Source: an uncultured Spirochaetota bacterium
GTDB lineage: Bacteria > Spirochaetota > Spirochaetia > JAFGXN01
DNA: 64,000 nt
Reading direction: 5' to 3'
Assembly (NCBI GenBank): GCA_944388995.1
Contig: CALXKN010000002.1
Span: forward strand, 1 to 64,000
Shown here one piece after another: positions 1 through 64,000 of the stretch. Position numbers and translations under genes: made by a program. A model generated the notes under the pieces. That model saw only the letters and a list, made by a program, of their open reading frames with translations, searched no databases and had not been told where the DNA came from. Numbering within the stretch: position 1 is the stretch's first letter; the number at the start of each line of letters is the position of its first letter.

Positions 1-30
1 AAAGGGGAAGAGGTGGAGGTGAGGGTTTGG

Positions 31-86
31 GCGCGGCGCAAGCCGCGCGCGTCTGCGGCGGCGGGCGTTTCCGGCGCCGCAGACGC
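31..86. other. Two adjacent GC-rich hairpins at the window edge
   Basis: Two perfect inverted repeats lie side by side. GCGCGGC (31-37) pairs with GCCGCGC (42-48) around a GCAA tetraloop, and a 12-bp arm (49-60) pairs with 75-86 around a 14-nt loop. No T run follows, so these are not canonical intrinsic terminators. They may close an upstream gene whose 3' end could lie in this stretch (one frame stays open from base 1 to a TGA at 106-108, another closes at 20-22). I cannot assign that gene. Confidence 0.4.
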
Positions 87-104
87 AAATCCGCGGGCTT
101 TGGC

Positions 105-133
105 TTGACAAAAGGTACGTGAGCCGGTAAAAT
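105..133 (+). promoter_or_regulatory. Sigma-70 promoter of tRNA-Met
   Basis: A -35 TTGACA (105-110) and a -10 TAAAAT (128-133) are separated by 17 nt. Transcription would start at about 140, at the 5' end of the tRNA (142). Confidence 0.8.
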
Positions 134-141
134 ATAAAAAA

Positions 142-215
142 GGGCCTATAGCTCAGTCGGTTAGAGCACTTGACTCATAATCAAGGTGTCCCAGGTTCAA
201 GTCCTTGTGGGCCCA
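142..215 (+). tRNA. tRNA-Met (anticodon CAU)
   Basis: Complete cloverleaf: a 7-bp acceptor stem (142-148 with 208-214), a GCTC/GAGC D stem, an anticodon stem CTTGA/TCAAG with loop CTCATAA (anticodon CAT at 176-178), and a T arm with TTCAAGT. The T stem has one mismatch. The acceptor is fully paired, so this is not the initiator. It is elongator tRNA-Met, or a CAU tRNA modified to read AUA (Ile2). CCA is not encoded. Confidence 0.88.
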
Positions 216-266
216 AACGTGTTCCCAACGGAATGCATCCATAAAACAGCATCAGATTGCTTTTGG

Positions 267-299
267 AAAAACGGCGCAGCTTTGTCTATGCCGTTTTTT
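267..299 (+). terminator. Intrinsic terminator after tRNA-Met
   Basis: AAAAACGGC (267-275) pairs with GCCGTTTTT (290-298), giving a hairpin that ends in a T run about 50 nt past the tRNA. Confidence 0.75.
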
Positions 300-521
300 C
301 GTTTGGCGTTACTTCACAAAGACAAAGGAAGCGTTCTTAGTGTTTTCGCGGTGTTTTCTACCTGTTTATCATTATTTAAAATGGAAAGTGGGTATTGAGA
401 CTCCTCAATCTTTTGCTTTTTTCATATGAAAGGCGATTTTGCTTTTCATTCATACATCACTGCGTTTTTAATTTTGATAAAGAACCGAGAAAGATTTTGA
501 AAAACTTTTTGCTAAGAGATA
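300..521. other. AT-rich intergenic stretch without a recognisable gene
   Basis: No open frame here has a ribosome-binding site or recognisable product. A weak hairpin, ATTGAG (394-399) with CTCAAT (404-409), is followed by a T-rich tract and could be a second or backup terminator. The rest is AT-rich spacer leading to the promoter of the TetR gene. Confidence 0.5.
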
Positions 522-565
522 TTGACAAAAGTTCGCTATGAAATTAATATGTAACAGTGTTATAT
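522..565 (+). promoter_or_regulatory. Promoter and operator-like dyad of the TetR gene
   Basis: A -35 TTGACA (522-527) and a -10 TAATAT (545-550) are spaced 17 nt apart. The dyad TAACA-G-TGTTA (552-562) covers the expected start point (about 557), where a repressor would block transcription. Autoregulation by the TetR protein encoded just downstream is the simplest reading, but it is inference. Confidence 0.7.
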
Positions 566-575
566 AAAGGAATGT

Positions 576-1193
576 ATGAGCGAAACAGAGACAACAACTT
601 TGCAATTAATTCATTCAGCCGCCATGCAGGAATTTCTCGAAAAAGGCTTTAAATCTGCTTCCTTGCGCAATATAGTAAAAAAGGCAGGCGTTACAACGGG
701 CGCGTTCTACGGCTATTATGCCAGCAAAGAGGCCTTGTTTGAAGCGTTGGTTTGTGAACAGTATGAGCATTTCATTAAGCTTTTTCAAAAAGCGCAGCAA
801 GATTTTTCCAATATTCCGCCGGAGGAACAGCCGAAACATTTGAATGATATATCCGGCGCCTATATGGATGAAATGTTTTTATATGCCTACAGATATTTAA
901 AAGTTTTTCAACTTATTCTGTGCCATTCGGAAGGGACACGCTTTTCAAAACTGATTGACGAAATGGTGGAAATCGAAATTAAAGGAACGCATGATTATTT
1001 GACAGTGTTGAAAAATTTGGGAAGACCTGCACCGCCGATTGACGAGCATTTGGAGCATGTACTGATCACCGGCATGTTTAATGCATTTTTTGAATTGATT
1101 ATTCATGAAATGCCGATTGAAAAAGCTCGGCATTATTTAAAAGAGATGCGGGCGTTTTATACGGCAGGATGGATGAAAATTATGGGGCAATAG
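576..1193 (+). CDS. TetR/AcrR-family transcriptional regulator
   Basis: This 205-aa protein has the family layout. An N-terminal DNA-binding domain contains a helix-turn-helix at about residues 29-54 (AGVTTGAFYGYYASKEAL, ending in the family's typical F/YxxFxSKEAL pattern). A divergent all-helical C-terminal domain would bind an inducer and dimerise. The start is ATG 576, preceded by AAAGGAA and by a strong promoter with a dyad over the start point, suggesting autoregulation. The next genes are an ABC exporter pair with its own dyads, so control of drug, lipid or metal efflux is likely. The ligand cannot be read from the sequence. The gene is AT-richer than its right-hand neighbours. Confidence 0.9.
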   Translation: MSETETTTLQLIHSAAMQEFLEKGFKSASLRNIVKKAGVTTGAFYGYYASKEALFEALVCEQYEHFIKLFQKAQQDFSNIPPEEQPKHLNDISGAYMDEMFLYAYRYLKVFQLILCHSEGTRFSKLIDEMVEIEIKGTHDYLTVLKNLGRPAPPIDEHLEHVLITGMFNAFFELIIHEMPIEKARHYLKEMRAFYTAGWMKIMGQ

Positions 1194-1213
1194 GAGATTT
1201 AATTTTTTCTCCA

Positions 1214-1304
1214 TTAGTTAGCTATTGCTAACCAATGGAGCGGATATTTATCTCAAGTCTGCCAGAGACGTATTTGTTGTATTTGGTTAGCAATAGCTAA
1301 CTAA
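1214..1304. promoter_or_regulatory. Paired 16-bp dyads (22-bp inverted repeat) before the ABC exporter genes
   Basis: A perfect 22-bp inverted repeat (1214-1235 and 1283-1304) frames 47 nt. Each arm contains its own dyad, GTTAGC-N4-GCTAAC: GTTAGCTATTGCTAAC at 1217-1232 and GTTAGCAATAGCTAAC at 1286-1301. Two such sites upstream of an exporter operon look like operators. They do not match the dyad in front of the TetR gene. They resemble DtxR/IdeR-type iron boxes (TTAG...CTAA symmetry) as much as TetR sites. Alternatively the long repeat could form a hairpin ending the TetR transcript, although no T run follows. Confidence 0.65.
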
Positions 1305-1376
1305 ACTTGCGGCTATTCGGAATCAGCGTATCTGTTTCCGAGTTGATAAAAACTGGTTTTATAAGGAGGTCTTTGC

Positions 1377-3152
1377 GTGAAAAAGCAATCGAATTTGTCC
1401 AGGCTGATGGGGTATGCCGGCAAACACAGGATATTAACTTACCTCTCGTGGATCTTATCGGTCATCAGCGCCCTTGTCGCTCTTGTGCCGTTCTGGTACA
1501 TATGGCGCATTGTCCGCGATGTGCTGGCAGCCGCCCCGGATTTTGCACATGCGGAACATATCGCACGTTACGGCTGGTTTGCCGTATTGTTTGCGGTAAT
1601 TTCCGTTGTTGTATACATCGCCGCCCTGATGTGCTCCCACTTGAGCGCGTTCCGGGTCGCCTCCAATATCCGAAAAACGCTCATGCGTCATATCACGTCC
1701 CTTCCGCTTGGCGTAACGGAAGCGTATGGCAGCGGAAAACTTCGGAGAATTGTCAATACGTCCAGCGCGGCGACGGAAAATTATTTAGCGCACCGCCTGC
1801 CAGACAAAGCGGGTGCGATTGCCACTCCGTTTGGACTGCTTGTTTTGCTGCTTGCATTTGACTGGCGTCTGGGACTCCTGAGCTTGATTCCCGTCGCGCT
1901 TGGATTTCTGATCATGATGAAAATGACAGGAACAGGAATGGAGCGGAAAATGCGGGAATATCAAAACGCGCTTTCCTCTATGTCCAACGAAGCGGTCGAA
2001 TATGTACGCGGTATTCCCGTGGTAAAAACGTTCGGACAAACCATCTTCTCTTTCAAGCGTTTCAAAGCCGCAATTGATAACTATGAAAAGTGGGTTATCG
2101 CTTATACACAAGAACTGCGTCTTCCGATGATGTTTTATACAACGGCGATCAACGGCGTATTCGCTTTTTTAATTGCCGGCGGGATCCTTTTGTCAAGAGG
2201 CGGCGTAACAACAGAGCTTCTGCTGAATCTGATTTTTTATATTGTCATTACGCCTGTGATCGGAACAACGCTTACAAAAATTATGTTTATGAGCGAGGAC
2301 GCCATGATTGTAGGCGATGCGATAAACAGGATAGATGAGGTGCTTAAAGAAAAACCGCTGCCTGAAAGCGCAGCAACCAATGAGCCGAAAGACAACGGGG
2401 TTATATTGGAACACGTCAGCTACAGCTACGACGGAAAGAAGAATGCGTTAAACGATGTGTCGCTGACGATTCAGCCGGGGCAGACCGTCGCGCTTGTCGG
2501 GCCGTCCGGCGGCGGCAAAACGACTCTTGCCAATCTCATCGCAAGGTTTTTCGATCCGCAAAAAGGGCGCGTTTTGATTGGGAATACCGATACGCGAGCC
2601 ATCCCGAAAGAAACATTGATGAACAAGGTATCGTTCGTTTTTCAAAACAGCCGTTTGCTCAAGACATCTATCTTGGAAAATGTACGCATGGGCAATCCCG
2701 CCGCATCGCGCGCTGAAATCATGCATGCGTTGGAAGCCGCGCAGTGTATGGATATTATTGAAAAGCTGCCGAACGGCGTCGATACAGTGGTTGGTGGGGA
2801 CGGCGTGTACCTGTCAGGCGGCGAACAGCAAAGAATTGCCATTGCGCGAGCGATTCTGAAAAACGCGCCGATTTTGATTTTGGATGAAGCCACCGCCTTT
2901 GCCGACCCGGACAATGAAGTACGCGTACAGCAGGCGCTGTCCGCGCTGTCAAAAGGAAAAACCGTCGTGATGATTGCGCACAGACTTTCGTCTATTACGA
3001 GGACGGACTGTATTTATGTTTTGCAGGACGGCGAGATCATAGAAAGCGGTACGCACCGTAGGTTAATAGATCAAAATGGCGTATTTGCTCACATGTGGAA
3101 TAATTATTCCGAATCAGTGGAATGGAAAATCGCAAAGGAGGCAAAAAGATGA
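1377..3152 (+). CDS. ABC exporter half-transporter (permease + ATPase), first subunit
   Basis: This 591-aa fused exporter half has an N-terminal six-helix membrane domain (about residues 15-310) and a C-terminal nucleotide-binding domain. Walker A is GPSGGGKT at 375-382, the signature LSGGE starts at 479, Walker B is ILILDEAT at 499-506, and the H-loop is IAHR near 536. The D-loop reads FADPDNE instead of the usual SALD type, as also seen in YbtP/YbtQ-like siderophore transporters. The start is GTG 1377, six bases after AAGGAGGT. The stop overlaps the next gene's start (ATGA), so the two halves are translationally coupled and should form a heterodimer in the inner membrane. Substrate unknown: multidrug or iron/siderophore. 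Confidence 0.9.
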   Translation: MKKQSNLSRLMGYAGKHRILTYLSWILSVISALVALVPFWYIWRIVRDVLAAAPDFAHAEHIARYGWFAVLFAVISVVVYIAALMCSHLSAFRVASNIRKTLMRHITSLPLGVTEAYGSGKLRRIVNTSSAATENYLAHRLPDKAGAIATPFGLLVLLLAFDWRLGLLSLIPVALGFLIMMKMTGTGMERKMREYQNALSSMSNEAVEYVRGIPVVKTFGQTIFSFKRFKAAIDNYEKWVIAYTQELRLPMMFYTTAINGVFAFLIAGGILLSRGGVTTELLLNLIFYIVITPVIGTTLTKIMFMSEDAMIVGDAINRIDEVLKEKPLPESAATNEPKDNGVILEHVSYSYDGKKNALNDVSLTIQPGQTVALVGPSGGGKTTLANLIARFFDPQKGRVLIGNTDTRAIPKETLMNKVSFVFQNSRLLKTSILENVRMGNPAASRAEIMHALEAAQCMDIIEKLPNGVDTVVGGDGVYLSGGEQQRIAIARAILKNAPILILDEATAFADPDNEVRVQQALSALSKGKTVVMIAHRLSSITRTDCIYVLQDGEIIESGTHRRLIDQNGVFAHMWNNYSESVEWKIAKEAKR

Positions 3153-4879
3153 TCAAAGCATTGCAAAGGCGCTTTGCGCTGTCCCATCAAGGAGCCGTCG
3201 ATTTAATCAAAGGCTGCGGCGCCTGTGTCGTACAAGATCTTTCGTTTATGATTCCCGTAGGAATTTTGTATGCGTTTGTCATGGATATGATGAACGGAGG
3301 CATCAACGGAAGCCGAACTGGTTTTTACGCGGCGGGCGTTCTGGTTTGCCTTTTGCTGATCTTCATCGCGACCTATTTTCAATACAACGCCACATATCTC
3401 GCGACTTATGTGGAAAGCGGCGTGCGGCGTATTTCCCTGGCGGAACGGCTCCGCAAAATTCCGCTCTCCTTTTTTGGCAAAAAGGACCTTGCCGATTTGA
3501 CAAACTCCATCATGGGCGACTGCGCCACGCTGGAAACGGCGTTTTCTCATTATGCGCCCGCTTTGGCAGGCTCCCTCATTTCCACAACCCTGATTGCGGT
3601 TTGCCTTTTTGTCTATGACTGGCGCATGGCGCTCGCCGCGGTTTGGGTTTTGCCGGTTGCTTTCACCATTACATTTTTTTCGGCCCGCATACAGGAATAC
3701 TTCAACCGAAAATCCGTAGCGGCAAATGTTACCCTGGAAAGCGGTGTGCAGGAGTGCATTGAAAGCTTGCAGGACTTAAAGGCCAATAACGCGGAAGAAG
3801 CCTATTTAAAAGGGCTGAATCAGAAAATTGATTATGTGGAAAAACGGCACATCATTACAGAACTGGGTACCGCTCTTTTCGTTGTTTCCTCTACTTTAAT
3901 TCTAAAATTCGGAATCGCTACGGTGGCGCTTGTAGGCTCTGTGCTGCTTGTGCGCGGGGAAATCGAAATCCCATTGTTTTTCCTGTTTTTGCTGGTGGCG
4001 TCCAGGCTCTATGCCCCGCTGGAAGGAGCTTTGCAAAATCTGGCGGCGGTTATTTCAACCAAAACCAACATTGACCGCATGAACGAAATCCTTGACCAGC
4101 CCGTTCAAACGGGGAATGAGCAACTAACAAATGACGGCTGCGATATTGTTTTCGACCATGTGGGATTTTCCTATCATACTGGGGAAACTGTATTAAAAGA
4201 TGTGTCTTTTACGGCAAAGCAGGGAGAAGTCACGGCTTTGGTTGGACCGTCCGGCGGAGGGAAAACGACCGTCTCCCGCCTTGCCGCGCGTTTTTGGGAT
4301 ATCGGCAAAGGGAAAATTACGGTTGGAGGAATGGATATTTCGCAAATCGATCCGGAAACCTTATTGTCGCTGTATTCCATCGTATTCCAGGATGTAACAT
4401 TGTTTAACAACACCATTTTGGAAAACATCCGGATCGGCAAAAAGGATGCCACCGATGAAGAAGTCATTCAAGCGGCAAGGCTTGCAAACTGTGAGGCGTT
4501 CGCTTTAAAGCTCCCGGACGGTTATAACAGCATGATAGGCGAAAACGGCTGCGAACTTTCCGGCGGCGAGAGACAGCGCATTTCCACTGCCCGCGCTTTC
4601 CTTAAAGACGCTCCGATCATTTTATTGGATGAAGCCACGGCAAGCCTCGATGTGGAAAATGAAACGCTCATACAGACCGCTTTATCACGGCTGATAAAAA
4701 ACAAAACCGTACTTGTCATCGCCCACCGTATGCGTACCGTAAGCGGCGCGGATAAAGTCGTGGTTCTTTCAGACGGAATTGTCGCCGAACAGGGAACGCC
4801 GGAGGAATTGATGCGAACAGGAACGATTTACCCCCACATGATGCAGCTGCAAACGATGAGTGGAAGTTGGGAGATATGA
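3149..4879 (+). CDS. ABC exporter half-transporter, second subunit
   Basis: This 576-aa partner of the preceding gene has the same architecture, with Walker A GPSGGGKT at about 366-373, signature LSGGE at about 470, Walker B IILLDEAT and an IAHR H-loop. I place the start at ATG 3149 because AAAGGAGG lies just before it and it overlaps the upstream stop by 4 nt; an ATG at 3122 lies upstream of that SD. This subunit keeps a consensus-like D-loop (SLDVENE), unlike its partner, which fits a heterodimeric exporter with two slightly different ATP sites. A strong terminator follows, closing the operon. Confidence 0.9.
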   Translation: MIKALQRRFALSHQGAVDLIKGCGACVVQDLSFMIPVGILYAFVMDMMNGGINGSRTGFYAAGVLVCLLLIFIATYFQYNATYLATYVESGVRRISLAERLRKIPLSFFGKKDLADLTNSIMGDCATLETAFSHYAPALAGSLISTTLIAVCLFVYDWRMALAAVWVLPVAFTITFFSARIQEYFNRKSVAANVTLESGVQECIESLQDLKANNAEEAYLKGLNQKIDYVEKRHIITELGTALFVVSSTLILKFGIATVALVGSVLLVRGEIEIPLFFLFLLVASRLYAPLEGALQNLAAVISTKTNIDRMNEILDQPVQTGNEQLTNDGCDIVFDHVGFSYHTGETVLKDVSFTAKQGEVTALVGPSGGGKTTVSRLAARFWDIGKGKITVGGMDISQIDPETLLSLYSIVFQDVTLFNNTILENIRIGKKDATDEEVIQAARLANCEAFALKLPDGYNSMIGENGCELSGGERQRISTARAFLKDAPIILLDEATASLDVENETLIQTALSRLIKNKTVLVIAHRMRTVSGADKVVVLSDGIVAEQGTPEELMRTGTIYPHMMQLQTMSGSWEI

Positions 4880-4971
4880 GGAATACGTATTGATGTTGTG
4901 ATCAAAGAGAGGAACAAGGCAATGTTCCTCGGAGGGACAGCAATACTGTTTTATCGTTTCGTTTAGCATTG

Positions 4972-5011
4972 AAAACCGGGTAGCAGACTTTTGTCTCTTA
5001 TCCGGTTTTTT
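4972..5011 (+). terminator. Intrinsic terminator of the exporter operon
   Basis: AAAACCGG begins a long stem (about 4972-4990) that pairs, with one mismatch and two G-U pairs, to 4995-5009 around a TTTT loop. It ends in TTTTTT. A smaller hairpin, GAGGAAC/GTTCCTC, precedes it near 4909-4930. Confidence 0.85.
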
Positions 5012-5111
5012 GTGAGGTTAACCTTGTTTTAAGTGATTGTTTAAACAGCTTTATGCGGTTATCAAATCGACGTATTTTTTATATTTTTTGATAGCGTAAA
5101 ATCCGGCGGCG

Positions 5112-5125
5112 TGATATAATAAAAT
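5112..5125 (+). promoter_or_regulatory. Extended -10 promoter of glgA, probably leaderless
   Basis: TGA-TATAAT (5112-5120) is an ideal extended -10. The only TTGATA-like -35 (5088-5093) is 21 nt away, so the TG extension probably compensates. The ATG at 5126 starts 5 nt after the -10, the usual distance to the transcription start, and no Shine-Dalgarno is present. Confidence 0.6.
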
Positions 5126-6607
5126 ATGCAGATTTTAATGGTTGCCAGCGAAGCGGTTCCCTTTGTCAAAACCGGCGGTTTGGCGGACGTCGTTTCGGCT
5201 CTTTCCAAACAATTAAAGAAAAACGGGCACGATGTGCGCATTGTCATGCCCCGTTACTACCGGATTGACCGGTTGCGGCTGACGCTTCTGCCGGGTGCAT
5301 TGGGTATTCCCCTCGGTTTCGGTCAGGTTTGGGCGGGCGTTTATGAAGGACGGCTGCCGGAAAGCGACGTGCCGGTTTACTTTTTGGATCATGAAGGTCT
5401 TTACGGCCGCGACGGCGTTTACGGTGAATTCGGCGGCAGTTATCCGGACAACGCTTCGCGCTTTGTTGCTCTCAGCCGCGGAGCGTTTCAGCTTTGCAAA
5501 AAACTTGGCTGGTATCCCGATATTATGCATCTTCACGATTGGCCGACGGCTCCCGCGGCGGTCATCCTCAATACATGGGAGAAATCCGGCTATTTCACAA
5601 AAACAGCTTCCGTCTTGACCATTCACAACCTCGGTTATCAAGGATGGTTCCCCAAAGACGATTTAACGCTGTTTCAGCTGCCGTGGGAAGAGTTTTACGA
5701 AAGCGGTTTGGAGCGGCACGATAGCCTGAACTTTCTCAAAGCGGGAATTCTGAAAAGCGATTTAATTACGACTGTTTCGCCGACTTATGCGCGTGAGATT
5801 CAGACCGGAGGCTACGGCGAAGGGCTGCAGGATGTGCTTGCACAGAGACGCGGAGACCTTTACGGCGTTCTGAACGGCTGCGATTACGACGAGTGGAACC
5901 CCGAAACGGATAAATACATTCCGTTCAATTACTCCGACCGAACGCTGAAAGAGAAAGCCCGCAACAAAGAGGCGCTGCAGCGCGAACTCGGTCTGACGGC
6001 TGACGCTTCCGTTCCTCTGATCGGCATGGTTTCCCGTTTTGCGGAACAGAAGGGATTCGGAGCGCTGTGCGGTCCCGGTTCCGGTTCGCTCTATCCGATT
6101 TGCCGCGATATGAAAGTTCAGTTTGTGATTTTGGGAACAGGCGAGCCGTGGTGCGAAGAGGAGCTGCGCCGTTTGGATGCTGCATTGCCGAATCTGCGGG
6201 CTGAAATCCGTTTCAGCAACGCTTTGGCTCACAAAATTGAGGCGGCCGCCGACTTTTTCCTCATGCCGAGCGCCTATGAACCGTGCGGACTGAATCAAAT
6301 GTATTCGCTTCGCTACGGAACGCTGCCGATTGTGCGGCGCACCGGCGGTTTGGCGGATACGGTATGGCAATACGGTGAAGCTGACGGAAGCGGAAACGGT
6401 TTTCTGTTTGACGATTTAACGCCAAACGCATTGTACAACGTTGTCGGCTGGGCAGTTTCCACCTGGTATGATCGACCGAATCACATCGACCGAATGCGGA
6501 AAACGGCGATGGCGCGCCGCTTTGGCTGGGATCAATCGGCAGCCGAGTACGAGAAACTCTACGCGGCAGCGTTTGAGAAACGCAAACGTTTTCATAATCT
6601 GTATTGA
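5126..6607 (+). CDS. glgA: Glycogen synthase (ADP-glucose:glucan transferase)
   Basis: This 493-aa GT5-family enzyme extends glycogen chains by alpha-1,4 transfer of glucose from ADP-glucose in the cytoplasm. The N-terminus has the diagnostic ADP-glucose-binding KTGGL at residues 15-19, followed by LADVVSAL. The C-terminal Rossmann half carries the EQKG motif, the acid/base region SAYEPCGLNQMYSLRYGTLP, and RRTGGLADTV. Length is normal. Start ATG 5126 aligns with the family N-terminus (MQ-hydrophobic-SE). It begins a run with a methyltransferase (1-nt gap), a DUF2156 gene and argH. Glycogen phosphorylase is encoded about 45 kb away (50446-52968). Confidence 0.95.
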   Translation: MQILMVASEAVPFVKTGGLADVVSALSKQLKKNGHDVRIVMPRYYRIDRLRLTLLPGALGIPLGFGQVWAGVYEGRLPESDVPVYFLDHEGLYGRDGVYGEFGGSYPDNASRFVALSRGAFQLCKKLGWYPDIMHLHDWPTAPAAVILNTWEKSGYFTKTASVLTIHNLGYQGWFPKDDLTLFQLPWEEFYESGLERHDSLNFLKAGILKSDLITTVSPTYAREIQTGGYGEGLQDVLAQRRGDLYGVLNGCDYDEWNPETDKYIPFNYSDRTLKEKARNKEALQRELGLTADASVPLIGMVSRFAEQKGFGALCGPGSGSLYPICRDMKVQFVILGTGEPWCEEELRRLDAALPNLRAEIRFSNALAHKIEAAADFFLMPSAYEPCGLNQMYSLRYGTLPIVRRTGGLADTVWQYGEADGSGNGFLFDDLTPNALYNVVGWAVSTWYDRPNHIDRMRKTAMARRFGWDQSAAEYEKLYAAAFEKRKRFHNLY

Positions 6608-6608
6608 C

Positions 6609-7211
6609 GTGAAAGAGCTGATTGAGTCGTATTACAAAGATAAAATCAAGCCGGAGAATCCCGATTACCGCGTTCACGGCTGGGAGAGCGAAGCCGCTGC
6701 CCGAAAACGGTTCGGAGCGCTTTTTGCGGCGGTTGACCTAAACGGCAAAACTCTGCTTGACGTTGGCTGCGGCGTTGGCTCCCTCTTCGGCGAACTGGAG
6801 CGCTGCAAAATCCGTTGCGATTACGTTGGCATCGACATTTTACCGGCAATGACGGCGGCGGCCCGGCAGCGGCAGCCGAAAGGCGTGTTTATGACCGTTG
6901 ATTTGGAAGAAGAGAATCCGTTCGGCGCAAAGAGTTTCGATGTCGTTTACGCTTCGGGTATCTTTAATTTAAACAGCGGCTGCAACGAACGGTTTTTAAC
7001 CGATACCGTTTCGGTTTTTATGAACATTGCTTCGGAGTCGGTCGTTTTCAACCTGCTGCATGAACGTTCCGGCGACCGTGAAGATGAGTATTTTTACACA
7101 ACGCCGGCAGCAGTTGAAAAACTTTTGCGGCGCCTTTCTCCGCGGCCGCGGTCGTTGGAGTTTGACGACGGGTACAGTCAAAACGATTTTACCGTTATTT
7201 TGAGGCTTTAA
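6609..7211 (+). CDS. Class I SAM-dependent methyltransferase
   Basis: About 200 aa from GTG 6609, one base after the glgA stop. Motif I, LLDVGCGVG at residues 49-57, and a later acidic D (YVGIDILP) are the SAM-binding signature of the Rossmann-fold class I enzymes. A longer frame opens upstream (from 6441) but overlaps glgA and adds no conserved sequence. The C-terminal part (FNLLHERSGDREDEYFYT) resembles small-molecule or rRNA methyltransferases without deciding the substrate. Translation is probably coupled to glgA. Function beyond methyl transfer is not resolved. Confidence 0.8.
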   Translation: MKELIESYYKDKIKPENPDYRVHGWESEAAARKRFGALFAAVDLNGKTLLDVGCGVGSLFGELERCKIRCDYVGIDILPAMTAAARQRQPKGVFMTVDLEEENPFGAKSFDVVYASGIFNLNSGCNERFLTDTVSVFMNIASESVVFNLLHERSGDREDEYFYTTPAAVEKLLRRLSPRPRSLEFDDGYSQNDFTVILRL

Positions 7212-7212
7212 A

Positions 7213-8073
7213 ATGAAACCGCTGACTTTGGACGATAAAGCAAAGCTTGAATCGATACTTCGAAATTCAGGCGATTTTTTGTCGGAGTACTGTTTTTCCA
7301 ATCTGTACCTTTTTCGGCGCAAGCACCGTTATGCCGTTGAGGAATCCGGCGGCTGCCTTTTCATTCGCGGCGTAAGTTACGACGGTCTTTCCTATGTTAT
7401 GCCGTGCTGCCAGAAACAGTTGGCGTCTCCCGAGTACCGCGAGGCGCTGACGGCGCAGCTTTCTCAGGTTGACATGATTTTTCCCGTTTCAGCGAAGGCT
7501 TTGGCGTACTTTGGAGAAGAGTCGTTTCGATTCGAGTCGATGGCGGAAGATTTGGATTACATTTACGCACGTGAGAAGATGCAGTTTTTTCCCGGCCGCC
7601 GGCTGCAGAACAAACGCAACCTTTTGTACCAGTTTTTGAAATACTATCCCGATCACCGAACGGTTGATTTAAGCGAAACAGAAGCAAAAGATGGCGCGGT
7701 TGCCGTTTTGGAACGGTGGCAGTCGTCGTTTGATTCAGAGGAGTCGACCGATTACGAGCCGTGCCGCGAAGCGTTGGAGCTTTACGACGAGCTGGGACTC
7801 TCTGGATTTACGGTTTTTGACGGCGAAAAACCTGCCGGATTTCTTGTCGGTGAGCCGATTCAAGACGATGTCTTTGCCTTTCACTTTGCTAAAGGCGATA
7901 AATCGGTCAAAGGTATTTATCAGTTTTTGTTCAGCACGGCGGCCGCCCGCTTGTCCGAAAAGTTTTCGTATGTTAATATGGAACAGGATTTGGGAAGCCT
8001 GCCTCTGCGGGCGTCAAAATCTTCGTATCTGCCGGATATGATGGCGCAGAAATATCGGATTTTCAAACGGTGA
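7213..8073 (+). CDS. DUF2156-family acyltransferase-like protein
   Basis: 286 aa, related to the C-terminal domain of phosphatidylglycerol lysyltransferases (DUF2156, tandem GNAT fold). Visible features are the N-terminal FLSEYCFSNLYLFRRKHRY segment, the central VAVLERW(Q) and EALELYDELGLSGF segments, and the C-terminal VNMEQDLGSLPLRASKSSY, typical of this family. There are no transmembrane segments, so it lacks the flippase half of MprF and is probably cytoplasmic. Aminoacyl or acyl transfer is the family expectation; the substrate is unknown. It follows the methyltransferase by one base and precedes argH by four. Confidence 0.75.
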   Translation: MKPLTLDDKAKLESILRNSGDFLSEYCFSNLYLFRRKHRYAVEESGGCLFIRGVSYDGLSYVMPCCQKQLASPEYREALTAQLSQVDMIFPVSAKALAYFGEESFRFESMAEDLDYIYAREKMQFFPGRRLQNKRNLLYQFLKYYPDHRTVDLSETEAKDGAVAVLERWQSSFDSEESTDYEPCREALELYDELGLSGFTVFDGEKPAGFLVGEPIQDDVFAFHFAKGDKSVKGIYQFLFSTAAARLSEKFSYVNMEQDLGSLPLRASKSSYLPDMMAQKYRIFKR

Positions 8074-8077
8074 AACC

Positions 8078-9442
8078 ATGGCGAAACTTTGGCAAAAAGA
8101 TTACAATTTGAATGCTTTAATTGAAGAGTTTACGGTCGGAAACGACCCTGTTCTCGATTTGGAGTTGCTGGCAAGCGACTGTGCCGCGTCAACGGCGCAC
8201 GCCAAAATGCTGGCGGCTGTCGGCATTCTGTCGCCGCAAGAGGCCGACGCCCTCTGCCGCGAACTGGCGCAAATCATGGCCGAGGCGCAGGAGAAACGCT
8301 TTCCGATCGCGTTTTCCGATGAGGACTGCCACACCGCGATTGAAAACCGTCTGACCGAGCGTCTTGGCGAGGCGGGTAAAAAAATTCATACAGGGCGTTC
8401 CCGCAACGATCAGGTTCTAACCGCCTTGCGTCTCTACTCGAAAGCGTATGTACTGGAGATGATTCAGGCGCTGATCGGTTTCGCCGAGGCAGCCGCCGGG
8501 TTAGCAAAAAAAGAAGAAACAACACCGATGCCGGGACGGACCCACTTGCAGACAGCGATGCCGTCATCGGTTGGACTGTGGGCTGCTTCATTTGCCGAAG
8601 AGACGGTCGACCACATCCGTCACTTTTTTTTCCTTTATGACCTCATCGATCAGAGTCCGCTCGGCTCTGCCGCCAGTTACGGCACGCCGCTGCCGTTGAA
8701 CCGCGAAATGACCGCTGAACTGATGGGTTTTGCCCGCGTGCAGAATAATGTTTTGTACGCAAATAACTCCCGCGGCAAGTTTGAAGCGATGCTGATTGAC
8801 GCTGCGGAGGCGGCGTGTCTCTGCTTTTCCAAAGCGGCGCAGGATTTGATTCTCTTTTCATTGCCTGAGTTCGGATATTTTTCCCTGCCGCGTGAACTGT
8901 GTTCCGGTTCGAGCATCATGCCGCAAAAAAAGAATCCCGACGGGTTGGAACTGATCCGTTCCAAAGCGGCGGTTCTCGGCGGCTGCGCGTCGACAATTAA
9001 AAACATTCTGCGCTCGGCGCCTTCGGGTTATAACCGCGATTTTCAGGATACAAAAGAGCCGTTTCTGAAAGCCGCTCGGCTGTCGGTTCAGTGCGCCCGC
9101 ATTATGGAGCTGACTTTTCGAGAGGTGGAGGTCAACCGCCGTCGGCTGACGGAGGCTTTCACCCCGGAAATTTTTGCAACCGACGCCGCTTACGAGGCGG
9201 TTGCTGCCGGAAAAAGTTTCCGAGACGCTTACCGAGAGGTTGGACTCAACCTCGGTGCGCTTGAAAACCGCGATCCGGCCGCCGCTTTACGCGCTCGTAC
9301 GTCGACAGGAACACCCGGAGCGCTGCGCCTTGAAACGCTTTTCAGCAGTTTGTCGGAGCTGAAGCAGAAACAAGAAGATGAAAACAGCCGTTTTTCGACG
9401 GCATTGAAAAGTTTGACGGGAACCGCCGTCAGGCTCTTTTGA
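8078..9442 (+). CDS. argH: Argininosuccinate lyase
   Basis: 454 aa, fumarase/aspartase superfamily. It splits argininosuccinate to arginine and fumarate, the last step of arginine synthesis. The family signature GSSIMPQKKNPD is at about residues 277-288, with the conserved flexible loop carrying the catalytic serine. HTGRSRNDQV is near 104-113 and TPMPGRTHLQ near 150. Length is normal. It is the last gene of the glgA run, 4 nt after the DUF2156 gene with a weak SD. argG and other arg genes are not in the window, so pathway completeness cannot be judged. Confidence 0.95.
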   Translation: MAKLWQKDYNLNALIEEFTVGNDPVLDLELLASDCAASTAHAKMLAAVGILSPQEADALCRELAQIMAEAQEKRFPIAFSDEDCHTAIENRLTERLGEAGKKIHTGRSRNDQVLTALRLYSKAYVLEMIQALIGFAEAAAGLAKKEETTPMPGRTHLQTAMPSSVGLWAASFAEETVDHIRHFFFLYDLIDQSPLGSAASYGTPLPLNREMTAELMGFARVQNNVLYANNSRGKFEAMLIDAAEAACLCFSKAAQDLILFSLPEFGYFSLPRELCSGSSIMPQKKNPDGLELIRSKAAVLGGCASTIKNILRSAPSGYNRDFQDTKEPFLKAARLSVQCARIMELTFREVEVNRRRLTEAFTPEIFATDAAYEAVAAGKSFRDAYREVGLNLGALENRDPAAALRARTSTGTPGALRLETLFSSLSELKQKQEDENSRFSTALKSLTGTAVRLF

Positions 9443-9457
9443 AGCGGTGTCCGGCGG

Positions 9458-9486
9458 TTTACTTTTTTCTCCGGTTGTGGTAAAAT
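9458..9486 (+). promoter_or_regulatory. Promoter of the prs-like gene
   Basis: TTTACT (9458-9463) and TAAAAT (9481-9486) are spaced 17 nt apart. The start would fall at about 9493, next to the SD GGAGAGG (9495-9501), so the leader is very short. Confidence 0.6.
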
Positions 9487-9504
9487 GCGGTTGCGGAGAG
9501 GCTG

Positions 9505-10737
9505 ATGGGTGTTCAAATTTCATCAAAGTTGGGTGTCATTTCCTGTCCCGGCGGGGAAGTGTTTGCAAAAAGTGTTGTTGAGCACTTAACGCGGCTGTTT
9601 CAACGGGATTTGAAGCGGAAGACCAATGATTTGGTCAAAAAATACGGAATTTCAAAAGAAGAAGTGGTTCGGCGGTTCAATCTTGACGCCGATTTGGCTG
9701 TCCGGCCGCGGGTTTCAAAAGGATCGCCGGATGAGTATGCGATTCCGAGGTTCAATATTCCGGTTGAATTTACCCGTTTTGCCAACGGTGAGTTTAAGGC
9801 GACGATTCTCTCGAGTGTGCGCGGCGCCGATCTCTATATTTTCCAGGATGTCGAGAATCATTATCCGCTGCTTTTTCCCAATAGCGGCGAGACGGCGGTT
9901 CTTTCGGTCAACGATCATATGATGTGCCTGATGACGGTGATCGACGCGGCGGTTCAGGCGGGGGCGGCAACCGTTACTTTGGTTCTGCCGGCTTATCCGT
10001 ATTCGCGTCAGCATAAACGCAAGGGGCGCGAAGCGCTGACGGCGGCCTGGTTTGCGCGGTTATGCGAATTTATGGGGGTCGCGCGCATTTTAACGCTGGA
10101 TATTCACTCAACCGAAATTCAGAACAGCTGCAAAACCATTGCTCTGGAAAATATTCACGCTTCGTATCAGATTATGAAGAAGCTGTGCGGACTGATGCAT
10201 TCGTCGTATGATGATTTGGTGATTGTTTCTCCCGATACCGGCGCCGTCAGCCGTAATAAATTTTATGCCGATCACCTCAAACGGCCGCTGGCGATGCTTT
10301 ATAAAGAACGCGATTATTCGGTTGTAACGAAAAGCGCCGGTCAGTCCAATATCAAATCGATCCGCCTGCTCGGCGACGTCTCCGGGAAAAACGTTTTCAT
10401 GGCCGACGATATGCTGGCGACCGGAGGAACGCTGATTAAGGCGATGCGGCGGCTGAAGGAGATGGGGGCAAAGGATATTTTTTGCGGAATCAGTCTGCCG
10501 CTTTTTACGGGAAATGCGATCGATGCGTTTGATGAAGCGTATAAAGAGGGTTGTTTTTGCAAAATTATCGGAACTAACAGCGTTTTTCACGATGAGTCTT
10601 TACTGGATAAGGAGTGGTACGTTTCAACCGATATTGCCGAACTTTTTGCTCAGTTTATCATGCGTCTGCACTACAACGAATCCACCAGTCCGCTTTTGGA
10701 AAACATCAAAATCATACAGAAACTGCTCAATCCGTAA
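9505..10737 (+). CDS. prs: Ribose-phosphate pyrophosphokinase, long form
   Basis: 410 aa. It makes PRPP from ribose-5-phosphate and ATP for nucleotide, His and Trp synthesis. Recognisable blocks are FANGEF (ATP/Mg site region), YPYSRQHKRKGRE (ATP-binding/flexible-loop region), LDIHS (catalytic His block), and the PRPP-binding loop ADDMLATGGT at residues 300-309. Standard Prs is about 315 aa. The extra length is mostly an N-terminal insertion of about 60 residues before FANGEF, plus shorter inserts. All core motifs are kept, so it is likely active, but it belongs to a divergent subtype. The stop overlaps the next start (TAATG). Confidence 0.85.
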   Translation: MGVQISSKLGVISCPGGEVFAKSVVEHLTRLFQRDLKRKTNDLVKKYGISKEEVVRRFNLDADLAVRPRVSKGSPDEYAIPRFNIPVEFTRFANGEFKATILSSVRGADLYIFQDVENHYPLLFPNSGETAVLSVNDHMMCLMTVIDAAVQAGAATVTLVLPAYPYSRQHKRKGREALTAAWFARLCEFMGVARILTLDIHSTEIQNSCKTIALENIHASYQIMKKLCGLMHSSYDDLVIVSPDTGAVSRNKFYADHLKRPLAMLYKERDYSVVTKSAGQSNIKSIRLLGDVSGKNVFMADDMLATGGTLIKAMRRLKEMGAKDIFCGISLPLFTGNAIDAFDEAYKEGCFCKIIGTNSVFHDESLLDKEWYVSTDIAELFAQFIMRLHYNESTSPLLENIKIIQKLLNP

Positions 10738-11927
10738 TGAAAAGCGAAGCCGCTTTGATTTTGGATTTGGGAACCTCCTCGCTGAAAGGCGCGCTGTTTG
10801 AGGGCGGCCGCCGTCTGGCGTTTGTGCGCCTGCCGTATGAGGGGGAACGCCGTCCCGATTTTGAAAACCGTTCCCTGCAGGCGCTGCTGAAAACGGCGGT
10901 GAGGGCGGTGGCGGCGCTGCGCGGACGTTGTCCGTCGGCGGCGATCCGCAGCGTCGTTACGGTCGGCAACGGGCCGTCTTGGGTTGCGTTTGACGGCGGC
11001 GGCGCCGTTTGCGGCGCGCCGCTGATGTGGACGGCTGCCGGAAAAACGCAGACGCCGCCAACCCCTTCCCGTTATCTGCGGCTTTTGGACGCGTTCAACC
11101 GTCTTCATCCCGACGTTTTCCGGCGGGCGCAGGCGTTTCTGCCGCTGTCGGATGCGTTTGCGTATTTTCTGACGGGGGAGAGGGCGGCGGCGCTTTCGTG
11201 TGAAGCGGCGCGGTTTTTATACTGGGAAGAAGAGGAGTGCCGCCGGCTCGGTCTGCCGTTTGAGAAGCTGCCGCCGTTTGCGCTGTCGGGAGAGCGGTTG
11301 GGAACCGTAACCCGGGAGGCGGCGGCCGCGACGGGAATCGATGCCGGCGCGGCCGTTTACGCCGGCGCGCCGGATTACGTTGCCGGGCTCATCGGTTCGG
11401 GGTCGCTGCGGCCGGGGGCGGTGTTCAACCGGACCGGAACCAGCGAAGCCGTTAATTTTGTGTTGGACACGGCTGAGGGCGGTGCGCCGTTTTGGGACGG
11501 GTTCAATGTCGATTCGGTCTTTCTGCCGCCGACGGGAATTTGGTTTGAAGAGTGGTTTTTCCGTTTTGCGCCTCCGGGAATGACGCCGTCCCGGGCCGCC
11601 GACGATCTGGCGCGGCGGCGGCGGGAGGCGTTTTCGGCGGAGGCCTTTGACGCGGGGCGGCGGCTCTTTGACGGAATTGAGGAGGCTTTCTGTGCCGCCG
11701 TCGGGCGGCTGCGGGAACGGCGGCGGTTTGAGGAAGCGGTGATCGGCGGCAGTCAGGCGGAAGCGGCCGCCTGGGTTGCTGAAAAAGGAAAGCGCTGCGG
11801 TTTGCGGCTGCGGATTCCCCGTTATGCCGCCTGCGAGCTGACGGGGGGCGCCGTGCTGGCCGCGGCCGCCGGAAAACGCGGCGCCGTCGCGTTTCTGTCG
11901 GAAGCGTATTCAAAGGCTGCCCGGTAA
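10737..11927 (+). CDS. FGGY-family carbohydrate kinase, short
   Basis: 396 aa from ATG 10737, which shares its A with the TAA of the prs-like gene. The N-terminal phosphate-1 loop LILDLGTSSLKGALF (residues 7-21) and a central GAPDYVAGLIGSGSL block with the catalytic-type Asp are FGGY hallmarks. A C-terminal ELTGGAVLAAAAGKRG adenosine segment completes the ASKHA fold. Xylulokinases and glycerol kinases are about 480-510 aa, so this one has a reduced lid or helical region. The gene is markedly GC-rich (many GCG/CGG codons). Substrate unknown. Coupling to a PRPP synthase hints at pentose phosphorylation, which is inference only. Confidence 0.8.
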   Translation: MKSEAALILDLGTSSLKGALFEGGRRLAFVRLPYEGERRPDFENRSLQALLKTAVRAVAALRGRCPSAAIRSVVTVGNGPSWVAFDGGGAVCGAPLMWTAAGKTQTPPTPSRYLRLLDAFNRLHPDVFRRAQAFLPLSDAFAYFLTGERAAALSCEAARFLYWEEEECRRLGLPFEKLPPFALSGERLGTVTREAAAATGIDAGAAVYAGAPDYVAGLIGSGSLRPGAVFNRTGTSEAVNFVLDTAEGGAPFWDGFNVDSVFLPPTGIWFEEWFFRFAPPGMTPSRAADDLARRRREAFSAEAFDAGRRLFDGIEEAFCAAVGRLRERRRFEEAVIGGSQAEAAAWVAEKGKRCGLRLRIPRYAACELTGGAVLAAAAGKRGAVAFLSEAYSKAAR

Positions 11928-11970
11928 CCGGCCGCCGCTTAAAAAAAACGGATGAAAATAAAAAAAGCCG

Positions 11971-11999
11971 TTGACATTTTTTCCGGAAATTTATATAGT
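11971..11999 (+). promoter_or_regulatory. Promoter of the tRNA-Thr / rpmG / secE cluster
   Basis: TTGACA (11971-11976), a 17-nt spacer, and TATAGT (11994-11999). The start is expected at about 12006, 20 nt before tRNA-Thr. No other strong promoter is seen until 23281, so this one probably feeds the rpoBC region too. Confidence 0.85.
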
Positions 12000-12025
12000 A
12001 AATCACTGTATTATCGGTAAACTAC

Positions 12026-12098
12026 GCCCTTGTAGCTCAGTCGGTAGAGTACAACCATGGTAAGGTTGGGGTCATCGGTTCAAGTCCGATCGGGGGCT
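12026..12098 (+). tRNA. tRNA-Thr (anticodon GGU)
   Basis: A 73-nt cloverleaf: acceptor GCCCTTG/CGGGGGC (two G-U pairs), anticodon stem CAACC/GGTTG with loop ATGGTAA (anticodon GGT), and T arm ATCGG-TTCAAGT-CCGAT. The discriminator base is T, as is usual for threonine tRNAs. CCA is not encoded. Confidence 0.93.
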
Positions 12099-12136
12099 CG
12101 CATTGAAAAAACCGCAGGATTTTCAGGAGAGAAAAG

Positions 12137-12313
12137 ATGGCTAAGAAGAAAAAAGGAAACGTCGAGCTGGTCGCTTTGAAGTGTGAAGAGTGCGGCCGCC
12201 GCAACTATACGACGCAGAAAAACCGCAAGAATATCACGGCGAAGCTGGAATTCAGCAAATACTGCAAATTCGACCGCAAGCATACGCTTCACAAAGAAAC
12301 AAAAGTCAAATAG
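12137..12313 (+). CDS. rpmG: 50S ribosomal protein L33 (bL33)
   Basis: 58 aa, a small basic protein of the large subunit near the E site. The sequence [20 protein letters not shown] is followed by the family core [12 protein letters not shown] and the tail [10 protein letters not shown] zinc knuckle CxxC is present at residues 16-19, but the second knuckle reads CKFD (43-46) rather than CxxC, so one of the four usual Cys ligands is Asp. It sits between tRNA-Thr and tRNA-Trp, so the mRNA must be released by tRNA processing. Confidence 0.95.
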
Positions 12314-12319
12314 TCCTTT

Positions 12320-12391
12320 AGGTCAGTAGTACAACGGCCAGTACAACGGTCTCCAAAACCGTGGATGAGGGTTCGATTCCTTCCTGACCTG
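12320..12391 (+). tRNA. tRNA-Trp (anticodon CCA)
   Basis: Acceptor AGGTCAG/CTGACCT (12320-12326 with 12384-12390), discriminator G, anticodon stem ACGGT/ACCGT with loop CTCCAAA (anticodon CCA), and T loop TTCGATT. It lies 6 nt after the rpmG stop and 22 nt before secE, the order known from many bacteria (rpmG - tRNA-Trp - secE). Confidence 0.93.
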
Positions 12392-12413
12392 AATCATAAA
12401 GGAAGAGGTTTTT

Positions 12414-12620
12414 ATGAAAAAAATCATCAATTTCTTTAAAGAGTGTTACAGTGAGCTGAAAAAGGTCGTTTGGCCGACCCGCGAATCGGTAATGGAAAAT
12501 ACGAAAATCGTCATCATTTCAATCGCGGTTGTGGCGGTCTTTCTTTTTTGCGTTGATTTTCTCTCTTCCAAATTGGTGGCCGACGTCTTGGCCGGCGAGT
12601 GGCTGACGGGAGGAATGTAA
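12414..12620 (+). CDS. secE: Preprotein translocase subunit SecE
   Basis: 68 aa, the short single-spanning form. An amphipathic N-terminal helix, INFFKECYSELKKVVWPTRE, carries the conserved WPTR motif. It is followed by one membrane helix, about residues 31-51 (IVIISIAVVAVFLFCVDFLSS). It clamps SecY in the SecYEG channel. SecY itself is encoded at 34663-35988. The stop overlaps nusG (TAATG). An AGGAAGAGG SD precedes the start. Confidence 0.95.
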   Translation: MKKIINFFKECYSELKKVVWPTRESVMENTKIVIISIAVVAVFLFCVDFLSSKLVADVLAGEWLTGGM

Positions 12621-13180
12621 TGGCCCGCGGTTGGTACGTGCTTCACTCCCTTTCCGGTTATGAAGCGAAGGTGGAGGCGGCTCTCAGGAAGATGCTGGAA
12701 GACGACGCCGAGTTGGCCGCGTCGGTTTTTGACGTCAAAATTCCCCAGGAAGAGGTGGTGGAGATCCGTAACGGAAAGAAGCGGATTGCCAACCGTAAAT
12801 TTTTGCCCGGTTATATGCTGATTGAGATGGATTTGGATGATCTGACGTGGAAAGCGGTCGTTTCCAAAATCCGCCGCATCAACGGCGTGATGGGTTTTTT
12901 GGGAACCACCGTCCGCGGGCAGAAACCGAACGCGATTACGGCGGACGAAGCGAAAGCGGTTTTTCAGAAGACCGGCGATATCAAGGCTGATAAGCCGTTG
13001 CGGGTGAACCGCGAATTTAATGTTGATGAGCAGGTGAAGATTACTGCCGGTCCGTTTGACGGTTTTTCAGGAAAAATTACGGAGGTTTTGGGCGATAAGG
13101 GACGTCTGCGCGTCTCCGTCGGGATTTTCGGACGCTCGACTCCGGTTGAGGTTGATTTCACTCAGGTTGAAAAACTCTGA
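12620..13180 (+). CDS. nusG: Transcription termination/antitermination factor NusG
   Basis: 186 aa from ATG 12620, overlapping the secE stop by one base. The NGN domain starts WYVLHSLSGYEAKVE and contains the RKFLPGYMLIEM block. The C-terminal KOW domain is at about 135-186 (VKITAGPFDGFSGKITEV). NusG binds RNA polymerase and links it to Rho and ribosomal protein uS10. Length and motifs are normal. The leader of rplK follows. Confidence 0.96.
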   Translation: MARGWYVLHSLSGYEAKVEAALRKMLEDDAELAASVFDVKIPQEEVVEIRNGKKRIANRKFLPGYMLIEMDLDDLTWKAVVSKIRRINGVMGFLGTTVRGQKPNAITADEAKAVFQKTGDIKADKPLRVNREFNVDEQVKITAGPFDGFSGKITEVLGDKGRLRVSVGIFGRSTPVEVDFTQVEKL

Positions 13181-13196
13181 GTCTGTTTCGGTGGAA

Positions 13197-13227
13197 ATGG
13201 GAGTCCGGCAACGGACGTTTGTACCAT
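13197..13227 (+). promoter_or_regulatory. Candidate ribosomal protein L1 binding site in the rplK leader
   Basis: In the 60-nt nusG-rplK gap an outer stem ATGG/CCAT (13197-13200 with 13224-13227) encloses an asymmetric internal loop and a GTCCG-GCAA-CGGAC hairpin (13203-13216). Two helices around an asymmetric loop is the general shape of L1 operator sites found before rplKA in many bacteria. Autorepression of rplK-rplA translation by L1 would follow. This is structural resemblance only. Confidence 0.45.
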
Positions 13228-13240
13228 AAGGAGATAGATT

Positions 13241-13672
13241 ATGGCGACTAAAAAAGTCACAGCAGTGATTAAGCTGCAAGTCCCTGCGGGGAAGGCAACG
13301 CCGGCGCCGCCGGTTGGTCCCGCGTTGGGTCCTCACGGAGTTTCGGCTCCTCAGTTTTGTCAGCAGTTCAACGACAAAACGAAAAACATGGAACCGGGTC
13401 TGATTATCCCGGTTGTCATCACCGCGTATGCCGACAAATCGTTTACGTTTATTACGAAGACGCCGCCGGCGGCAGTTCTGGTCAAAAAGGCTTTGGGTCT
13501 GACTTCGGCCAGCGCCAATTCCAAAAAAGAAAAGGTCGGGAAAATTTCCCGCGCAAAACTGAAGGAGCTGGCAGAACTGAAAATGCCGGATCTTAACGCC
13601 AACGACGTCGAGGCGGCCATGAAAATCATTGCCGGAACGTGCCGCAGTATGGGCGTAGAGGTGGAGGACTGA
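13241..13672 (+). CDS. rplK: 50S ribosomal protein L11 (uL11)
   Basis: 143 aa. The N-terminal domain has the proline-rich [12 protein letters not shown] segment of the thiostrepton/GTPase-centre region. The C-terminal domain binds 23S rRNA H43-44 and ends with [21 protein letters not shown] lies 8 nt before ATG. The gene is followed after one base by rplA, a pair usually co-regulated by L1. Confidence 0.97.
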
Positions 13673-13673
13673 G

Positions 13674-14354
13674 ATGCGCAGAGGAAAGAAATATGCCGCC
13701 GCTGCGGCCAAATACGACAAACAGAAGCGTTACGAGCTGAATGAAGCCGTAAAGCTGGTGAAGGAAGCGGCGTTTGCGAAATTTGATGAGACGGTTGAGC
13801 TTTCCGTTAAGCTGAATTTGAAGAAAGGACAGTCGGTCCGCGATACCGTGGTTCTTCCGAATCAGTTTGCGGCCGAAAAACGGATTCTGGTTTTCGCAAA
13901 GGGAGAAAAAGCGACTGAAGCAACGCAGGCCGGCGCCGCGTATGTCGGCGACACTGATTTGGTTCAGAAAATTCAGGGCGGTTGGCTCGATTTCGACGTT
14001 GTCGTTGCAACTCCCGATATGATGAAGGACGTCGGACGGCTGGGGCCTGTTCTGGGACGCCGCGGGATCATGCCGAACCCGAAAACCGGTACCGTCACCA
14101 TGGACGTCGCCGGGGCCATTAAAGAGCTGAAGCAGGGCCGCGTCGAGTTCCGCAACGACAAGACCGGCGTCATTCACTTGGCTGTCGGAAAGGTTTCCAT
14201 GGCTCCCGAAGCGGTGGCTGAAAATGTGCGACTGGTCATGGGTGAAATCAGGAAAAAAAGGCCGTCCGATACAAAGGGCGATTTTGTAAAGAGCGTTGCC
14301 GTCTCGTCGACGATGGGGCCGGGCGTCAAGGTCGATTTCAACGACAGAATGTAA
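13674..14354 (+). CDS. rplA: 50S ribosomal protein L1 (uL1)
   Basis: 226 aa. L1-stalk protein and probable repressor of the rplKA mRNA. The conserved block [15 protein letters not shown] lies about two thirds of the way in, and [15 protein letters not shown] precedes the end. ATG comes one base after the rplK stop, with the SD GTGGAGG inside rplK's last codons. Confidence 0.97.
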
Positions 14355-14364
14355 GGAGTGAGAG

Positions 14365-14865
14365 ATGGCCGAACGTAAAATTCAGGAATATAAAAAAGAG
14401 TCCGTCGCTTCTCTGACGGAAGAGTTCAAAGGTCACAGCGACTTTATTTTTTCCGATTACCGCGGCATGACGGTTGAGCAGATCACCGAGCTGCGCAAAC
14501 GGCTGCGGGGAACGCAGGCGGCTTTCCGCGTCGTGAAGAACAACTTTGCCAAAATCGCGCTGAAGTCGCTGGAGACGCCGGACGCCGACGATCTTCTCAA
14601 AGGGCCGACGGCGGTCTGTTACGTCGACGGCGAAACGATGCCGGCAGTGAAAATCCTCTTCGAGGCGGCAAAAACCATGCCGCTGGAGGTTAAAGGCGGC
14701 ATCATAGACGGCGAAGTCTTTGATCCGGCTAAAATGGAAGCCTTCTCGAAACTGCCGACGAAGAACGAGTTGATCGCTTCGCTGATGGGAACAATGAAGG
14801 CTCCGGTTCAGTACGTCGTTTACGTGTTGGATGCGTATCGGAAAAAATTGGAGGCAGCGGAATAG
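14365..14865 (+). CDS. rplJ: 50S ribosomal protein L10 (uL10)
   Basis: 166 aa. It anchors the L7/L12 stalk. The N-terminal rRNA-binding part includes FIFSDYRGMTVEQITELRK and VKNNFAKIAL. The C-terminal helix YVVYVLDAYRKKLEAAE docks L12 dimers. Only 10 nt separate it from rplA, so the long L10 autoregulatory leader known from E. coli is absent here. Confidence 0.96.
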   Translation: MAERKIQEYKKESVASLTEEFKGHSDFIFSDYRGMTVEQITELRKRLRGTQAAFRVVKNNFAKIALKSLETPDADDLLKGPTAVCYVDGETMPAVKILFEAAKTMPLEVKGGIIDGEVFDPAKMEAFSKLPTKNELIASLMGTMKAPVQYVVYVLDAYRKKLEAAE

Positions 14866-14884
14866 TCCGCTTGAATTTGGAAAA

Positions 14885-14923
14885 AACGGCGTTAGTCTTC
14901 ATCGGTAGCATGCTATCGCCGTT
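14885..14923 (+). promoter_or_regulatory. Hairpin between rplJ and rplL
   Basis: AACGGCG (14885-14891) pairs with CGCCGTT (14917-14923), and the loop contains the palindrome TAGCATGCTA (14906-14915). No T run follows. It may be an RNA-processing or stabilising site, or may tune the higher L12 output needed for multiple copies per ribosome. Confidence 0.45.
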
Positions 14924-14953
14924 AAAAATATCTTAACTCAGGAGGAAGAGAAT

Positions 14954-15337
14954 ATGGCTACGCAAGAAGAAATTTTAGAGGCAATCGCGAACATGACCGT
15001 TTTGGAAGTGGCTGATTTGATTAAAGCCATGGAAGAAAAATTCGGCGTGACGGCGGCGGCTCCCGTTGCTGTTGTTGCCGGCGGCGCCGGTGCGGCTGGT
15101 GCAGCTGATGCAGCCGAAGAGAAGAGCGAATTTGACGTCATTTTGGTTTCTTTTGATGAAGCAAAGAAAATCAATGTCATCAAAGTCGTCCGCGAGGTCA
15201 GCGGATTGGGTCTCAAAGAAGCGAAAGACCTTGTTGAAGCCGGCGGCAAAGCCGTTAAAGAGGGCGTTTCCAAAGAGGATGCGGCCGCTCTTAAAGCGAA
15301 GCTGGAAGAAGCCGGAGCCAAAGTCGAGGTCAAATAA
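14954..15337 (+). CDS. rplL: 50S ribosomal protein L7/L12 (bL12)
   Basis: 127 aa. An N-terminal dimerisation helix ([20 protein letters not shown]) is followed by a flexible Ala/Gly hinge of about residues 36-56. The globular C-terminal domain ([19 protein letters not shown] to the end) recruits translation GTPases. A very strong SD (CAGGAGGAAG) precedes the ATG, consistent with high output. A UUCG terminator/attenuator follows. Confidence 0.97.
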
Positions 15338-15346
15338 GTTTTTGCT

Positions 15347-15374
15347 CTTCCGCCCTTCGGGGCGGAAGGTTTTT
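15347..15374 (+). terminator. UUCG terminator/attenuator between rplL and rpoB
   Basis: CTTCCGCCC (15347-15355), tetraloop TTCG, GGGCGGAAG (15360-15368), then G and TTTTT. A perfect 9-bp stem with a hyperstable loop sits 10 nt after rplL. No strong promoter follows before rpoB, so it probably acts as a partial terminator lowering rpoBC relative to ribosomal protein mRNA, as in the classic rplL-rpoB attenuator. Confidence 0.85.
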
Positions 15375-15488
15375 CCGGACAAAGAATTGAAAGTATCTTT
15401 TTACCAATCAACGAAGCGGCAATCTGTCAGTTTGTTTCCCTGCAAGGCGGAAGCAGACTGTCTGTTTATATAAGGGGGACGGAACACG

Positions 15489-18400
15489 ATGACAAAGGAA
15501 AAAACGCCTGTGACGCGGACTTATATCGGCGAAGATTTCAAGGACGTCATGGAACTTCCGAATCTGATCGATATTCAGCTGAAATCATACGAAGAGTTTT
15601 TACAGAGAGATGTTATTGCGGCGGGGAAAAAACCCGAACGGCAGGGACTGGAAGATGTTTTTCAAAGCACGTTTCCCATTAAAAGTCAGAACGGCGACAT
15701 TGAAATGCGCTACGTTTCATACCGCTTTGATGAAGACAATATCAAACTGACCGAAAACGAATGCAAAGTCAAAGGGCAGACGTATCAGATTCCGATCCGG
15801 GCGACCATTGACATTGCCTTTTTGGAGACGGGGGAAATCCGCCGGAAAGAAATTTACATGGGCGATATTCCTCTGATGACCGACCGCGGAACGTTTATCA
15901 TCAACGGCGCCGAGCGGGTCGTCGTCAGCCAGATTCACCGTTCTCCCGGCGTCATCTTCAATTACGAAGGAGGCGTCTATTCGTCAAGAATCATTCCTTA
16001 CCGCGGTTCGTGGCTGGAATTTGAAATTGACGCCAAAAAGAATTTGATTTACACCAAAATCGACCGGAAAAAGAAAATTCTCGGAACGATTTTTCTGCGG
16101 GCCATCGGGTACGACACGCGGAAAAAAATTATCGATGCGTTTTATAAAACGGCGACGGTTGCGGTTTCGGGTGAACCCGACAAAAATCGGCATTTAATCG
16201 ACCGGGTTTTTGCTGACGACGTGGTCATTGAAAAAGACGATGAGCAGACAAGGCTCTTTTCTGCCGGCGATAAAATTCATGAACATGATTTAACCGAGTT
16301 GGTTGAATTTGGCGTTAAAGAGGTTTCTCTCATCGATTTTGAGGCGGAGGGGTCTCTGAATTCCCGCATCATTATCAACTGTTTTGAGAAAGAGTCGGTG
16401 AAGTACACCGCTAAAGACGGCGAGTTTGGCGAAATGACTAAAAACGAGGCGCTGACGGCCGTCTACAATGTGCTGATGCCGGGCGAGCCGATTACTTTTG
16501 AAAACGCCGAGAAAGATCTCTCCGATATGTTTTTCTCGAAACGGCGCTACGACTTGGGAAAGGTCGGCCGTTATAAACTGAACAAGAAATTCGATTTTGA
16601 TTTTCCGATCGGCGAAGCGTGTCTGACAAAGGATGATCTTGTGGCGACGATGAAGTATTTGATCCGCGTTTACGAACGGGACGCTTCTGTCGACGATATC
16701 GACCACCTCGGAAACCGCCGCATCCGCAGCGTCGGCGAGCTTTTGACAAACGCGCTGAAAACCGCGTTTGTCAAGGTTGAGCGCCACGTCCGCGAGAAAA
16801 TGTCCTCCAAGGATCAGGCGGATACGCTGAAGCCGCAGGATATTTTATCGACGAAGCCGGTGATGGCGGCGCTGAACGAGTTTTTCGGTTCAAGCCAGCT
16901 GTCGCAGTTCATGGATCAGGTGAATCCGCTCTCCGAACTGACGCACAAGCGGCGTCTGAGCGCGTTGGGTCCCGGCGGGTTGACGCGCGACCGGGCCGGA
17001 TTTGAGGTCCGCGACGTTCACTACACCCATTACGGGCGTATGTGTCCGATTGAGACGCCGGAAGGTCCGAATATCGGATTGATTGTTTCGCTGGCCAATT
17101 ACACAAAGGTCAATGACTACGGATTTTTGGAAACCCCGTACCGGAAGGTTGTCGACGGAAAGGCGACGGAAGAAATCGAATACCTTTCCGCCATGGACGA
17201 AGATAAATACGTCGTCGCTCAGGCCAACGCAAAGCTGAATCCCGACGGTTCGTTTGTCGAAAAATTCGTTTCCTGCCGGAAGCAGGGCGATTATGTGACG
17301 AAAGAGCCGAAGGAAATCCAGTTTATGGACGTTTCCCCGAAGCAGGTCATTTCGGTGGCGACGTCTTTGATTCCGTTTCTGGAGCACGATGACGCCAACC
17401 GCGCGCTGATGGGGTCAAACATGCAGCGGCAGGCGGTGCCTCTGCTCTTTCCCGCCGCGCCGATTGTCGGAACCGGAATGGAGCGGAAGACCGCTTACGA
17501 CTCCGGCGTTCTGCTGAAGGCCAAAGAAGACGGCGAGGTTGTTTATGCGTCGGCAGAGCGGGTTGAGGTGAAGCCGGCGGACGGCGGTGAGAACCGGGTT
17601 TATCCGCTTCAGAAATACGCAAGAACCAACCAGGACACCTGTTTCAATCAGCGGCCGGTGGTTTCGGTCGGCGAGAAGGTGAGCGCGGGGACGGTTTTGG
17701 CCGACGGACCGGCGACCGACGACGGCGAATTGGCTCTCGGACGCAATGTTTTGGTCGGGTTTGTCCCGTGGAACGGCTACAATTACGAAGACGCCATTCT
17801 GATCAGCGAACGGATTGTTCAGGACGACGTTTTCACTTCCATCCACATCAAGGAATTTCCGATGGAAGTGCGGGAAACGAAGCTCGGACCCGAGCAGATT
17901 ACCCGCGATATTCCGAATGTCGGCGACAAAGCTTTGCAGAATTTGGACGCGGAAGGAATTATCCGTATCGGAGCAAAGGTTCAGGCCGGCGATATTTTGG
18001 TCGGAAAGGTGAGCCCGAAAGCCGACGGCGAATCGTCTCCCGAATCAAAACTGATGAGCGCGATTTTCGGTGAGAAGGCGAAGGAGAAGCGGGATACCTC
18101 TCTGCGGGTGCCGCACGGTTCGCAGGGAATCGTCGTTGATATTCAGCGTCTGAGTAAAAATAACGGCGACGAACTGAGTCCCGGCGTCAACGAAGTGGTG
18201 AAGGTGCTGGTGGCCGTTAAACGCAAACTGCGGGAAGGTGACAAGATGGCAGGCCGTCACGGAAACAAAGGTGTCGTTTCACGTGTTTTACCGGTGGAAG
18301 AGATGCCGTATATGGCTGACGGCACGCCGTTGGACGTCTGTCTCAATCCGCTGGGCGTTCCGTCTCGTATGAATTTGGGGCAGTTGCTGGAAACCGAGTT

Positions 18401-18983
18401 GGGTTGGGCCGGACTGAAACTGAAAGAGTGGTATTCGACGCCGGTCTTCCAGTCGGCATCCGATGAACAGATTCGCGGAAAGCTGAAGGCAGCCGGACTT
18501 CCCGAAAGTTCGAAAATCACATTGTATGACGGAAAAACCGGAGAACCGTTTAAAAACGATGTTTTTGTCGGTGTAATGTATATGATTAAGTTGAACCACT
18601 TGGTTGACGACAAAATGCACGCACGCAGCACTGGTCCTTATTCTCTGGTAACACAGCAGCCGTTGGGCGGAAAAGCTCAATTCGGCGGTCAGCGGTTGGG
18701 AGAAATGGAAGTTTGGGCGCTGGAAGCTTACGGCGCTTCCAACACGCTGCAGGAGCTGATGACCATCAAGTCCGACGATATGAACGGAAGAACCAAAATC
18801 TATGAGGCGATCGTCAAAGGAGAGCCGAATTCGACGGCCGATACGCCCGAATCGTTCAACGTTTTGGTTCAGGAGTTGCGGGGTCTGGCTCTTGACATCA
18901 TGATTTACGATGCGGACGGAAAGCCGGTGCCGCTGACTGAACGCGATGAAGAGTTGATTAACCGGCAGTCTGCCCTGTTTTAA
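15489..18983 (+). CDS. rpoB: RNA polymerase subunit beta
   Basis: 1164 aa, slightly shorter than the E. coli subunit. It forms half of the catalytic cleft. Rifampicin cluster I is intact: [20 protein letters not shown], then [12 protein letters not shown]. The residue equivalent to E. coli S531 is Ser (residue 491, codon 16959-16961). [15 protein letters not shown] and the C-terminal [20 protein letters not shown] blocks are present. It follows the rplL attenuator and a 150-nt leader with SD AAGGGGG, and precedes rpoC by 15 nt. Transcription probably comes from the promoter at 11971. Confidence 0.98.
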
Positions 18984-18998
18984 TGAGGAAGGGAATCG

Positions 18999-21900
18999 AT
19001 GGAAGATATGCAAGATTTCGATAAAATGAAAATCATTTTGGCCTCTCCCGAGAAAATCCGCGCCTGGTCTTACGGCGAGGTGAAAAAGTCGGAGACCATC
19101 AATTACCGCACGCTCCGCCCGGAACGCGACGGTCTTTTCTGCGAAAAGATTTTCGGAACCACAAAAGAGTGGGAGTGTTACTGCGGGAAATTCAAGTCGA
19201 TTCGCTACAAAGGGGTCATCTGCGACCGCTGCGGTGTCGAAGTGACGCACTTCAAGGTCCGCCGCGAGCGGATGGGACACATCGAATTGGCGTCCCCCGT
19301 CGCCCACATCTGGTATTACCGTACCGCTCCGTCAAGAATGGCGCTGCTGCTCGATTTGAATTCCAACGATTTGCGCTCCGTTCTGGCTTACGAGAAATAC
19401 ATCGTAACCGATCCCGGCGATACCGATTTGAAAAAGCAGCAGCTTTTGACCGAAGCGGATATGGCGGAATGCCGCTCCCGCTACGGAATGAACTTTACCG
19501 CGGAAATGGGAGCCGAAGCGGTCCGGACGCTTTTAAAGGGCTTGGATCTTGACAAGCTGGCGATGGAATTGCGCGCCCAGATGATTCAAAAGGGGGCGAA
19601 GGCCGAGAAACGGTTGGTCAAGCGCATCGAAATCGTCGAAAATTTCCGCGATTCAGGCAACAAACCCGAATGGATGATTCTGGACGTGATTCCGGTGATT
19701 CCGCCGGATTTGCGGCCGATGGTTCAGCTGGAAGGCGGACGGTTTGCGACCTCCGACCTGAACGATCTTTACCGGAAGGTGATTACCCGTAACGGACGGC
19801 TTCAGAAGCTGTTGGATCTTCACGCTCCGGATATCATCGTCCGCAACGAAAAGCGGATGCTGCAGGAAGCCGTTGATGCGCTTTTCGATAATTCGAAGAA
19901 AAAAACAACGGCGGCCAACGGTCGTCCGAAAAAATCCCTCTCCGATATGCTGAGAGGAAAACAGGGTCGTTTCCGCCAGAACCTTTTGGGAAAGCGCGTC
20001 GATTATTCCGGCCGTTCGGTTATTGTTGTCGGTCCGACATTGCGGCTTCATCAGTGCGGAATTCCGACCAAAATGGCTTTGGAGCTGTACAAGCCGTTTT
20101 TGATTAAAAAACTGGTTGACCGCGGCGTTGTTTTCAACGTCAAGAAAGCGAAGATGCTGGTGGAGCAGGAAGACGCCGAAGTCTTTGCCGTTCTGGATGA
20201 AGTGGTCAAAGAACATCCGGTCATGCTCAACCGCGCGCCGACCCTGCACCGCCTGGGAATTCAGGCGTTTGAACCGGTGCTGGTGGAGGGCAAGGCGATT
20301 CGGCTGCATCCGCTTGTTTGTCACGCGTTTAATGCAGACTTTGACGGCGACCAAATGGCGGTGCACCTGCCGCTGACTCAGGCGGCCCAGATTGAGTGCT
20401 GGACGCTGATGCTGTCGGCCAATAACCTTTTGAACCCGGCCAACGGATCGCCGATTGTCTTTCCGTCGCAGGACATGGTTCTCGGTATCTACTACTTAAC
20501 AAAAGATAAACCGGGCGTGAAGGGCGAGGGAAAAGTTTATTACGATTGTGACGAAGTGGTGCTGGCGGCGGAGACCGATTGCATCAGTTATCATGCGAAA
20601 ATCAAATGCCTTGTTGACGGTGAGCTGATTGAGACGACGCCGGGACGGATCATCTTCAATATGGCGATGCCGAAAGAAGTTCCGTTTGTCAATAAGACGA
20701 TGGGCGATAAGGAACTGAAGATTTTCATCGGCGACGTCTTTAAAAAATTCGGATCGGCCGTGACCATCGAAATGCTGGATTCCATCAAAGATACCGGATA
20801 CAAATATGCGACCGTTTTCGGCGCGACGATCAGTATCGACGACATCATCATTCCCGAAGAAAAAAGGACGATGATTGACGCCGCCAACCGGGAGACGGAA
20901 AAAATCCAGCAGCAGTACATTCAGGGGCACATTACGCTTGAAGAACGGTACAACCGCGTCGTCGAGGAGTGGAGCAAGACCAACGAAGATCTGACAAACA
21001 CGCTGATGAAGACGCTGAGCGAGACCGACGACGGGTTCAATCCGGTGTTCATGATGGCGCATTCGGGAGCCCGCGGTTCGCGGACGCAAATCCGTCAGCT
21101 GGCAGGTATGCGCGGATTGATGGCCAAGCCGTCGGGGGAAATCATCGATTTGCCGATCCGATCCAACTTCAAGGAGGGGCTTTCGGTCATCGAATTTTAC
21201 ATTTCGACCAACGGCGCCCGCAAAGGTTTGGCGGATACGGCTCTGAAAACGGCGGAGGCTGGTTACCTGACGCGGCGGTTGGTTGACATTGCGCAGGACG
21301 TCGTTGTCAACGAAGAGGACTGCGGCACCATCAACGGCGTCGAGACGTCGGCCCTGAAAGACGGCGAGGACATTGTCGAGTCTCTGAAAGACCGGATTGT
21401 CGGACGCTTCCCGATTGAAGACGTCCGTCACCCGATTACCGGCGACATCATCGTGGAGGCCAATCACGAAATAACCGAAGAGATTGCTTCTGAAATCGAG
21501 GCGGTCGGCATTGAAAAGGTAAAAATCCGCATGGTTCTGACCTGCGAAGCGAAGCACGGCGTCTGCAAAATGTGCTACGGGCGCAATTTGGCCAACAACA
21601 AGACGGTCGACATCGGCGAGGCGGTCGGTATCATTGCGGCCCAGTCGATCGGTCAGCCGGGAACGCAGCTGACGATGAGAACCTTTCACATCGGCGGCGC
21701 GGCGACCAAAATCAGCGAAGAGAACCGTATCAGCCTGAAATATCCGGTTGTCGTGACGGCGGTCAACGGAACCTGTGTCGAGGCGGCCGACGGTTCGGTA
21801 CTGTTTGCCCGGAAAGGCAATCTGCGGGTTCAGAAAATCATCACGCAGTTTGACATTCAGCCGACCGATACGGTTTTGGTGGAAGAGGGACAGAAGGTGA

Positions 21901-23270
21901 CCGTCGGAATGCCGGTTTACAAAAACGGCGGCAGAACGACGGAGGCGACCGAAAACGGTTACGTTCACCTTGACGGCTCCCGGCTGATGCTTTTGGCGCA
22001 GGAGCAGAAAATCGAGATCCGTACCGGTTCGGTGCTGCTGGCGAAGGAAGGCGACATTGTCAAAGCCGGAGACTCAATCGCGACGTTTGACCCCTTCTCC
22101 GAGCCGATTATTGCCGAGCAGACGGGAACGGTGAAATTCGAAGGCGTGATTCCCGGTTCGACACTGAAAGAGGAAATCAATGACGACACCGGTAACATTG
22201 AGTACAAAATCACCGATATTTACGAAGACATTGAACCGAAGCTGCTGATTGTCGGCGACGGCGGGGAGCTTTTAGGCGAATACTACCTTCCCGGCGGCGC
22301 CTACCTGAACGTGCAGGACGGCGATAAAGTCGAAAAAGGCCGTTTTCTGGCGAAGATTCTGAAAGAGAGCGGGAAAACGATGGACATCACCTCCGGTCTT
22401 CCGCGTGTCGGCGAACTTTTCGAAGCGCGTTCCCTTAAAGATCCCGCCGTCCTTTCCCGCATTACGGGAACGGTCAAATTCGGCGAAAGCGTCAAGAAAA
22501 AACGTGTTGTCATTGTCGTTGACCGTTTTGGCAAAGAGTACAAACACCAGATTCCGATGGACAAACATCTGTTGGTGCGTGACGGCGATTTAGTGGAAGC
22601 GGGCGAACAGTTGTGCGACGGAAATATCGAACCGCACGACATTCTGGAAATTCTCGGAGAAAACGAATTACAGCGCTTCCTGATGAACGAAATTCAGGCG
22701 GTTTACCGACTGCAGGGTGTCAATATCAACGATAAGCACATCGGTGTGATCATCAGGCAAATGATGCGTCGGGTTGAAATCGTAGCGGTTGGCGATACCA
22801 ACTTCATCTATGGTCAGCAGGTCGATAAGTTTCGATTCTTTGAAGAAAATCAGCGGGTTATTAAGAAGGGAGGTCAGCCGGCCGTTGCCAAACCGTTGCT
22901 GTTGGGAATCACCCGTGCTGCGTTGAGCATCGACAGCTTCCTTTCCGCCGCCTCGTTCCAGGAGACGACCAAGGTTCTGACAAATGCGGCCATCGCCGGC
23001 AGTACGGACGAATTGCGCGGTCTGAAAGAGAATATCATCATCGGACACAAGATTCCGGCGGGAACGGGAAACCGGATTTACCGCAACATCAAGCTGGTGG
23101 ACGAATCGATGAAAAATCTCGACGAAGCGGTTAAGGATATCATGAACGAGCGGCTTGACTACGAGGACGAGTTTGACGATATCGACGATTTAATGGAAGA
23201 ACCGGAAGACGACGATTTCGCCGATTTTGCCGACGAGGATGAGGACGAAGAGGCGGATACGGAAAATTGA
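18999..23270 (+). CDS. rpoC: RNA polymerase subunit beta-prime
   Basis: 1423 aa. The N-terminal zinc site is [20 protein letters not shown], the catalytic Mg motif NADFDGD is at about residues 445-451, the trigger-loop region is [16 protein letters not shown], and the second zinc site is [13 protein letters not shown]. Start ATG 18999 has SD AGGAAGGGA; a second ATG at 19011 is a less likely start. The last ~45 residues are an unusual acidic tail ([20 protein letters not shown] and more Asp/Glu). A promoter for rpsL lies just after the stop. Confidence 0.98.
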
Positions 23271-23280
23271 TCCGGACGGC

Positions 23281-23309
23281 TTGACAAGAGAGTGCGAATT
23301 TGATATTTT
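23281..23309 (+). promoter_or_regulatory. Promoter of rpsL-rpsG
   Basis: TTGACA (23281-23286), a 17-nt spacer, and TATTTT (23304-23309) with TGA just before the -10 (extended). It begins 11 nt after rpoC, so the str genes can be transcribed independently of rpoBC. Confidence 0.75.
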
Positions 23310-23352
23310 AAAAGTCCGCAACAGGTATGTTATTTTTTATTAGGAGACGGAA

Positions 23353-23727
23353 ATGCCTACGATAAACCAGTTGGTTAGAAAAGGTAGAGAAAAAGCAAAG
23401 AAAAAGAGTAAATCGCCGGCGCTGGAAGCGTGCCCGCAGAAAAGGGGCGTCTGCGTCCGCGTTATGACGATGACGCCGAAAAAACCGAATTCGGCTTTAC
23501 GGAAAGTCGCGAGGGTCCGTTTGTCAAACGGAATCGAGGTGACGGCCTACATTCCCGGTATCGGACACAACCTGCAGGAGCACTCCGTTGTGCTTTTGCG
23601 CGGCGGAAGGGTCAAAGATCTTCCCGGTGTGCGTTACCACATTATCCGCGGTGCGAAAGATACGTTGGGCGTCAACGACCGCAAGCAGGGCCGCAGTAAG
23701 TACGGAAGCAAGAGACCGAAAGCATAA
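23353..23727 (+). CDS. rpsL: 30S ribosomal protein S12 (uS12)
   Basis: 124 aa. Decoding-centre protein. [15 protein letters not shown] and [16 protein letters not shown] carry unmodified lysines at the streptomycin-resistance positions (E. coli K42 and K87). TAGGAGAC SD before ATG. 12 nt separate it from rpsG. Confidence 0.97.
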
Positions 23728-23739
23728 GGACAGAAGGAA

Positions 23740-24210
23740 ATGGCTAAAACAGGAGAAGGCAAGAAAACTCAAACGCAGGCGGATCCGATTTACGGAAATA
23801 GTGTTGTGGCCCGTTTTGTCGGGCGGATGATGCTGGACGGAAAAAAGACCGTCAGTTATAGAAACATTTACGGAGCGCTGGATCTTTTAAAGGAAAAGGG
23901 CAACGAAAAGCCGCTGGATGTTTTTTTAAAGGCAATCGATAACGTGAAACCGCAGGTTGAGGTCAAATCAAGGAGAGTCGGCGGTTCGACTTATCAGGTT
24001 CCGGTTTCCATCGACGAAAAACGGCAGGAAGCGCTGGCTATGCGTTGGGTCATTAAAGCGGCCCGCAGCCGGAGCGGTAAAACGATGGCGGAGAAGCTGT
24101 GCGCCGAGTTTTTGGACGCCTCCAACTCGACCGGAGCGGCCTTTAAGAAAAAAGAGGACACTCACCGCATGGCGGAAGCTAACAAGGCTTTCAGCCACTA
24201 CCGTTTCTGA
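23740..24210 (+). CDS. rpsG: 30S ribosomal protein S7 (uS7)
   Basis: 156 aa. It nucleates the 30S head and contacts the E site. The conserved [20 protein letters not shown] and [12 protein letters not shown] blocks are followed by [19 protein letters not shown], and the C-terminus ends NKAFSHYRF. fusA, normally next in the str operon, is absent; 231 nt of regulatory DNA and tuf follow. Confidence 0.97.
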
Positions 24211-24224
24211 AAATAAAAAATTTA

Positions 24225-24263
24225 ACGCAAACTCTTGACTTAAACGGAGTTTGCGTGTAATAT
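24225..24263 (+). promoter_or_regulatory. tuf promoter enclosed by a 10-bp inverted repeat
   Basis: TTGACT (24235-24240), a 17-nt spacer, and TAATAT (24258-24263) form a strong promoter. A perfect inverted repeat, ACGCAAACTC (24225-24234) and GAGTTTGCGT (24247-24256), brackets the -35. It could be an operator or, in the rpsG transcript, a hairpin. No T run follows, so a terminator role is weak. Confidence 0.75.
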
Positions 24264-24269
24264 CAATAC

Positions 24270-24430
24270 GCAGACTGTCCAAACCGGTTAACCGGCCTTT
24301 CAGGCGAGGATAATCAGGTGGAAAGTCTCTTTCTATAAGAGATTCTTCTGAACCGATTCCACCGAATACAGTCTCATTTGTGTAAAAAGGCAGAATAACT
24401 GCTGATAAATAGAACCATTATTTTATCTTG
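24270..24430 (+). promoter_or_regulatory. Long structured 5' leader of tuf (candidate cis-regulatory RNA)
   Basis: The transcript should start near 24270, giving a ~170-nt leader, by far the longest in the cluster. By eye it folds as a three-way junction. The closing stem is AGACTGT (24272-24278) with ACAGTCT (24368-24374). Stem 2 is CCGG-TTAA-CCGG (24284-24295). Stem 3 is GGTGGAA (24317-24323) with TTCCACC (24357-24363), topped by an 8-bp helix (24324-24331 with 24337-24344). A further small hairpin GCAG/CTGC (24390-24402) precedes the SD. The AGTCTC sequence occurs twice (24325, 24370), allowing an alternative pairing of the 5' end. No match to a riboswitch class I know. Confidence 0.6.
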
Positions 24431-24441
24431 GAGGAAAAAAG

Positions 24442-25626
24442 ATGGCAAAGGATAAGTTTGTAAGAACGAAACCGCACATTAACGTAGGAACGATCGGTCA
24501 CGTTGACCACGGTAAAACGACGTTGACGGCGGCGATTTCACAGTACTGCGCCCTGAAAAACGGCGGTAAAGTGATGAAGTATGAGGATATCGATAACGCT
24601 CCGGAAGAAAAAGAGCGCGGTATCACCATTAATACCCGTCACGTTGAGTATGAAACGCCGACCCGCCACTACGCTCACGTTGACTGTCCGGGGCACGCCG
24701 ACTACATCAAGAACATGATTACCGGTGCTGCTCAGATGGACGGCGCGATCATTTTGTGTGCGGCCGATTCCGGTCCGGAACCCCAGACCCGCGAACACAT
24801 TCTGTTGGCCCGTCAGGTCGGAGTTCCCAAGTTGATTGTTTTCCTGAATAAAATGGATTTGGCCGATCCCGAATTGGTGGACTTGGTCGAAATGGAGATT
24901 CAGGACATTCTGACCAGCTTCGGATACGATGAAAACACGCCGATCATCAAAGGTTCCGCTTTTGAGGCGATGAGCCATCCGGATGATCCGGAAAAGACGA
25001 AGTGCATTCAGGAGCTGCTGGATACAATGGATGCGTACTTCCCGATTCCCGAGCGCGATGTCGACAAACCGTTCCTGATGCCGATTGAGGATATTTTCTC
25101 GATTCAGGGCCGCGGAACCGTTGTTACGGGCCGTGTCGAGCGCGGCGTTCTGCATATGAACGACGAGCTGGAAATTGTCGGTATCAAGGAAACGCAGAAA
25201 ACCGTTTGTACCGGTATTGAAATGTTCAATAAATTGTTGGATGAGGCTCAGGCCGGCGACAACATCGGAGCTCTGCTGCGCGGTATCGATAAAAAGGCCG
25301 TTCAGAGAGGACAGGTTTTGGCGAAGCCGGGAACGATTACTCCGCATTCGAAATTCAAGGCGACGGTTTACGTTCTGAGTAAAGATGAAGGCGGACGCCA
25401 CTCCCCGTTCTTCAACGGTTACCGGCCGCAGTTCTACTTCAGAACAACCGATATTACGGGAACGGTGACATTGCCGGCAGACAAGCAAATGGTTATGCCC
25501 GGCGACAACGTAGAATTGACTGTTGAGTTGATTCACCCGATTGCAATGGAGAAAGGTTTGCGCTTAGCGATTCGCGAAGGCGGCAAAACCGTTGCCAGCG
25601 GTCAGGTTACCGAAATCATCGAATAA
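24442..25626 (+). CDS. tuf: Elongation factor Tu
   Basis: 394 aa. GTPase that delivers aminoacyl-tRNA to the ribosome. G1 is GHVDHGKT (residues 19-26), followed by the switch-I block [15 protein letters not shown]3 DCPGHADY, G4 NKMD and G5 GSAFEA. Domains 2 and 3 are complete, ending [30 protein letters not shown]. It has its own promoter and long leader, fitting the very high expression expected. A 12-bp hairpin separates it from rpsJ. Confidence 0.98.
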
Positions 25627-25641
25627 TCAGTTTAAGCGAGG

Positions 25642-25676
25642 AACAGTCCTGCTTGTATGAGCAGGACTGTTTATTC
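25642..25676 (+). terminator. Attenuator-like hairpin between tuf and rpsJ
   Basis: A perfect 12-bp stem AACAGTCCTGCT (25642-25653) / AGCAGGACTGTT (25660-25671) with a 6-nt loop is followed by only a short T-rich TATT, then the rpsJ SD. Since no promoter is seen before rpsJ, incomplete termination here would set the tuf to S10-operon ratio. Confidence 0.65.
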
Positions 25677-25686
25677 AGGAGGAATC

Positions 25687-26022
25687 ATGACTGCGAAAGC
25701 AAAGAACGGGAAACCGGCAGACGACAAAATCCGGGTTCGTTTAAGAAGTTTTGATATTGAGTTGATTGATGTAAGTGCGAAATCGATTGTCGATACGGTT
25801 GCTAAGGTCGGTGCCGATTTTTCGGGTCCCGTTCCTCTTCCCACGAAAATCGAAAAGTTTACAGTTTTGCGCTCGCCGCACGTCAATAAAAAGGCTCGCG
25901 AGCAATTTGAAATGAGAACGCATAAACGGCTGATTGATATTTATAATCCGGATCAGAAAGTGGTCGAGGCATTGATGAGATTGGAGTTGCCGGCCGGAGT
26001 GGATGTTGAGATCAAACAATAG
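25687..26022 (+). CDS. rpsJ: 30S ribosomal protein S10 (uS10)
   Basis: 111 aa from ATG 25687, chosen because CAGGAGGAATC precedes it; an in-frame ATG at 25657 lies in the hairpin loop. [20 protein letters not shown] and [20 protein letters not shown] are the family blocks. A short Lys-rich N-terminal extension is present. It also contacts NusG in transcription-translation coupling. First gene of the S10 operon. Confidence 0.96.
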
Positions 26023-26033
26023 AGGAAAAGGAA

Positions 26034-26654
26034 ATGCTTGGATTGATCGGCAAGAAGATTGGAATGACGAGGATTTTCGACGAGGCGGGAAAGGTCACCC
26101 CCGTGACTGTTCTTCAAATCGAAGATAATTATGTCGTCGCTTTAAGAAACGAAGAAAAAAACGGTTACAACGCCTGTGTTTTGGGTTCCGGTTTGAAGAA
26201 AAAAAGCCGTGTGACTAAACCGTATGCGGGGCAGTTCCCTGAAGGTGTAGAGCCGACTCAATATTTGATTGAGTGCCGCGATTTCGATTTAGAGGCGAAT
26301 ATCGGCGACAAGTTGACAGTTGAAACGTTCCGCGATATCGACTTTGTTGATGTTGTCGGAATTTCTAAAGGAAAAGGATTTCAAGGTGCAATGAAGCGCC
26401 ACGGTTTCGGCGGCGGACGAAAGACGCACGGTTCGAAATTTCATAGAGCGTTGGGCGGTACCGGTGCGGCGACGACTCCGGGAACGACGAAAAAAGGCCG
26501 CAAAATGGCTGGTCGTATGGGCGCCGAGCGAATTACCGTGCTGAATTTGCGTGTAATGAAAGTTGATGCGGATAAAGGTGTTCTTTTGGTGAAAGGCGCC
26601 GTTCCCGGCTATGCAAACGGTCTTGTCTTTGTTCGCGAGGCAATTAAGGGTTAA
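26034..26654 (+). CDS. rplC: 50S ribosomal protein L3 (uL3)
   Basis: 206 aa. N-terminus LIGKKIGMTRIFDEAGKVTPVTVLQ. The loop reaching the peptidyl transferase centre contains KGKGFQGAMKRHGF with the Gln that is methylated in many bacteria. SD AGGAAAAGGAA before ATG, 11 nt after rpsJ. Confidence 0.97.
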   Translation: MLGLIGKKIGMTRIFDEAGKVTPVTVLQIEDNYVVALRNEEKNGYNACVLGSGLKKKSRVTKPYAGQFPEGVEPTQYLIECRDFDLEANIGDKLTVETFRDIDFVDVVGISKGKGFQGAMKRHGFGGGRKTHGSKFHRALGGTGAATTPGTTKKGRKMAGRMGAERITVLNLRVMKVDADKGVLLVKGAVPGYANGLVFVREAIKG

Positions 26655-26665
26655 AGGCGGCGGAT

Positions 26666-27295
26666 ATGGAAAAGAAGGTTTATTCTGTAAAAGGAGAAGA
26701 ATTGCGGACGGTTGAACTGAATGACGACGTGTTTAACACGGAGTATTCGGAAGGTTCCGTGTATTATGCAATTCGCAATGAAAATGCGAACAAACGGGTC
26801 GGTACGGCGTGTACAAAGACCCGCTCTGAGGTAAAAGGTTCGACATCAAAGCCTTGGAAGCAAAAAGGAACGGGACGTGCCCGCTCCGGTCGGAGAAGAT
26901 CACCGGTATGGGTTGGCGGCGGCATCGTTTTTGGACCAAAACCGCGCGATTATTCGTATTCAATGCCGAAGAAAGCGAAAAGATTGGCGATGCGTTCTAT
27001 TCTTTCTCAAATTAATCGAGAAGAACGGATGACTGTCATTGAGGATTTTTCAATCGAGAGTGGAAAAACCAAGGATTTGATTGCTGTGTTGAAAAACTTC
27101 TCTCCCGAGACGAAAACCATGATCATCATGAAAGACGATGATCAGATGTTGAAAAGAAGTGCTCGCAATATTCCGTGGGTCAGCTATATGACTTACAACC
27201 GCTTGAATGCGCACGATCTTTTCTATACGGAAAAACTGATTGTTTTGGAGACAGCGGCGAAGAATCTGAATGATTTTTACGCTGTCAAGGAATAG
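26666..27295 (+). CDS. rplD: 50S ribosomal protein L4 (uL4)
   Basis: 209 aa. The extended exit-tunnel loop, KQKGTGRARSGRRRSPVWVG followed by GGIVFGPKPRDYSY, is conserved. In E. coli L4 represses the S10 operon through a leader, and no such leader is evident here upstream of rpsJ. SD GGCGGA is weak and the gap to rplC is 11 nt. Confidence 0.97.
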   Translation: MEKKVYSVKGEELRTVELNDDVFNTEYSEGSVYYAIRNENANKRVGTACTKTRSEVKGSTSKPWKQKGTGRARSGRRRSPVWVGGGIVFGPKPRDYSYSMPKKAKRLAMRSILSQINREERMTVIEDFSIESGKTKDLIAVLKNFSPETKTMIIMKDDDQMLKRSARNIPWVSYMTYNRLNAHDLFYTEKLIVLETAAKNLNDFYAVKE

Positions 27296-27305
27296 GGTTG
27301 GTGTT

Positions 27306-27608
27306 GTGAGAGCAGATCAAATTATTATTGAGCCGGTTTTAACGGAAAAAACCAACATGATGAAAGAAGGCGCATGTGTAAAATATGCGTTCAGAGTACA
27401 CGATTCGGCTAACAAATTTGAAGTGATGGATGCCGTTTACAAGCTGTTTTCTGTAAAGCCTAAAAGCTGCAATATCGTTTCGGTGAAAGAAAAAACCAAA
27501 ACGCGGCGAACCCGTTCGGGAAAGACTGTTGGAAAAGTTCCCGGATGGAAGAAGGCGATTGTTACTTTGGCAAAAGGCGATAAGATTTCCGTTTTTGAAG
27601 GCGTATAA
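27306..27608 (+). CDS. rplW: 50S ribosomal protein L23 (uL23)
   Basis: 100 aa from GTG 27306 ([20 protein letters not shown]); an earlier in-frame start overlaps rplD and adds nothing conserved. It sits at the tunnel exit and is the docking site for SRP and trigger factor. The core [21 protein letters not shown] is normal. SD is weak (GGGTTGGTG). Confidence 0.95.
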
Positions 27609-27619
27609 GGGGGAGAATC

Positions 27620-28450
27620 GTGGGGATTAAGAGTTATAGACCGACAACGCCGTCGCGACGTTACATGACGACGCTGACTTACGGCGAAGAAAATATGACG
27701 GTGAACGCTCCCGCAAAAAATTTAACAAAAGGATTGAATAAAAAAGCGGGACGCGGTGCGGGCGGACGCATTTCCGTTCGGCGCCGCGGCGGCGGTCACA
27801 AACGTTCGTATCGGATCATCGATTTTAAACGTGATAAATTCGGTGTTCCCGGAAAAGTGGCGTCGATTGAATATGATCCCAACCGGACTGCTAACATTGC
27901 TCTGATTTTTTACGCTGACGGCGAAAAACGCTATATTTTAGCTCCGAAAGGGTTGAGTGTCGGTATGACAGTTGTCAGCGGAGAACAGGCACCGATTGAA
28001 GTCGGCAACTGCTTGCCGTTGGAGTTTATTCCTATCGGTATCACCGTTCACAATGTTGAGCTGCAGTACGGAAAAGGTGCTCAGTTGGTTCGTTCTGCCG
28101 GCTGCGGCGCTTTGGTTGCTGCTAAAGAGGGTGATTATGTGACGTTGAAGATGCCCTCCGGTGAATTGAGAATGGTGTTCAAAAAATGTATTGCGACTGT
28201 CGGTACGCTCGGAAACGAAGATTCGATGAACGTTTCTCTTGGAAAAGCGGGTCGTTCTCGTTGGCTGGGCCGACGGCCGAAAGTTCGCGGTGTGGCTATG
28301 AACCCGGTTGATCACCCCCACGGCGGTGGTGAAGGAAAAACCTCGGGAGGACGTCATCCTGTGACTCCGTGGGGAGTTCCGACCAAAGGGTACAAGACTC
28401 GCAGCAAGAAGAAGCCTTCGAATAAGTTTATCGTAACGAGAAGAAAGTAG
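27620..28450 (+). CDS. rplB: 50S ribosomal protein L2 (uL2)
   Basis: 276 aa from GTG 27620 with SD GGGGGAGA. It supports the peptidyl transferase centre. [20 protein letters not shown] and the near-invariant [20 protein letters not shown] loop with its functional His are intact. 11 nt to rplW and 10 nt to rpsS. Confidence 0.97.
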
Positions 28451-28460
28451 GAGCAGGACA

Positions 28461-28742
28461 GTGGCACGATCGATCAAAAAAGGACCTTACATCGATAAGA
28501 ATCTGTTTAAGAAAATCGGTGAAATGAATAATAGCGGCGAGAAAAAGATGATTAAAACTTATTCTCGTAGTTCGACAATCATTCCCGATATGGTTGGATT
28601 TACCGTATCCGTTTACAACGGAAAAAGTTGGGTTCCCGTGTATATAACGGAAAATCTCGTCGGACATAAGTTGGGAGAATTCTCTCCGACGCGTCTGTTC
28701 AGAGGGCACGCCGGTTCCGACAAAAAAGCGAGGAAAAAATAA
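28461..28742 (+). CDS. rpsS: 30S ribosomal protein S19 (uS19)
   Basis: 93 aa from GTG 28461, SD TAGGAGCAGG. Conserved [30 protein letters not shown] and [20 protein letters not shown]. It binds 16S rRNA in the 30S head with S13. The stop shares a base with the rplV start (TAATG). Confidence 0.96.
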
Positions 28743-29104
28743 TGGCTGACAAAAAAGGATATGTAGCACATGCGAAATTTTTGATGATTTCGCCGTCAAA
28801 GGTGCGCCGGGTAGCTAACGTTGTGAGAAATCAACCGTATACAGATGCTTTGGCTGTTCTCAGCGCGTTGCCGCAAAAAGGTGCGGCTATACTTTATAAA
28901 GTTGTGAAATCGGCCGGATCCAATGCGCTTTCTTTGAATAAAATGTTGGATGAGCAGTCATTGGTTGTTAAAGAGATTCAGGTTAATGACGGTCCCCGTA
29001 TGAAGCGGGTTTGGGCACGCGGACGCGGTCGCCGGGATCTTCTTTTAAAAAGAATGAGTCACATTTCTGTAACGGTTGACGAAGTTCGTAAGGCAGGAGA
29101 ATAA
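28742..29104 (+). CDS. rplV: 50S ribosomal protein L22 (uL22)
   Basis: 120 aa. The tunnel-constriction protein, with the extended hairpin VNDGPRMKRVWARGRGRRDL near the C-terminus where macrolide-resistance changes arise in other species. The N-terminus has the KFLMISPSKVRRVANVVR block. Start overlaps rpsS by one base. Confidence 0.96.
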   Translation: MADKKGYVAHAKFLMISPSKVRRVANVVRNQPYTDALAVLSALPQKGAAILYKVVKSAGSNALSLNKMLDEQSLVVKEIQVNDGPRMKRVWARGRGRRDLLLKRMSHISVTVDEVRKAGE

Positions 29105-29105
29105 G

Positions 29106-29813
29106 ATGGGCCAGAAAGTTAATCCGATTGGATTGAGGTTGGGTATTAACAAAACGTGGAAGTCAAAGTGGTATGTCGATCCTCGTAATTATGCCGATAC
29201 GTTGTTGGAAGATTTGAAAATCCGTAAAGCGATTTTAAACAGTTCCGAAGTGGAAAAAGCGGATGTAGCCGATGTAGAAATCGTCCGTCAGCCGCAGAAA
29301 GTGACAGTGTTTCTGCAGACTTCTCGTCCTGGTGCGTTGATCGGTCCGAAGGCGCAGAATATCGAAAGTTTGACAGCGAAAATCGCAAAAATTACGACCA
29401 AAAAAATTTCCATCCGTGTGAAGGAAATCAAAAAACCGGAAGCGAATGCGCAGTTGCTGGCCTTAAACGTGGCAAAACAACTGAAAAGCCGCGCGGCATT
29501 CCGAAAAGTTCTCAAACAATCGGTTTCAAAGGCGCTTCAAGCCGGCGCGTTGGGCGTTAAAATCAAAATTTCCGGACGCATCGGCGGTGCAGAAATGTCT
29601 CGTACCGAACAGCATAAAGAGGGAAGAATTCCTCTGCATACACTGCGTGCCGATATCGATTACGGGTTTGCTGAAGCAGACACGACTTTCGGAAAGATCG
29701 GTGTCAAAGTTTGGGTTTTTAACGGTCTGATTTTTAAAAATGATACAAAAGAAGATGCCGGCGAATTGGTAAAGAACGACCGCTCTGCGGCAAGGAGAAG
29801 GAAAGATGCTTAG
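29106..29813 (+). CDS. rpsC: 30S ribosomal protein S3 (uS3)
   Basis: 235 aa from ATG 29106 ([20 protein letters not shown]). mRNA-entry protein with helicase activity together with S4 and S5. The N-terminal KH domain has [12 protein letters not shown] near residue 78, where the usual GxxG loop reads GPKA. The C-terminal half has [20 protein letters not shown] and [10 protein letters not shown]. Overlaps rplP by 8 nt. Confidence 0.96.
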
Positions 29814-30228
29814 TCCCAAGCGTGTTCTTCACAGAAAAACATTCAGAAATAAAGCGAGTTTGACCGGAATTGCGACGAGAGGAAATACCGTTGCTTTCGG
29901 AAAATACGGATTGGCGTCGTTGGATAATCACTGGATTACCAACAAGCAGATTGAAGCAGCTCGTATTGCGATGACCCGTCATATTAAGAGAGGCGGTAAA
30001 GTGTGGATTCGTATTTTCCCGCATAAGCCGTATACGAAAAAACCGGCTGAAACGCGTCAGGGAAGCGGAAAAGGCAATCCGGAAGGTTGGGTCGCTATTG
30101 TTAAGCCGGGAACGGTGATGTTTGAAATGTCAGCCGTTGATGAAAGTTTGGCGCGCGAAGCGATGCGGCTTGCGGCGAATAAACTGCCGTGTAAGTGTCA
30201 GTTTGTTGTACGAAGGGATGCGGAGTAA
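29806..30228 (+). CDS. rplP: 50S ribosomal protein L16 (uL16)
   Basis: 140 aa. [20 protein letters not shown] at the N-terminus, followed by [20 protein letters not shown] and [20 protein letters not shown], the block near the A-site tRNA. Start lies inside the rpsC 3' end, with [12 protein letters not shown]. Confidence 0.97.
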
Positions 30229-30231
30229 GAA

Positions 30232-30429
30232 ATGAAAACATCATTCAGCGATCTTTCATATAAAGAACTTTTGAGTAAAAAAGAAGAATTGGCTAAAAAA
30301 TACTTGGATCTTAGGATCAATAAAGTCACCGGCCATTTGGAGAGTCCGATTGAATTGAGAAAAGTGCGGCGCAATATAGCGACGGTCAACACCCTCATTC
30401 ATGCCTACCGAATCGGATTGAGGAAATAA
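30232..30429 (+). CDS. rpmC: 50S ribosomal protein L29 (uL29)
   Basis: 65 aa, two long helices. [20 protein letters not shown] and [20 protein letters not shown] fit the family. It borders the tunnel exit next to L23. Three nt after rplP. Confidence 0.95.
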
Positions 30430-30440
30430 GGAGTACGATT

Positions 30441-30698
30441 GTGGAATCGGCAGTAAATAAGAAAATCTTCATCGGAAATGTCGTCAGCGATAAGATGGAT
30501 AAAACAATCGTTGTGGCGGTTGTTTTTAAAACCCTCCATCCGCTGTACAAAAAATACGTGACGCGGACAAAGAAATTGAAGGCTCACGACGAGACAAACT
30601 CGGCTCATATCGGAGACCGTGTCAAAGTGATCGAATCGAGACCGTACAGCAAAGAAAAGTGCTGGCGCTTAGTCGAAATTCTTGAAAGAGCAAAATAG
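30441..30698 (+). CDS. rpsQ: 30S ribosomal protein S17 (uS17)
   Basis: 85 aa from GTG 30441 with SD AAGGAG. OB fold: [34 protein letters not shown] and [20 protein letters not shown]. An early 16S rRNA binder in small-subunit assembly. Confidence 0.96.
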
Positions 30699-30707
30699 GG
30701 GGGCGTT

Positions 30708-31076
30708 ATGGTTCAAATGCAGACCTATTTGAATGTAGCCGACAACAGCGGCGCTAAGTTGGTACAGTGTATCAAAGTTTTGGGCGGTTCCAAACGTGTT
30801 TATGCTTCCGTCGGTGACGTGATTGTAGTAGCCGTAAAGGATGCGTTGCCTAACGGAGCGATTAAAAAAGGCAAAGTATTTAAAGCCGTTATCGTCCGCA
30901 CGAAAAAGGAAATTCGGCGTCAGGACGGAACCTATATCCGCTTTGATGACAATGCATGCGTTATTTTGGACGCTGCCGGGAACCCGCGCGGAAAGCGTAT
31001 TTTCGGACCTGTTGCCCGCGAGATTCGCGAAACCGATTACAGTAAAATCGTTTCATTGGCTCCGGAAGTTTTGTAA
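30708..31076 (+). CDS. rplN: 50S ribosomal protein L14 (uL14)
   Basis: 122 aa. [20 protein letters not shown] and the C-terminal [20 protein letters not shown] are family-typical. It lies at the subunit interface and binds RsfS and L19. Strong SD (TAGGGGGGCG). Confidence 0.97.
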
Positions 31077-31089
31077 GAGGGAAGACGAA

Positions 31090-31392
31090 ATGAAACTGAA
31101 AAAGGATGATTTGGTAACCATTATTGCCGGAAGAGATAAAGGAAAATCCGGACGAATTTTGAAGGTTGACAGAAAAAAAGGCCGAGTGGTTGTTCAAGAT
31201 CGCAACATCGTCAAAAAAGCGATGCGGCCGAAAAATCAACAGGACAAAGGCGGAATTGTCGAGATCGAAGCTTCCATTGACGCTTCCAACGTGATGATCA
31301 ACTGCAAGAAGTGCGGTCCGACTCGTATCCGATATGCAGTCGACGGAGATAAAAAAATCCGTACATGCTGCAAATGTGGAGAAGTGTTATAA
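31090..31392 (+). CDS. rplX: 50S ribosomal protein L24 (uL24)
   Basis: 100 aa from ATG 31090. The KOW domain [20 protein letters not shown] is followed by a C-terminal pair of CxxC motifs ([12 protein letters not shown] and TCCKCGEVL), a zinc-ribbon-like ending seen in many bacterial L24 proteins. It initiates 50S assembly. The stop overlaps rplE by one base (TAATG). Confidence 0.96.
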
Positions 31393-31952
31393 TGGCAAAC
31401 TATGTTCCGACAATGAAAAAATTTTATAACGAAACGGTTGCGCCGGAGATGATGAAAGAGTTTAATTATAAATCTTTCATGCAGGTTCCGCGTATCGAAA
31501 AGGTGATTTTGAGCGTTGGTTGCGGCGAAGCGGTTCAGGATAAAAAGCTTCTCGAATCGGCGCTGAATGAATTGGAGCTGATTACCGGACAGAAAGCAGT
31601 GAAAACAAAGGCTCGTAAATCGATCGCGAATTTTAAAATTCGTGAAGGTCAGGAAATCGGAGCCAAAGTGACATTGCGAGGCAATATCATGTGGGAGTTC
31701 CTTGATCGTCTCATCGGTGTTGCTTTACCGCGCGTCAAAGACTTTCATGGTGTCAAAGCAAATGCTTTTGACGGACACGGAAATTTCTCACTCGGTATTC
31801 AGGAACAGATCATTTTTCCGGAAATCGATTACGATAAAATCGCCCGCATCAGCGGATTCAACATCGCGATTGTGACGACGGCAAAAACCGATATGGAAGC
31901 CAAGGCATTGCTGCAAAAAATCGGTATGCCGTTGCGGAAGAAGGGAGCTTAA
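31392..31952 (+). CDS. rplE: 50S ribosomal protein L5 (uL5)
   Basis: 186 aa from ATG 31392. 5S rRNA-binding protein of the central protuberance. The core [20 protein letters not shown] and the segment [20 protein letters not shown] are conserved. SD GGAGAAGTG lies inside rplX. Confidence 0.97.
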
Positions 31953-31954
31953 AA

Positions 31955-32140
31955 ATGGCGAAAAAATCGATGATTATCAAGGCGCAGCGCACGCCGAAGT
32001 ATTCGACCCAAAAAGTCAATCGATGTCAAGTTTGCGGACGACCGAGAGGATATATTCGCAAATTCAAAATGTGCAGGGTTTGTTTTCGAAAGTTGGCGAA
32101 TGAAGGCATGATTCCCGGCGTAACAAAATCGAGTTGGTAG
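31955..32140 (+). CDS. rpsN: 30S ribosomal protein S14, zinc-binding type (uS14)
   Basis: 61 aa, the short zinc-binding form. Four cysteines in [20 protein letters not shown], then [28 protein letters not shown] overlaps the rplE 3' end; ATG is 2 nt past the stop. The full set of ligands implies zinc dependence. Confidence 0.96.
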
Positions 32141-32150
32141 GAGAGATTAA

Positions 32151-32549
32151 ATGGCAGTTTCTGATCCTGTAGCAGATATGTTGACAAAATTGCGAAACGC
32201 AAGCCGGGCCGGCTTTGATTCGGTTGATGTGCTTCCTTCGAAATTAAAATCGGAAGTCATTTCCCTGCTGAAGTCGGAAGGTTATTTGAAGGATTTCCAG
32301 GCGGTAACCGTTGACGGGAAAAAATTCATTCGTGTTTTTTTGAAGTACGACGAAAACCGACGGCCGGTGATTCATGAAATCGAACGGATTTCAAAGCCGG
32401 GAAAACGGATTTATTCCGGATACAAAGATATGCCGAGAATCAAAAACGGTTTCGGAACGATTGTTGTTTCCACCTCGTCCGGAGTTTTTTCCGGAAAAAT
32501 CGCTACCGAGAAAAAGGTCGGCGGTGAATTGATTTGTTCGGTTTGGTAG
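32151..32549 (+). CDS. rpsH: 30S ribosomal protein S8 (uS8)
   Basis: 132 aa. [19 protein letters not shown] at the N-terminus and the C-terminal block [20 protein letters not shown], ending LICSVW. It binds helix 21 of 16S rRNA and in E. coli also represses the spc operon; a matching site before rplE was not evident by eye. Confidence 0.97.
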
Positions 32550-32558
32550 GAGAGAGTT

Positions 32559-33107
32559 ATGTCACGTATTGGAAGAGCACCGATCAAAATTCCGCAGGGA
32601 GTGACAGTCACCGTTTCCGGCAATACGGTTACGGTCAAAGGCAAAAACGGCGAACTGTCGCAGAATTACGCTGACGGCATTTCCGTTCAGCTTGACGGCG
32701 ACACGCTGACGGTTTCCCGCGCCGACGATTCAAAACGCAACCGGTCCAATCACGGCCTTTACCGGACGCTGATTGCCAACATGGTGACGGGGGTTTCCGA
32801 AGGGTTTTCCAAAACTCTGGAGATTCAGGGCGTCGGTTACCGCGCCGAACTGAAGGGCAACACTTTGGTTCTGAACCTCGGCTATTCGTCGCCGGTTTGG
32901 TACGATCTGCCGGCCGGAATCAAGGCGGCTGTTGAAAACCAGACTAAAGTTACGGTCAGCGGCGCCGGAAAAGAGCAGGTCGGACAGGTGGCGGCCGAAA
33001 TTCGCTCGATTCGTGCGCCGGAGCCTTATAAAGGAAAAGGAATTCGGTATGCCGATGAGGTTGTTCGCAGAAAGGTCGGAAAGTCCGGCGGTAAGGGCAA
33101 AAAATAG
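32559..33107 (+). CDS. rplF: 50S ribosomal protein L6 (uL6)
   Basis: 182 aa, two similar domains. [20 protein letters not shown] starts the protein; [20 protein letters not shown] and [20 protein letters not shown] are the conserved C-terminal parts near the GTPase centre. From here to secY the genes become more GC-rich than the preceding S10 genes. Confidence 0.97.
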
Positions 33108-33116
33108 GATAGCGGT

Positions 33117-33476
33117 ATGAACAGAATTATTGCAAAACAGAAGCAAAGACTGAAAAGAAAAAAAAGCATTCGCAAGAATATTTCGGGAACGGGCGAGCGG
33201 CCCCGTCTGAGCGTTTATCGCAGTAACCGCTATCTTTACATTCAGGCGATTGATGACGAAAACGGTGTGACTTTAGCGGCCGTCAACAATTTGCAGCCGG
33301 ATTTTAAATCGGTGAAAACCTGTGTCGCCGACGCCGGTAAAATCGGCGAAGCGTTGGGCGCAAAATTGAAGGCGCTGAACATTGAAACGGCGGTTTTCGA
33401 CCGCAACGGCTTCCGCTATCACGGGATTGTCAAAGCGTTGGCCGACGGCGTGAGAAGTGCGGGAATCAAGTTCTGA
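33117..33476 (+). CDS. rplR: 50S ribosomal protein L18 (uL18)
   Basis: 119 aa. A basic N-terminus ([20 protein letters not shown]) that binds 5S r[23 protein letters not shown], and the C-terminal [20 protein letters not shown]. It partners L5 on 5S rRNA. Confidence 0.97.
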
Positions 33477-33490
33477 GGGGTTTGCGGTTT

Positions 33491-33982
33491 ATGGAAAACA
33501 ATGAAACGATTTTAATCGAAAAAATGGTCAAATTGAATCGTGTCGCCAAAGTTTTGAAAGGCGGACGGCGGTTCTCGTTTTCGGCGCTGACGGTGGTCGG
33601 CGACGGAAAAGGCCGCGTCGGATACGGTTTCGGAAAGGCGAACGACGTTTCGGAGGCGATTCGCAAAAGCGTTGATCGCGCCAAAAAAAACATGATTACC
33701 GTTCCCCTGAAACGGAACACGCTGCCCCATGAAATTTTAGGGAAATACAAAAGCGCGTCCGTTTTGATTCGGCCGGCGGCTCCCGGTACCGGTATCATTG
33801 CCGGCGGTTCGGTCCGCGCCGTTATGGATGCGCTCGGAGTTCAGGATACTTTGTGCAAGTCGCTCGGTTCGAAGAACAGCATGAACATTTTGAAGGCGAC
33901 TTTTAACGGACTGGAACAGATTTTGGACGCCGGAAAAACGGCAAAGAACCGGGGAAAAAGTCTCGGCGAAATGTGGGGTTGA
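33491..33982 (+). CDS. rpsE: 30S ribosomal protein S5 (uS5)
   Basis: 163 aa from ATG 33491, SD GAGGGG at 33475-33480; the in-frame TTG at 33482 lies directly on the SD and is unlikely. [20 protein letters not shown] and [20 protein letters not shown] carry the fidelity and spectinomycin loop. [19 protein letters not shown] follows. Normal length. Confidence 0.96.
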
Positions 33983-33983
33983 T

Positions 33984-34166
33984 ATGGCGGAGAGAGTAAA
34001 AATTACTTTGGTCAGAAGCGTGATCGGAACGAAACCGAATCAACGCAAAACCGTCAGGGCGCTCGGATTGCGGAAAATCAATTCGTCCGTCGAACATGAG
34101 ATGAACGACGCCCTCCGCGGCATGGTTCAGACCGTGTCTCATCTTGTTAAAGTGGAGAGAGTGTAA
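33984..34166 (+). CDS. rpmD: 50S ribosomal protein L30 (uL30)
   Basis: 60 aa. [20 protein letters not shown] and [13 protein letters not shown] are the family pattern, and the C-terminal strand is HLVKVERV. One base after rpsE. Present in the spc operon here although some spirochaetes lack rpmD. Confidence 0.94.
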
Positions 34167-34167
34167 T

Positions 34168-34644
34168 ATGGCTATGAATTTGAAAGTTCCTGCCGGAGCG
34201 ACAAAAAAGAAAATCATTGTCGGCCGCGGCCGCAGCTCCAAACGGGGCGGAACCTCCGGAAGCGGAAACAACGGACAGAACGCCCGTTCCGGCGGCGGTG
34301 TGCGTCCCGGGTTTGAAGGCGGACAGATGCCGTTGTACCGGAGAATTGCCATCCGCGGATTCTCGAACGCCCGCTTCCGGACCGAATACAAAGTGGTCAA
34401 TGTCCGCGATTTGGAGAAAAACTTCAGCGACGGCGATGTCGTTGACGTCGAAGCGTTGATGAAAAAAGGACTGATGAAGGGACGTTCGGTTGCCGTCAAA
34501 CTTCTCGGAAACGGCGATTTAACCAAAAAGCTGGACGTTAAACTGCCCGCTTTTTCGGCGTCCGCCGCCGAAAAGGTCAAAAAGGCCGGCGGTACGGTGG
34601 TTTGCGGCTGCAACGGTTGTGCCGATTGCGGTTCGCAGGAATAA
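34168..34644 (+). CDS. rplO: 50S ribosomal protein L15 (uL15) with cysteine-rich C-terminal tail
   Basis: 158 aa from ATG 34168 (alternative ATG 34174). The basic, glycine-rich N-terminus GRGRSSKRGGTSGSGNNGQ and GGQMPLYRRIAIRGFSN are standard. The C-terminus departs from the family: after KAGGTVV it has CGCNGCADCGSQE, four cysteines at residues 146, 148, 151 and 154 (CxCxxCxxC), which could bind metal. Two bases after rpmD. Confidence 0.95.
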   Translation: MAMNLKVPAGATKKKIIVGRGRSSKRGGTSGSGNNGQNARSGGGVRPGFEGGQMPLYRRIAIRGFSNARFRTEYKVVNVRDLEKNFSDGDVVDVEALMKKGLMKGRSVAVKLLGNGDLTKKLDVKLPAFSASAAEKVKKAGGTVVCGCNGCADCGSQE

Positions 34645-34662
34645 CGGACGGGATTGGGAATT

Positions 34663-35988
34663 ATGGCCGGTTCAATTATCAACATATTCAGGATCCGCGA
34701 ACTGCGAAAAAGGGTCTTTTTTACTCTTTTTATGCTGGTTGTTTACCGTCTGGGATCCGTCATTCCCATTCCGGGAATTGACGTTAACGCCCTGAAAGAC
34801 GTGATTGCCAGCAGCGCGCAGAACAGCGGCGGAATCGACTTGATGTCGTATTTGAACTTTTTTGTCGGCGGCGCGTTTGAACGCTTTTCGATCTTCCTGT
34901 TGGGAATCATGCCTTACATTTCGATGTCGATTATCATGCAGCTGCTGCTGTTGGTTTTCCCGAAACTGAAAAAGATTTCCGAGGAAGAAGGCGGCCGCAA
35001 AAAAATTCAGCGTTACTCCCGTTACGGAACGGTGTTGGTCTGTATCATTCAGGCGCTGACCATCATCAACTATGCGGGCAATGATCAGTTTCAGGAACAG
35101 GTTTTGAAGATTCCGATGGCCGGTTTTGTCGCGATTTCGATACTGGCGACAACCTGCGGAACGCTGCTGCTGATGTGGATGGGCGAGCAGATTACCCAAA
35201 AAGGAATCGGGAACGGTATTTCCCTGATTATTTTTGCCGGAATTGCGGCCCGGTTGCCGAGCGCCATTAAGTCGCTCATTGATCAGGTTCAGGCCGGAGA
35301 TTTGAACGTTGTCGTTCTCTTGCTGGTGATGATGCTTTACGTTATCATCATTGCGCTGGTCATATACGAGCAGCAGGGGCAAAGAAAGATTCCCGTCAAC
35401 TATGCGCGGCGTATTGTCGGACGGAAGGTGTACGGCGGGCAGAGCCAGCACATTCCGTTTAAAATCAACCCGTCGGGAGTTATTCCGGTTATTTTTGCTT
35501 CGTCCATTCTGACGTTTCCGCTGTCGTTTATGGCGGGAAGCCAGGCGGAGTGGGTGATCAAGCTGGCGGATTTTTTCCGGTACGATGGCGCTCCCTATCA
35601 GATTCTCTACTGTCTGCTGATTATTTTCTTCGCCTATTTTTACACACAGGTGACGCTGAATCCGCAGGAGATTTCGAAAAATATCAGGGAGAACGGCGGT
35701 TCGATTCCGGGAATCCGTTCCGATAAAATCGAGGAGTATCTGACGCGGGTGCTGAACCGCATCATTCTGCCGGGATCGCTGTTTTTGGCCTTCATCGCGG
35801 TCATTCCGACCGTCATTTCGGCGGTTTTCGGTTTTCCCGCTGAGGCGGCCATGCTGATGGGCGGAACGTCGCTGCTGATTATGGTCGGCGTCGATTTGGA
35901 CACCATGAGTCAGATCGAAGGTCACCTGAAGATGCACCATCAGGAAGGACTTGTTAAAAGAGGAAAAATCCGGTCAAGGAATTTATAA
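34663..35988 (+). CDS. secY: Protein translocase channel subunit SecY
   Basis: 441 aa from ATG 34663, with a weak GGGA-type SD; the in-frame TTG at 34654 is an alternative. Ten membrane helices. RKRVFFTLFMLVVYRLGSVI followed by PIPGIDV begins TM1 and the plug region. The LGIMPYISMSIIMQLL and GIGNGISLIIFAGI blocks and the cytoplasmic loop QQGQRKIPVNYARRIVGRK are family signatures. adk, map and infA, usually next, are missing. Confidence 0.97.
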   Translation: MAGSIINIFRIRELRKRVFFTLFMLVVYRLGSVIPIPGIDVNALKDVIASSAQNSGGIDLMSYLNFFVGGAFERFSIFLLGIMPYISMSIIMQLLLLVFPKLKKISEEEGGRKKIQRYSRYGTVLVCIIQALTIINYAGNDQFQEQVLKIPMAGFVAISILATTCGTLLLMWMGEQITQKGIGNGISLIIFAGIAARLPSAIKSLIDQVQAGDLNVVVLLLVMMLYVIIIALVIYEQQGQRKIPVNYARRIVGRKVYGGQSQHIPFKINPSGVIPVIFASSILTFPLSFMAGSQAEWVIKLADFFRYDGAPYQILYCLLIIFFAYFYTQVTLNPQEISKNIRENGGSIPGIRSDKIEEYLTRVLNRIILPGSLFLAFIAVIPTVISAVFGFPAEAAMLMGGTSLLIMVGVDLDTMSQIEGHLKMHHQEGLVKRGKIRSRNL

Positions 35989-35997
35989 GAGGTTGTT

Positions 35998-36111
35998 ATG
36001 AAAGTCAGAGCGAGCGTTAAAACGATTTGCGATAAGTGCAAAGTCATAAAGAGAAAAGGTGTTGTGCGGATTATTTGCGACAATCCCAAACATAAACAGA
36101 GACAGAGATAG
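35998..36111 (+). CDS. rpmJ: 50S ribosomal protein L36 (bL36)
   Basis: 37 aa: [37 protein letters not shown]. The zinc ligands are CxxC at residues 11 and 14, C27 and H32, the complete zinc-binding form. SD AAGAGG before ATG. It opens the alpha-operon part, 9 nt after secY. Confidence 0.96.
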
Positions 36112-36122
36112 GAGTTTGAGGA

Positions 36123-36497
36123 ATGGTACGTATTGCAGGTATTGATATTCCGAACAAAAGCATCAAAATTGCGTTGACCTACATCTACGGTGTCGGTCGG
36201 ACGATTGCCGTGGAAGTTTGCAAAAAAGCGAACATTGATCCGGATAAAAAAGCGGATGATCTGAACAGCGATGAAATTGCGGCGTTGCGCAAAATTCTGG
36301 AAGACGAGTATGTGATTGAAGGACGGTTGCGGACGCAGGTGGCGATGAACATCAACCGACTGAAAGACATCGCCTGCCACCGCGGTTTGATGCATCGGAA
36401 GGGACTGCCGGTTCGCGGACAACGGACAAAAACCAATGCCCGCACGCGCAAAGGAAAACGCAAAACGGTTGCGAACAAGAAGAAGGCAACCAAATAA
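36123..36497 (+). CDS. rpsM: 30S ribosomal protein S13 (uS13)
   Basis: 124 aa. [20 protein letters not shown] and [17 protein letters not shown]; the C-terminus carries [19 protein letters not shown], the tail contacting P-site tRNA. Only 11 nt from rpmJ, so no long S4 autoregulatory leader precedes it. Confidence 0.97.
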
Positions 36498-36516
36498 TTC
36501 CTGAGGAGAAACAGTT

Positions 36517-36900
36517 TTGGCTAAGGTTACGAAAAAAAGAAAAGAGAAGAAGACCGTTTATGACGGGTGCGTCTATATTCAGGCCACTTTCAATAATACG
36601 ATTGTGACAGTGACCGATTTAAACGGAAACGCCGTTTCGTGGGCAAGCGCCGGGAATTTGGGTTTTAAAGGAGCCAAAAAATCAACTCCGTATGCGGCTC
36701 AGTTAACAGCTGAAACAGCTGCCAAAAAAGCTATGGACTACGGATTGCGCGCTGTCAATGTCTTTGTGAAAGGTCCCGGCGTCGGACGCGAGTCGGCAAT
36801 CCGGGTTTTAGCTAATTTGGGACTGACCGTTATGAGCATGAAGGACATCACTCCGATTCCCCACAACGGTTGCCGCCCGAAAAAAACGCGCCGCGTTTAA
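36517..36900 (+). CDS. rpsK: 30S ribosomal protein S11 (uS11)
   Basis: 127 aa with a TTG start at 36517, supported by SD GAGGAGA seven bases upstream and by the family N-terminus ([11 protein letters not shown]). The core is [20 protein letters not shown]. The C-terminus [18 protein letters not shown] is conserved. A TTG start is rare among the genes in this cluster. Confidence 0.96.
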
Positions 36901-36922
36901 TTGAAGAGAGGAGTAAACGAAT

Positions 36923-37558
36923 ATGGCAAGATATACCGGACCCAGTTGTCGGCATTGCAGAGCCGAAAAACGGAAACTTTTTTTGAAAGGCGAACGGTGC
37001 AGTTCCGCCAAATGCCCGATCAACAAGAAACGGCCGGCACCCGGAAAGGATGTGAAAGCCCGCGGAAAGAAGGTTTCCGATTACGGCTTGCAGCTGAGGG
37101 AAAAACAGAAATTAAAAAGAATTTTCGGCATTCTGGAAGCGCAGTTCCGTCTTTTTTACAACCGCGCGGCCAAAAAACCGGGGAAAACCGGAGATAACCT
37201 GATTATTCTGCTGGAGAGCCGTTTGGACAGCGTTGTTTACCGTATGCATTTCGCTTCGTCGCGGAAACAGGCGCGGCAGCTGATTTCACACGGGCACATT
37301 TTGGTCAACGGCAAGCGGGTTACGATTTCGTCATACATTGTCAAAAAAGGTGACGTCATTGAGATCGCTGCTTCAGGAAAAAAGATGTCCGTTATCAGAG
37401 ACAGTTTACAGGCTCTGACGCAGTCCGGATCTTTTCCGTGGGTTGATGTAGATGCCGACGCTTTAAAAGGAACGGTTGTCGCAATTCCGGAACGGGCCGA
37501 AATTACGGATCTTGAAGACATCAAGGAAAACCTGATTGTTGAGTTGTATTCAAGATAA
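36923..37558 (+). CDS. rpsD: 30S ribosomal protein S4 (uS4)
   Basis: 211 aa. The N-terminus has a four-cysteine zinc site ([18 protein letters not shown], then KCP). The central S4 RNA-binding domain is [20 protein letters not shown] followed by [18 protein letters not shown]. It nucleates 30S assembly. SD GAGGAG before ATG. Confidence 0.97.
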
Positions 37559-37590
37559 TCGGATCCCGAAGGAATTTTGAGGAGAAAATT

Positions 37591-38640
37591 ATGGCCAGAA
37601 AAAACCTTTTAAAGGGAATTAAAAAACCGGATAAAATCACAATCGAAAAGAATTTGATTGAAGACAATATGACCGTGTTTTATGCATACCCGTTTGAGAG
37701 AGGTTTCGGAAGCACTATCGGCAATTCTTTAAGGCGGATTTTGCTTTCTTCCATTCAGGGGTATGCGGTTTCGGGTATGCGGGTTGTCTGTATCGGGGAC
37801 GAGGGTAAGCAACATTTACTTGCCAGTGAATTCGAAATGATTCCGGGAGTGGTGGAAGATACGCCGCAAGTGGTTGCCGCATTGAAAAAATTGCGGTTTA
37901 AACTGGATGAGAATGAGGAGCAACGGACCATTCTTGTCGAATTTTCCGGTCCCGGAAAGGTAACGGGAGCAAACTTTGCTCAGGGGGGGGTCGAGGTTCT
38001 GAATCCCGAACTGGAAGTGATGACGTTGATGAATGATGCCCATTTCGAAATGGAACTGAATATCGATTTCGGGCGCGGATACATTCCTTCAGACATCAAT
38101 GCTAAGTACATTGATGTGGTCGGAACCATTCCGATTGATGCGCTTTTCTCTCCCGTAAAAAAGGTCAGCATTGATATTCAGAATTGCCGGGTCGGTGACC
38201 GCAACGATTATGACAAGTTGGTTTTGACGGTTAAAACCGACGGCACCGTTTCTCCCGAAGATGCGGTTGCAGAGGCGGCTAAAATCGCCAAGGAGCAGTT
38301 TTCCGCATTCATTAATTTTGACGAAGGAACCATCAACGATCCTGATAAAATCGACGAAGATGAGTTGCGGATTAAACAGCTTTTGGAAACAAAAGTTGAG
38401 GAGTTGGAACTTTCCGTCCGATCGAGCAACTGTCTGAAAAATGCGCATATTAAAACAATCGGAGATTTAACCCGAAAATCGGAAGATGAAATTGCCAGAA
38501 CCAGAAATTTCGGGAAAAAATCATTGCAGGAAATCAAGGATAAGCTGAAAAGCTGGGGACTGTCATTCGGAATGACGGATTACTCGGGAGTAAAATCCGT
38601 TGAGAAAATTTTAGGTAAGGAAGAGAACGATGAGGCATAA
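37591..38640 (+). CDS. rpoA: RNA polymerase subunit alpha
   Basis: 349 aa. The N-terminal dimerisation domain includes [20 protein letters not shown]. The C-terminal DNA/activator-binding domain is [20 protein letters not shown] through [18 protein letters not shown]. An eight-G homopolymer (37983-37990) lies within the coding region at [19 protein letters not shown] before ATG. The end overlaps rplQ by 11 nt. Confidence 0.98.
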
Positions 38641-39112
38641 GGTCGGTTTCAAAAGGTTGGATGTAAAAGAGAGTCACCGGAAAGCGCTGAAAAGAAGCCT
38701 GGTAACGGCGCTTTTCAAATACGAAAGAATCGAAACAACGGTTGTCAAAGCGAAAGCAGTACAGGGAATGGCGGAGAAAATGATTACGCGCGCCAAAACC
38801 GATTCGGTGCACAACCGCCGGATCATTGCCCGCGACATTAACGACAAAGCGGTGTTGGCAAAACTTTTTACCGACATTGCCATCCGTTCCAAGGAGCGCG
38901 CCGGCGGTTATACCCGCGTGCTGAAACTCGGTTACCGTATCAACGACGCCGCGCCGATGGCGGTTCTTGAATTGGTTGATCAAAAGACGGATGAAGAGAA
39001 GAAGGCCGAAAAAGAGAACCGGAAAAAGGCCAAAAAGCCGGCGGCCGCTTCAAAGCCGGTAAAGAAGGAAAAACCGGCGGCCGACACTCCCGCGGAAACT
39101 GCCGCCGAATAA
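38630..39112 (+). CDS. rplQ: 50S ribosomal protein L17 (bL17) with extended tail
   Basis: 160 aa. The core (about residues 1-118) has [20 protein letters not shown] and [20 protein letters not shown]. It is followed by a ~40-residue Lys/Ala/Pro-rich extension that is low-complexity and probably disordered. SD AAGGAAGAG inside rpoA. The last gene of the supercluster, closed by a strong terminator. Confidence 0.96.
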
Positions 39113-39129
39113 ACCGGTTTTACGCTTCA

Positions 39130-39165
39130 CAACAAAAAGAGCGCCGAAAGGCGCTCTTTTTGTTG
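39130..39165. terminator. Strong intrinsic terminator after rplQ
   Basis: A perfect 16-bp stem (39130-39145 with 39150-39165) with a GAAA tetraloop. The stem starts CAACAAAAAGAGCGCC and the descending arm contains TTTTT, so it can work in both directions. It marks the end of the ribosomal supercluster. Confidence 0.92.
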
Positions 39166-39191
39166 CATTTTCCCCGAAAGACGGATAAAAT
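39163..39191 (+). promoter_or_regulatory. Promoter of the Wzi-like gene, probably leaderless
   Basis: TTGCAT (39163-39168), a 17-nt spacer, and TAAAAT (39186-39191). The ATG at 39198 begins 6 nt after the -10, where transcription should start, and no SD is seen. The -35 overlaps the foot of the preceding terminator. Confidence 0.65.
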
Positions 39192-39197
39192 ACCGTC

Positions 39198-41027
39198 ATG
39201 AAAAGAAAATTTTTTGCGTTTTTGCTCATTTTAATGACTGCTTCCGTGTCTGCGCAGCAGCACGTTTCCGTTCCTTTAAACGATCCCGTTTACCAGGTGA
39301 TTGAAAACGCTTTAATCCGGAATTATATCCGGCCGCTGCCGACGGCAAAACCGTATTCCCAGGCGACGGTTTTGAACGTGTTGTATGAAATGATTCAGTC
39401 GCCGCGGATATCGGCTATGGAAAAATCGGCAGCGGAAGGATTAATTGCCCGTTTCGAGTCCCGAAAAACCGAACCCTGGTATCAGCGCGGCGGTTACCGT
39501 TACGATTCGGAGGCGGAAGCCGCCAAGGCGGCGGAAACGGCAGCGGACGGAACCGAAACTGAGTCAGATCTTTCGGAAGAAACAGATGAAGTTTCCGTCG
39601 GTGAGAATAAAAAAGAACCGATTCTGACGACGGTGGAGCTCGGCGCTTCATGGCAGACCGATGCGGATTTCGGCGCTTTCAACAAGGACGGCGTTTTCTC
39701 AACCGAAAACTGGCTGGAACTGTATCTGCAGGGAGATATCTCCGAATATTTTTCTTATCGGCTGAATCTCGGTGTCGGTATTACCGCTTTGGATGCTTCG
39801 GCCTATGCTCCGTATGCATTTTCGAAAAGTTGGGACGGTTATCAGTTTTTGTTGGAATCGGCGGATAATTTTTCTCACTTTGCGGAAGAACCTGCCGGTG
39901 TTTTACGGATGCAACCTGAATTTGCGCTTGCCTTGTGGGAGCAAAAATTAAAGTTTAACTTTTCCCGTATCCGCCGTGATTGGGGATTTGGTGACGGCAA
40001 TCTGATGATTTCGGGCACGGCACGGCCGTTTATGGGGATCGATATGCACCTGAATCCGGTTGAATGGTTCAATCTCTCGTTTGTTGTCGGAATTCTCGAG
40101 TATGAAAGCAGCGAAGGAATTAAAGCCGGTGCCTCCGATTTCCAAAATGCATATACAGCGTCGTTAGCTGAATTTTTTATTACCGAATGGGCTTATTTGG
40201 GGATCAGCAGCTCTGTTATTTGGCCGAAACGGTTTGAGTTGGGCTATGGAAATCCGGGAATGATGTCGTTTATTTATCAAAATATGATCGGTGATTTTGA
40301 CAATATGCAGTTGGGCGTAACAGCCGGATTCAATATTCCGGGATACGCCCGTTTTTACGGTGGTTTTTTTATTGATGAAATGAATGTTCTGCAGGATAAC
40401 TTCGCTCATCTTGACCGGAATATGTACAGTTGGCAGATCGGTGGACGTTTGGCGGTTCCCGGGGCGCCGTTTACGACAATTTCTCTTCAATATACAAAGG
40501 TCGAACCGTATATGTACACTCACCCTGAGACGTCGACTCCGTGGTATGACCGGCCGATGAACACAACTTACATTAACCACGGCGAACCTCTCGGATACAA
40601 ACTCGATCCCAACTCCGATGAACTGAAACTGAAAGTCGAAACCATGCCGTTGTGGTATTTAAGCTCGTCGCTGACCTATCGGATGATCCGTCACGGAATT
40701 TCGGCGGACGGCAGTACTTATACGGATTATTTGAATTACGGCGCCGATCTCAACGGAGCGCAGACCGGCGATTTGTATTGGAAGGATTTTCTCAAGGACG
40801 GAGTGTACGAATGGATTCATTCCGTCGGAATTGAAGCGGAACTGGATTTACGGTTTGTCAACGTTCCGATTGCCATCGGCGCGGGATATACCTTTTATTA
40901 CCGTTATTTGACCGAATACGACGGCGAAGCGGAAAAATTCAGCCGGCTGGATGCGTTTGAATGGAACGAAACGGCGCACCAAACCGATATGGGGAATTTA
41001 TTTTCACTGTACATCAGAATTTGGTAA
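39198..41027 (+). CDS. Wzi-like outer-membrane beta-barrel protein
   Basis: 609 aa. Residues 1-19 are a Sec signal peptide (MKRKFFAFLLILMTASVSA). An N-terminal soluble stretch with an acidic Glu/Ala-rich linker (about residues 95-135) precedes a long region of alternating aromatic/hydrophobic strands and ends LFSLYIRIW, an aromatic C-terminal residue typical of outer-membrane barrels. The pattern (LRPEF/LRMQPEFAL, WGFGDGNLMISGTARPF) resembles the Wzi capsule-assembly family. A capsule role is not implied without export genes, and none lie nearby. It is followed after 15 nt by a broken GH16 lipoprotein gene. Confidence 0.7.
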   Translation: MKRKFFAFLLILMTASVSAQQHVSVPLNDPVYQVIENALIRNYIRPLPTAKPYSQATVLNVLYEMIQSPRISAMEKSAAEGLIARFESRKTEPWYQRGGYRYDSEAEAAKAAETAADGTETESDLSEETDEVSVGENKKEPILTTVELGASWQTDADFGAFNKDGVFSTENWLELYLQGDISEYFSYRLNLGVGITALDASAYAPYAFSKSWDGYQFLLESADNFSHFAEEPAGVLRMQPEFALALWEQKLKFNFSRIRRDWGFGDGNLMISGTARPFMGIDMHLNPVEWFNLSFVVGILEYESSEGIKAGASDFQNAYTASLAEFFITEWAYLGISSSVIWPKRFELGYGNPGMMSFIYQNMIGDFDNMQLGVTAGFNIPGYARFYGGFFIDEMNVLQDNFAHLDRNMYSWQIGGRLAVPGAPFTTISLQYTKVEPYMYTHPETSTPWYDRPMNTTYINHGEPLGYKLDPNSDELKLKVETMPLWYLSSSLTYRMIRHGISADGSTYTDYLNYGADLNGAQTGDLYWKDFLKDGVYEWIHSVGIEAELDLRFVNVPIAIGAGYTFYYRYLTEYDGEAEKFSRLDAFEWNETAHQTDMGNLFSLYIRIW

Positions 41028-41042
41028 ATAAGGGGTGTCTGA

Positions 41043-42048
41043 ATGAAAAGAGTAATTTTGATTGCCGGTACCGTAGCCGTATTATCCGCCTGTTATCAGG
41101 TGACGGAGGAGGATCGGCGGGAATATTTTAACGCGGGAGGCGGGAACGGTCATTAATGCCGAAAGCGGGCAGGAAGTCAGTTATGACATGAAATCGGGAA
41201 ATGATTGTTTTGCACTTTCTTATGAAGAGAATTTCGATTACGCTTCTGTCGAAGAATTGCTTTCCGCCTGTTTTCCGAGAACCGAGGAAACGGTTTGGAC
41301 AGCGCAAACGACATGGAACAATCACCGCGACGGGGTGAGTGTTGAAGACGGAGCGCTCGGGTTGTGGGTAAAACGGGTTGACGATGAGAATCATCCGGTT
41401 GTCAAAGAGGATCGGCGTATTGCCAAATCCTTGTGCGGCGGACTTACTTATAACTGCAAAGTTTTGTACGGATGTATCGAAGCCAGGCTGAGAATGTTTG
41501 AAAAGAAATCTTCATAATATTGGCCTGGTTTTTATACGTATGTTTTGCAAAAAGATGAAAGCGGTAAAAGTGTCGGCGGGTATGAATTTGACATTTTCGA
41601 ACCGTTGGATATAAAAGACATCAATCAGACAACCCATTAGCCGTTTTCCGATTCGATTCGGACAACTTATCAGTATGCAGTTCCGATCGAATTTGACAGA
41701 TGGTATACGGTAAGCGTTGTTTGGACGCCGGAAAAAGTAGCTTACTATCTTGACGATGAGCTTTCGTATGTTTTGTATAATGATAATCGGAACGGATTTT
41801 TGCCTGCGTCTCAGGTGCGGAGAATCCGTAACGGCGGCAGTATTGCTTCCGACAATCATAAATATCAGATTGTCGCTAACTTGCCTCAGGAGATCATTCT
41901 TGTGGTGGCGGCCGGTGATGCGTCGGCAAGCTGGACGGGAATGTCTTTGATGCCCGTGGAAAGGCGGGAAGACGGATGGTCGCAGAAAGTGTACGAATAC
42001 GATTCATTCCGATATTACGAATATATTCCGACCGAAAGCGGAAATTGA
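41043..42048 (+). pseudogene. Decayed GH16-family lipoprotein gene
   Basis: A lipoprotein start (MKRVILIAGTVAVLSACYQV, lipobox LSAC) at 41043 runs 37 codons to a TAA. The body continues in another frame from about 41110, so a frameshift is needed. That frame has a TAA at 41515-41517 and a TAG at 41638-41640. The body is recognisably glycoside hydrolase family 16: SLCGGLTYNCKVLYGCIEAR, WPGFYTYV, the catalytic ExDxxE pattern EFDIFE (codons 41584-41601), and FDRWYTVSVVWTPEKVAYYL. The catalytic residues are retained, suggesting recent decay. It would once have been a surface beta-glucanase-like enzyme. Confidence 0.8.
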
Positions 42049-42069
42049 ACGGAGAAATGTAAAAATTTC

Positions 42070-42098
42070 TTGACAGAAGCCCGGTTATCGGATATAGT
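42070..42098 (+). promoter_or_regulatory. Promoter of rny
   Basis: TTGACA (42070-42075), a 17-nt spacer, and TATAGT (42093-42098). The start is expected at about 42105, immediately at the SD AAAGGAGGA, so the leader is only about 12 nt. Confidence 0.85.
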
Positions 42099-42116
42099 AA
42101 AAAAGGAGGAACGCAT

Positions 42117-43649
42117 ATGATAAATATCATTTTATTTGTGCTCCTTCCTGTTGTCGGTGTAATCGCAGGGTGGCTCCTGCGGTGGTTGTTTTCAAAACTG
42201 CAGTTATCATCGAATGAACAAAAAGCCGAGCGGATTAAAAGCGAGGCTATAAAAGAAGCAGAAACGGCAAAAACCAGGATGCTTCTGGAAGCGAAAGAGT
42301 CTTTGTTAAAAGACAAAAATCAAGCGGAAAAGGAAATTCGAGAACGCCGCGGGGAAATTCAGCGTATGGAGCGACGTCTCCTCCAAAAAGAGGAGGCTTT
42401 GGAAGATAAATCCGCAGCTGTAGACAAAAAACGGAAAGAACTTGCCGACAGGGAAGGACGGCTGACCGAAAAAGAAAAGGAAATTTCGGGTCAGGAAGAG
42501 ACATTGGTTCGGAAATTGGAGCAAATTTCCGCTATGAGCCGCGAAGAAGCAAAAAGACAGTTAATTGATTCTTTGCGGGACGAAGCTAAACGCGATGCGC
42601 AGGAAATGATTTCAAAGATCGAGCAGGAAGCTCAGATGGCAGCCGATCAGAAAGCCCGCGAATTCCTGATTGCCTCTATTCAGAGAATTGCCGTTGAAGT
42701 CACATCCGACGTAACCATTTCAACCGTCAGTCTGCCGAATGACGAAATGAAGGGGCGCATCATCGGACGTGAAGGGCGCAATATCCGTACTTTGGAAACG
42801 CTGACCGGCGTCGATGTGGTTATCGACGATACTCCTGAGGCGGTTGTCATTTCCTGTTTTGATCCGATCCGCAAAGAGGTCGCCAAAATCGCCTTGGAGC
42901 GGCTCATTCAGGACGGACGGATTCACCCCGCCCGCATCGAAGAGATTGTCCAGAAGGTGGTCAAAGAGGTCGGACGCAAAATTATCGAAGAGGGTGAGAA
43001 GGTTCTTTTCGATCTGGCGTTGCCGGGACTGCCTCAGGAGGGAATCAAGGCGCTCGGCCGCCTGCATTACCGCACCAGTTACGGACAGAACGTTCTGCAG
43101 CACTCGAAAGAGGTGGCGATTCTCTCCGGAATGATAGCATCCGAGTTGGGAGTTGATCCGATTAAGGCCAAACGCGCCGGATTGCTTCACGATGTCGGTA
43201 AAGCGATAGAGTCCGACGGATTTTCCAACCACGCCGAACTGGGCGCCGAATTGGCCAAGCGTATCGGTGAGGATAAGCTGGTCGTCAACGCGATTTTGGC
43301 TCATCACGGCGATGTCGAGACAGAGAGTATTTATGCGACTATTGTTCAGGTGGCCGATTCCGTTTCGGCGGCGCGGCCGGGAGCGCGGCGCGAATCGATT
43401 GACGATTACCTGAAACGGTTGGAAAATCTCGAAAAAATTTCCACCTCCTTTCCCGGAGTGGAGAAGGCGTTTGCGATTCAGGCCGGACGCGAACTGCGGG
43501 TGCTGGTGGATACCGATAAAATCGATGACGTCAAAGCGAAAGATTTGGCCAAATCGATTGCCAAGCGCATTGAAGACGAACTGAAGTATCCCGGCCGTAT
43601 CAAAGTGACGATTATCCGCGAAATGCGAGTGGTCGAATACGCCCGCTGA
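42117..43649 (+). CDS. rny: Ribonuclease Y
   Basis: 510 aa. Membrane-anchored endoribonuclease that starts mRNA decay. An N-terminal membrane helix (residues 3-24) is followed by a long charged coiled coil (about 30-190), a KH domain with GRIIGREGRNIRTLE, and an HD domain with LLHDVGKAIE near residue 357 and HHGDVETESIY. Length and order match the family. SD AAAGGAGGA. ymdB follows, a neighbour seen in many genomes. Confidence 0.96.
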   Translation: MINIILFVLLPVVGVIAGWLLRWLFSKLQLSSNEQKAERIKSEAIKEAETAKTRMLLEAKESLLKDKNQAEKEIRERRGEIQRMERRLLQKEEALEDKSAAVDKKRKELADREGRLTEKEKEISGQEETLVRKLEQISAMSREEAKRQLIDSLRDEAKRDAQEMISKIEQEAQMAADQKAREFLIASIQRIAVEVTSDVTISTVSLPNDEMKGRIIGREGRNIRTLETLTGVDVVIDDTPEAVVISCFDPIRKEVAKIALERLIQDGRIHPARIEEIVQKVVKEVGRKIIEEGEKVLFDLALPGLPQEGIKALGRLHYRTSYGQNVLQHSKEVAILSGMIASELGVDPIKAKRAGLLHDVGKAIESDGFSNHAELGAELAKRIGEDKLVVNAILAHHGDVETESIYATIVQVADSVSAARPGARRESIDDYLKRLENLEKISTSFPGVEKAFAIQAGRELRVLVDTDKIDDVKAKDLAKSIAKRIEDELKYPGRIKVTIIREMRVVEYAR

Positions 43650-43657
43650 GGAAGACC

Positions 43658-44449
43658 GTGGGCAGGACTGTTCGTATTCTGTTTTTGGGAGATGTTGTGG
43701 GACAGCCCGGCGTTCGGGCTGTCTTTACTCATTTACGGACGCTGATTAAAAAATTCAGGGCGGATTTTACCTTGCTCAACGGCGAGAACGCTTCCCGCGG
43801 ATTCGGGCTGACTCCGGAGATTGCCGAAACCTTCCGGACCGCCGGCGTTGACTGCATCACGTCGGGAAACCACATTTGGCAGGATGATTCGATTTTTCCG
43901 TTGTTGCAGAAAGGGAATTTTGTTCTGCGGCCTGCAAATTATCCGCTAAACGATTTCGGCAGCGGTTTTACCGTTTTGGAAAAGGCGGGTGTAAAACTGG
44001 GGGTTCTGAACGTCATGGGACGGCACCAGTTGGCATACATCGATTGTCCGTTTAAACGCGCCGCCAAATGGGCGCGGGAAACCAAGGTGCAGACGCCGCT
44101 GCTGTTTGTTGATTTTCACGCCGAATTACCGGAAGAAAAAGAGGCGTTGGCTTATTATCTGGAAGGAAAGGTAACGGCGGTAATTGGTACGCACACACAC
44201 GTTCAGACAGCCGATGAGCGGATTATCGGCGGTCAAACCGCTTACATGACCGATGCCGGTATGGTCGGTGCGGTTCCGAGCGTCATTGGCGGCGATCCGC
44301 AGGCTTCCGTCGAGCGGCAGCTGACGATGATGCCTGTTAAAATGGAGCCGGCCGAAGGGACCTGCGTCATTCAAGGGGTTTTGACGGAGGCGGATGCCGA
44401 AACGGGGCGGGCGCTTTCCATTGAACGCTTCAGTGAATCGGTCTTTTAA
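43658..44449 (+). CDS. YmdB-family metallophosphoesterase
   Basis: 263 aa from GTG 43658 with SD GAGGAAG. Metal-binding motifs FLGDVVG (N-terminal Asp), NGENASRGFGLT, TSGNHIW and THTHVQTADERI are those of the YmdB/TIGR00282 phosphodiesterases, which hydrolyse 2',3'-cyclic nucleotides in Bacillus. It probably acts with RNase Y, whose gene it follows by 8 nt. The stop overlaps tlyA (TAATG). Confidence 0.9.
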   Translation: MGRTVRILFLGDVVGQPGVRAVFTHLRTLIKKFRADFTLLNGENASRGFGLTPEIAETFRTAGVDCITSGNHIWQDDSIFPLLQKGNFVLRPANYPLNDFGSGFTVLEKAGVKLGVLNVMGRHQLAYIDCPFKRAAKWARETKVQTPLLFVDFHAELPEEKEALAYYLEGKVTAVIGTHTHVQTADERIIGGQTAYMTDAGMVGAVPSVIGGDPQASVERQLTMMPVKMEPAEGTCVIQGVLTEADAETGRALSIERFSESVF

Positions 44450-45216
44450 TGAAATTCCTTGATTTTCTTGTCGAGAAATATCCCGAAGAACCGCGGGAAC
44501 GGCTTTTTTCGGCTGTTTTGTGCGGCGATTTTAAAGTCAACGGGGGCGTTTTGCGCGATCCGAAAGCGGAAATTGCCAAAACGGCAGCGGTCGAACGCAG
44601 CGGCGAACGTTATGTTTCTCGAGGGGCGTTGAAACTGGAACGGGCGTTGGATCTTTGGCCTCTGCCGGTTGCCGATCGCGTTTTTATTGATGCCGGTGCT
44701 TCGACGGGAGGATTCACCGACGTCTTACTGCGCCGCAAAGCGGCGTTGGTTTATGCGGTCGACGTCGGCTTCAACCAGTTGGCGTTTGCGTTGAGAAACG
44801 ATCCGCGGACGGTTGTCATGGAGAAGACCAACGTTCTGTCGCTGACGCCTGAATCGTTTGCGCGGCAGCCGCATGCGGCGGTCGCCGATATTTCGTTCCG
44901 CTCGATCATTGAACCGGCGCAGCACCTTTTTCGTCTGATTTCCGGAGATGAAGCGGTCGTGCTGTTAAAGCCGCAGTTTGAATGGAAAAACCCTCCGCCG
45001 CGGTTTGATGGCGTTGTCCGCGAAACGGCGGATTTAAAGGCGGTTGTCAGGGATTTTTTTGCCGAAGTATCGGCGGCCGGACTGTTTGTCAGGGCGGTTG
45101 CCCTCTCTCCCGTGAAGGGAAGCAAGGGCAATACCGAATTTCTGCTGCTGCTTCACCGGACGGAGGGACTTGACGATCCTTACGCCGCCGCGGAGGCGCT
45201 GGCAGACGGCGGCTAA
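44449..45216 (+). CDS. tlyA: TlyA-family rRNA 2'-O-methyltransferase
   Basis: 255 aa. An N-terminal S4 RNA-binding domain (LDFLVEKYPEEPRERLFSAV through YVSRGALKLERAL) is followed by an FtsJ-like methyltransferase domain with the SAM motif FIDAGASTGGFTDVLL and later LLKPQFEW and KGNTEFLLLL. Family members methylate cytidines of 16S/23S rRNA and are often annotated as hemolysin A. It overlaps ymdB by one base. Its stop overlaps, tail to tail, the stop of the gene on the other strand (CTAA at 45213-45216). Confidence 0.92.
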   Translation: MKFLDFLVEKYPEEPRERLFSAVLCGDFKVNGGVLRDPKAEIAKTAAVERSGERYVSRGALKLERALDLWPLPVADRVFIDAGASTGGFTDVLLRRKAALVYAVDVGFNQLAFALRNDPRTVVMEKTNVLSLTPESFARQPHAAVADISFRSIIEPAQHLFRLISGDEAVVLLKPQFEWKNPPPRFDGVVRETADLKAVVRDFFAEVSAAGLFVRAVALSPVKGSKGNTEFLLLLHRTEGLDDPYAAAEALADGG

Positions 45217-46046
45217 AATGAGTTTCGCCCGAGCGGCAGCTTAATGTAAACGCCGTCGCTCAAAAAATCGCGGGATTCTCCTTCGATCAGAAAGCGGACG
45301 GCCGAAACAGTCGGAAACTGCGTTGCCGTGTAAACGATCTGCGCCAGCTGGGCTTCCAGTCCTTCCCGTCCGTTCGGATTGAACATAAACTCTTCGTTGA
45401 AGTTGATGGAGGCGATGCCTTTACTGATTTCAATCGAAAGAATCTTGGATTTTTCCGGAATCATTGTGATCAAATTTTTGGAAAGTTCCGCGACATTCGG
45501 ACCGTAAAGCAGCGTGTTGAGCGTCTGTGTCAGGGGAGAATTTTCGTAGGAGATGCGGCGGATCACAGGGACAATTTCAATCGATTCGGTGGATTCGCTG
45601 TAACGCACAAAGAAGAGCTGTTTCTCTTCCGTTTTGATAAGCGGTTCGACCGGTTCCTTCGGCGGCTCTTTCGGCTGATTTTCCGCCGGCTGCGGAAGCG
45701 GGGCAGCCGGTTCTTTCGGTTTTACCGGATTCGCCGGCTCTTCTTCCGTTTTGACAACCGTAACGGAAATTTCATCCGCAGGAGGAGGCGCTTGCGGTTC
45801 TGCCGGCGCCGCTGTCTGAACTTTATCGGACGGCTGCGTTTGCGGCTGACGGTCGGGGAGAGCGTCTTCGGCCGGCGTTTTCGGAGCTTCGGCCGTTTCT
45901 TCCTTTTTCGGTTTTTCCGTACCGATTTGATCTTTATTCATATAAGTTACGGCGCCGACGGCAATCAGTCCAACCAGTACGGCCGCTAAAAACCCGGTCG
46001 TATTGGCGGGCTGCTTTTTTTTTCGTTTTGTTGACGGGTTTTTCAT
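45213..46046 (-). CDS. Membrane-anchored GerMN-domain protein
   Basis: 277 aa. A short basic N-terminus and one membrane helix (about residues 18-36, GFLAAVLVGLIAVGAVTYM) are followed by a ~100-residue Pro/Glu/Lys-rich linker. A C-terminal GerMN-type domain (about 145-277) has SPLTQTLNTLLYGPN, SKGIASINFNEEFM and TQFPTVSAVRFLIEGE. The domain sits outside the cytoplasmic membrane, with the linker probably spanning the periplasm. Function in non-sporulating bacteria is unknown. An A14 tract lies 20 nt before its start, and the promoter region is shared with ptsI. Confidence 0.75.
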   Translation of the reverse strand: MKNPSTKRKKKQPANTTGFLAAVLVGLIAVGAVTYMNKDQIGTEKPKKEETAEAPKTPAEDALPDRQPQTQPSDKVQTAAPAEPQAPPPADEISVTVVKTEEEPANPVKPKEPAAPLPQPAENQPKEPPKEPVEPLIKTEEKQLFFVRYSESTESIEIVPVIRRISYENSPLTQTLNTLLYGPNVAELSKNLITMIPEKSKILSIEISKGIASINFNEEFMFNPNGREGLEAQLAQIVYTATQFPTVSAVRFLIEGESRDFLSDGVYIKLPLGRNSF

Positions 46047-46066
46047 GACGGACTCAGTTTCCCAAA

Positions 46067-46080
46067 TTTTTTTTTTTTTT
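46067..46080. repeat. T14/A14 homopolymer between divergent genes
   Basis: Fourteen T on the plus strand in the 77-nt space between the GerMN-domain gene (minus) and ptsI (plus). It lies 8 nt upstream of the ptsI -35, and within the predicted 5' leader of the minus-strand gene. Homopolymers of this length are prone to slippage. Confidence 0.95.
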
Positions 46081-46088
46081 GCTATCGT

Positions 46089-46122
46089 TTGACACTATAA
46101 TAAAAGTATTTTATTATAGGAA
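46089..46122. promoter_or_regulatory. Overlapping divergent promoters of ptsI and the GerMN gene
   Basis: Plus strand: TTGACA (46089-46094), 17 nt, TATTAT (46112-46117), with the ptsI ATG at 46124, so a leaderless start is likely. Minus strand: a weaker candidate TTCCTA (46122-46117), 17 nt, TATAGT (46099-46094). The two occupy the same DNA and cannot be used at once. The minus-strand call is tentative. Confidence 0.6.
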
Positions 46123-46123
46123 C

Positions 46124-47875
46124 ATGAAAGAATTTAACGGAATCCCCGTTTCTCCCGGAATTGCCGTCGCGACGGCTTTTATTTACGATCCGAAAGCGCC
46201 TCAGCTGCCTCGGTATGAAATTTCTGCCGAAAAAACCGACGCCGAAATTCATCGGTTTGAGAAAGCAGCGGCGAAGGCTAAAGTCGATTTGGAGAAAATC
46301 AAGGATTCCGTTCCGAACGGCGGCGGTTCCACCGAGTCGTTGATGGTTGATTCTCAAATTGCGATGTTGGATGATCCCGAATGGCGCAGCCGGGTGGCGG
46401 AAGAGATACGCGGCGGTAAGAATGCTGAGTGGGCTTTGAACGACGCTTCCGATTTTTTTATCCGTTTATTGGAGAGTTCCGGCGATGTCTATCTAAAAGA
46501 ACGGGCTGCCGATATCAGCGATGTGACAAAACGGGTTTTGCGGCAGATGAATACGAAAGGATCCGACGAATCAATCTCCCCTCTTGCCGATTTACCGGAA
46601 GATGTCATTTTGGTCAGCCGCAATCTGCTGCCGTCGGACACTCTGGCAATGGATAAACGCAAAGTCAAAGGCTTTGTCACCGAAACAGGGGGCCGCACCT
46701 CGCATACCGCTATTTTGGCGAGAGCGTTTGAGCTGCCCGCCGTCGTCGGTATTCGGTCCCTGATGAAAGAGGTGAAAACCGGCGATCGAATTATTGTTGA
46801 CGGTATTCGCGGCGTGATGATTGTCGATCCGACGCCCGAACGGGAAGGATTGTATGAACGCTACCGAACCGAGTGGCAGCTGCGCGAAAGCCGGCTGCTG
46901 ACGCTGAATCATCTTCCTGCCGAAACCAAAGACGGCAAACGAATTTTATTGATGGCCAACATCGAGCTTCCCGAAGAGGCGGATTCGGCCGTTGCGCACG
47001 GCGCTGACGGTATCGGTCTTTACCGTTCCGAATTTCTTTTGATGAATTCCCGCGTTGAGGACAACGAAGAGGAGCAGTTTCGGGCGTATCGTTCCGTATT
47101 GGAACAAATGGGCGGTAAGCCGGTAACGATTCGGACTTTCGATATGGGCGGTGATAAAGTTGTTCGATCGGTCTCTAATGCGCCTGAAACGGAGAGCAAT
47201 CCGATTTTAGGGTGGCGCTCCATCCGTTTCTGTCTGGACAATCCGAAACTGTTTAAAACGCAGCTGCGGGCGTTGTTCCGTGCCGGCTTTCAAAAAAATT
47301 TGAGGGTTATGTTCCCGATGATCAGCGGTACCCAGGAGCTTTTGCGGGTTTATAAAACGGTGGAAGAAGTCAAAGACGAATTGCGGAGTGCTAAAATTCC
47401 GTTCAACGCCGATATGCCGATCGGAATTATGATTGAAGTTCCGTCAGCGGCGATGACTTCGGATATTTTGGCAAAGTACAGCGATTTTTTCTCGATCGGA
47501 ACTAACGACTTGATTCAATATACGATTGCCGTCGACCGCGGAAATGAGAGGATTGCGTATTTATACGAGGCGTTTCATCCCGGAGTATTGCGGATGCTGC
47601 GCATCATTGTTCAAAATGCTCACAAAGCGGGAATTTCCGTGAGTATGTGCGGTGAGATGGCAGGCGATCCGCTTTGCTGTGCGCTGCTGATCGGATTGGG
47701 GCTCGACGGATTCAGTATGAGTTCTGCCGTCATTCCCGAAATCAAGCGGATTATCCGTTCGGTGACTGTTGCCGAAGCGGAGATTTTGGCGGGACAGGCA
47801 TTGGAATTGGAAACTGTCGCGCAGGTGCGTCAATATGTAGAGGAATGGATGAGTGAACGCTTCGGAGAAAAATAA
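46124..47875 (+). CDS. ptsI: Phosphoenolpyruvate-protein phosphotransferase (enzyme I)
   Basis: 583 aa from ATG 46124; an in-frame ATG at 46079 lies upstream of the promoter and is rejected. Enzyme I takes phosphate from PEP and passes it to HPr. The active-site His lies in GGRTSHTAILARAFELPAVV. The PEP-binding C-terminal barrel contains GIGLYRSEFLLMN, RTFDMGGDK, NPILGWRSIRFCL, SIGTNDLIQYTIAVDR and SMCGEMAGDPLC. No ptsH or sugar-specific EII genes are in view. In such bacteria PTS proteins can be regulatory. The gene overlaps der by 23 nt. Confidence 0.95.
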   Translation: MKEFNGIPVSPGIAVATAFIYDPKAPQLPRYEISAEKTDAEIHRFEKAAAKAKVDLEKIKDSVPNGGGSTESLMVDSQIAMLDDPEWRSRVAEEIRGGKNAEWALNDASDFFIRLLESSGDVYLKERAADISDVTKRVLRQMNTKGSDESISPLADLPEDVILVSRNLLPSDTLAMDKRKVKGFVTETGGRTSHTAILARAFELPAVVGIRSLMKEVKTGDRIIVDGIRGVMIVDPTPEREGLYERYRTEWQLRESRLLTLNHLPAETKDGKRILLMANIELPEEADSAVAHGADGIGLYRSEFLLMNSRVEDNEEEQFRAYRSVLEQMGGKPVTIRTFDMGGDKVVRSVSNAPETESNPILGWRSIRFCLDNPKLFKTQLRALFRAGFQKNLRVMFPMISGTQELLRVYKTVEEVKDELRSAKIPFNADMPIGIMIEVPSAAMTSDILAKYSDFFSIGTNDLIQYTIAVDRGNERIAYLYEAFHPGVLRMLRIIVQNAHKAGISVSMCGEMAGDPLCCALLIGLGLDGFSMSSAVIPEIKRIIRSVTVAEAEILAGQALELETVAQVRQYVEEWMSERFGEK

Positions 47876-49223
47876 AATTCCTGTCGCCGCGATTGTCGGG
47901 CGGCCGAATGTCGGAAAATCGACCTTTTTCAATCGGTTGATTCGCCGCCGTAAAGCGATTACCGACCCGACTCCCGGTGTGACACGCGATCCCGTTTCGC
48001 ATATTTACGAAAGGAACGGATTAAAAGTAAAACTCATTGACACCGGCGGTGTGCGTCTGAGTAAAGAGGGATTGGATCCGTTGGTCTCTTCCCGCAGCCG
48101 GGAAACAGCAAAGGAGGCGGACATCCTCATTCTCGTTTTGGATGCGATGGAGACGACGGCTGAAGACGAAGATTTGATTCGCTTTTGCCGCGCTTATGCC
48201 GATAAACTGATGGTGACGGTCAATAAAGTCGATTCGCCTCAACGGGAAGCAGCCGCATACGCTTTTTACGCCTACGGATTTCCGGAAATTTTCATGATTT
48301 CTGCCGAGCATAACATCGGTATCGATGAGTGGGAAGAGGCGTTTGCGCGGCGTTTGGAGGCGGCGGGTTTTCAGGCGTCCGATGAGTTTGAAGACGAAAC
48401 GACGGAGGAAAAAGAGCCGCCGCTTCGGATTGCGGTTTTGGGGCAGCCGAATACGGGGAAATCGACGCTGAACAATCTGTTAACCCACAGTGAGCGTTCG
48501 CTGGTCTCCGACATTCCGGGAACGACCCGAGATATTGTTGAAGGCCGTTTCCGCTTCGGCAATCGAGATTTTACCGTGATCGATACAGCCGGAATTCGAC
48601 GCAAACGAAGCGTCGGGGAAAACGTCGAATATTATTCCGTTAATCGAGCCATTGCATCGATTGAAGATTGCGATATTGTCTTTCTGATGATTGACGCCGA
48701 AAAAGGTTTGGCAGAGCAGGATAAAAAAATCGCCGCCCAAGCCGTCAATCGAGGCAAGGGCATTATCCTCGTTCTGAATAAATGGGATTTGGTGCCGCCG
48801 CATCGGGACGCCCAACGGGCGGCTGCCGACCGCATTCGGTTTCTGTTCCCCGTGCTGTCATTTGCACCGATTGTCTTTATTTCAGCGAAAGACAATCAAG
48901 GCATTCCGACTCTTTTGAAAACCGCGTTAAAAATGGAGGCGCAGTTTCACAATAAAATTTCGACCAACAAATTGAATACGGCGCTGGCGGAATGGATTTA
49001 CGAAAATCCGATTCCGTCAAAGGGAAAAATCAAATATAAAGTGAAGTATTTGACGCAGCTGTCGGCAGCACCGGTTAAATTTGCGGTTTTTGTCAACCGT
49101 AAAAAAGGCTTTCCCGATTCGTGGATGCAGTATATGGTTAACCGCATTCGTTCCGTATTCGGATTTAAAGACGTTCCTATTCGCTTGGAAATCAAAGAAA
49201 ATAGAAGAGGAGAGAAACAATGA
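47853..49223 (+). CDS. der: Ribosome-assembly GTPase Der (EngA)
   Basis: 456 aa from GTG 47853 with GAGG upstream, inside the ptsI 3' end. Two tandem GTPase domains: G1 motifs GRPNVGKST (residues 16-24) and GQPNTGKST (about 197-205), with DTGG and DTAG G3 motifs and a second-domain NKWD. A C-terminal KH-like domain follows (FVNRKKGFPDSWMQYMVNRI). It matures the 50S subunit. The ATGA overlap with tyrS couples the two genes. Confidence 0.96.
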   Translation: MNASEKNKIPVAAIVGRPNVGKSTFFNRLIRRRKAITDPTPGVTRDPVSHIYERNGLKVKLIDTGGVRLSKEGLDPLVSSRSRETAKEADILILVLDAMETTAEDEDLIRFCRAYADKLMVTVNKVDSPQREAAAYAFYAYGFPEIFMISAEHNIGIDEWEEAFARRLEAAGFQASDEFEDETTEEKEPPLRIAVLGQPNTGKSTLNNLLTHSERSLVSDIPGTTRDIVEGRFRFGNRDFTVIDTAGIRRKRSVGENVEYYSVNRAIASIEDCDIVFLMIDAEKGLAEQDKKIAAQAVNRGKGIILVLNKWDLVPPHRDAQRAAADRIRFLFPVLSFAPIVFISAKDNQGIPTLLKTALKMEAQFHNKISTNKLNTALAEWIYENPIPSKGKIKYKVKYLTQLSAAPVKFAVFVNRKKGFPDSWMQYMVNRIRSVFGFKDVPIRLEIKENRRGEKQ

Positions 49224-50449
49224 ACGCCGCGTTGAAGGTGTTGAAAGAGAGAGGTTTTTTTAAACAGTGTACAAACGAAGAGTTGTTGGATGAATTGCTC
49301 GATAAAGGCGCCGTTCGGTTTTACGCCGGCTTTGATCCGACGGGACCGTCTCTTCACTGCGGGCACCTGGTACCGCTGTTTGCAATGGCCCATCTGCAGC
49401 AGTTCGGTCACAAACCGATTGCGTTGGTCGGAGGAGGAACCGCCCGCATCGGAGATCCGTCAGGGAAAACCGAAATGCGGAAAATGCTGACAGTCGATCA
49501 GGTGAGAGCAAACGCCGAATCGCTGAAAGGGCAAATTTCTCGATTTATCCGTTTTGACCGTGACGAAGCGCTGTTGTTGGACAACGCCGAGTGGCTGGAG
49601 CCGCTGAAGTATCTCGATTTTTTGCGCGACATCGGCCGTCATTTTTCTGTCAACAAAATGCTGACATTTGAATCGTACCGAAAGCGGATGGAAACCGGGC
49701 TTTCGTTCATCGAATTCAGTTATCAGCTGCTGCAGTCTTACGATTACCTCATCCTTCGCAGGGAGTATGATTGTATGCTGCAAATCGGCGGCGACGATCA
49801 ATGGGGGAATATTGTTGCCGGATTGGATTTGATTCGTCGTTTGGATTCAGTGGAAGCGTGCGGCCTGACATTTCCGTTGGTAACTCGCAGCGACGGGAAA
49901 AAAATGGGCAAAACCGAAAAAGGCGCTGTTTTTCTTGATTCGTCAATGACGCCGGTTTATGATTTTTTTCAATACTGGCGTAACGTTGCCGATGCCGACG
50001 TCGGCCGTTTCTTAAAGCTGTACACGTTTTTGCCGACGCAGGAGTGTGAAGCGTTGGGTGCGCGCAAAGATGCCGGCATTAACGAAGCGAAGGAAATCCT
50101 GGCGTACGAATTGACAAAAATCATTCATGGAGAAGAGGAAGCCGATAAAGCGCGTGCGGCTGCACGGGCGGTGTTCGGCGGTGCGGGCGGCAGCAAAGAA
50201 GGGATGCCGTCGTTGGAAATTGCGGCAGCCGAATTGGAAAACGGAATCGGTGTGCTTGATTTGTTTGCACGCACTTCGTTGTGCGGCAGCAAAGGCGAAG
50301 CGCGCCGCCTGATTGCCGGCGGCGGCGCGATGATCGGCGACTTGAAAGTGACCGATGAGCGGATGACGGTCACCGCCGAGTTTGTTTCCGGCGGTGAAAT
50401 CATCCTGAAAGCAGGAAAGAAACGGTTTTTCCTGATTAAAGTGGTTTAA
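49220..50449 (+). CDS. tyrS: Tyrosyl-tRNA synthetase
   Basis: 409 aa, class I. YAGFDPTGPSLHCGHLVPLF carries the HIGH-equivalent CGHL, and the KMSKS loop reads KKMGKTEKG (about residues 228-236). FIEFSYQLLQSYD and GGDDQWGNI form the tyrosine pocket. The C-terminal S4 domain (CGSKGEARRLIAGGGAMIGD) binds tRNA. The KMGKT form belongs to the TyrZ-like type. Its TAA and the glgP TAA overlap in the palindrome TTAA (50446-50449). Confidence 0.96.
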   Translation: MNAALKVLKERGFFKQCTNEELLDELLDKGAVRFYAGFDPTGPSLHCGHLVPLFAMAHLQQFGHKPIALVGGGTARIGDPSGKTEMRKMLTVDQVRANAESLKGQISRFIRFDRDEALLLDNAEWLEPLKYLDFLRDIGRHFSVNKMLTFESYRKRMETGLSFIEFSYQLLQSYDYLILRREYDCMLQIGGDDQWGNIVAGLDLIRRLDSVEACGLTFPLVTRSDGKKMGKTEKGAVFLDSSMTPVYDFFQYWRNVADADVGRFLKLYTFLPTQECEALGARKDAGINEAKEILAYELTKIIHGEEEADKARAAARAVFGGAGGSKEGMPSLEIAAAELENGIGVLDLFARTSLCGSKGEARRLIAGGGAMIGDLKVTDERMTVTAEFVSGGEIILKAGKKRFFLIKVV

Positions 50450-52968
50450 TACTCGCGATCGGCTGCGTTATTGGCGGCGTCTTCAATCAAGTCGCCGCTT
50501 CCTGATTTGACCGCGACCGGGCACGGTTGAATGTTCCAAATTTCTTCGGCATATTCTCGAATTGTGCGGTCTGACGAAAATTTCCCGCTGCGGGCGACAT
50601 TCAGCAATGCGATTTTATTCCATTCTTTTTGATTTTTGTAGAGATCATTGAGCTTTTGCTGAGTATCGGCGTAAGAGCGCAAATCCGCCAAATGGAGGTA
50701 GGGGTCGTTCGGCGACAGAATCGAAGCGATGAGGTCGTTAAAGATGCCCGGTTCTCCGAAATTGAAGTGACCGCTTTTCAGCAGTTCGACCGCTTCCTTG
50801 ATTTCCGGATCCTTTTCCAAATACGCTTGCGGATTGTACTGTTTCTGTTCGGCCGCAGCCTCTTCCGCTGTCAGACCGAAAATGAAGATATTCTCCTGTC
50901 CGACCTCTTCGGCAATTTCGATATTGGCTCCGTCCATCGTTCCGATGGTCAGCGCACCGTTGCACATAAACTTCATATTGCTGGTTCCCGAAGCCTCCGT
51001 TCCCGCCGTGGAAATCTGTTCGGAAATTTCGGCCGCCGGAAAAATCCGCTCTGCCAGCGAAACACGGTAATTCGGCAGAAAATAAATATTCAGTTTGCGG
51101 TTGACGTCGGGATCGCTGTTGATAACGGCAGAAAGGTTGTTAATCAGCTTGATGATGTATTTGGCCATGCGGTAGCCGGGAGCCGCTTTTCCGCCGATGA
51201 ATACGGTCCTCGGAAGCAGTCCGCCGTCGTTGCCTTTTTTGATTCGGTTGTAAAGCATGATGACGTGGAGCGCGTTTAAAAGCTGCCGCTTGTATTCGTG
51301 AATCCGCTTGACCTGGAAATCAAAAATCGAGTTTTCGTTGATCTGCCAACCGAGATTTTTGTAGAGGTATTCGGCAAACGAGTGTTTTGCCGCCTTCTTT
51401 GTTTCGGCAAAAGCATTCAAAAACGAGGAATCTTTGGCGAATGCTTCCAATTTTTTCAGCTGCGCAAGATCGGTGATCCAACCGTCGCCGATTTTTTGGG
51501 TAATCAGATCGGAAAGATTCGGATTGGCCTTCAGCAGCCACCGCCGCTGCGTAATGCCGTTGGTCTTGTTGTTGAATTTATTCGGATAAAATTCCGAAAA
51601 ATCGGGAACCAGCCGGCTTTTCAGCAGCTCGGTGTGAAGCGCGGCGACGCCGTTGACTGAGTGTGAAGCGACAATACTCAGATAAGCCATCCGGATTTGT
51701 TTTTCCGGCCCTTCTTCGATTAAGCTCATGCGCGCCAGCTTTTCGTTGTCGTTCGGAAAATGAATATTGACCTTTTGCAGAAAATAATAATTGATTTGAT
51801 AGATAATTTGCAGGTGGCGGGGCAGCAGCTGCTCAAACATCTTCACAGGCCACTTTTCCAACGCTTCCGGCATCAGTGTGTGGTTGGTGTAGGCAAACGT
51901 CTGCGTGCAAATTTCCCACGCGTCGTTCCACTCCAACCCCTCCTCGTCGATGAAAAGACGCATCAATTCGGCAACGGCGATGGCGGGGTGGGTATCGTTG
52001 AGCTGAATCGCGCAGAAATCGGGGAACCGGCTCCAATCGGAGTGGACCTTTTTGTAACGGCGCAGAATGTCTTTCAGCGAACAGGCGACGAAAAAGTACT
52101 GCTGTTTCAGCCGCAGCTCTTTTCCCAGGTACAGTTTGTCGTTCGGATAGAGAACCTGCGTGATGTTTTCGGCGATGACCTTCTCCTTAACTGACTGAAA
52201 GTAGTCGCCGCGGTCGAACTCTCCGAAAATGAATTCGTTGGCCGCTTTCGACGACCACAAACGCAGGGTGTTGACGGTTTTTCCGCCGTAACCGACAATC
52301 GGCGTATCGTAAGGAACGCCGACGATTTTATCGGTATTGAGCCAGTGAAACGTCGTTTTCCCGTTCTGAACCAACTCCTTGACCTCGCCGCCGAAATTGA
52401 CGATGACCTCGTAATTCGGACGCTCAAATTCCCACGGATTGCCGTTGCGCAGCCAGTCATCCGGAAATTCGATTTGCCAGCCGTTTTCGATTTTCTGATT
52501 GAAAATTCCGTAGTTGTAACGGATCCCGTAACCAAAAGCCGGAATATCGAGTGTTGCCAGAGAATCGAGGAAACAGGCTGCCAGCCGTCCCAAACCGCCG
52601 TTTCCCAAACCGGCGTCGACCTCTTCCTCCCGCAGTTCTTCCAAAGAGTAACCGAGGGATTCAAGCATGGCCTTCACATTCTCTTCCATCTTCATATTGA
52701 TGATGTTGTTGCCCATCGCGCGTCCCATCAGAAATTCTAGGGAGAGATAGTAAACGCGTTTCGCGTCGCTCTCGTAGTGCGTTTGCTGGGTTTCTATCCA
52801 TTGGTTGATGATTTTATCGCGGATGGTGTAGGCGAGAGCCATGTATTTGTCGTGCATGGTCGCCGAATGCTGGTCGTCGCCCAGCGTCATGCGTAAATGT
52901 TCGGCAAATCCGAGCGTCAGCGAATCGACATCGAATTCCTGTCTCGTTGAATGAATCGAATTTTTCAT
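50446..52968 (-). CDS. glgP: Glycogen/alpha-glucan phosphorylase
   Basis: 840 aa, GT35 family. It releases glucose-1-phosphate from glycogen using pyridoxal phosphate. The PLP-lysine signature EASGTSNMKFMCNGALTIGT is followed by MDGANIEI. DAGLGNGGLGRLAACFLDS and QLNDTHPAIAVAELMRLFID are family landmarks. Length is normal for bacterial enzymes. SD CAGGAG. It lies 12 nt downstream of the homoserine dehydrogenase gene. It pairs functionally with glgA (5126-6607), although unlinked. Confidence 0.96.
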   Translation of the reverse strand: MKNSIHSTRQEFDVDSLTLGFAEHLRMTLGDDQHSATMHDKYMALAYTIRDKIINQWIETQQTHYESDAKRVYYLSLEFLMGRAMGNNIINMKMEENVKAMLESLGYSLEELREEEVDAGLGNGGLGRLAACFLDSLATLDIPAFGYGIRYNYGIFNQKIENGWQIEFPDDWLRNGNPWEFERPNYEVIVNFGGEVKELVQNGKTTFHWLNTDKIVGVPYDTPIVGYGGKTVNTLRLWSSKAANEFIFGEFDRGDYFQSVKEKVIAENITQVLYPNDKLYLGKELRLKQQYFFVACSLKDILRRYKKVHSDWSRFPDFCAIQLNDTHPAIAVAELMRLFIDEEGLEWNDAWEICTQTFAYTNHTLMPEALEKWPVKMFEQLLPRHLQIIYQINYYFLQKVNIHFPNDNEKLARMSLIEEGPEKQIRMAYLSIVASHSVNGVAALHTELLKSRLVPDFSEFYPNKFNNKTNGITQRRWLLKANPNLSDLITQKIGDGWITDLAQLKKLEAFAKDSSFLNAFAETKKAAKHSFAEYLYKNLGWQINENSIFDFQVKRIHEYKRQLLNALHVIMLYNRIKKGNDGGLLPRTVFIGGKAAPGYRMAKYIIKLINNLSAVINSDPDVNRKLNIYFLPNYRVSLAERIFPAAEISEQISTAGTEASGTSNMKFMCNGALTIGTMDGANIEIAEEVGQENIFIFGLTAEEAAAEQKQYNPQAYLEKDPEIKEAVELLKSGHFNFGEPGIFNDLIASILSPNDPYLHLADLRSYADTQQKLNDLYKNQKEWNKIALLNVARSGKFSSDRTIREYAEEIWNIQPCPVAVKSGSGDLIEDAANNAADREY

Positions 52969-52980
52969 AATCGTCTCCTG

Positions 52981-54285
52981 TTATTTTGCTTCATCGACAA
53001 TGGCGATTGTGATGACTTTAATAATTTCCGGAATTTGTTCCAGCTCCGTGACCGCCTTTTTGACCGCTCCTTCCGTCGTGCGGTGCGTCGTCAGTACCAG
53101 GGAAACGGGCCTTTGCGGTTGAGGATCTTTTTGAACCGCTTCGCTGATACCGATTTGATTGCGGCCGAGGACTTCGGTGACTTGCGCCAGCACGCCGGTT
53201 TTGTCCTCAACGTCAAGCCGCAGATAGTAGCGGCCGGCGTAGCGCTCCAAAGGCAGCTGCGGCAAACGTTGGTTTCTGTCGGGCCAGAGGGGAAGGGCGT
53301 CAAAACGGGTTTCGCGGTAGCCGAGCGCCAGTGAAATCAGGTCGGATACCACGGCCGAAGCGGTCGGCAGACTGCCGGCGCCCTGTCCGTAGTACATTGA
53401 ATGGCCGAGGTTGTTCGCGTAAACGCTGACGGCGTTAAAACTGCCGGAGACCCACGCCAGCGGATGGTCTTTTTTGATGAACGAAGGCCGGACGCAGAGG
53501 GAAATGCCGTCGGCGCACTGCTGCGCAATGGCCAGCAGCTTGATTGTGTATCCCATTTCATCCGCCGTGTTGATATCAAACAATTCCAACCGGTCAATGC
53601 CTTCAACGGGAATCGCTTCGAAATCGGTGTCGGTCGAAAAAGCCAGCGCCGAAAGAATCGCCAGTTTGTGTGCCGAATCAACCCCGGTCACATCAAGAGT
53701 CGGATCGGCTTCGGCCAAACCCGCCCGCTGCGCTTCCTTTAAAACCGTTCCGTAATCTTTTTTTTCGGAAATCATGGCGGAAAGAATGTAGTTGCAGGTT
53801 CCGTTGATAATGCCGATGAACGCGGTGATTTCGTTGGCAAGCAGTCCGTCGTAAAGCGCGCGGATAATCGGAACGCCGCCGACGCAGCTTGCTTCAAACG
53901 CGACGGCGCTTTTGTTTTTACGGGCCAGAGCAAACAGTTCGCTGCCGCAGGAGGCCAGCAGCGCCTTGTTGGCCGTCACCACCTGCTTTCCGTTTTTCAG
54001 CGCCGTTTCGATGACGGTCTTTGCCAGCGTTTTCCCTCCGATCAGTTCGACGACAGCGTCCACTTCCGGATCGGCGCAAACGGCGTTGAAGTCCGTTACG
54101 AAGAGCGATTCGGAAAGCCCCAGTTCGCGGGCGCGGTCAAAGCGGAGATCGCACACGTATTTCAGTCTGAAACCGACGCCGGTCCGTTTTTTTAACAATT
54201 CCGCCTGTTCCGTCAGAATTTTGGCCGTTCCGCCGCCGACAATGCCGCACCCGACAACGGCAACCGTAAACTCTTTCTTTATCAT
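52981..54285 (-). CDS. hom: Homoserine dehydrogenase
   Basis: 434 aa from the ATG at 54285, which has SD GGAGGAAGTC; a longer frame upstream has no SD. NAD(P)-binding GCGIVGGG near residues 12-19, then ELIGG and TANKALLA. Catalytic domain with GIINGTCNYILSAM and AEADPTLDVTGVDSAHKLAI. A C-terminal ACT domain (about 360-434, YYLRLDVEDKTGVLAQVTEV) provides threonine feedback. It reduces aspartate semialdehyde to homoserine for Thr and Met. Grouping with glgP is unusual and probably only positional. Confidence 0.96.
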   Translation of the reverse strand: MIKKEFTVAVVGCGIVGGGTAKILTEQAELLKKRTGVGFRLKYVCDLRFDRARELGLSESLFVTDFNAVCADPEVDAVVELIGGKTLAKTVIETALKNGKQVVTANKALLASCGSELFALARKNKSAVAFEASCVGGVPIIRALYDGLLANEITAFIGIINGTCNYILSAMISEKKDYGTVLKEAQRAGLAEADPTLDVTGVDSAHKLAILSALAFSTDTDFEAIPVEGIDRLELFDINTADEMGYTIKLLAIAQQCADGISLCVRPSFIKKDHPLAWVSGSFNAVSVYANNLGHSMYYGQGAGSLPTASAVVSDLISLALGYRETRFDALPLWPDRNQRLPQLPLERYAGRYYLRLDVEDKTGVLAQVTEVLGRNQIGISEAVQKDPQPQRPVSLVLTTHRTTEGAVKKAVTELEQIPEIIKVITIAIVDEAK

Positions 54286-54387
54286 GACTTCCTCCGAATA
54301 ATAGTCAAATCTGCAGAACCTGAAGCGCATCCGTCTGACGGCGGCCGGTTCGGGGGTTCTCTTAAATCTGTCAAAATGAAACGTCCG

Positions 54388-55620
54388 TCAATTCCGGTAC
54401 TCCGCAAACCACAGCCGGACGGCGCCGGCGGGATACGGAACCGGCGTCTCGGAATGGAGGTTTTGCTCCACCCACGGATCAAGCACCTGTTCCGTCAGCC
54501 GTTCCCATCCGAGCGGCTTCGGAGTCGATCCGTAAATCATCTCCGCCGGCGGCAGGCGGAATGTCAGATACGGATACAGCCGGCAAAGTCCCGTTTCGTT
54601 GGTATCGACAACCGAAGAGAGACGGCCGGCAATACCGAACGAATTCAGCCACGATTTCTCGCTTTCGGCAATCAGCAACTCCTGGGTCTCTTTTTCAAAA
54701 AACCATCTGATGAATTTTTCAGCCTTGCGCGGCGCCTTTGCCGCTTTCGGAACGGCAAAAAACAGGACGTCGGGTTCCGTCGTAATCTTTCCCGATTCGC
54801 AGAAATAAAGGAAATCAAACGGAGAATCTTCGTTCGGATCAGTTTTCATCCACTCGCCGATTTCCGTATCGTAAAAAAGAATCCGTCCCGAGCCGAGAAG
54901 GTTTTTGTAACTGTCGTAAAGGTATTTTTTTCGGAATGCCTTTTCGGCATTTCCGTTCTCAATCGGAAACGCTTCCCTGTAAGCGGTTTTGAATTGATTT
55001 AAGAGTGCGGAAAGTTTTTCCTCATCGACGTTTAAATCTTCCCGCCCCCACGCCGACGCCGCGCAATCGTATTCTTCGAGATAGTGATAGAAAAGGTTCC
55101 GGCTCCATGTCGGAGAATATGCGATTTTCGAATAGACGCCGTCGCGGAAAACGGAAAATTCTTTACAGGCGTCCATCAAATCCTTGAAGGAAATCATCCG
55201 GTTGTCCGGAACCGGGTTCGGCTTCGGCGTCAAAAAAATGTGCAGGTCAAAAGCCGCCGGAATGACGGGACGTGTGCCTTGATTCCGGTATGTCTCCAAT
55301 AAATGCGGATAGAGTTGCGAACCGGAGATTCGGTTGTTGCGCACAAGGGAATTCAGATTGGCAAACAAATCGATGAATTCCTTATCCAAAATCGAAGAGG
55401 CAAAAACCAAATCGTACATTTCGGTATTGAGCCGCAACTCTGTTTCAGGAGTCGGACTGTAAGTGACATAGGCTTTACAGGACGAACTTTGACGGTTGAA
55501 TATTTCCGCATAAGCGACCATTTCCGGCGCGTCTGTCAGGATCATCAGTGTCTGCGGGGAACGGCAGGAAAAAAGAGCGCTTAAGAGGATGGCGGATACG
55601 GTCAGTCGATTCGCTTTCAC
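54388..55620 (-). CDS. Solute-binding-like lipoprotein
   Basis: 410 aa from GTG 55620, giving a signal peptide VKANRLTVSAILLSALFSC with a relaxed lipobox LFSC. An ATG at 55644 inside the preceding gene is the alternative. The body resembles extracellular (sugar-type) solute-binding proteins: MILTDAPEMVAYAEIFNRQS, YDLVFASSILDKEF, PAAFDLHIFLTPKPN, VLFFAVPKAAKAPRKAEKFI and RWFFEKETQELL. No permease or ATPase genes are adjacent. It follows the AGE-family epimerase gene by about 14 nt, so a carbohydrate ligand is plausible but inferred. Confidence 0.7.
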   Translation of the reverse strand: MKANRLTVSAILLSALFSCRSPQTLMILTDAPEMVAYAEIFNRQSSSCKAYVTYSPTPETELRLNTEMYDLVFASSILDKEFIDLFANLNSLVRNNRISGSQLYPHLLETYRNQGTRPVIPAAFDLHIFLTPKPNPVPDNRMISFKDLMDACKEFSVFRDGVYSKIAYSPTWSRNLFYHYLEEYDCAASAWGREDLNVDEEKLSALLNQFKTAYREAFPIENGNAEKAFRKKYLYDSYKNLLGSGRILFYDTEIGEWMKTDPNEDSPFDFLYFCESGKITTEPDVLFFAVPKAAKAPRKAEKFIRWFFEKETQELLIAESEKSWLNSFGIAGRLSSVVDTNETGLCRLYPYLTFRLPPAEMIYGSTPKPLGWERLTEQVLDPWVEQNLHSETPVPYPAGAVRLWFAEYRN

Positions 55621-55634
55621 CGAAATACCTGTTG

Positions 55635-56825
55635 TCAATCCCATCTGAACAGCGGAGTTTCAGCCATTTTTGACAGCAAAAGAAAGCATTTTGCTTCCAT
55701 CCGGGGGATGTGAAACGGACCTTTGAAATGATTTCCTTTCACTGTGGCGGACACCGATCCGTCGCGGCGCAAATAACCGAACCACTCTCCGTATTTTTTA
55801 TCGGGAAAGTGGCCGTAAGCCCATTTCCGTGCTTTCTCGTACCATTTTTCAAAATATTTATCGCCGGTTAAATAATACGCCAGTAAATTGGCGTAAATCA
55901 TCTCGCACATCGGCCACCAGTATTTCATTTCCCATTCGATTGCCGCCGCCGGTTTTCCTGTAAAATCAAGAAATGAGTAAAGACCGCCGTATTTTCGGTC
56001 CCAGCCGCGTTCCTGCGACCAACGCAAAACAGGAAGGATCCGCAGTGCCAAATCGCGGTCTTTACGGTAACGGGCTTCTTCCAGAATGAACCATGCCGTT
56101 TCGATGGCGTGCCCCGGATTAAGCGTTCGTCCTGCAGGCGTATCCCAAATTGATCCGTCTTCTTTTACGGTCTCCAAAAGCACCTTTAAATCCGGCTTGA
56201 TAAAGTAGCTGAATAATTCATCGATTTGTTTGTCAATTTTTTTTGTCCATTTTTCGGTATCTCCGGTAATTTCGCGCAGAACCTGATAAATATTAATGAC
56301 AATCATTGTCATCGAGTGGCCGCGCAGACGGATGTAGTCAGGGTTGATTTTCGGTTCTGTCTTATCCGCAAAATATTCCATTGTTTCGATTGCTTTGACG
56401 GCATCTTCCAGAGCGGAGACATCACCGGAAGCTTTTGAATATTCTGCCAAACCGATAGCCGCAAAACCTTCGGCAAAAACGTAACGGCGCATGATGATCG
56501 GTTCGCCGTCTCCGGAAACGCGGAAATAATAGCGACCGTCGCTTTTCCTGCGGCATTTTGTGCGGAGAAAGCGGGCGCACGCTTCGGCTGCCTTCAGCCA
56601 CCGTTCGTCTTTATCGATGTTGTTGTAAACGTAAGAGTACGTCCATGCTGTACGGCCTTGAAACCATCCTCCCTTTTCATCGGATAAATGTGTTCCGTCG
56701 CGATCAAGATAATCATTGATTCCGCCGCGGTTAAAATCGATTCCGTGATTGTACCAAAAAGGCAGAATATTGTTCAATAAATCGGTTTTGTAAAATTCAG
56801 ATTGTGTTTTCCATTTGTTTGACAT
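55635..56825 (-). CDS. AGE-family (N-acylglucosamine 2-epimerase-like) sugar epimerase
   Basis: 396 aa, an (alpha/alpha)6 barrel. Family residues are GGINDYLDRDG and DEKGGWFQGRTAWTYSYVYN (substrate pocket), RLRGHSMTMIVINIYQVLRE and NPGHAIETAWF with the two catalytic-type histidines, and WWPMCEMIYANL. The family includes N-acetylglucosamine 2-epimerase, cellobiose 2-epimerase and mannose isomerase, which cannot be told apart here. SD GGGAG before ATG 56825 and a promoter upstream. It heads the minus-strand set with a lipoprotein gene, hom and glgP. Confidence 0.85.
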   Translation of the reverse strand: MSNKWKTQSEFYKTDLLNNILPFWYNHGIDFNRGGINDYLDRDGTHLSDEKGGWFQGRTAWTYSYVYNNIDKDERWLKAAEACARFLRTKCRRKSDGRYYFRVSGDGEPIIMRRYVFAEGFAAIGLAEYSKASGDVSALEDAVKAIETMEYFADKTEPKINPDYIRLRGHSMTMIVINIYQVLREITGDTEKWTKKIDKQIDELFSYFIKPDLKVLLETVKEDGSIWDTPAGRTLNPGHAIETAWFILEEARYRKDRDLALRILPVLRWSQERGWDRKYGGLYSFLDFTGKPAAAIEWEMKYWWPMCEMIYANLLAYYLTGDKYFEKWYEKARKWAYGHFPDKKYGEWFGYLRRDGSVSATVKGNHFKGPFHIPRMEAKCFLLLSKMAETPLFRWD

Positions 56826-56846
56826 ATAAACCGCTCCCAGACTGGA

Positions 56847-56874
56847 TTATTATACAAATCAAAGTGTTAGTCAA
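56847..56874 (-). promoter_or_regulatory. Promoter of the epimerase operon
   Basis: On the minus strand TTGACT (56874-56869) is followed by TAATAA (56852-56847) at 16 nt, or by a perfect TATAAT (56854-56849) at only 14 nt. The A/T-rich -10 area lies about 21 nt before the ATG. Confidence 0.55.
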
Positions 56875-56882
56875 GGGGGGAT

Positions 56883-57575
56883 TTAAAGACGGATTTCCGA
56901 AACCGGCGGCAGCCGCCAGTCGATCGGTTCTCTGCCCCAACGGGTTAAAATTTCGTTGGTTTTGGAAAACGGACGGCTGCCGAAAAATCCGGAAGAAGCT
57001 GAAAGGGGACTCGGATGAGGCGCCGTCAGAACGGCGTGGATCGGATTGGTAATCAACTCCCGTTTCGCGCCGGCATTGCGCCCCCATAAAATAAATACAA
57101 CCGGTTTTTCGCGGGCATTTAATAAGGAAATAATCCGGTCGGTAAACGGAATCCAGCCGGCGTTTTTGTGTGAGTTGGGCGCGCCGGCGCGGACTGTCAG
57201 TACGGTATTCAGAAGTAGCACCCCTGCCGCCGCCCACGGCTGCAGGCAGCCGTGGTTCGGGATTGAAAATCCCGAATCGCTGCTCAACTCTTTGAAAATG
57301 TTGAGCAGCGACGGCGGCGCCGGCACGCCGGGCTTTACCGAAAAACACAGTCCGTGCGCCTGTCCCGGACCGTGGTACGGATCCTGTCCCAAAATCACCG
57401 CTTTGACGTCTTTGTACGCGGTTGCGTGCAGCGCGTTGAAAATGTCGTGTTTGTCGGGGTAAACGGTATGCGTCCGGTATTCGCCGATTAAAAATTCCCG
57501 CAGTCTGAGATAATAATCCTTCTGAAATTCGGGAGCCAGCAACTCTCCCCAGTCGTTTTCGAAATGTGCCGCCAT
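56883..57575 (-). CDS. ung: Uracil-DNA glycosylase
   Basis: 230 aa from ATG 57575. Upstream in-frame extension would run through the terminator and tRNA and is rejected. It removes uracil from DNA. The catalytic water-activating motif GQDPYHG has Asp65. [40 protein letters not shown] and the C-terminal [10 protein letters not shown] (catalytic His) are family signatures. The ATG falls 4 nt after the T run of the tRNA terminator, with no SD between, so the way it is expressed is unclear. Confidence 0.93.
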
Positions 57576-57578
57576 AAT

Positions 57579-57601
57579 AAAAAAGGGAGGCCGAACCTCC
57601 C
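57579..57601 (-). terminator. Terminator after tRNA-fMet, abutting ung
   Basis: Minus strand: GGGAGG (57601-57596), loop TTCGG, CCTCCC (57590-57585), then six T (57584-57579). It begins 3 nt past the tRNA and ends 3 nt before the ung ATG. Confidence 0.88.
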
Positions 57602-57604
57602 GTA

Positions 57605-57677
57605 TAGCAGGGGCAAGACTCGAACTTGCGGCCTTCGGGTTATGAGCCCGACGAGCTTCCAACTGCTCCACCCTGCG
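57605..57677 (-). tRNA. Initiator tRNA-fMet (anticodon CAU)
   Basis: A 73-nt cloverleaf. The acceptor CGCAGGG/CCCTGCT has an unpaired first position (C1 x U72), the initiator hallmark. The anticodon stem TCGGG/CCCGA has the three G-C pairs typical of initiators, with loop CTCATAA. The T arm is GCAAG-TTCGAGT-CTTGC. Confidence 0.93.
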
Positions 57678-57687
57678 TTGCTATCCG

Positions 57688-57716
57688 ATGTTAATACTTT
57701 TCAGTAAAAAAGTCAA
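57688..57716 (-). promoter_or_regulatory. Promoter of tRNA-fMet
   Basis: TTGACT (57716-57711), 17 nt, TAACAT (57693-57688). The start is expected at about 57681, next to the tRNA 5' end (57677). Confidence 0.72.
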
Positions 57717-57752
57717 CCGAATTTCAAAAAAAGCATTAAGATTTAATCGGGC

Positions 57753-57781
57753 TTGCATTTTTCGTTTCTTTCGGATATCAT
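57753..57781 (+). promoter_or_regulatory. Promoter of the secreted-protein gene, probably leaderless
   Basis: TTGCAT (57753-57758), 17 nt, TATCAT (57776-57781). The GTG start codon at 57789 lies 7 nt after the -10. The intervening bases (TTCCTCC) are the opposite of a Shine-Dalgarno. The -35 is identical to that of the Wzi-like gene. Confidence 0.6.
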
Positions 57782-57788
57782 TTCCTCC

Positions 57789-59162
57789 GTGCGCTTTTTG
57801 TTTTCGGTGATTTTACTTTTTTTTCTGTCGGTTTCTCTTTATCCGCAGAATTTAAATACGGAAGTCTCGGTTCTCGAATCGACCGAAAATGTCACCGTTA
57901 AATGGACGGTGTCGGAGGGATTGAAGTATTATGTTTACAGAACCCAGGCCGGAGGGAAACCGACTCTTTTGACACCGGGCGGAATTTCCGGACCGATTTA
58001 TTCTGATTTGACGGGTGAAGAAGGGAAGGCGTATCTGTATTCTGTTCGCGGTGTTGATTCGGCGGGACATGTCGTTCAGAGCGTCGGAAAATATGGTGTT
58101 AAAGGCGAAATTCCCCGTCCGCAGGTCGAAACCCGGCCCGGGGTACAGAAAAATGTTTTGATTCGCGTCAAAAACCGACCGGCATATTTAAAGGTTAATG
58201 TTTCGGTCTCGCGGCCGTACTATACGCCTCGGTATCGGGTAAAAGAAGCGTATACAGAACGGTACGGAAACCACGTTGTCAATGAAAATTCGGCGGTTCC
58301 GTTCAATTATGAAGATTCGCTCTGCTATGCGGTTGATCCGCACCGCGGGTACACCACGCCGTCTTATATTTGCCGAAACTCCCCTTGGGACGAAATCAGC
58401 GATACCAAAGCGTTTCCGGGAAATAATCGCTATACCGTTCAGTATGTCTATACGCTTCCCGATGGCAAAGAAAGACTGTCGGCATTTACTTCTGTCGGCG
58501 GCTTCCGGGATATTTCCGATCGTGAATTTTTGGATGAAGTGCTTATGACGGTTGAGCGGTCGCAGTTTAAACTGAAATTGGTCCACTTGGGCGGGACCGC
58601 GCCTAACGGGTTTGACGCTGTTGAAGACGATACAAAGGGTGATAATGAATCTTTTGCAAAAGATCCGAAAAATCCCCCGAACGGATGGCTTTATTATGAT
58701 TGTGATTTCAGTCTTCGGCGAATGGTTGCGGATGTTACTCTGATTTATCAAAACTATTGCGATTATGATCTTTTTCTGACAACCGATAAAACCCGGATGC
58801 ACCGTTCGGTTGTCGGGCCGGAAAAAATTACCAATATTAATGATACGAAAGTAGGCGAACTGGTTGGCGTCATTCTTATTTCGGGAATTTACAGCGGGGA
58901 AGTAGAGTTTCATATCAAGGTCGGCAACCGGAATGAAAGACCGCCGTATGCGCCCGATTCCCTTTTGTACTCGGCGGAACAGCAGGAACGTTTTTTTTAC
59001 AGCGGAAAAAAGGGGCCGGGAAATCAGCCGAGCGAACCCGGAAACGGTTCGTATTATATTGTCCGTCAGAAGAAAAACGGCTCCGTCGTTTCGCAGTCGA
59101 TTTTCGCATGGGATTATAACCGACGGGAGGTCGACGGTCGTCTTGTAAAGACGAGAAAATGA
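57789..59162 (+). CDS. Secreted protein with an FN3-like domain and an unnamed C-terminal domain
   Basis: 457 aa from GTG 57789, giving a signal peptide VRFLFSVILLFFLSVSLYPQ. A fibronectin-III-like module covers about residues 22-105 (STENVTVKWTVSEGLKYYVY). A second region from about residue 102 (YGVKGEIPRPQ, NRPAYLKVNVSVSRPYYTPR, YTVQYVY, DREFLDEVL, GFDAV) is homologous to the end of the large lipoprotein at 61974. The last third has YDCDFSLRRMVADVTLIYQN and no domain I recognise. The C-terminus is Gly/Pro-rich then basic. It starts a cluster of four exported proteins. The location is envelope or extracellular; function unknown. Confidence 0.75.
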   Translation: MRFLFSVILLFFLSVSLYPQNLNTEVSVLESTENVTVKWTVSEGLKYYVYRTQAGGKPTLLTPGGISGPIYSDLTGEEGKAYLYSVRGVDSAGHVVQSVGKYGVKGEIPRPQVETRPGVQKNVLIRVKNRPAYLKVNVSVSRPYYTPRYRVKEAYTERYGNHVVNENSAVPFNYEDSLCYAVDPHRGYTTPSYICRNSPWDEISDTKAFPGNNRYTVQYVYTLPDGKERLSAFTSVGGFRDISDREFLDEVLMTVERSQFKLKLVHLGGTAPNGFDAVEDDTKGDNESFAKDPKNPPNGWLYYDCDFSLRRMVADVTLIYQNYCDYDLFLTTDKTRMHRSVVGPEKITNINDTKVGELVGVILISGIYSGEVEFHIKVGNRNERPPYAPDSLLYSAEQQERFFYSGKKGPGNQPSEPGNGSYYIVRQKKNGSVVSQSIFAWDYNRREVDGRLVKTRK

Positions 59163-59210
59163 CCACAATTTTAATTTTATTTAAAAATTGATTTAAATTT
59201 AGGCGTTGTG

Positions 59211-59239
59211 TTGACAGTCGGTAAAAAGTCGTTTATTAT
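59211..59239 (+). promoter_or_regulatory. Promoter of the lipoprotein operon
   Basis: TTGACA (59211-59216), 17 nt, TATTAT (59234-59239). SD AAGGAG (59246-59251) and the ATG at 59260 follow, a conventional leadered gene. Confidence 0.85.
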
Positions 59240-59259
59240 GACGGTAAGGAGTGATTCGG

Positions 59260-59694
59260 ATGAAGTTAACGAAGCGCTTTCTTTTTTTAGTGGCAGTCAT
59301 CTCTTTGGTTTTCACAGGCGGATGTCAGCTGAGCTCCGTGGAAAAATTATTGAACGGGGTCTGGACGGAGAGTTATGATTCTTCAGCCGGAAATGTTGTA
59401 CTGAATTTGACTTTTGACGGCGGGCAGTCGACGTTTACATGGATTGAAAAGCTGGGCGATTCGGAGCGAATCAACCGCACGGGAAGTTACATCGTTTATC
59501 TGAACGATCGGGTTGAAGAAGCCCGGTTTAGAGCTGCCGTTGTTTTGAGGTTTTCGGGGACTCCCGATGCGCAGGCAGAAGATATTGCGTTCTGGTTTTC
59601 GTTTTCCAAAGAGGGGAACTCTGTTTTTCTGAATTTGGAGCCGATCAAAGAAAACGGCGATTTATATGTTTTGACAAGGATCGAATCTCCTTAG
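59260..59694 (+). CDS. Small lipoprotein, lipocalin-like
   Basis: 144 aa from ATG 59260 (SD AAGGAG, 8 nt). Signal peptide MKLTKRFLFLVAVISLVFTG with lipobox TGGC (Cys at about 22). The mature part begins LLNGVWTES and alternates beta strands (VVLNLTFDGGQSTFTWIEKL, FRAAVVLRFSG, IAFWFSFSKEGNSVFLNLEP), like small lipocalin-type barrels that start with a G-x-W motif. Ligand unknown. It is first in a three-gene run with two FN3 lipoproteins (12-nt gap). Confidence 0.7.
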   Translation: MKLTKRFLFLVAVISLVFTGGCQLSSVEKLLNGVWTESYDSSAGNVVLNLTFDGGQSTFTWIEKLGDSERINRTGSYIVYLNDRVEEARFRAAVVLRFSGTPDAQAEDIAFWFSFSKEGNSVFLNLEPIKENGDLYVLTRIESP

Positions 59695-59705
59695 GAGGAG
59701 ATCTT

Positions 59706-61970
59706 ATGAAAAAGAAATTTGATTTTTTAACGGCGGTTGCTTTGACGGCGGCGGTTGCTGCCGGTTGTTCCAACCCGTTTTTCGGCGAGCAGTTAAAATC
59801 CGCACATATAGAGGAGGGGGGGTACGAACCGCCTCAATACACTAAAATTTTACCGCCGCTGACCGTAACGGCAACAGATACGGAAATCGATCAAATCATT
59901 GTAGAATGGTCGTCTGTGGCGGGAGCTTCCGCCTACCGTGTTTACCGTTCGGATGAAGAGGATTCAGGATATACGCTTTTGACCGAAGCAAGGGAGGCCT
60001 CTTTTACGGATACCGGTTCTGTTGAGCCTTTAAAGTCGGGCTTTACCTATTACTATAAAATTTCGACAGTCAATTCGGAGAGCATTGAGTCTGACCTGAG
60101 TCAGGCGGTTTTGGGGCGTTGTTATCTGAGTGCCGGCGGAATCATTCCTCCTGTTGAAGTGACAGCTTCGCAGGGCGCTTATTTGGATAAGATTGAAATT
60201 TCGTGGACTCCTGTTCCGACGGCGCAGTCTTATCGTATTTTTCGGGCCAAAACCGACGAGCCGCAGATCTTCGAGAGTGAAAATGCCGTAGTAGGAAGTG
60301 TTTCCGACATTTCGTCCTGGATTGATGAGGATGTTGTTTTCGGAGAAATCTATTATTATAAAATCCAGTCGATCGGAACGGCCCCCGCTCCGGAAGCCGA
60401 ACCGGAGATGAGTGTGTTATCGGAATCGGCGGCCGGTTATTTGGCGGATAAAACGCTTCCTTCCGTGTCCGGACTGAAAGTTTCCGACGGGTTTCAGGAT
60501 CGGATCGAATTGACGTGGGACGCTGTTGATTTTCCCGTGCGTATTTTTCGCGCCGAAGGGGATCCTTCTGCAAATTACACCTTTGTCGCCGATGTTCCGA
60601 GCGGTACAAATTCCTACGCGGAGTACAAGAGCAGCGGCGTCATCAAAGAGAAAAAATACTTTTATAAGATTCAGGCGGTAAAAAGCGAATCGGAGAAAGG
60701 AATCCTTTCGGATGCGGTTGAAGGTCATGTCGTGATTGAGAAACCGGTCATTACTCTTGTCGGCGGCAATGAAACGATGATTATCGATTTAAACCGGGTG
60801 TCTTCGTTTACTGATCCCGGATTTCGGGCAACAGACAACTTTGACGGCGATTTGACAGATTATGTTGAATCCGATTATCTTGAGGCGATCAACTGGCTTG
60901 TCCGCGGAGAGCAGGAAATCACTTATACGGTCACGGACGCTGCCGGCAATACGGCGACGGCGGTCCGAAAAATCAAAACTGTTTTTCTGCCGAATGCCGA
61001 TGCGGCTGAAATTAAACTGGTTTCCAAGTATGCGGCGGCAGGACAGCCGACAACGGTCGAACTGACCGGTCTTCAGCCACCGGAAGCGGATGAATCGCTT
61101 TCTGAAGGCGAAGAAACACTGATGCAGACTTTGGGGCTTTCCTATTATTATGAATGGACAGTTAATTCCGGAACGGTTGAGGGCAACGGCGCGCAGGTCT
61201 CGCTGGCGGTCGATTTTGAGGGTACGGAGATTATCGAAGAACGGATTACCGTAAATATTGCCGCCGTTCTGAAGGATGAAAACGGCGGGCTCATTCATGA
61301 CGGTTTTGTCGAAGTTTCGAAATCTCAACCGTTTTATCCCTCGCTGGAGTCCTTCGGCTCCGGTTTTGATACCGCCGGACAGTTTGCGCCGTTTACGGCC
61401 GACGTTAAAACTTTATGGAAAAGGTTCGCTGCCGGTTGGGTTATTGAAGAGGAGGCTGTCTCCGGTTTAACGGGAGATTACGATTATTCGTATGCGGGAG
61501 GAGTGCATGCATCTTCCAAAAATACGGAAAATATTGTCAAATGCGCTGAAGGAGCGTTTGTAATGTCCGATACTTCGGCGTATTTTGAATACCTCGGATG
61601 CGGCGATGCGGCCGAAACGGCCGTTCGTCTCAACGGCCCGGTGTTTGATGTTGTCGGCGGCGTGACGTACAAGGTTGTTGCCCGTATTTACCGTGCAGCC
61701 GGCTCCAAGGCGGACGTTTTTGTCACCGTCGGTTCCGAAGAGTTTTTGGCTCCCGTGACGGAGGGGTGGCATGACATTGCTTTTGACTATACGCCGGCGG
61801 CGGATTCACAAACGTCGCTGAAAGTTTGGAAAATGCCGGCCGGCGTCCGCGACTGGGACGGTATTACCGAAGGTGAAGACGGTAACTTAAAGACCGGAAG
61901 CGATATGAAAGAGGTGAAGGTCGACAGCATTTCAATCCGTTATGCGGACGGGGATTCATCGGAGACATAG
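59706..61970 (+). CDS. Large multi-domain lipoprotein: FN3 repeats, DUF5011-like and C-terminal jelly-roll-like domain
   Basis: 754 aa with SD AGGAGGAG. Signal peptide and lipobox VAAGC (Cys at about 21). Three FN3-like modules follow at about 50-140 (IDQIIVEWSSVAGASAYRVY), 148-240 (LDKIEISWTPVPTAQSYRIF) and 250-340 (FQDRIELTWDAVDFPVRIFR). A DUF5011/HYR-like Ig domain is at about 342-425 (FTDPGFRATDNFDGDLTDYV). A PKD-like segment comes next, then a C-terminal beta-sandwich resembling carbohydrate-binding modules (VFDVVGGVTYKVVARIYRAA). A surface adhesin or glycan-binding role is plausible. The substrate is not readable. Confidence 0.75.
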   Translation: MKKKFDFLTAVALTAAVAAGCSNPFFGEQLKSAHIEEGGYEPPQYTKILPPLTVTATDTEIDQIIVEWSSVAGASAYRVYRSDEEDSGYTLLTEAREASFTDTGSVEPLKSGFTYYYKISTVNSESIESDLSQAVLGRCYLSAGGIIPPVEVTASQGAYLDKIEISWTPVPTAQSYRIFRAKTDEPQIFESENAVVGSVSDISSWIDEDVVFGEIYYYKIQSIGTAPAPEAEPEMSVLSESAAGYLADKTLPSVSGLKVSDGFQDRIELTWDAVDFPVRIFRAEGDPSANYTFVADVPSGTNSYAEYKSSGVIKEKKYFYKIQAVKSESEKGILSDAVEGHVVIEKPVITLVGGNETMIIDLNRVSSFTDPGFRATDNFDGDLTDYVESDYLEAINWLVRGEQEITYTVTDAAGNTATAVRKIKTVFLPNADAAEIKLVSKYAAAGQPTTVELTGLQPPEADESLSEGEETLMQTLGLSYYYEWTVNSGTVEGNGAQVSLAVDFEGTEIIEERITVNIAAVLKDENGGLIHDGFVEVSKSQPFYPSLESFGSGFDTAGQFAPFTADVKTLWKRFAAGWVIEEEAVSGLTGDYDYSYAGGVHASSKNTENIVKCAEGAFVMSDTSAYFEYLGCGDAAETAVRLNGPVFDVVGGVTYKVVARIYRAAGSKADVFVTVGSEEFLAPVTEGWHDIAFDYTPAADSQTSLKVWKMPAGVRDWDGITEGEDGNLKTGSDMKEVKVDSISIRYADGDSSET

Positions 61971-61973
61971 GTC

Positions 61974-64000
61974 ATGATGAGGAAAAGCGTACTTTTCGGA
62001 TTTGCTTTTTTATTTTTTTCCTGTACGGCCGGTTTCATTATCGAACCTCAAAAGGGGACGGTCGGTTTGGGCGAAGCTGTTTTCCCCGAACCGGAGCCGT
62101 TTGTTCCGGATCCCATTGAAGTCACCGGTTTGCGGGCCACTCAGGAAACATATATCAACGAAATTCATGTAACATGGAATACCGTGTCGGCCGGCGTTTA
62201 TTACTGGCGGCTTTTTTGGTTTACGAGTGCGGCCGAAGCCGAAACCGAGCGGAAAGAGGCATTGTCCGACGGATTTTATCAGACGGATGAAATTTCGGTG
62301 CGGGCGCCGGTTTCTCCCCGCCTGTCGGTTGCCGCCGACTCCTATGAACACATTTTTACCTATGCTGCTGACGGAAGCGAAATTCCGTTACCCTCCGGAC
62401 AGACTTTTTACTATCTTTTGAAAGGGTATGACGGCGCCAGCCGGATAACAGCCTGTTCGGAAATAGCTGTCGGGAAAACGGCTGCGGTTCCTTACGACGT
62501 AACGGCGAGCCGAAACTATCAGCCGCAGAACCCCGAAGACCCTGCTTTCATCACGCTGATGTGGAAGTGGGACAATCCCGATTCTGTGTTTCGGGTGGAG
62601 CGCGCAAAGGCGCCTTTTTCTTCGGAACAGACTTGGACTAACAGAGGTATCGTTAAACCGGAATTTAAAGACGGTTTTTACACATACATTGAAGAATTTT
62701 CGCATGACGGCGGGTGCAGTTTCGGTTCGGAAGACAATCCGGATGTCAAATGTTCCGAGTCTTGTTTGATCGGAGCCGAATTCGGATACCGGATTTATGC
62801 CGTCACCGACGGCGTTGAGTCTTTGCCGAGTCAAATGGTTCAGGGACTGACAGTCAAATGGGGAACGCCTCCCGCAGTAACAAATTTTAAAGCAACGCAG
62901 GGACTTTACGGCAGGAAAATCGCTTTGTCGTGGGACGCTTCTGCGGACGGAAACCTGCAGGGGTATGTTCTGTTTTTCAAAACGGCGGCAAACAGCGAAT
63001 GGGAGTCGATGCGCCTTTCCTCAGATGCGACCGGCTGCGATTATGAAACCGACTCTTTTAATATTATGCAGTTTTATGTGGCGGCTGAGAATTTACTGGG
63101 AACAGGTTCGCCGAGCGAAACAGAGTCAGGCTATATCATTCCCCAGGTCAAAGATACTTCCGGCAGTTTATTGGAATATGAATCGCAGATTAATGTGACG
63201 TGGACTCCGGTATCGGTCGGGGAAGGTGAAATTGTATACAACCTCTACCGCAGTGAAACAACGGCGGGAGAAGGAACTCTGATTGCGGAAGATTTAACCG
63301 AAGCGTCATATACCGACGACGATGAAACGCTGCAGCAGGGAAAAGTTTATTATTATTCGGTTGAGCCGCGGAATACGGCCGCCGAACCGCCCGCAGACGG
63401 AATCGGACATAAAACCGCATTCAGAGACACATACGGGGTTACGGGAAGCATGCCGCAGCCTGAGTTTACGGTTTCAACGGGAGAGAGCAGCATTAAACTG
63501 ACGCTTTCCAACAGACCGGCATATTGTTACACTAACGTCAACGCCGAACGGTGGGTTTATACACCTTCTTATACGAAAAAACCGAGTGCGTCAAAAGGAA
63601 CTCCGTCACAGCCGGCAACGTGGATTCAGACACTGCAGTTTAAGAACCGCTGGACAAGAAGCAAAAAAGAGTCGGTTGCTGTTGAAAAATCGACGGATGC
63701 CGTAATCGTCGATTCCTCATCGGTATTCGGATACAACGATTACACGGTTTATTATGGATTCGATATTCCCGAAATTTCTTTTTCAGCCCACTCGGAAGCA
63801 AGCGTCAAAAAATCCGGTTACCGCCAAATTTCCAATGAAGAGTTTTTGATCAATGCCCTGCGCGTTATCGACTTTTCCCAGTCGTACCTGACTCGAATCC
63901 ATGAACCAGGAACGGGAGCCGCCGGTTTTGATTCCGTTTCCATAAACGGGTACAACGGCTGGTCTTCCGGAAACTGCGGCGGCGCAGGCGGTAAATGCGA
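61974..64000 (+). CDS. Large FN3-repeat lipoprotein, truncated by the window end
   Basis: At least 675 aa; open at base 64000. Start ATG 61974 or 61977, 3-6 nt after the previous stop. Signal peptide MMRKSVLFGFAFLFFSCTAG, lipobox FFSC. FN3-like modules contain INEIHVTWNTVSAGVYYWRL, YGRKIALSWDASADGNLQGY and YESQINVTWTPVS. From 63432 on (YGVTGSMPQPE, LSNRPAYCYTNV, WVYTPSY, YTVYYGFDIP, ISNEEFLINAL, GFDSV) it is homologous to the region at 58092-58623 in the first gene of the cluster. Cysteine-rich spots (GGCSFG, CSESC, GNCGGAGGKC) suggest disulfides in an exported protein. Confidence 0.75.
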   Translation, partial: MMRKSVLFGFAFLFFSCTAGFIIEPQKGTVGLGEAVFPEPEPFVPDPIEVTGLRATQETYINEIHVTWNTVSAGVYYWRLFWFTSAAEAETERKEALSDGFYQTDEISVRAPVSPRLSVAADSYEHIFTYAADGSEIPLPSGQTFYYLLKGYDGASRITACSEIAVGKTAAVPYDVTASRNYQPQNPEDPAFITLMWKWDNPDSVFRVERAKAPFSSEQTWTNRGIVKPEFKDGFYTYIEEFSHDGGCSFGSEDNPDVKCSESCLIGAEFGYRIYAVTDGVESLPSQMVQGLTVKWGTPPAVTNFKATQGLYGRKIALSWDASADGNLQGYVLFFKTAANSEWESMRLSSDATGCDYETDSFNIMQFYVAAENLLGTGSPSETESGYIIPQVKDTSGSLLEYESQINVTWTPVSVGEGEIVYNLYRSETTAGEGTLIAEDLTEASYTDDDETLQQGKVYYYSVEPRNTAAEPPADGIGHKTAFRDTYGVTGSMPQPEFTVSTGESSIKLTLSNRPAYCYTNVNAERWVYTPSYTKKPSASKGTPSQPATWIQTLQFKNRWTRSKKESVAVEKSTDAVIVDSSSVFGYNDYTVYYGFDIPEISFSAHSEASVKKSGYRQISNEEFLINALRVIDFSQSYLTRIHEPGTGAAGFDSVSINGYNGWSSGNCGGAGGKC

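Follow-up and report, generated by a model that had tools for sequence, protein, structure and literature searches.

A candidate cis-acting leader RNA upstream of tuf, shared by most sampled families of a spirochaete class

INTRODUCTION

Few bacterial proteins are as abundant as EF-Tu; to our knowledge, little is known of how its level is set outside the enteric bacteria. The window analyzed here, a 64,000-nt stretch from an uncultured Spirochaetota bacterium (contig CALXKN010000002.1, positions 1 to 64,000), carries tuf inside a ribosomal protein gene cluster, preceded by an unusually long gap. What does this DNA do? A sequence-only reading of the window had proposed that it is transcribed as a long leader, folds into a three-way junction, and may regulate tuf. 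We compared the leader with its counterparts throughout the spirochaete class and asked which of its structures are conserved, and what they might recognize.

RESULTS

The tuf leader and its promoter. The tuf gene begins at 24442, 231 nt beyond the rpsG stop at 24210, and the neighboring gaps measure 12 nt (rpsL-rpsG), 82 nt (rpoC-rpsL), and 60 nt (tuf-rpsJ). Because a promoter, TTGACT-17-TAATAT, sits at 24235 to 24263, transcription is predicted to start near 24270, which would give a leader of about 172 nt; the proposal of some 170 transcribed nt in a cluster of otherwise short gaps agrees with this. The elements of the locus are as follows.

24235 to 24263, + strand: tuf promoter predicted from sequence; -35 box TTGACT (24235 to 24240), 17-nt spacer, -10 box TAATAT (24258 to 24263)
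24401 to 24441, + strand: ribosome-binding region; weak hairpin GATAAA/TTTATC (p about 0.2 here), then TTGGAGG
24442 to 25626, + strand: tuf (EF-Tu), the putatively controlled gene
25642 to 25676, + strand: terminator-like hairpin between tuf and rpsJ, predicted from sequence

The leader folds at -44.4 kcal/mol, against -34.9 ± 3.6 kcal/mol in dinucleotide shuffles (z = -2.6), and its first 117 nt likewise give z = -2.6. It is present as a single copy in this genome and is 96% identical to the leader of a sister species. The -35 box is bracketed by a perfect 9-bp inverted repeat, CGCAAACTC/GAGTTTGCG (24226 to 24255), which the sister species also has; in a further genome, G002, the -35 box is likewise carried by an inverted repeat, but one of other sequence and with a T-rich tail. 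It is as if an rpsG terminator or an operator overlapped the tuf promoter.

A core hairpin with an invariant bulged helix. Sequences ahead of tuf, read in about 90 of 98 class genomes, have an element in common. In order, it consists of CCAAACC, a variable stem-loop, and AGGUGG, which together form a helix P1, CCA[AA]CC/GGUGG with an AA bulge, then an unpaired A (partner position R/N), followed by a 7-bp helix P2; the terminal loop beyond P2 varies from 4 to more than 70 nt. Its parts in the window are given below.

24271 to 24329, + strand: core hairpin of the leader RNA, P1 plus P2; leave-family-out model match, E = 6e-4
24272 to 24276, + strand: P1 extension, 5' strand AGACU; alternative partner at 24370 to 24374
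24279 to 24285, + strand: P1 5' strand CCAAACC with the AA bulge (62-leader table)
24287 to 24293, + strand: P2 5' strand GUUAACC; a single A-A mismatch in the window genome
24308 to 24314, + strand: P2 3' strand GGAUAAU
24316 to 24321, + strand: AGGUGG, the unpaired A plus the P1 3' strand (62-leader table)
24324 to 24328, + strand: P1 extension, 3' strand AGUCU; shared with the hairpin 24324 to 24331/24337 to 24344

Among 62 distinct leaders, the P1 5' strand contains AAA in all 62 and the A preceding GGUGG is kept in nearly all. The outermost P1 pair is C-G in 55 and U-A in 7, the latter form occurring in G002, from the window's own family; the innermost is C-G in 59 and U-A in 3 (TCAAACT...AAGTGA in family f13). 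One locus (L068) has a degenerate copy, GAGCCAAACGG...GAGGUUC, and its family mates carry the intact motif.

Both P1 and P2 covary, as two separate counts show. Of the 905 cells in a table of 62 distinct leaders, drawn from 25 of the 35 families, 821 are paired, against 712 ± 7 (maximum, 736) in shuffles, and 109 carry double changes, against 33 ± 5.5 (maximum, 51 in 1,000); this table is structure-anchored, with its register fixed by the anchors and its members partly picked for pairing, and the shuffle statistics ignore relatedness among the leaders. Aligning 26 members with MAFFT gave double changes at 8 of the 15 pairs and a paired fraction of 93.8% of cells, which falls to 27 to 56% when the partner is shifted by 1 to 3 columns. 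Trained on 31 sequences with the window's family wholly left out, covariance model R2 returned 24271 to 24329 as its top match in the 64 kb, with E = 6e-4 and a runner-up at E = 0.47. The sequence-only reading had staked its proposal on covariation among relatives, and it is clearly present.

Distribution in the class. The core hairpin stands before tuf in 25 of the 35 families sampled and is absent from 10, among them f20, apparently the Borrelia group. Model R1 found 168 of 395 class genomes positive, with exactly one copy apiece, and in a phylum-level sample every match falls inside the class. A scan of 84,980 species with the exact pattern gave 65 loci, 58 of them spirochaetal; 56 of these 58 stand 121 to 281 nt upstream of tuf, and in the other 2 the contig ends past rpsG and the motif. 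The 7 loci from other phyla, with no tuf, rpsG, or rpsJ nearby, are at the level of chance (about seven expected, by an estimate from 41 specified bits and 31 gap lengths). The long, structured leader that had been noticed in one genome is therefore not peculiar to it.

The motif lies 41 to 1,924 nt from rpsG, whereas its distance to tuf stays stable, and in Treponema vincentii and T. putidum there is no rpsG near it; hence, the element travels with tuf. Wherever the contig is long enough, rpsJ comes next after tuf, and no metabolic or transport gene was found among the occurrences. The motif is absent from five loci of family f28 and three of f20, whose tuf genes have long leaders with conserved blocks of their own, possibly replaced or rearranged versions of the motif leader.

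In 41 of 47 genomes, tuf and rpsJ have a terminator-like hairpin between them, where shuffles predict 1.25; the sister-species copy of the window's hairpin (25642 to 25676) is counted among the 41. These hairpins differ in sequence. From sequence, their recurrence suggests a conserved partial termination that would uncouple EF-Tu from the levels of the S10 operon, and because such a hairpin parts the two genes, tuf rather than the S10 operon is likely to be the main target of the leader.

Alternative folds. The sequence-only reading had built its three-way junction from stems that do lie in the window where it placed them: AGACUGU/ACAGUCU, CCGG/CCGG, GGUGGAA/UUCCACC, and AGUCUCUU/AAGAGAUU. It had called all of them perfect, and the last has one G-U pair. 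Two of the strands concerned are listed here.

24357 to 24363, + strand: UUCCACC, alternative partner of GGUGGAA (24317 to 24323), excluding P1; genus level only
24368 to 24374, + strand: ACAGUCU, alternative or outer partner of AGACUGU (24272 to 24278); genus level only

As a conserved structure, the junction does not stand. Alignments give it no support past the window's genus, to which its stems are confined and in which the sister species offers one compatible G-U change, and two of the stems exclude P1; the middle mini-stem CCGG/CCGG competes with P2, and GGUGGAA/UUCCACC occupies the 3' strand of P1. The pairing of AGACU (24272 to 24276) with AGUCU, described as an alternative and placed at 24325, also exists, the AGUCU copy lying at 24324 to 24328; it extends P1, so that it is part of the conserved fold.

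Mutually exclusive folds were correctly foreseen. In the full window leader, the enforced junction (-41.4 kcal/mol) and the P1-P2 folds (-40.9 to -42.1 kcal/mol) are nearly isoenergetic, within about 1 kcal/mol. Folding of successive prefixes favors P1-P2 at 60 to 80 nt (-22.5 kcal/mol at 60 nt) and, from about 110 nt onward, the junction. Across 25 families, the GGUGG strand shows weak enrichment of pairing with downstream sequence (Stouffer Z = -2.1; control, -0.2), and we rejected such pairing as a class-wide rule on account of that weakness. That P1 and a downstream partner act as a switch is plausible; since the competition is weakly enriched across families, this step is tentative.

Other features of related leaders. 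The leaders of a large group of families continue with a second domain, of the pattern UUCCAGA...[P4]...CNAYGUC[P5]GACCUCUGGAUCC; P5 covaries and P3 is nearly unvarying. RNAalifold applied group-wide to the whole leader recovered the core plus part of domain II and nothing more. Most families have a TTGACN-type promoter upstream of the motif, with predicted starts usually 7 to 55 nt before it. Families f8, f27, f31, and f34 have an additional strong promoter downstream of the motif and ahead of tuf, so part of the tuf transcripts there would lack the motif. Near-consensus TTGACA promoters in this position were seen at seven loci, in several of which the motif comes shortly after the rpsG stop; read-through plus a second start seems likely at these loci.

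Several families have a strong hairpin flush with the tuf Shine-Dalgarno sequence, with differing stems such as UUGUGAC/GUCACAA, UUGUGU/ACACAA, and UUGCGUU/AACGCAA. Sixteen loci carry it (for example, UUGUGAC..GUCACAA directly before GGAGG), with compensated changes in the stem; in the window, the corresponding hairpin before tuf is not significant (p about 0.2).

Search for known RNA classes. A search of Rfam 15 (4,227 families) with the window leader and 40 related leaders gave chance-level matches, far below the gathering scores, in line with the earlier remark that no standard cis-regulatory class has this form. No 16S or 23S rRNA likeness was found; the best match in rRNA loci (E = 0.5) was a fragment without P2. 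The searchable main texts of the literature on r-leaders and of structured-RNA surveys mention no spirochaete tuf leader. We regard the leader as previously uncatalogued, an earlier unpublicized prediction being possible.

DISCUSSION

The leader probably controls the amount of EF-Tu made. A regulatory role had been called plausible from the window alone, and the covariation, the class-wide distribution, and the exclusive folds strengthen that view. To the fuller reading, that the leader belongs to an uncatalogued, class-wide cis-acting RNA that is bound by a protein, perhaps EF-Tu, and regulates tuf, we give an even chance. The evidence is much stronger for the class-wide leader and its control of tuf than for the candidate ligand or the switching step. 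On this reading, the leader would regulate tuf in cis, and the P1-P2 hairpin would be the first structure to fold as the RNA emerges. Its invariant bulged helix P1 would be what the ligand, most likely a protein, recognizes; the simplest candidate is EF-Tu, free or in complex, which would thereby exert feedback on its own gene. A bound ligand would keep P1 together, and without it the GGUGG strand could pair downstream, as GGUGGAA/UUCCACC in the window or GGUUCCAGA/UCUGGAUCC in many relatives, altering how accessible the ribosome-binding site of tuf is. The more specific idea of an ancient, spirochaete-wide sensor of elongation factor supply, in which EF-Tu (free or in ternary complex) binds CCA[AA]CC/GGUGG and sets its own level, is one that we put forward as doubtful.

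A ribosomal protein leader, bound by a protein of the S10 operon such as L4 or by S7 from upstream, with tuf controlled as the head of the operon, is unlikely, though it has precedent: the classical regulator of S10 operons is L4, acting through a long, structured leader (PMC10931766), and r-leaders are diverse and lineage specific (PMC7247131). The constant presence of rpsJ after tuf fits such a leader; the terminator-like hairpin between the two genes, the lack of detectable rRNA similarity, and the distant or absent rpsG in Treponema speak against it.

That the structure merely keeps tuf mRNA abundant, as a constitutive 5' stabilizer or translation enhancer that senses nothing, would suit the very high expression of EF-Tu, the closeness of the hairpin, in most families, to the predicted 5' end, and the recurrence of hairpins flush with the Shine-Dalgarno sequence. 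We think it improbable, as the near-invariant unpaired bases and P1 pair identities fixed beyond what pairing requires argue for specific recognition.

Invariant unpaired AA and A beside short conserved helices have the look of an aptamer, and the competing folds would serve a riboswitch responding to an ion or small molecule linked to translation status. Riboswitch classes, however, usually occur upstream of several kinds of genes. An aptamer would be expected upstream of genes that share one metabolite; here the motif precedes tuf alone, with no metabolic or transport genes, which makes a riboswitch a poor prospect. Two other ideas were rejected: a DNA operator, by the frequent G-U pairs of P2 and the internal-loop spacing of the motif, and a 3' element or terminator of rpsG, by the variable distance or absence of rpsG where tuf is close.

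An uncatalogued RNA class extends across most of a bacterial class, Treponema species included, as a single copy in each carrier genome and beside a single gene, so that the question of its ligand is directly testable. Should EF-Tu prove to bind its own leader, this would be the first leader RNA class dedicated to tuf.

Among known systems, candidate RNAs from HMP2 data precede the L7/L12 and L20 genes in Treponema (PMC8040213) and are alike as cis RNAs before translation genes; they concern other genes, and tuf goes unmentioned in the main text. In Salmonella, tufB is reported to be autoregulated (Brandis et al. 2016, as cited in PMC6134099), a tuf gene under self-control, as is proposed here, but in another phylum. 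The rpsJ motif (RLC-47-1) of Peptostreptococcaceae (PMC11109978) is also a structured leader of an S10-type cluster; it differs in phylum and sits before rpsJ instead of tuf. A further comparison is with the ribosomal leaders (r-leaders). Like the E. coli S10 leader bound by L4, the tuf leader is a covariation-supported 5' leader of a translation machinery gene, restricted to one lineage and one operon. None of the 20 r-leaders described by Eckert and Weinberg in 2020 is spirochaetal or precedes tuf (PMC7247131). Imitation of an rRNA site, common among r-leaders but not obligatory, was not found here, and the motif always precedes tuf, with rpsJ, the next gene, beyond the terminator-like hairpin. 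The tuf leader would add a leader type that has a translation factor, not a ribosomal protein, as its first target.
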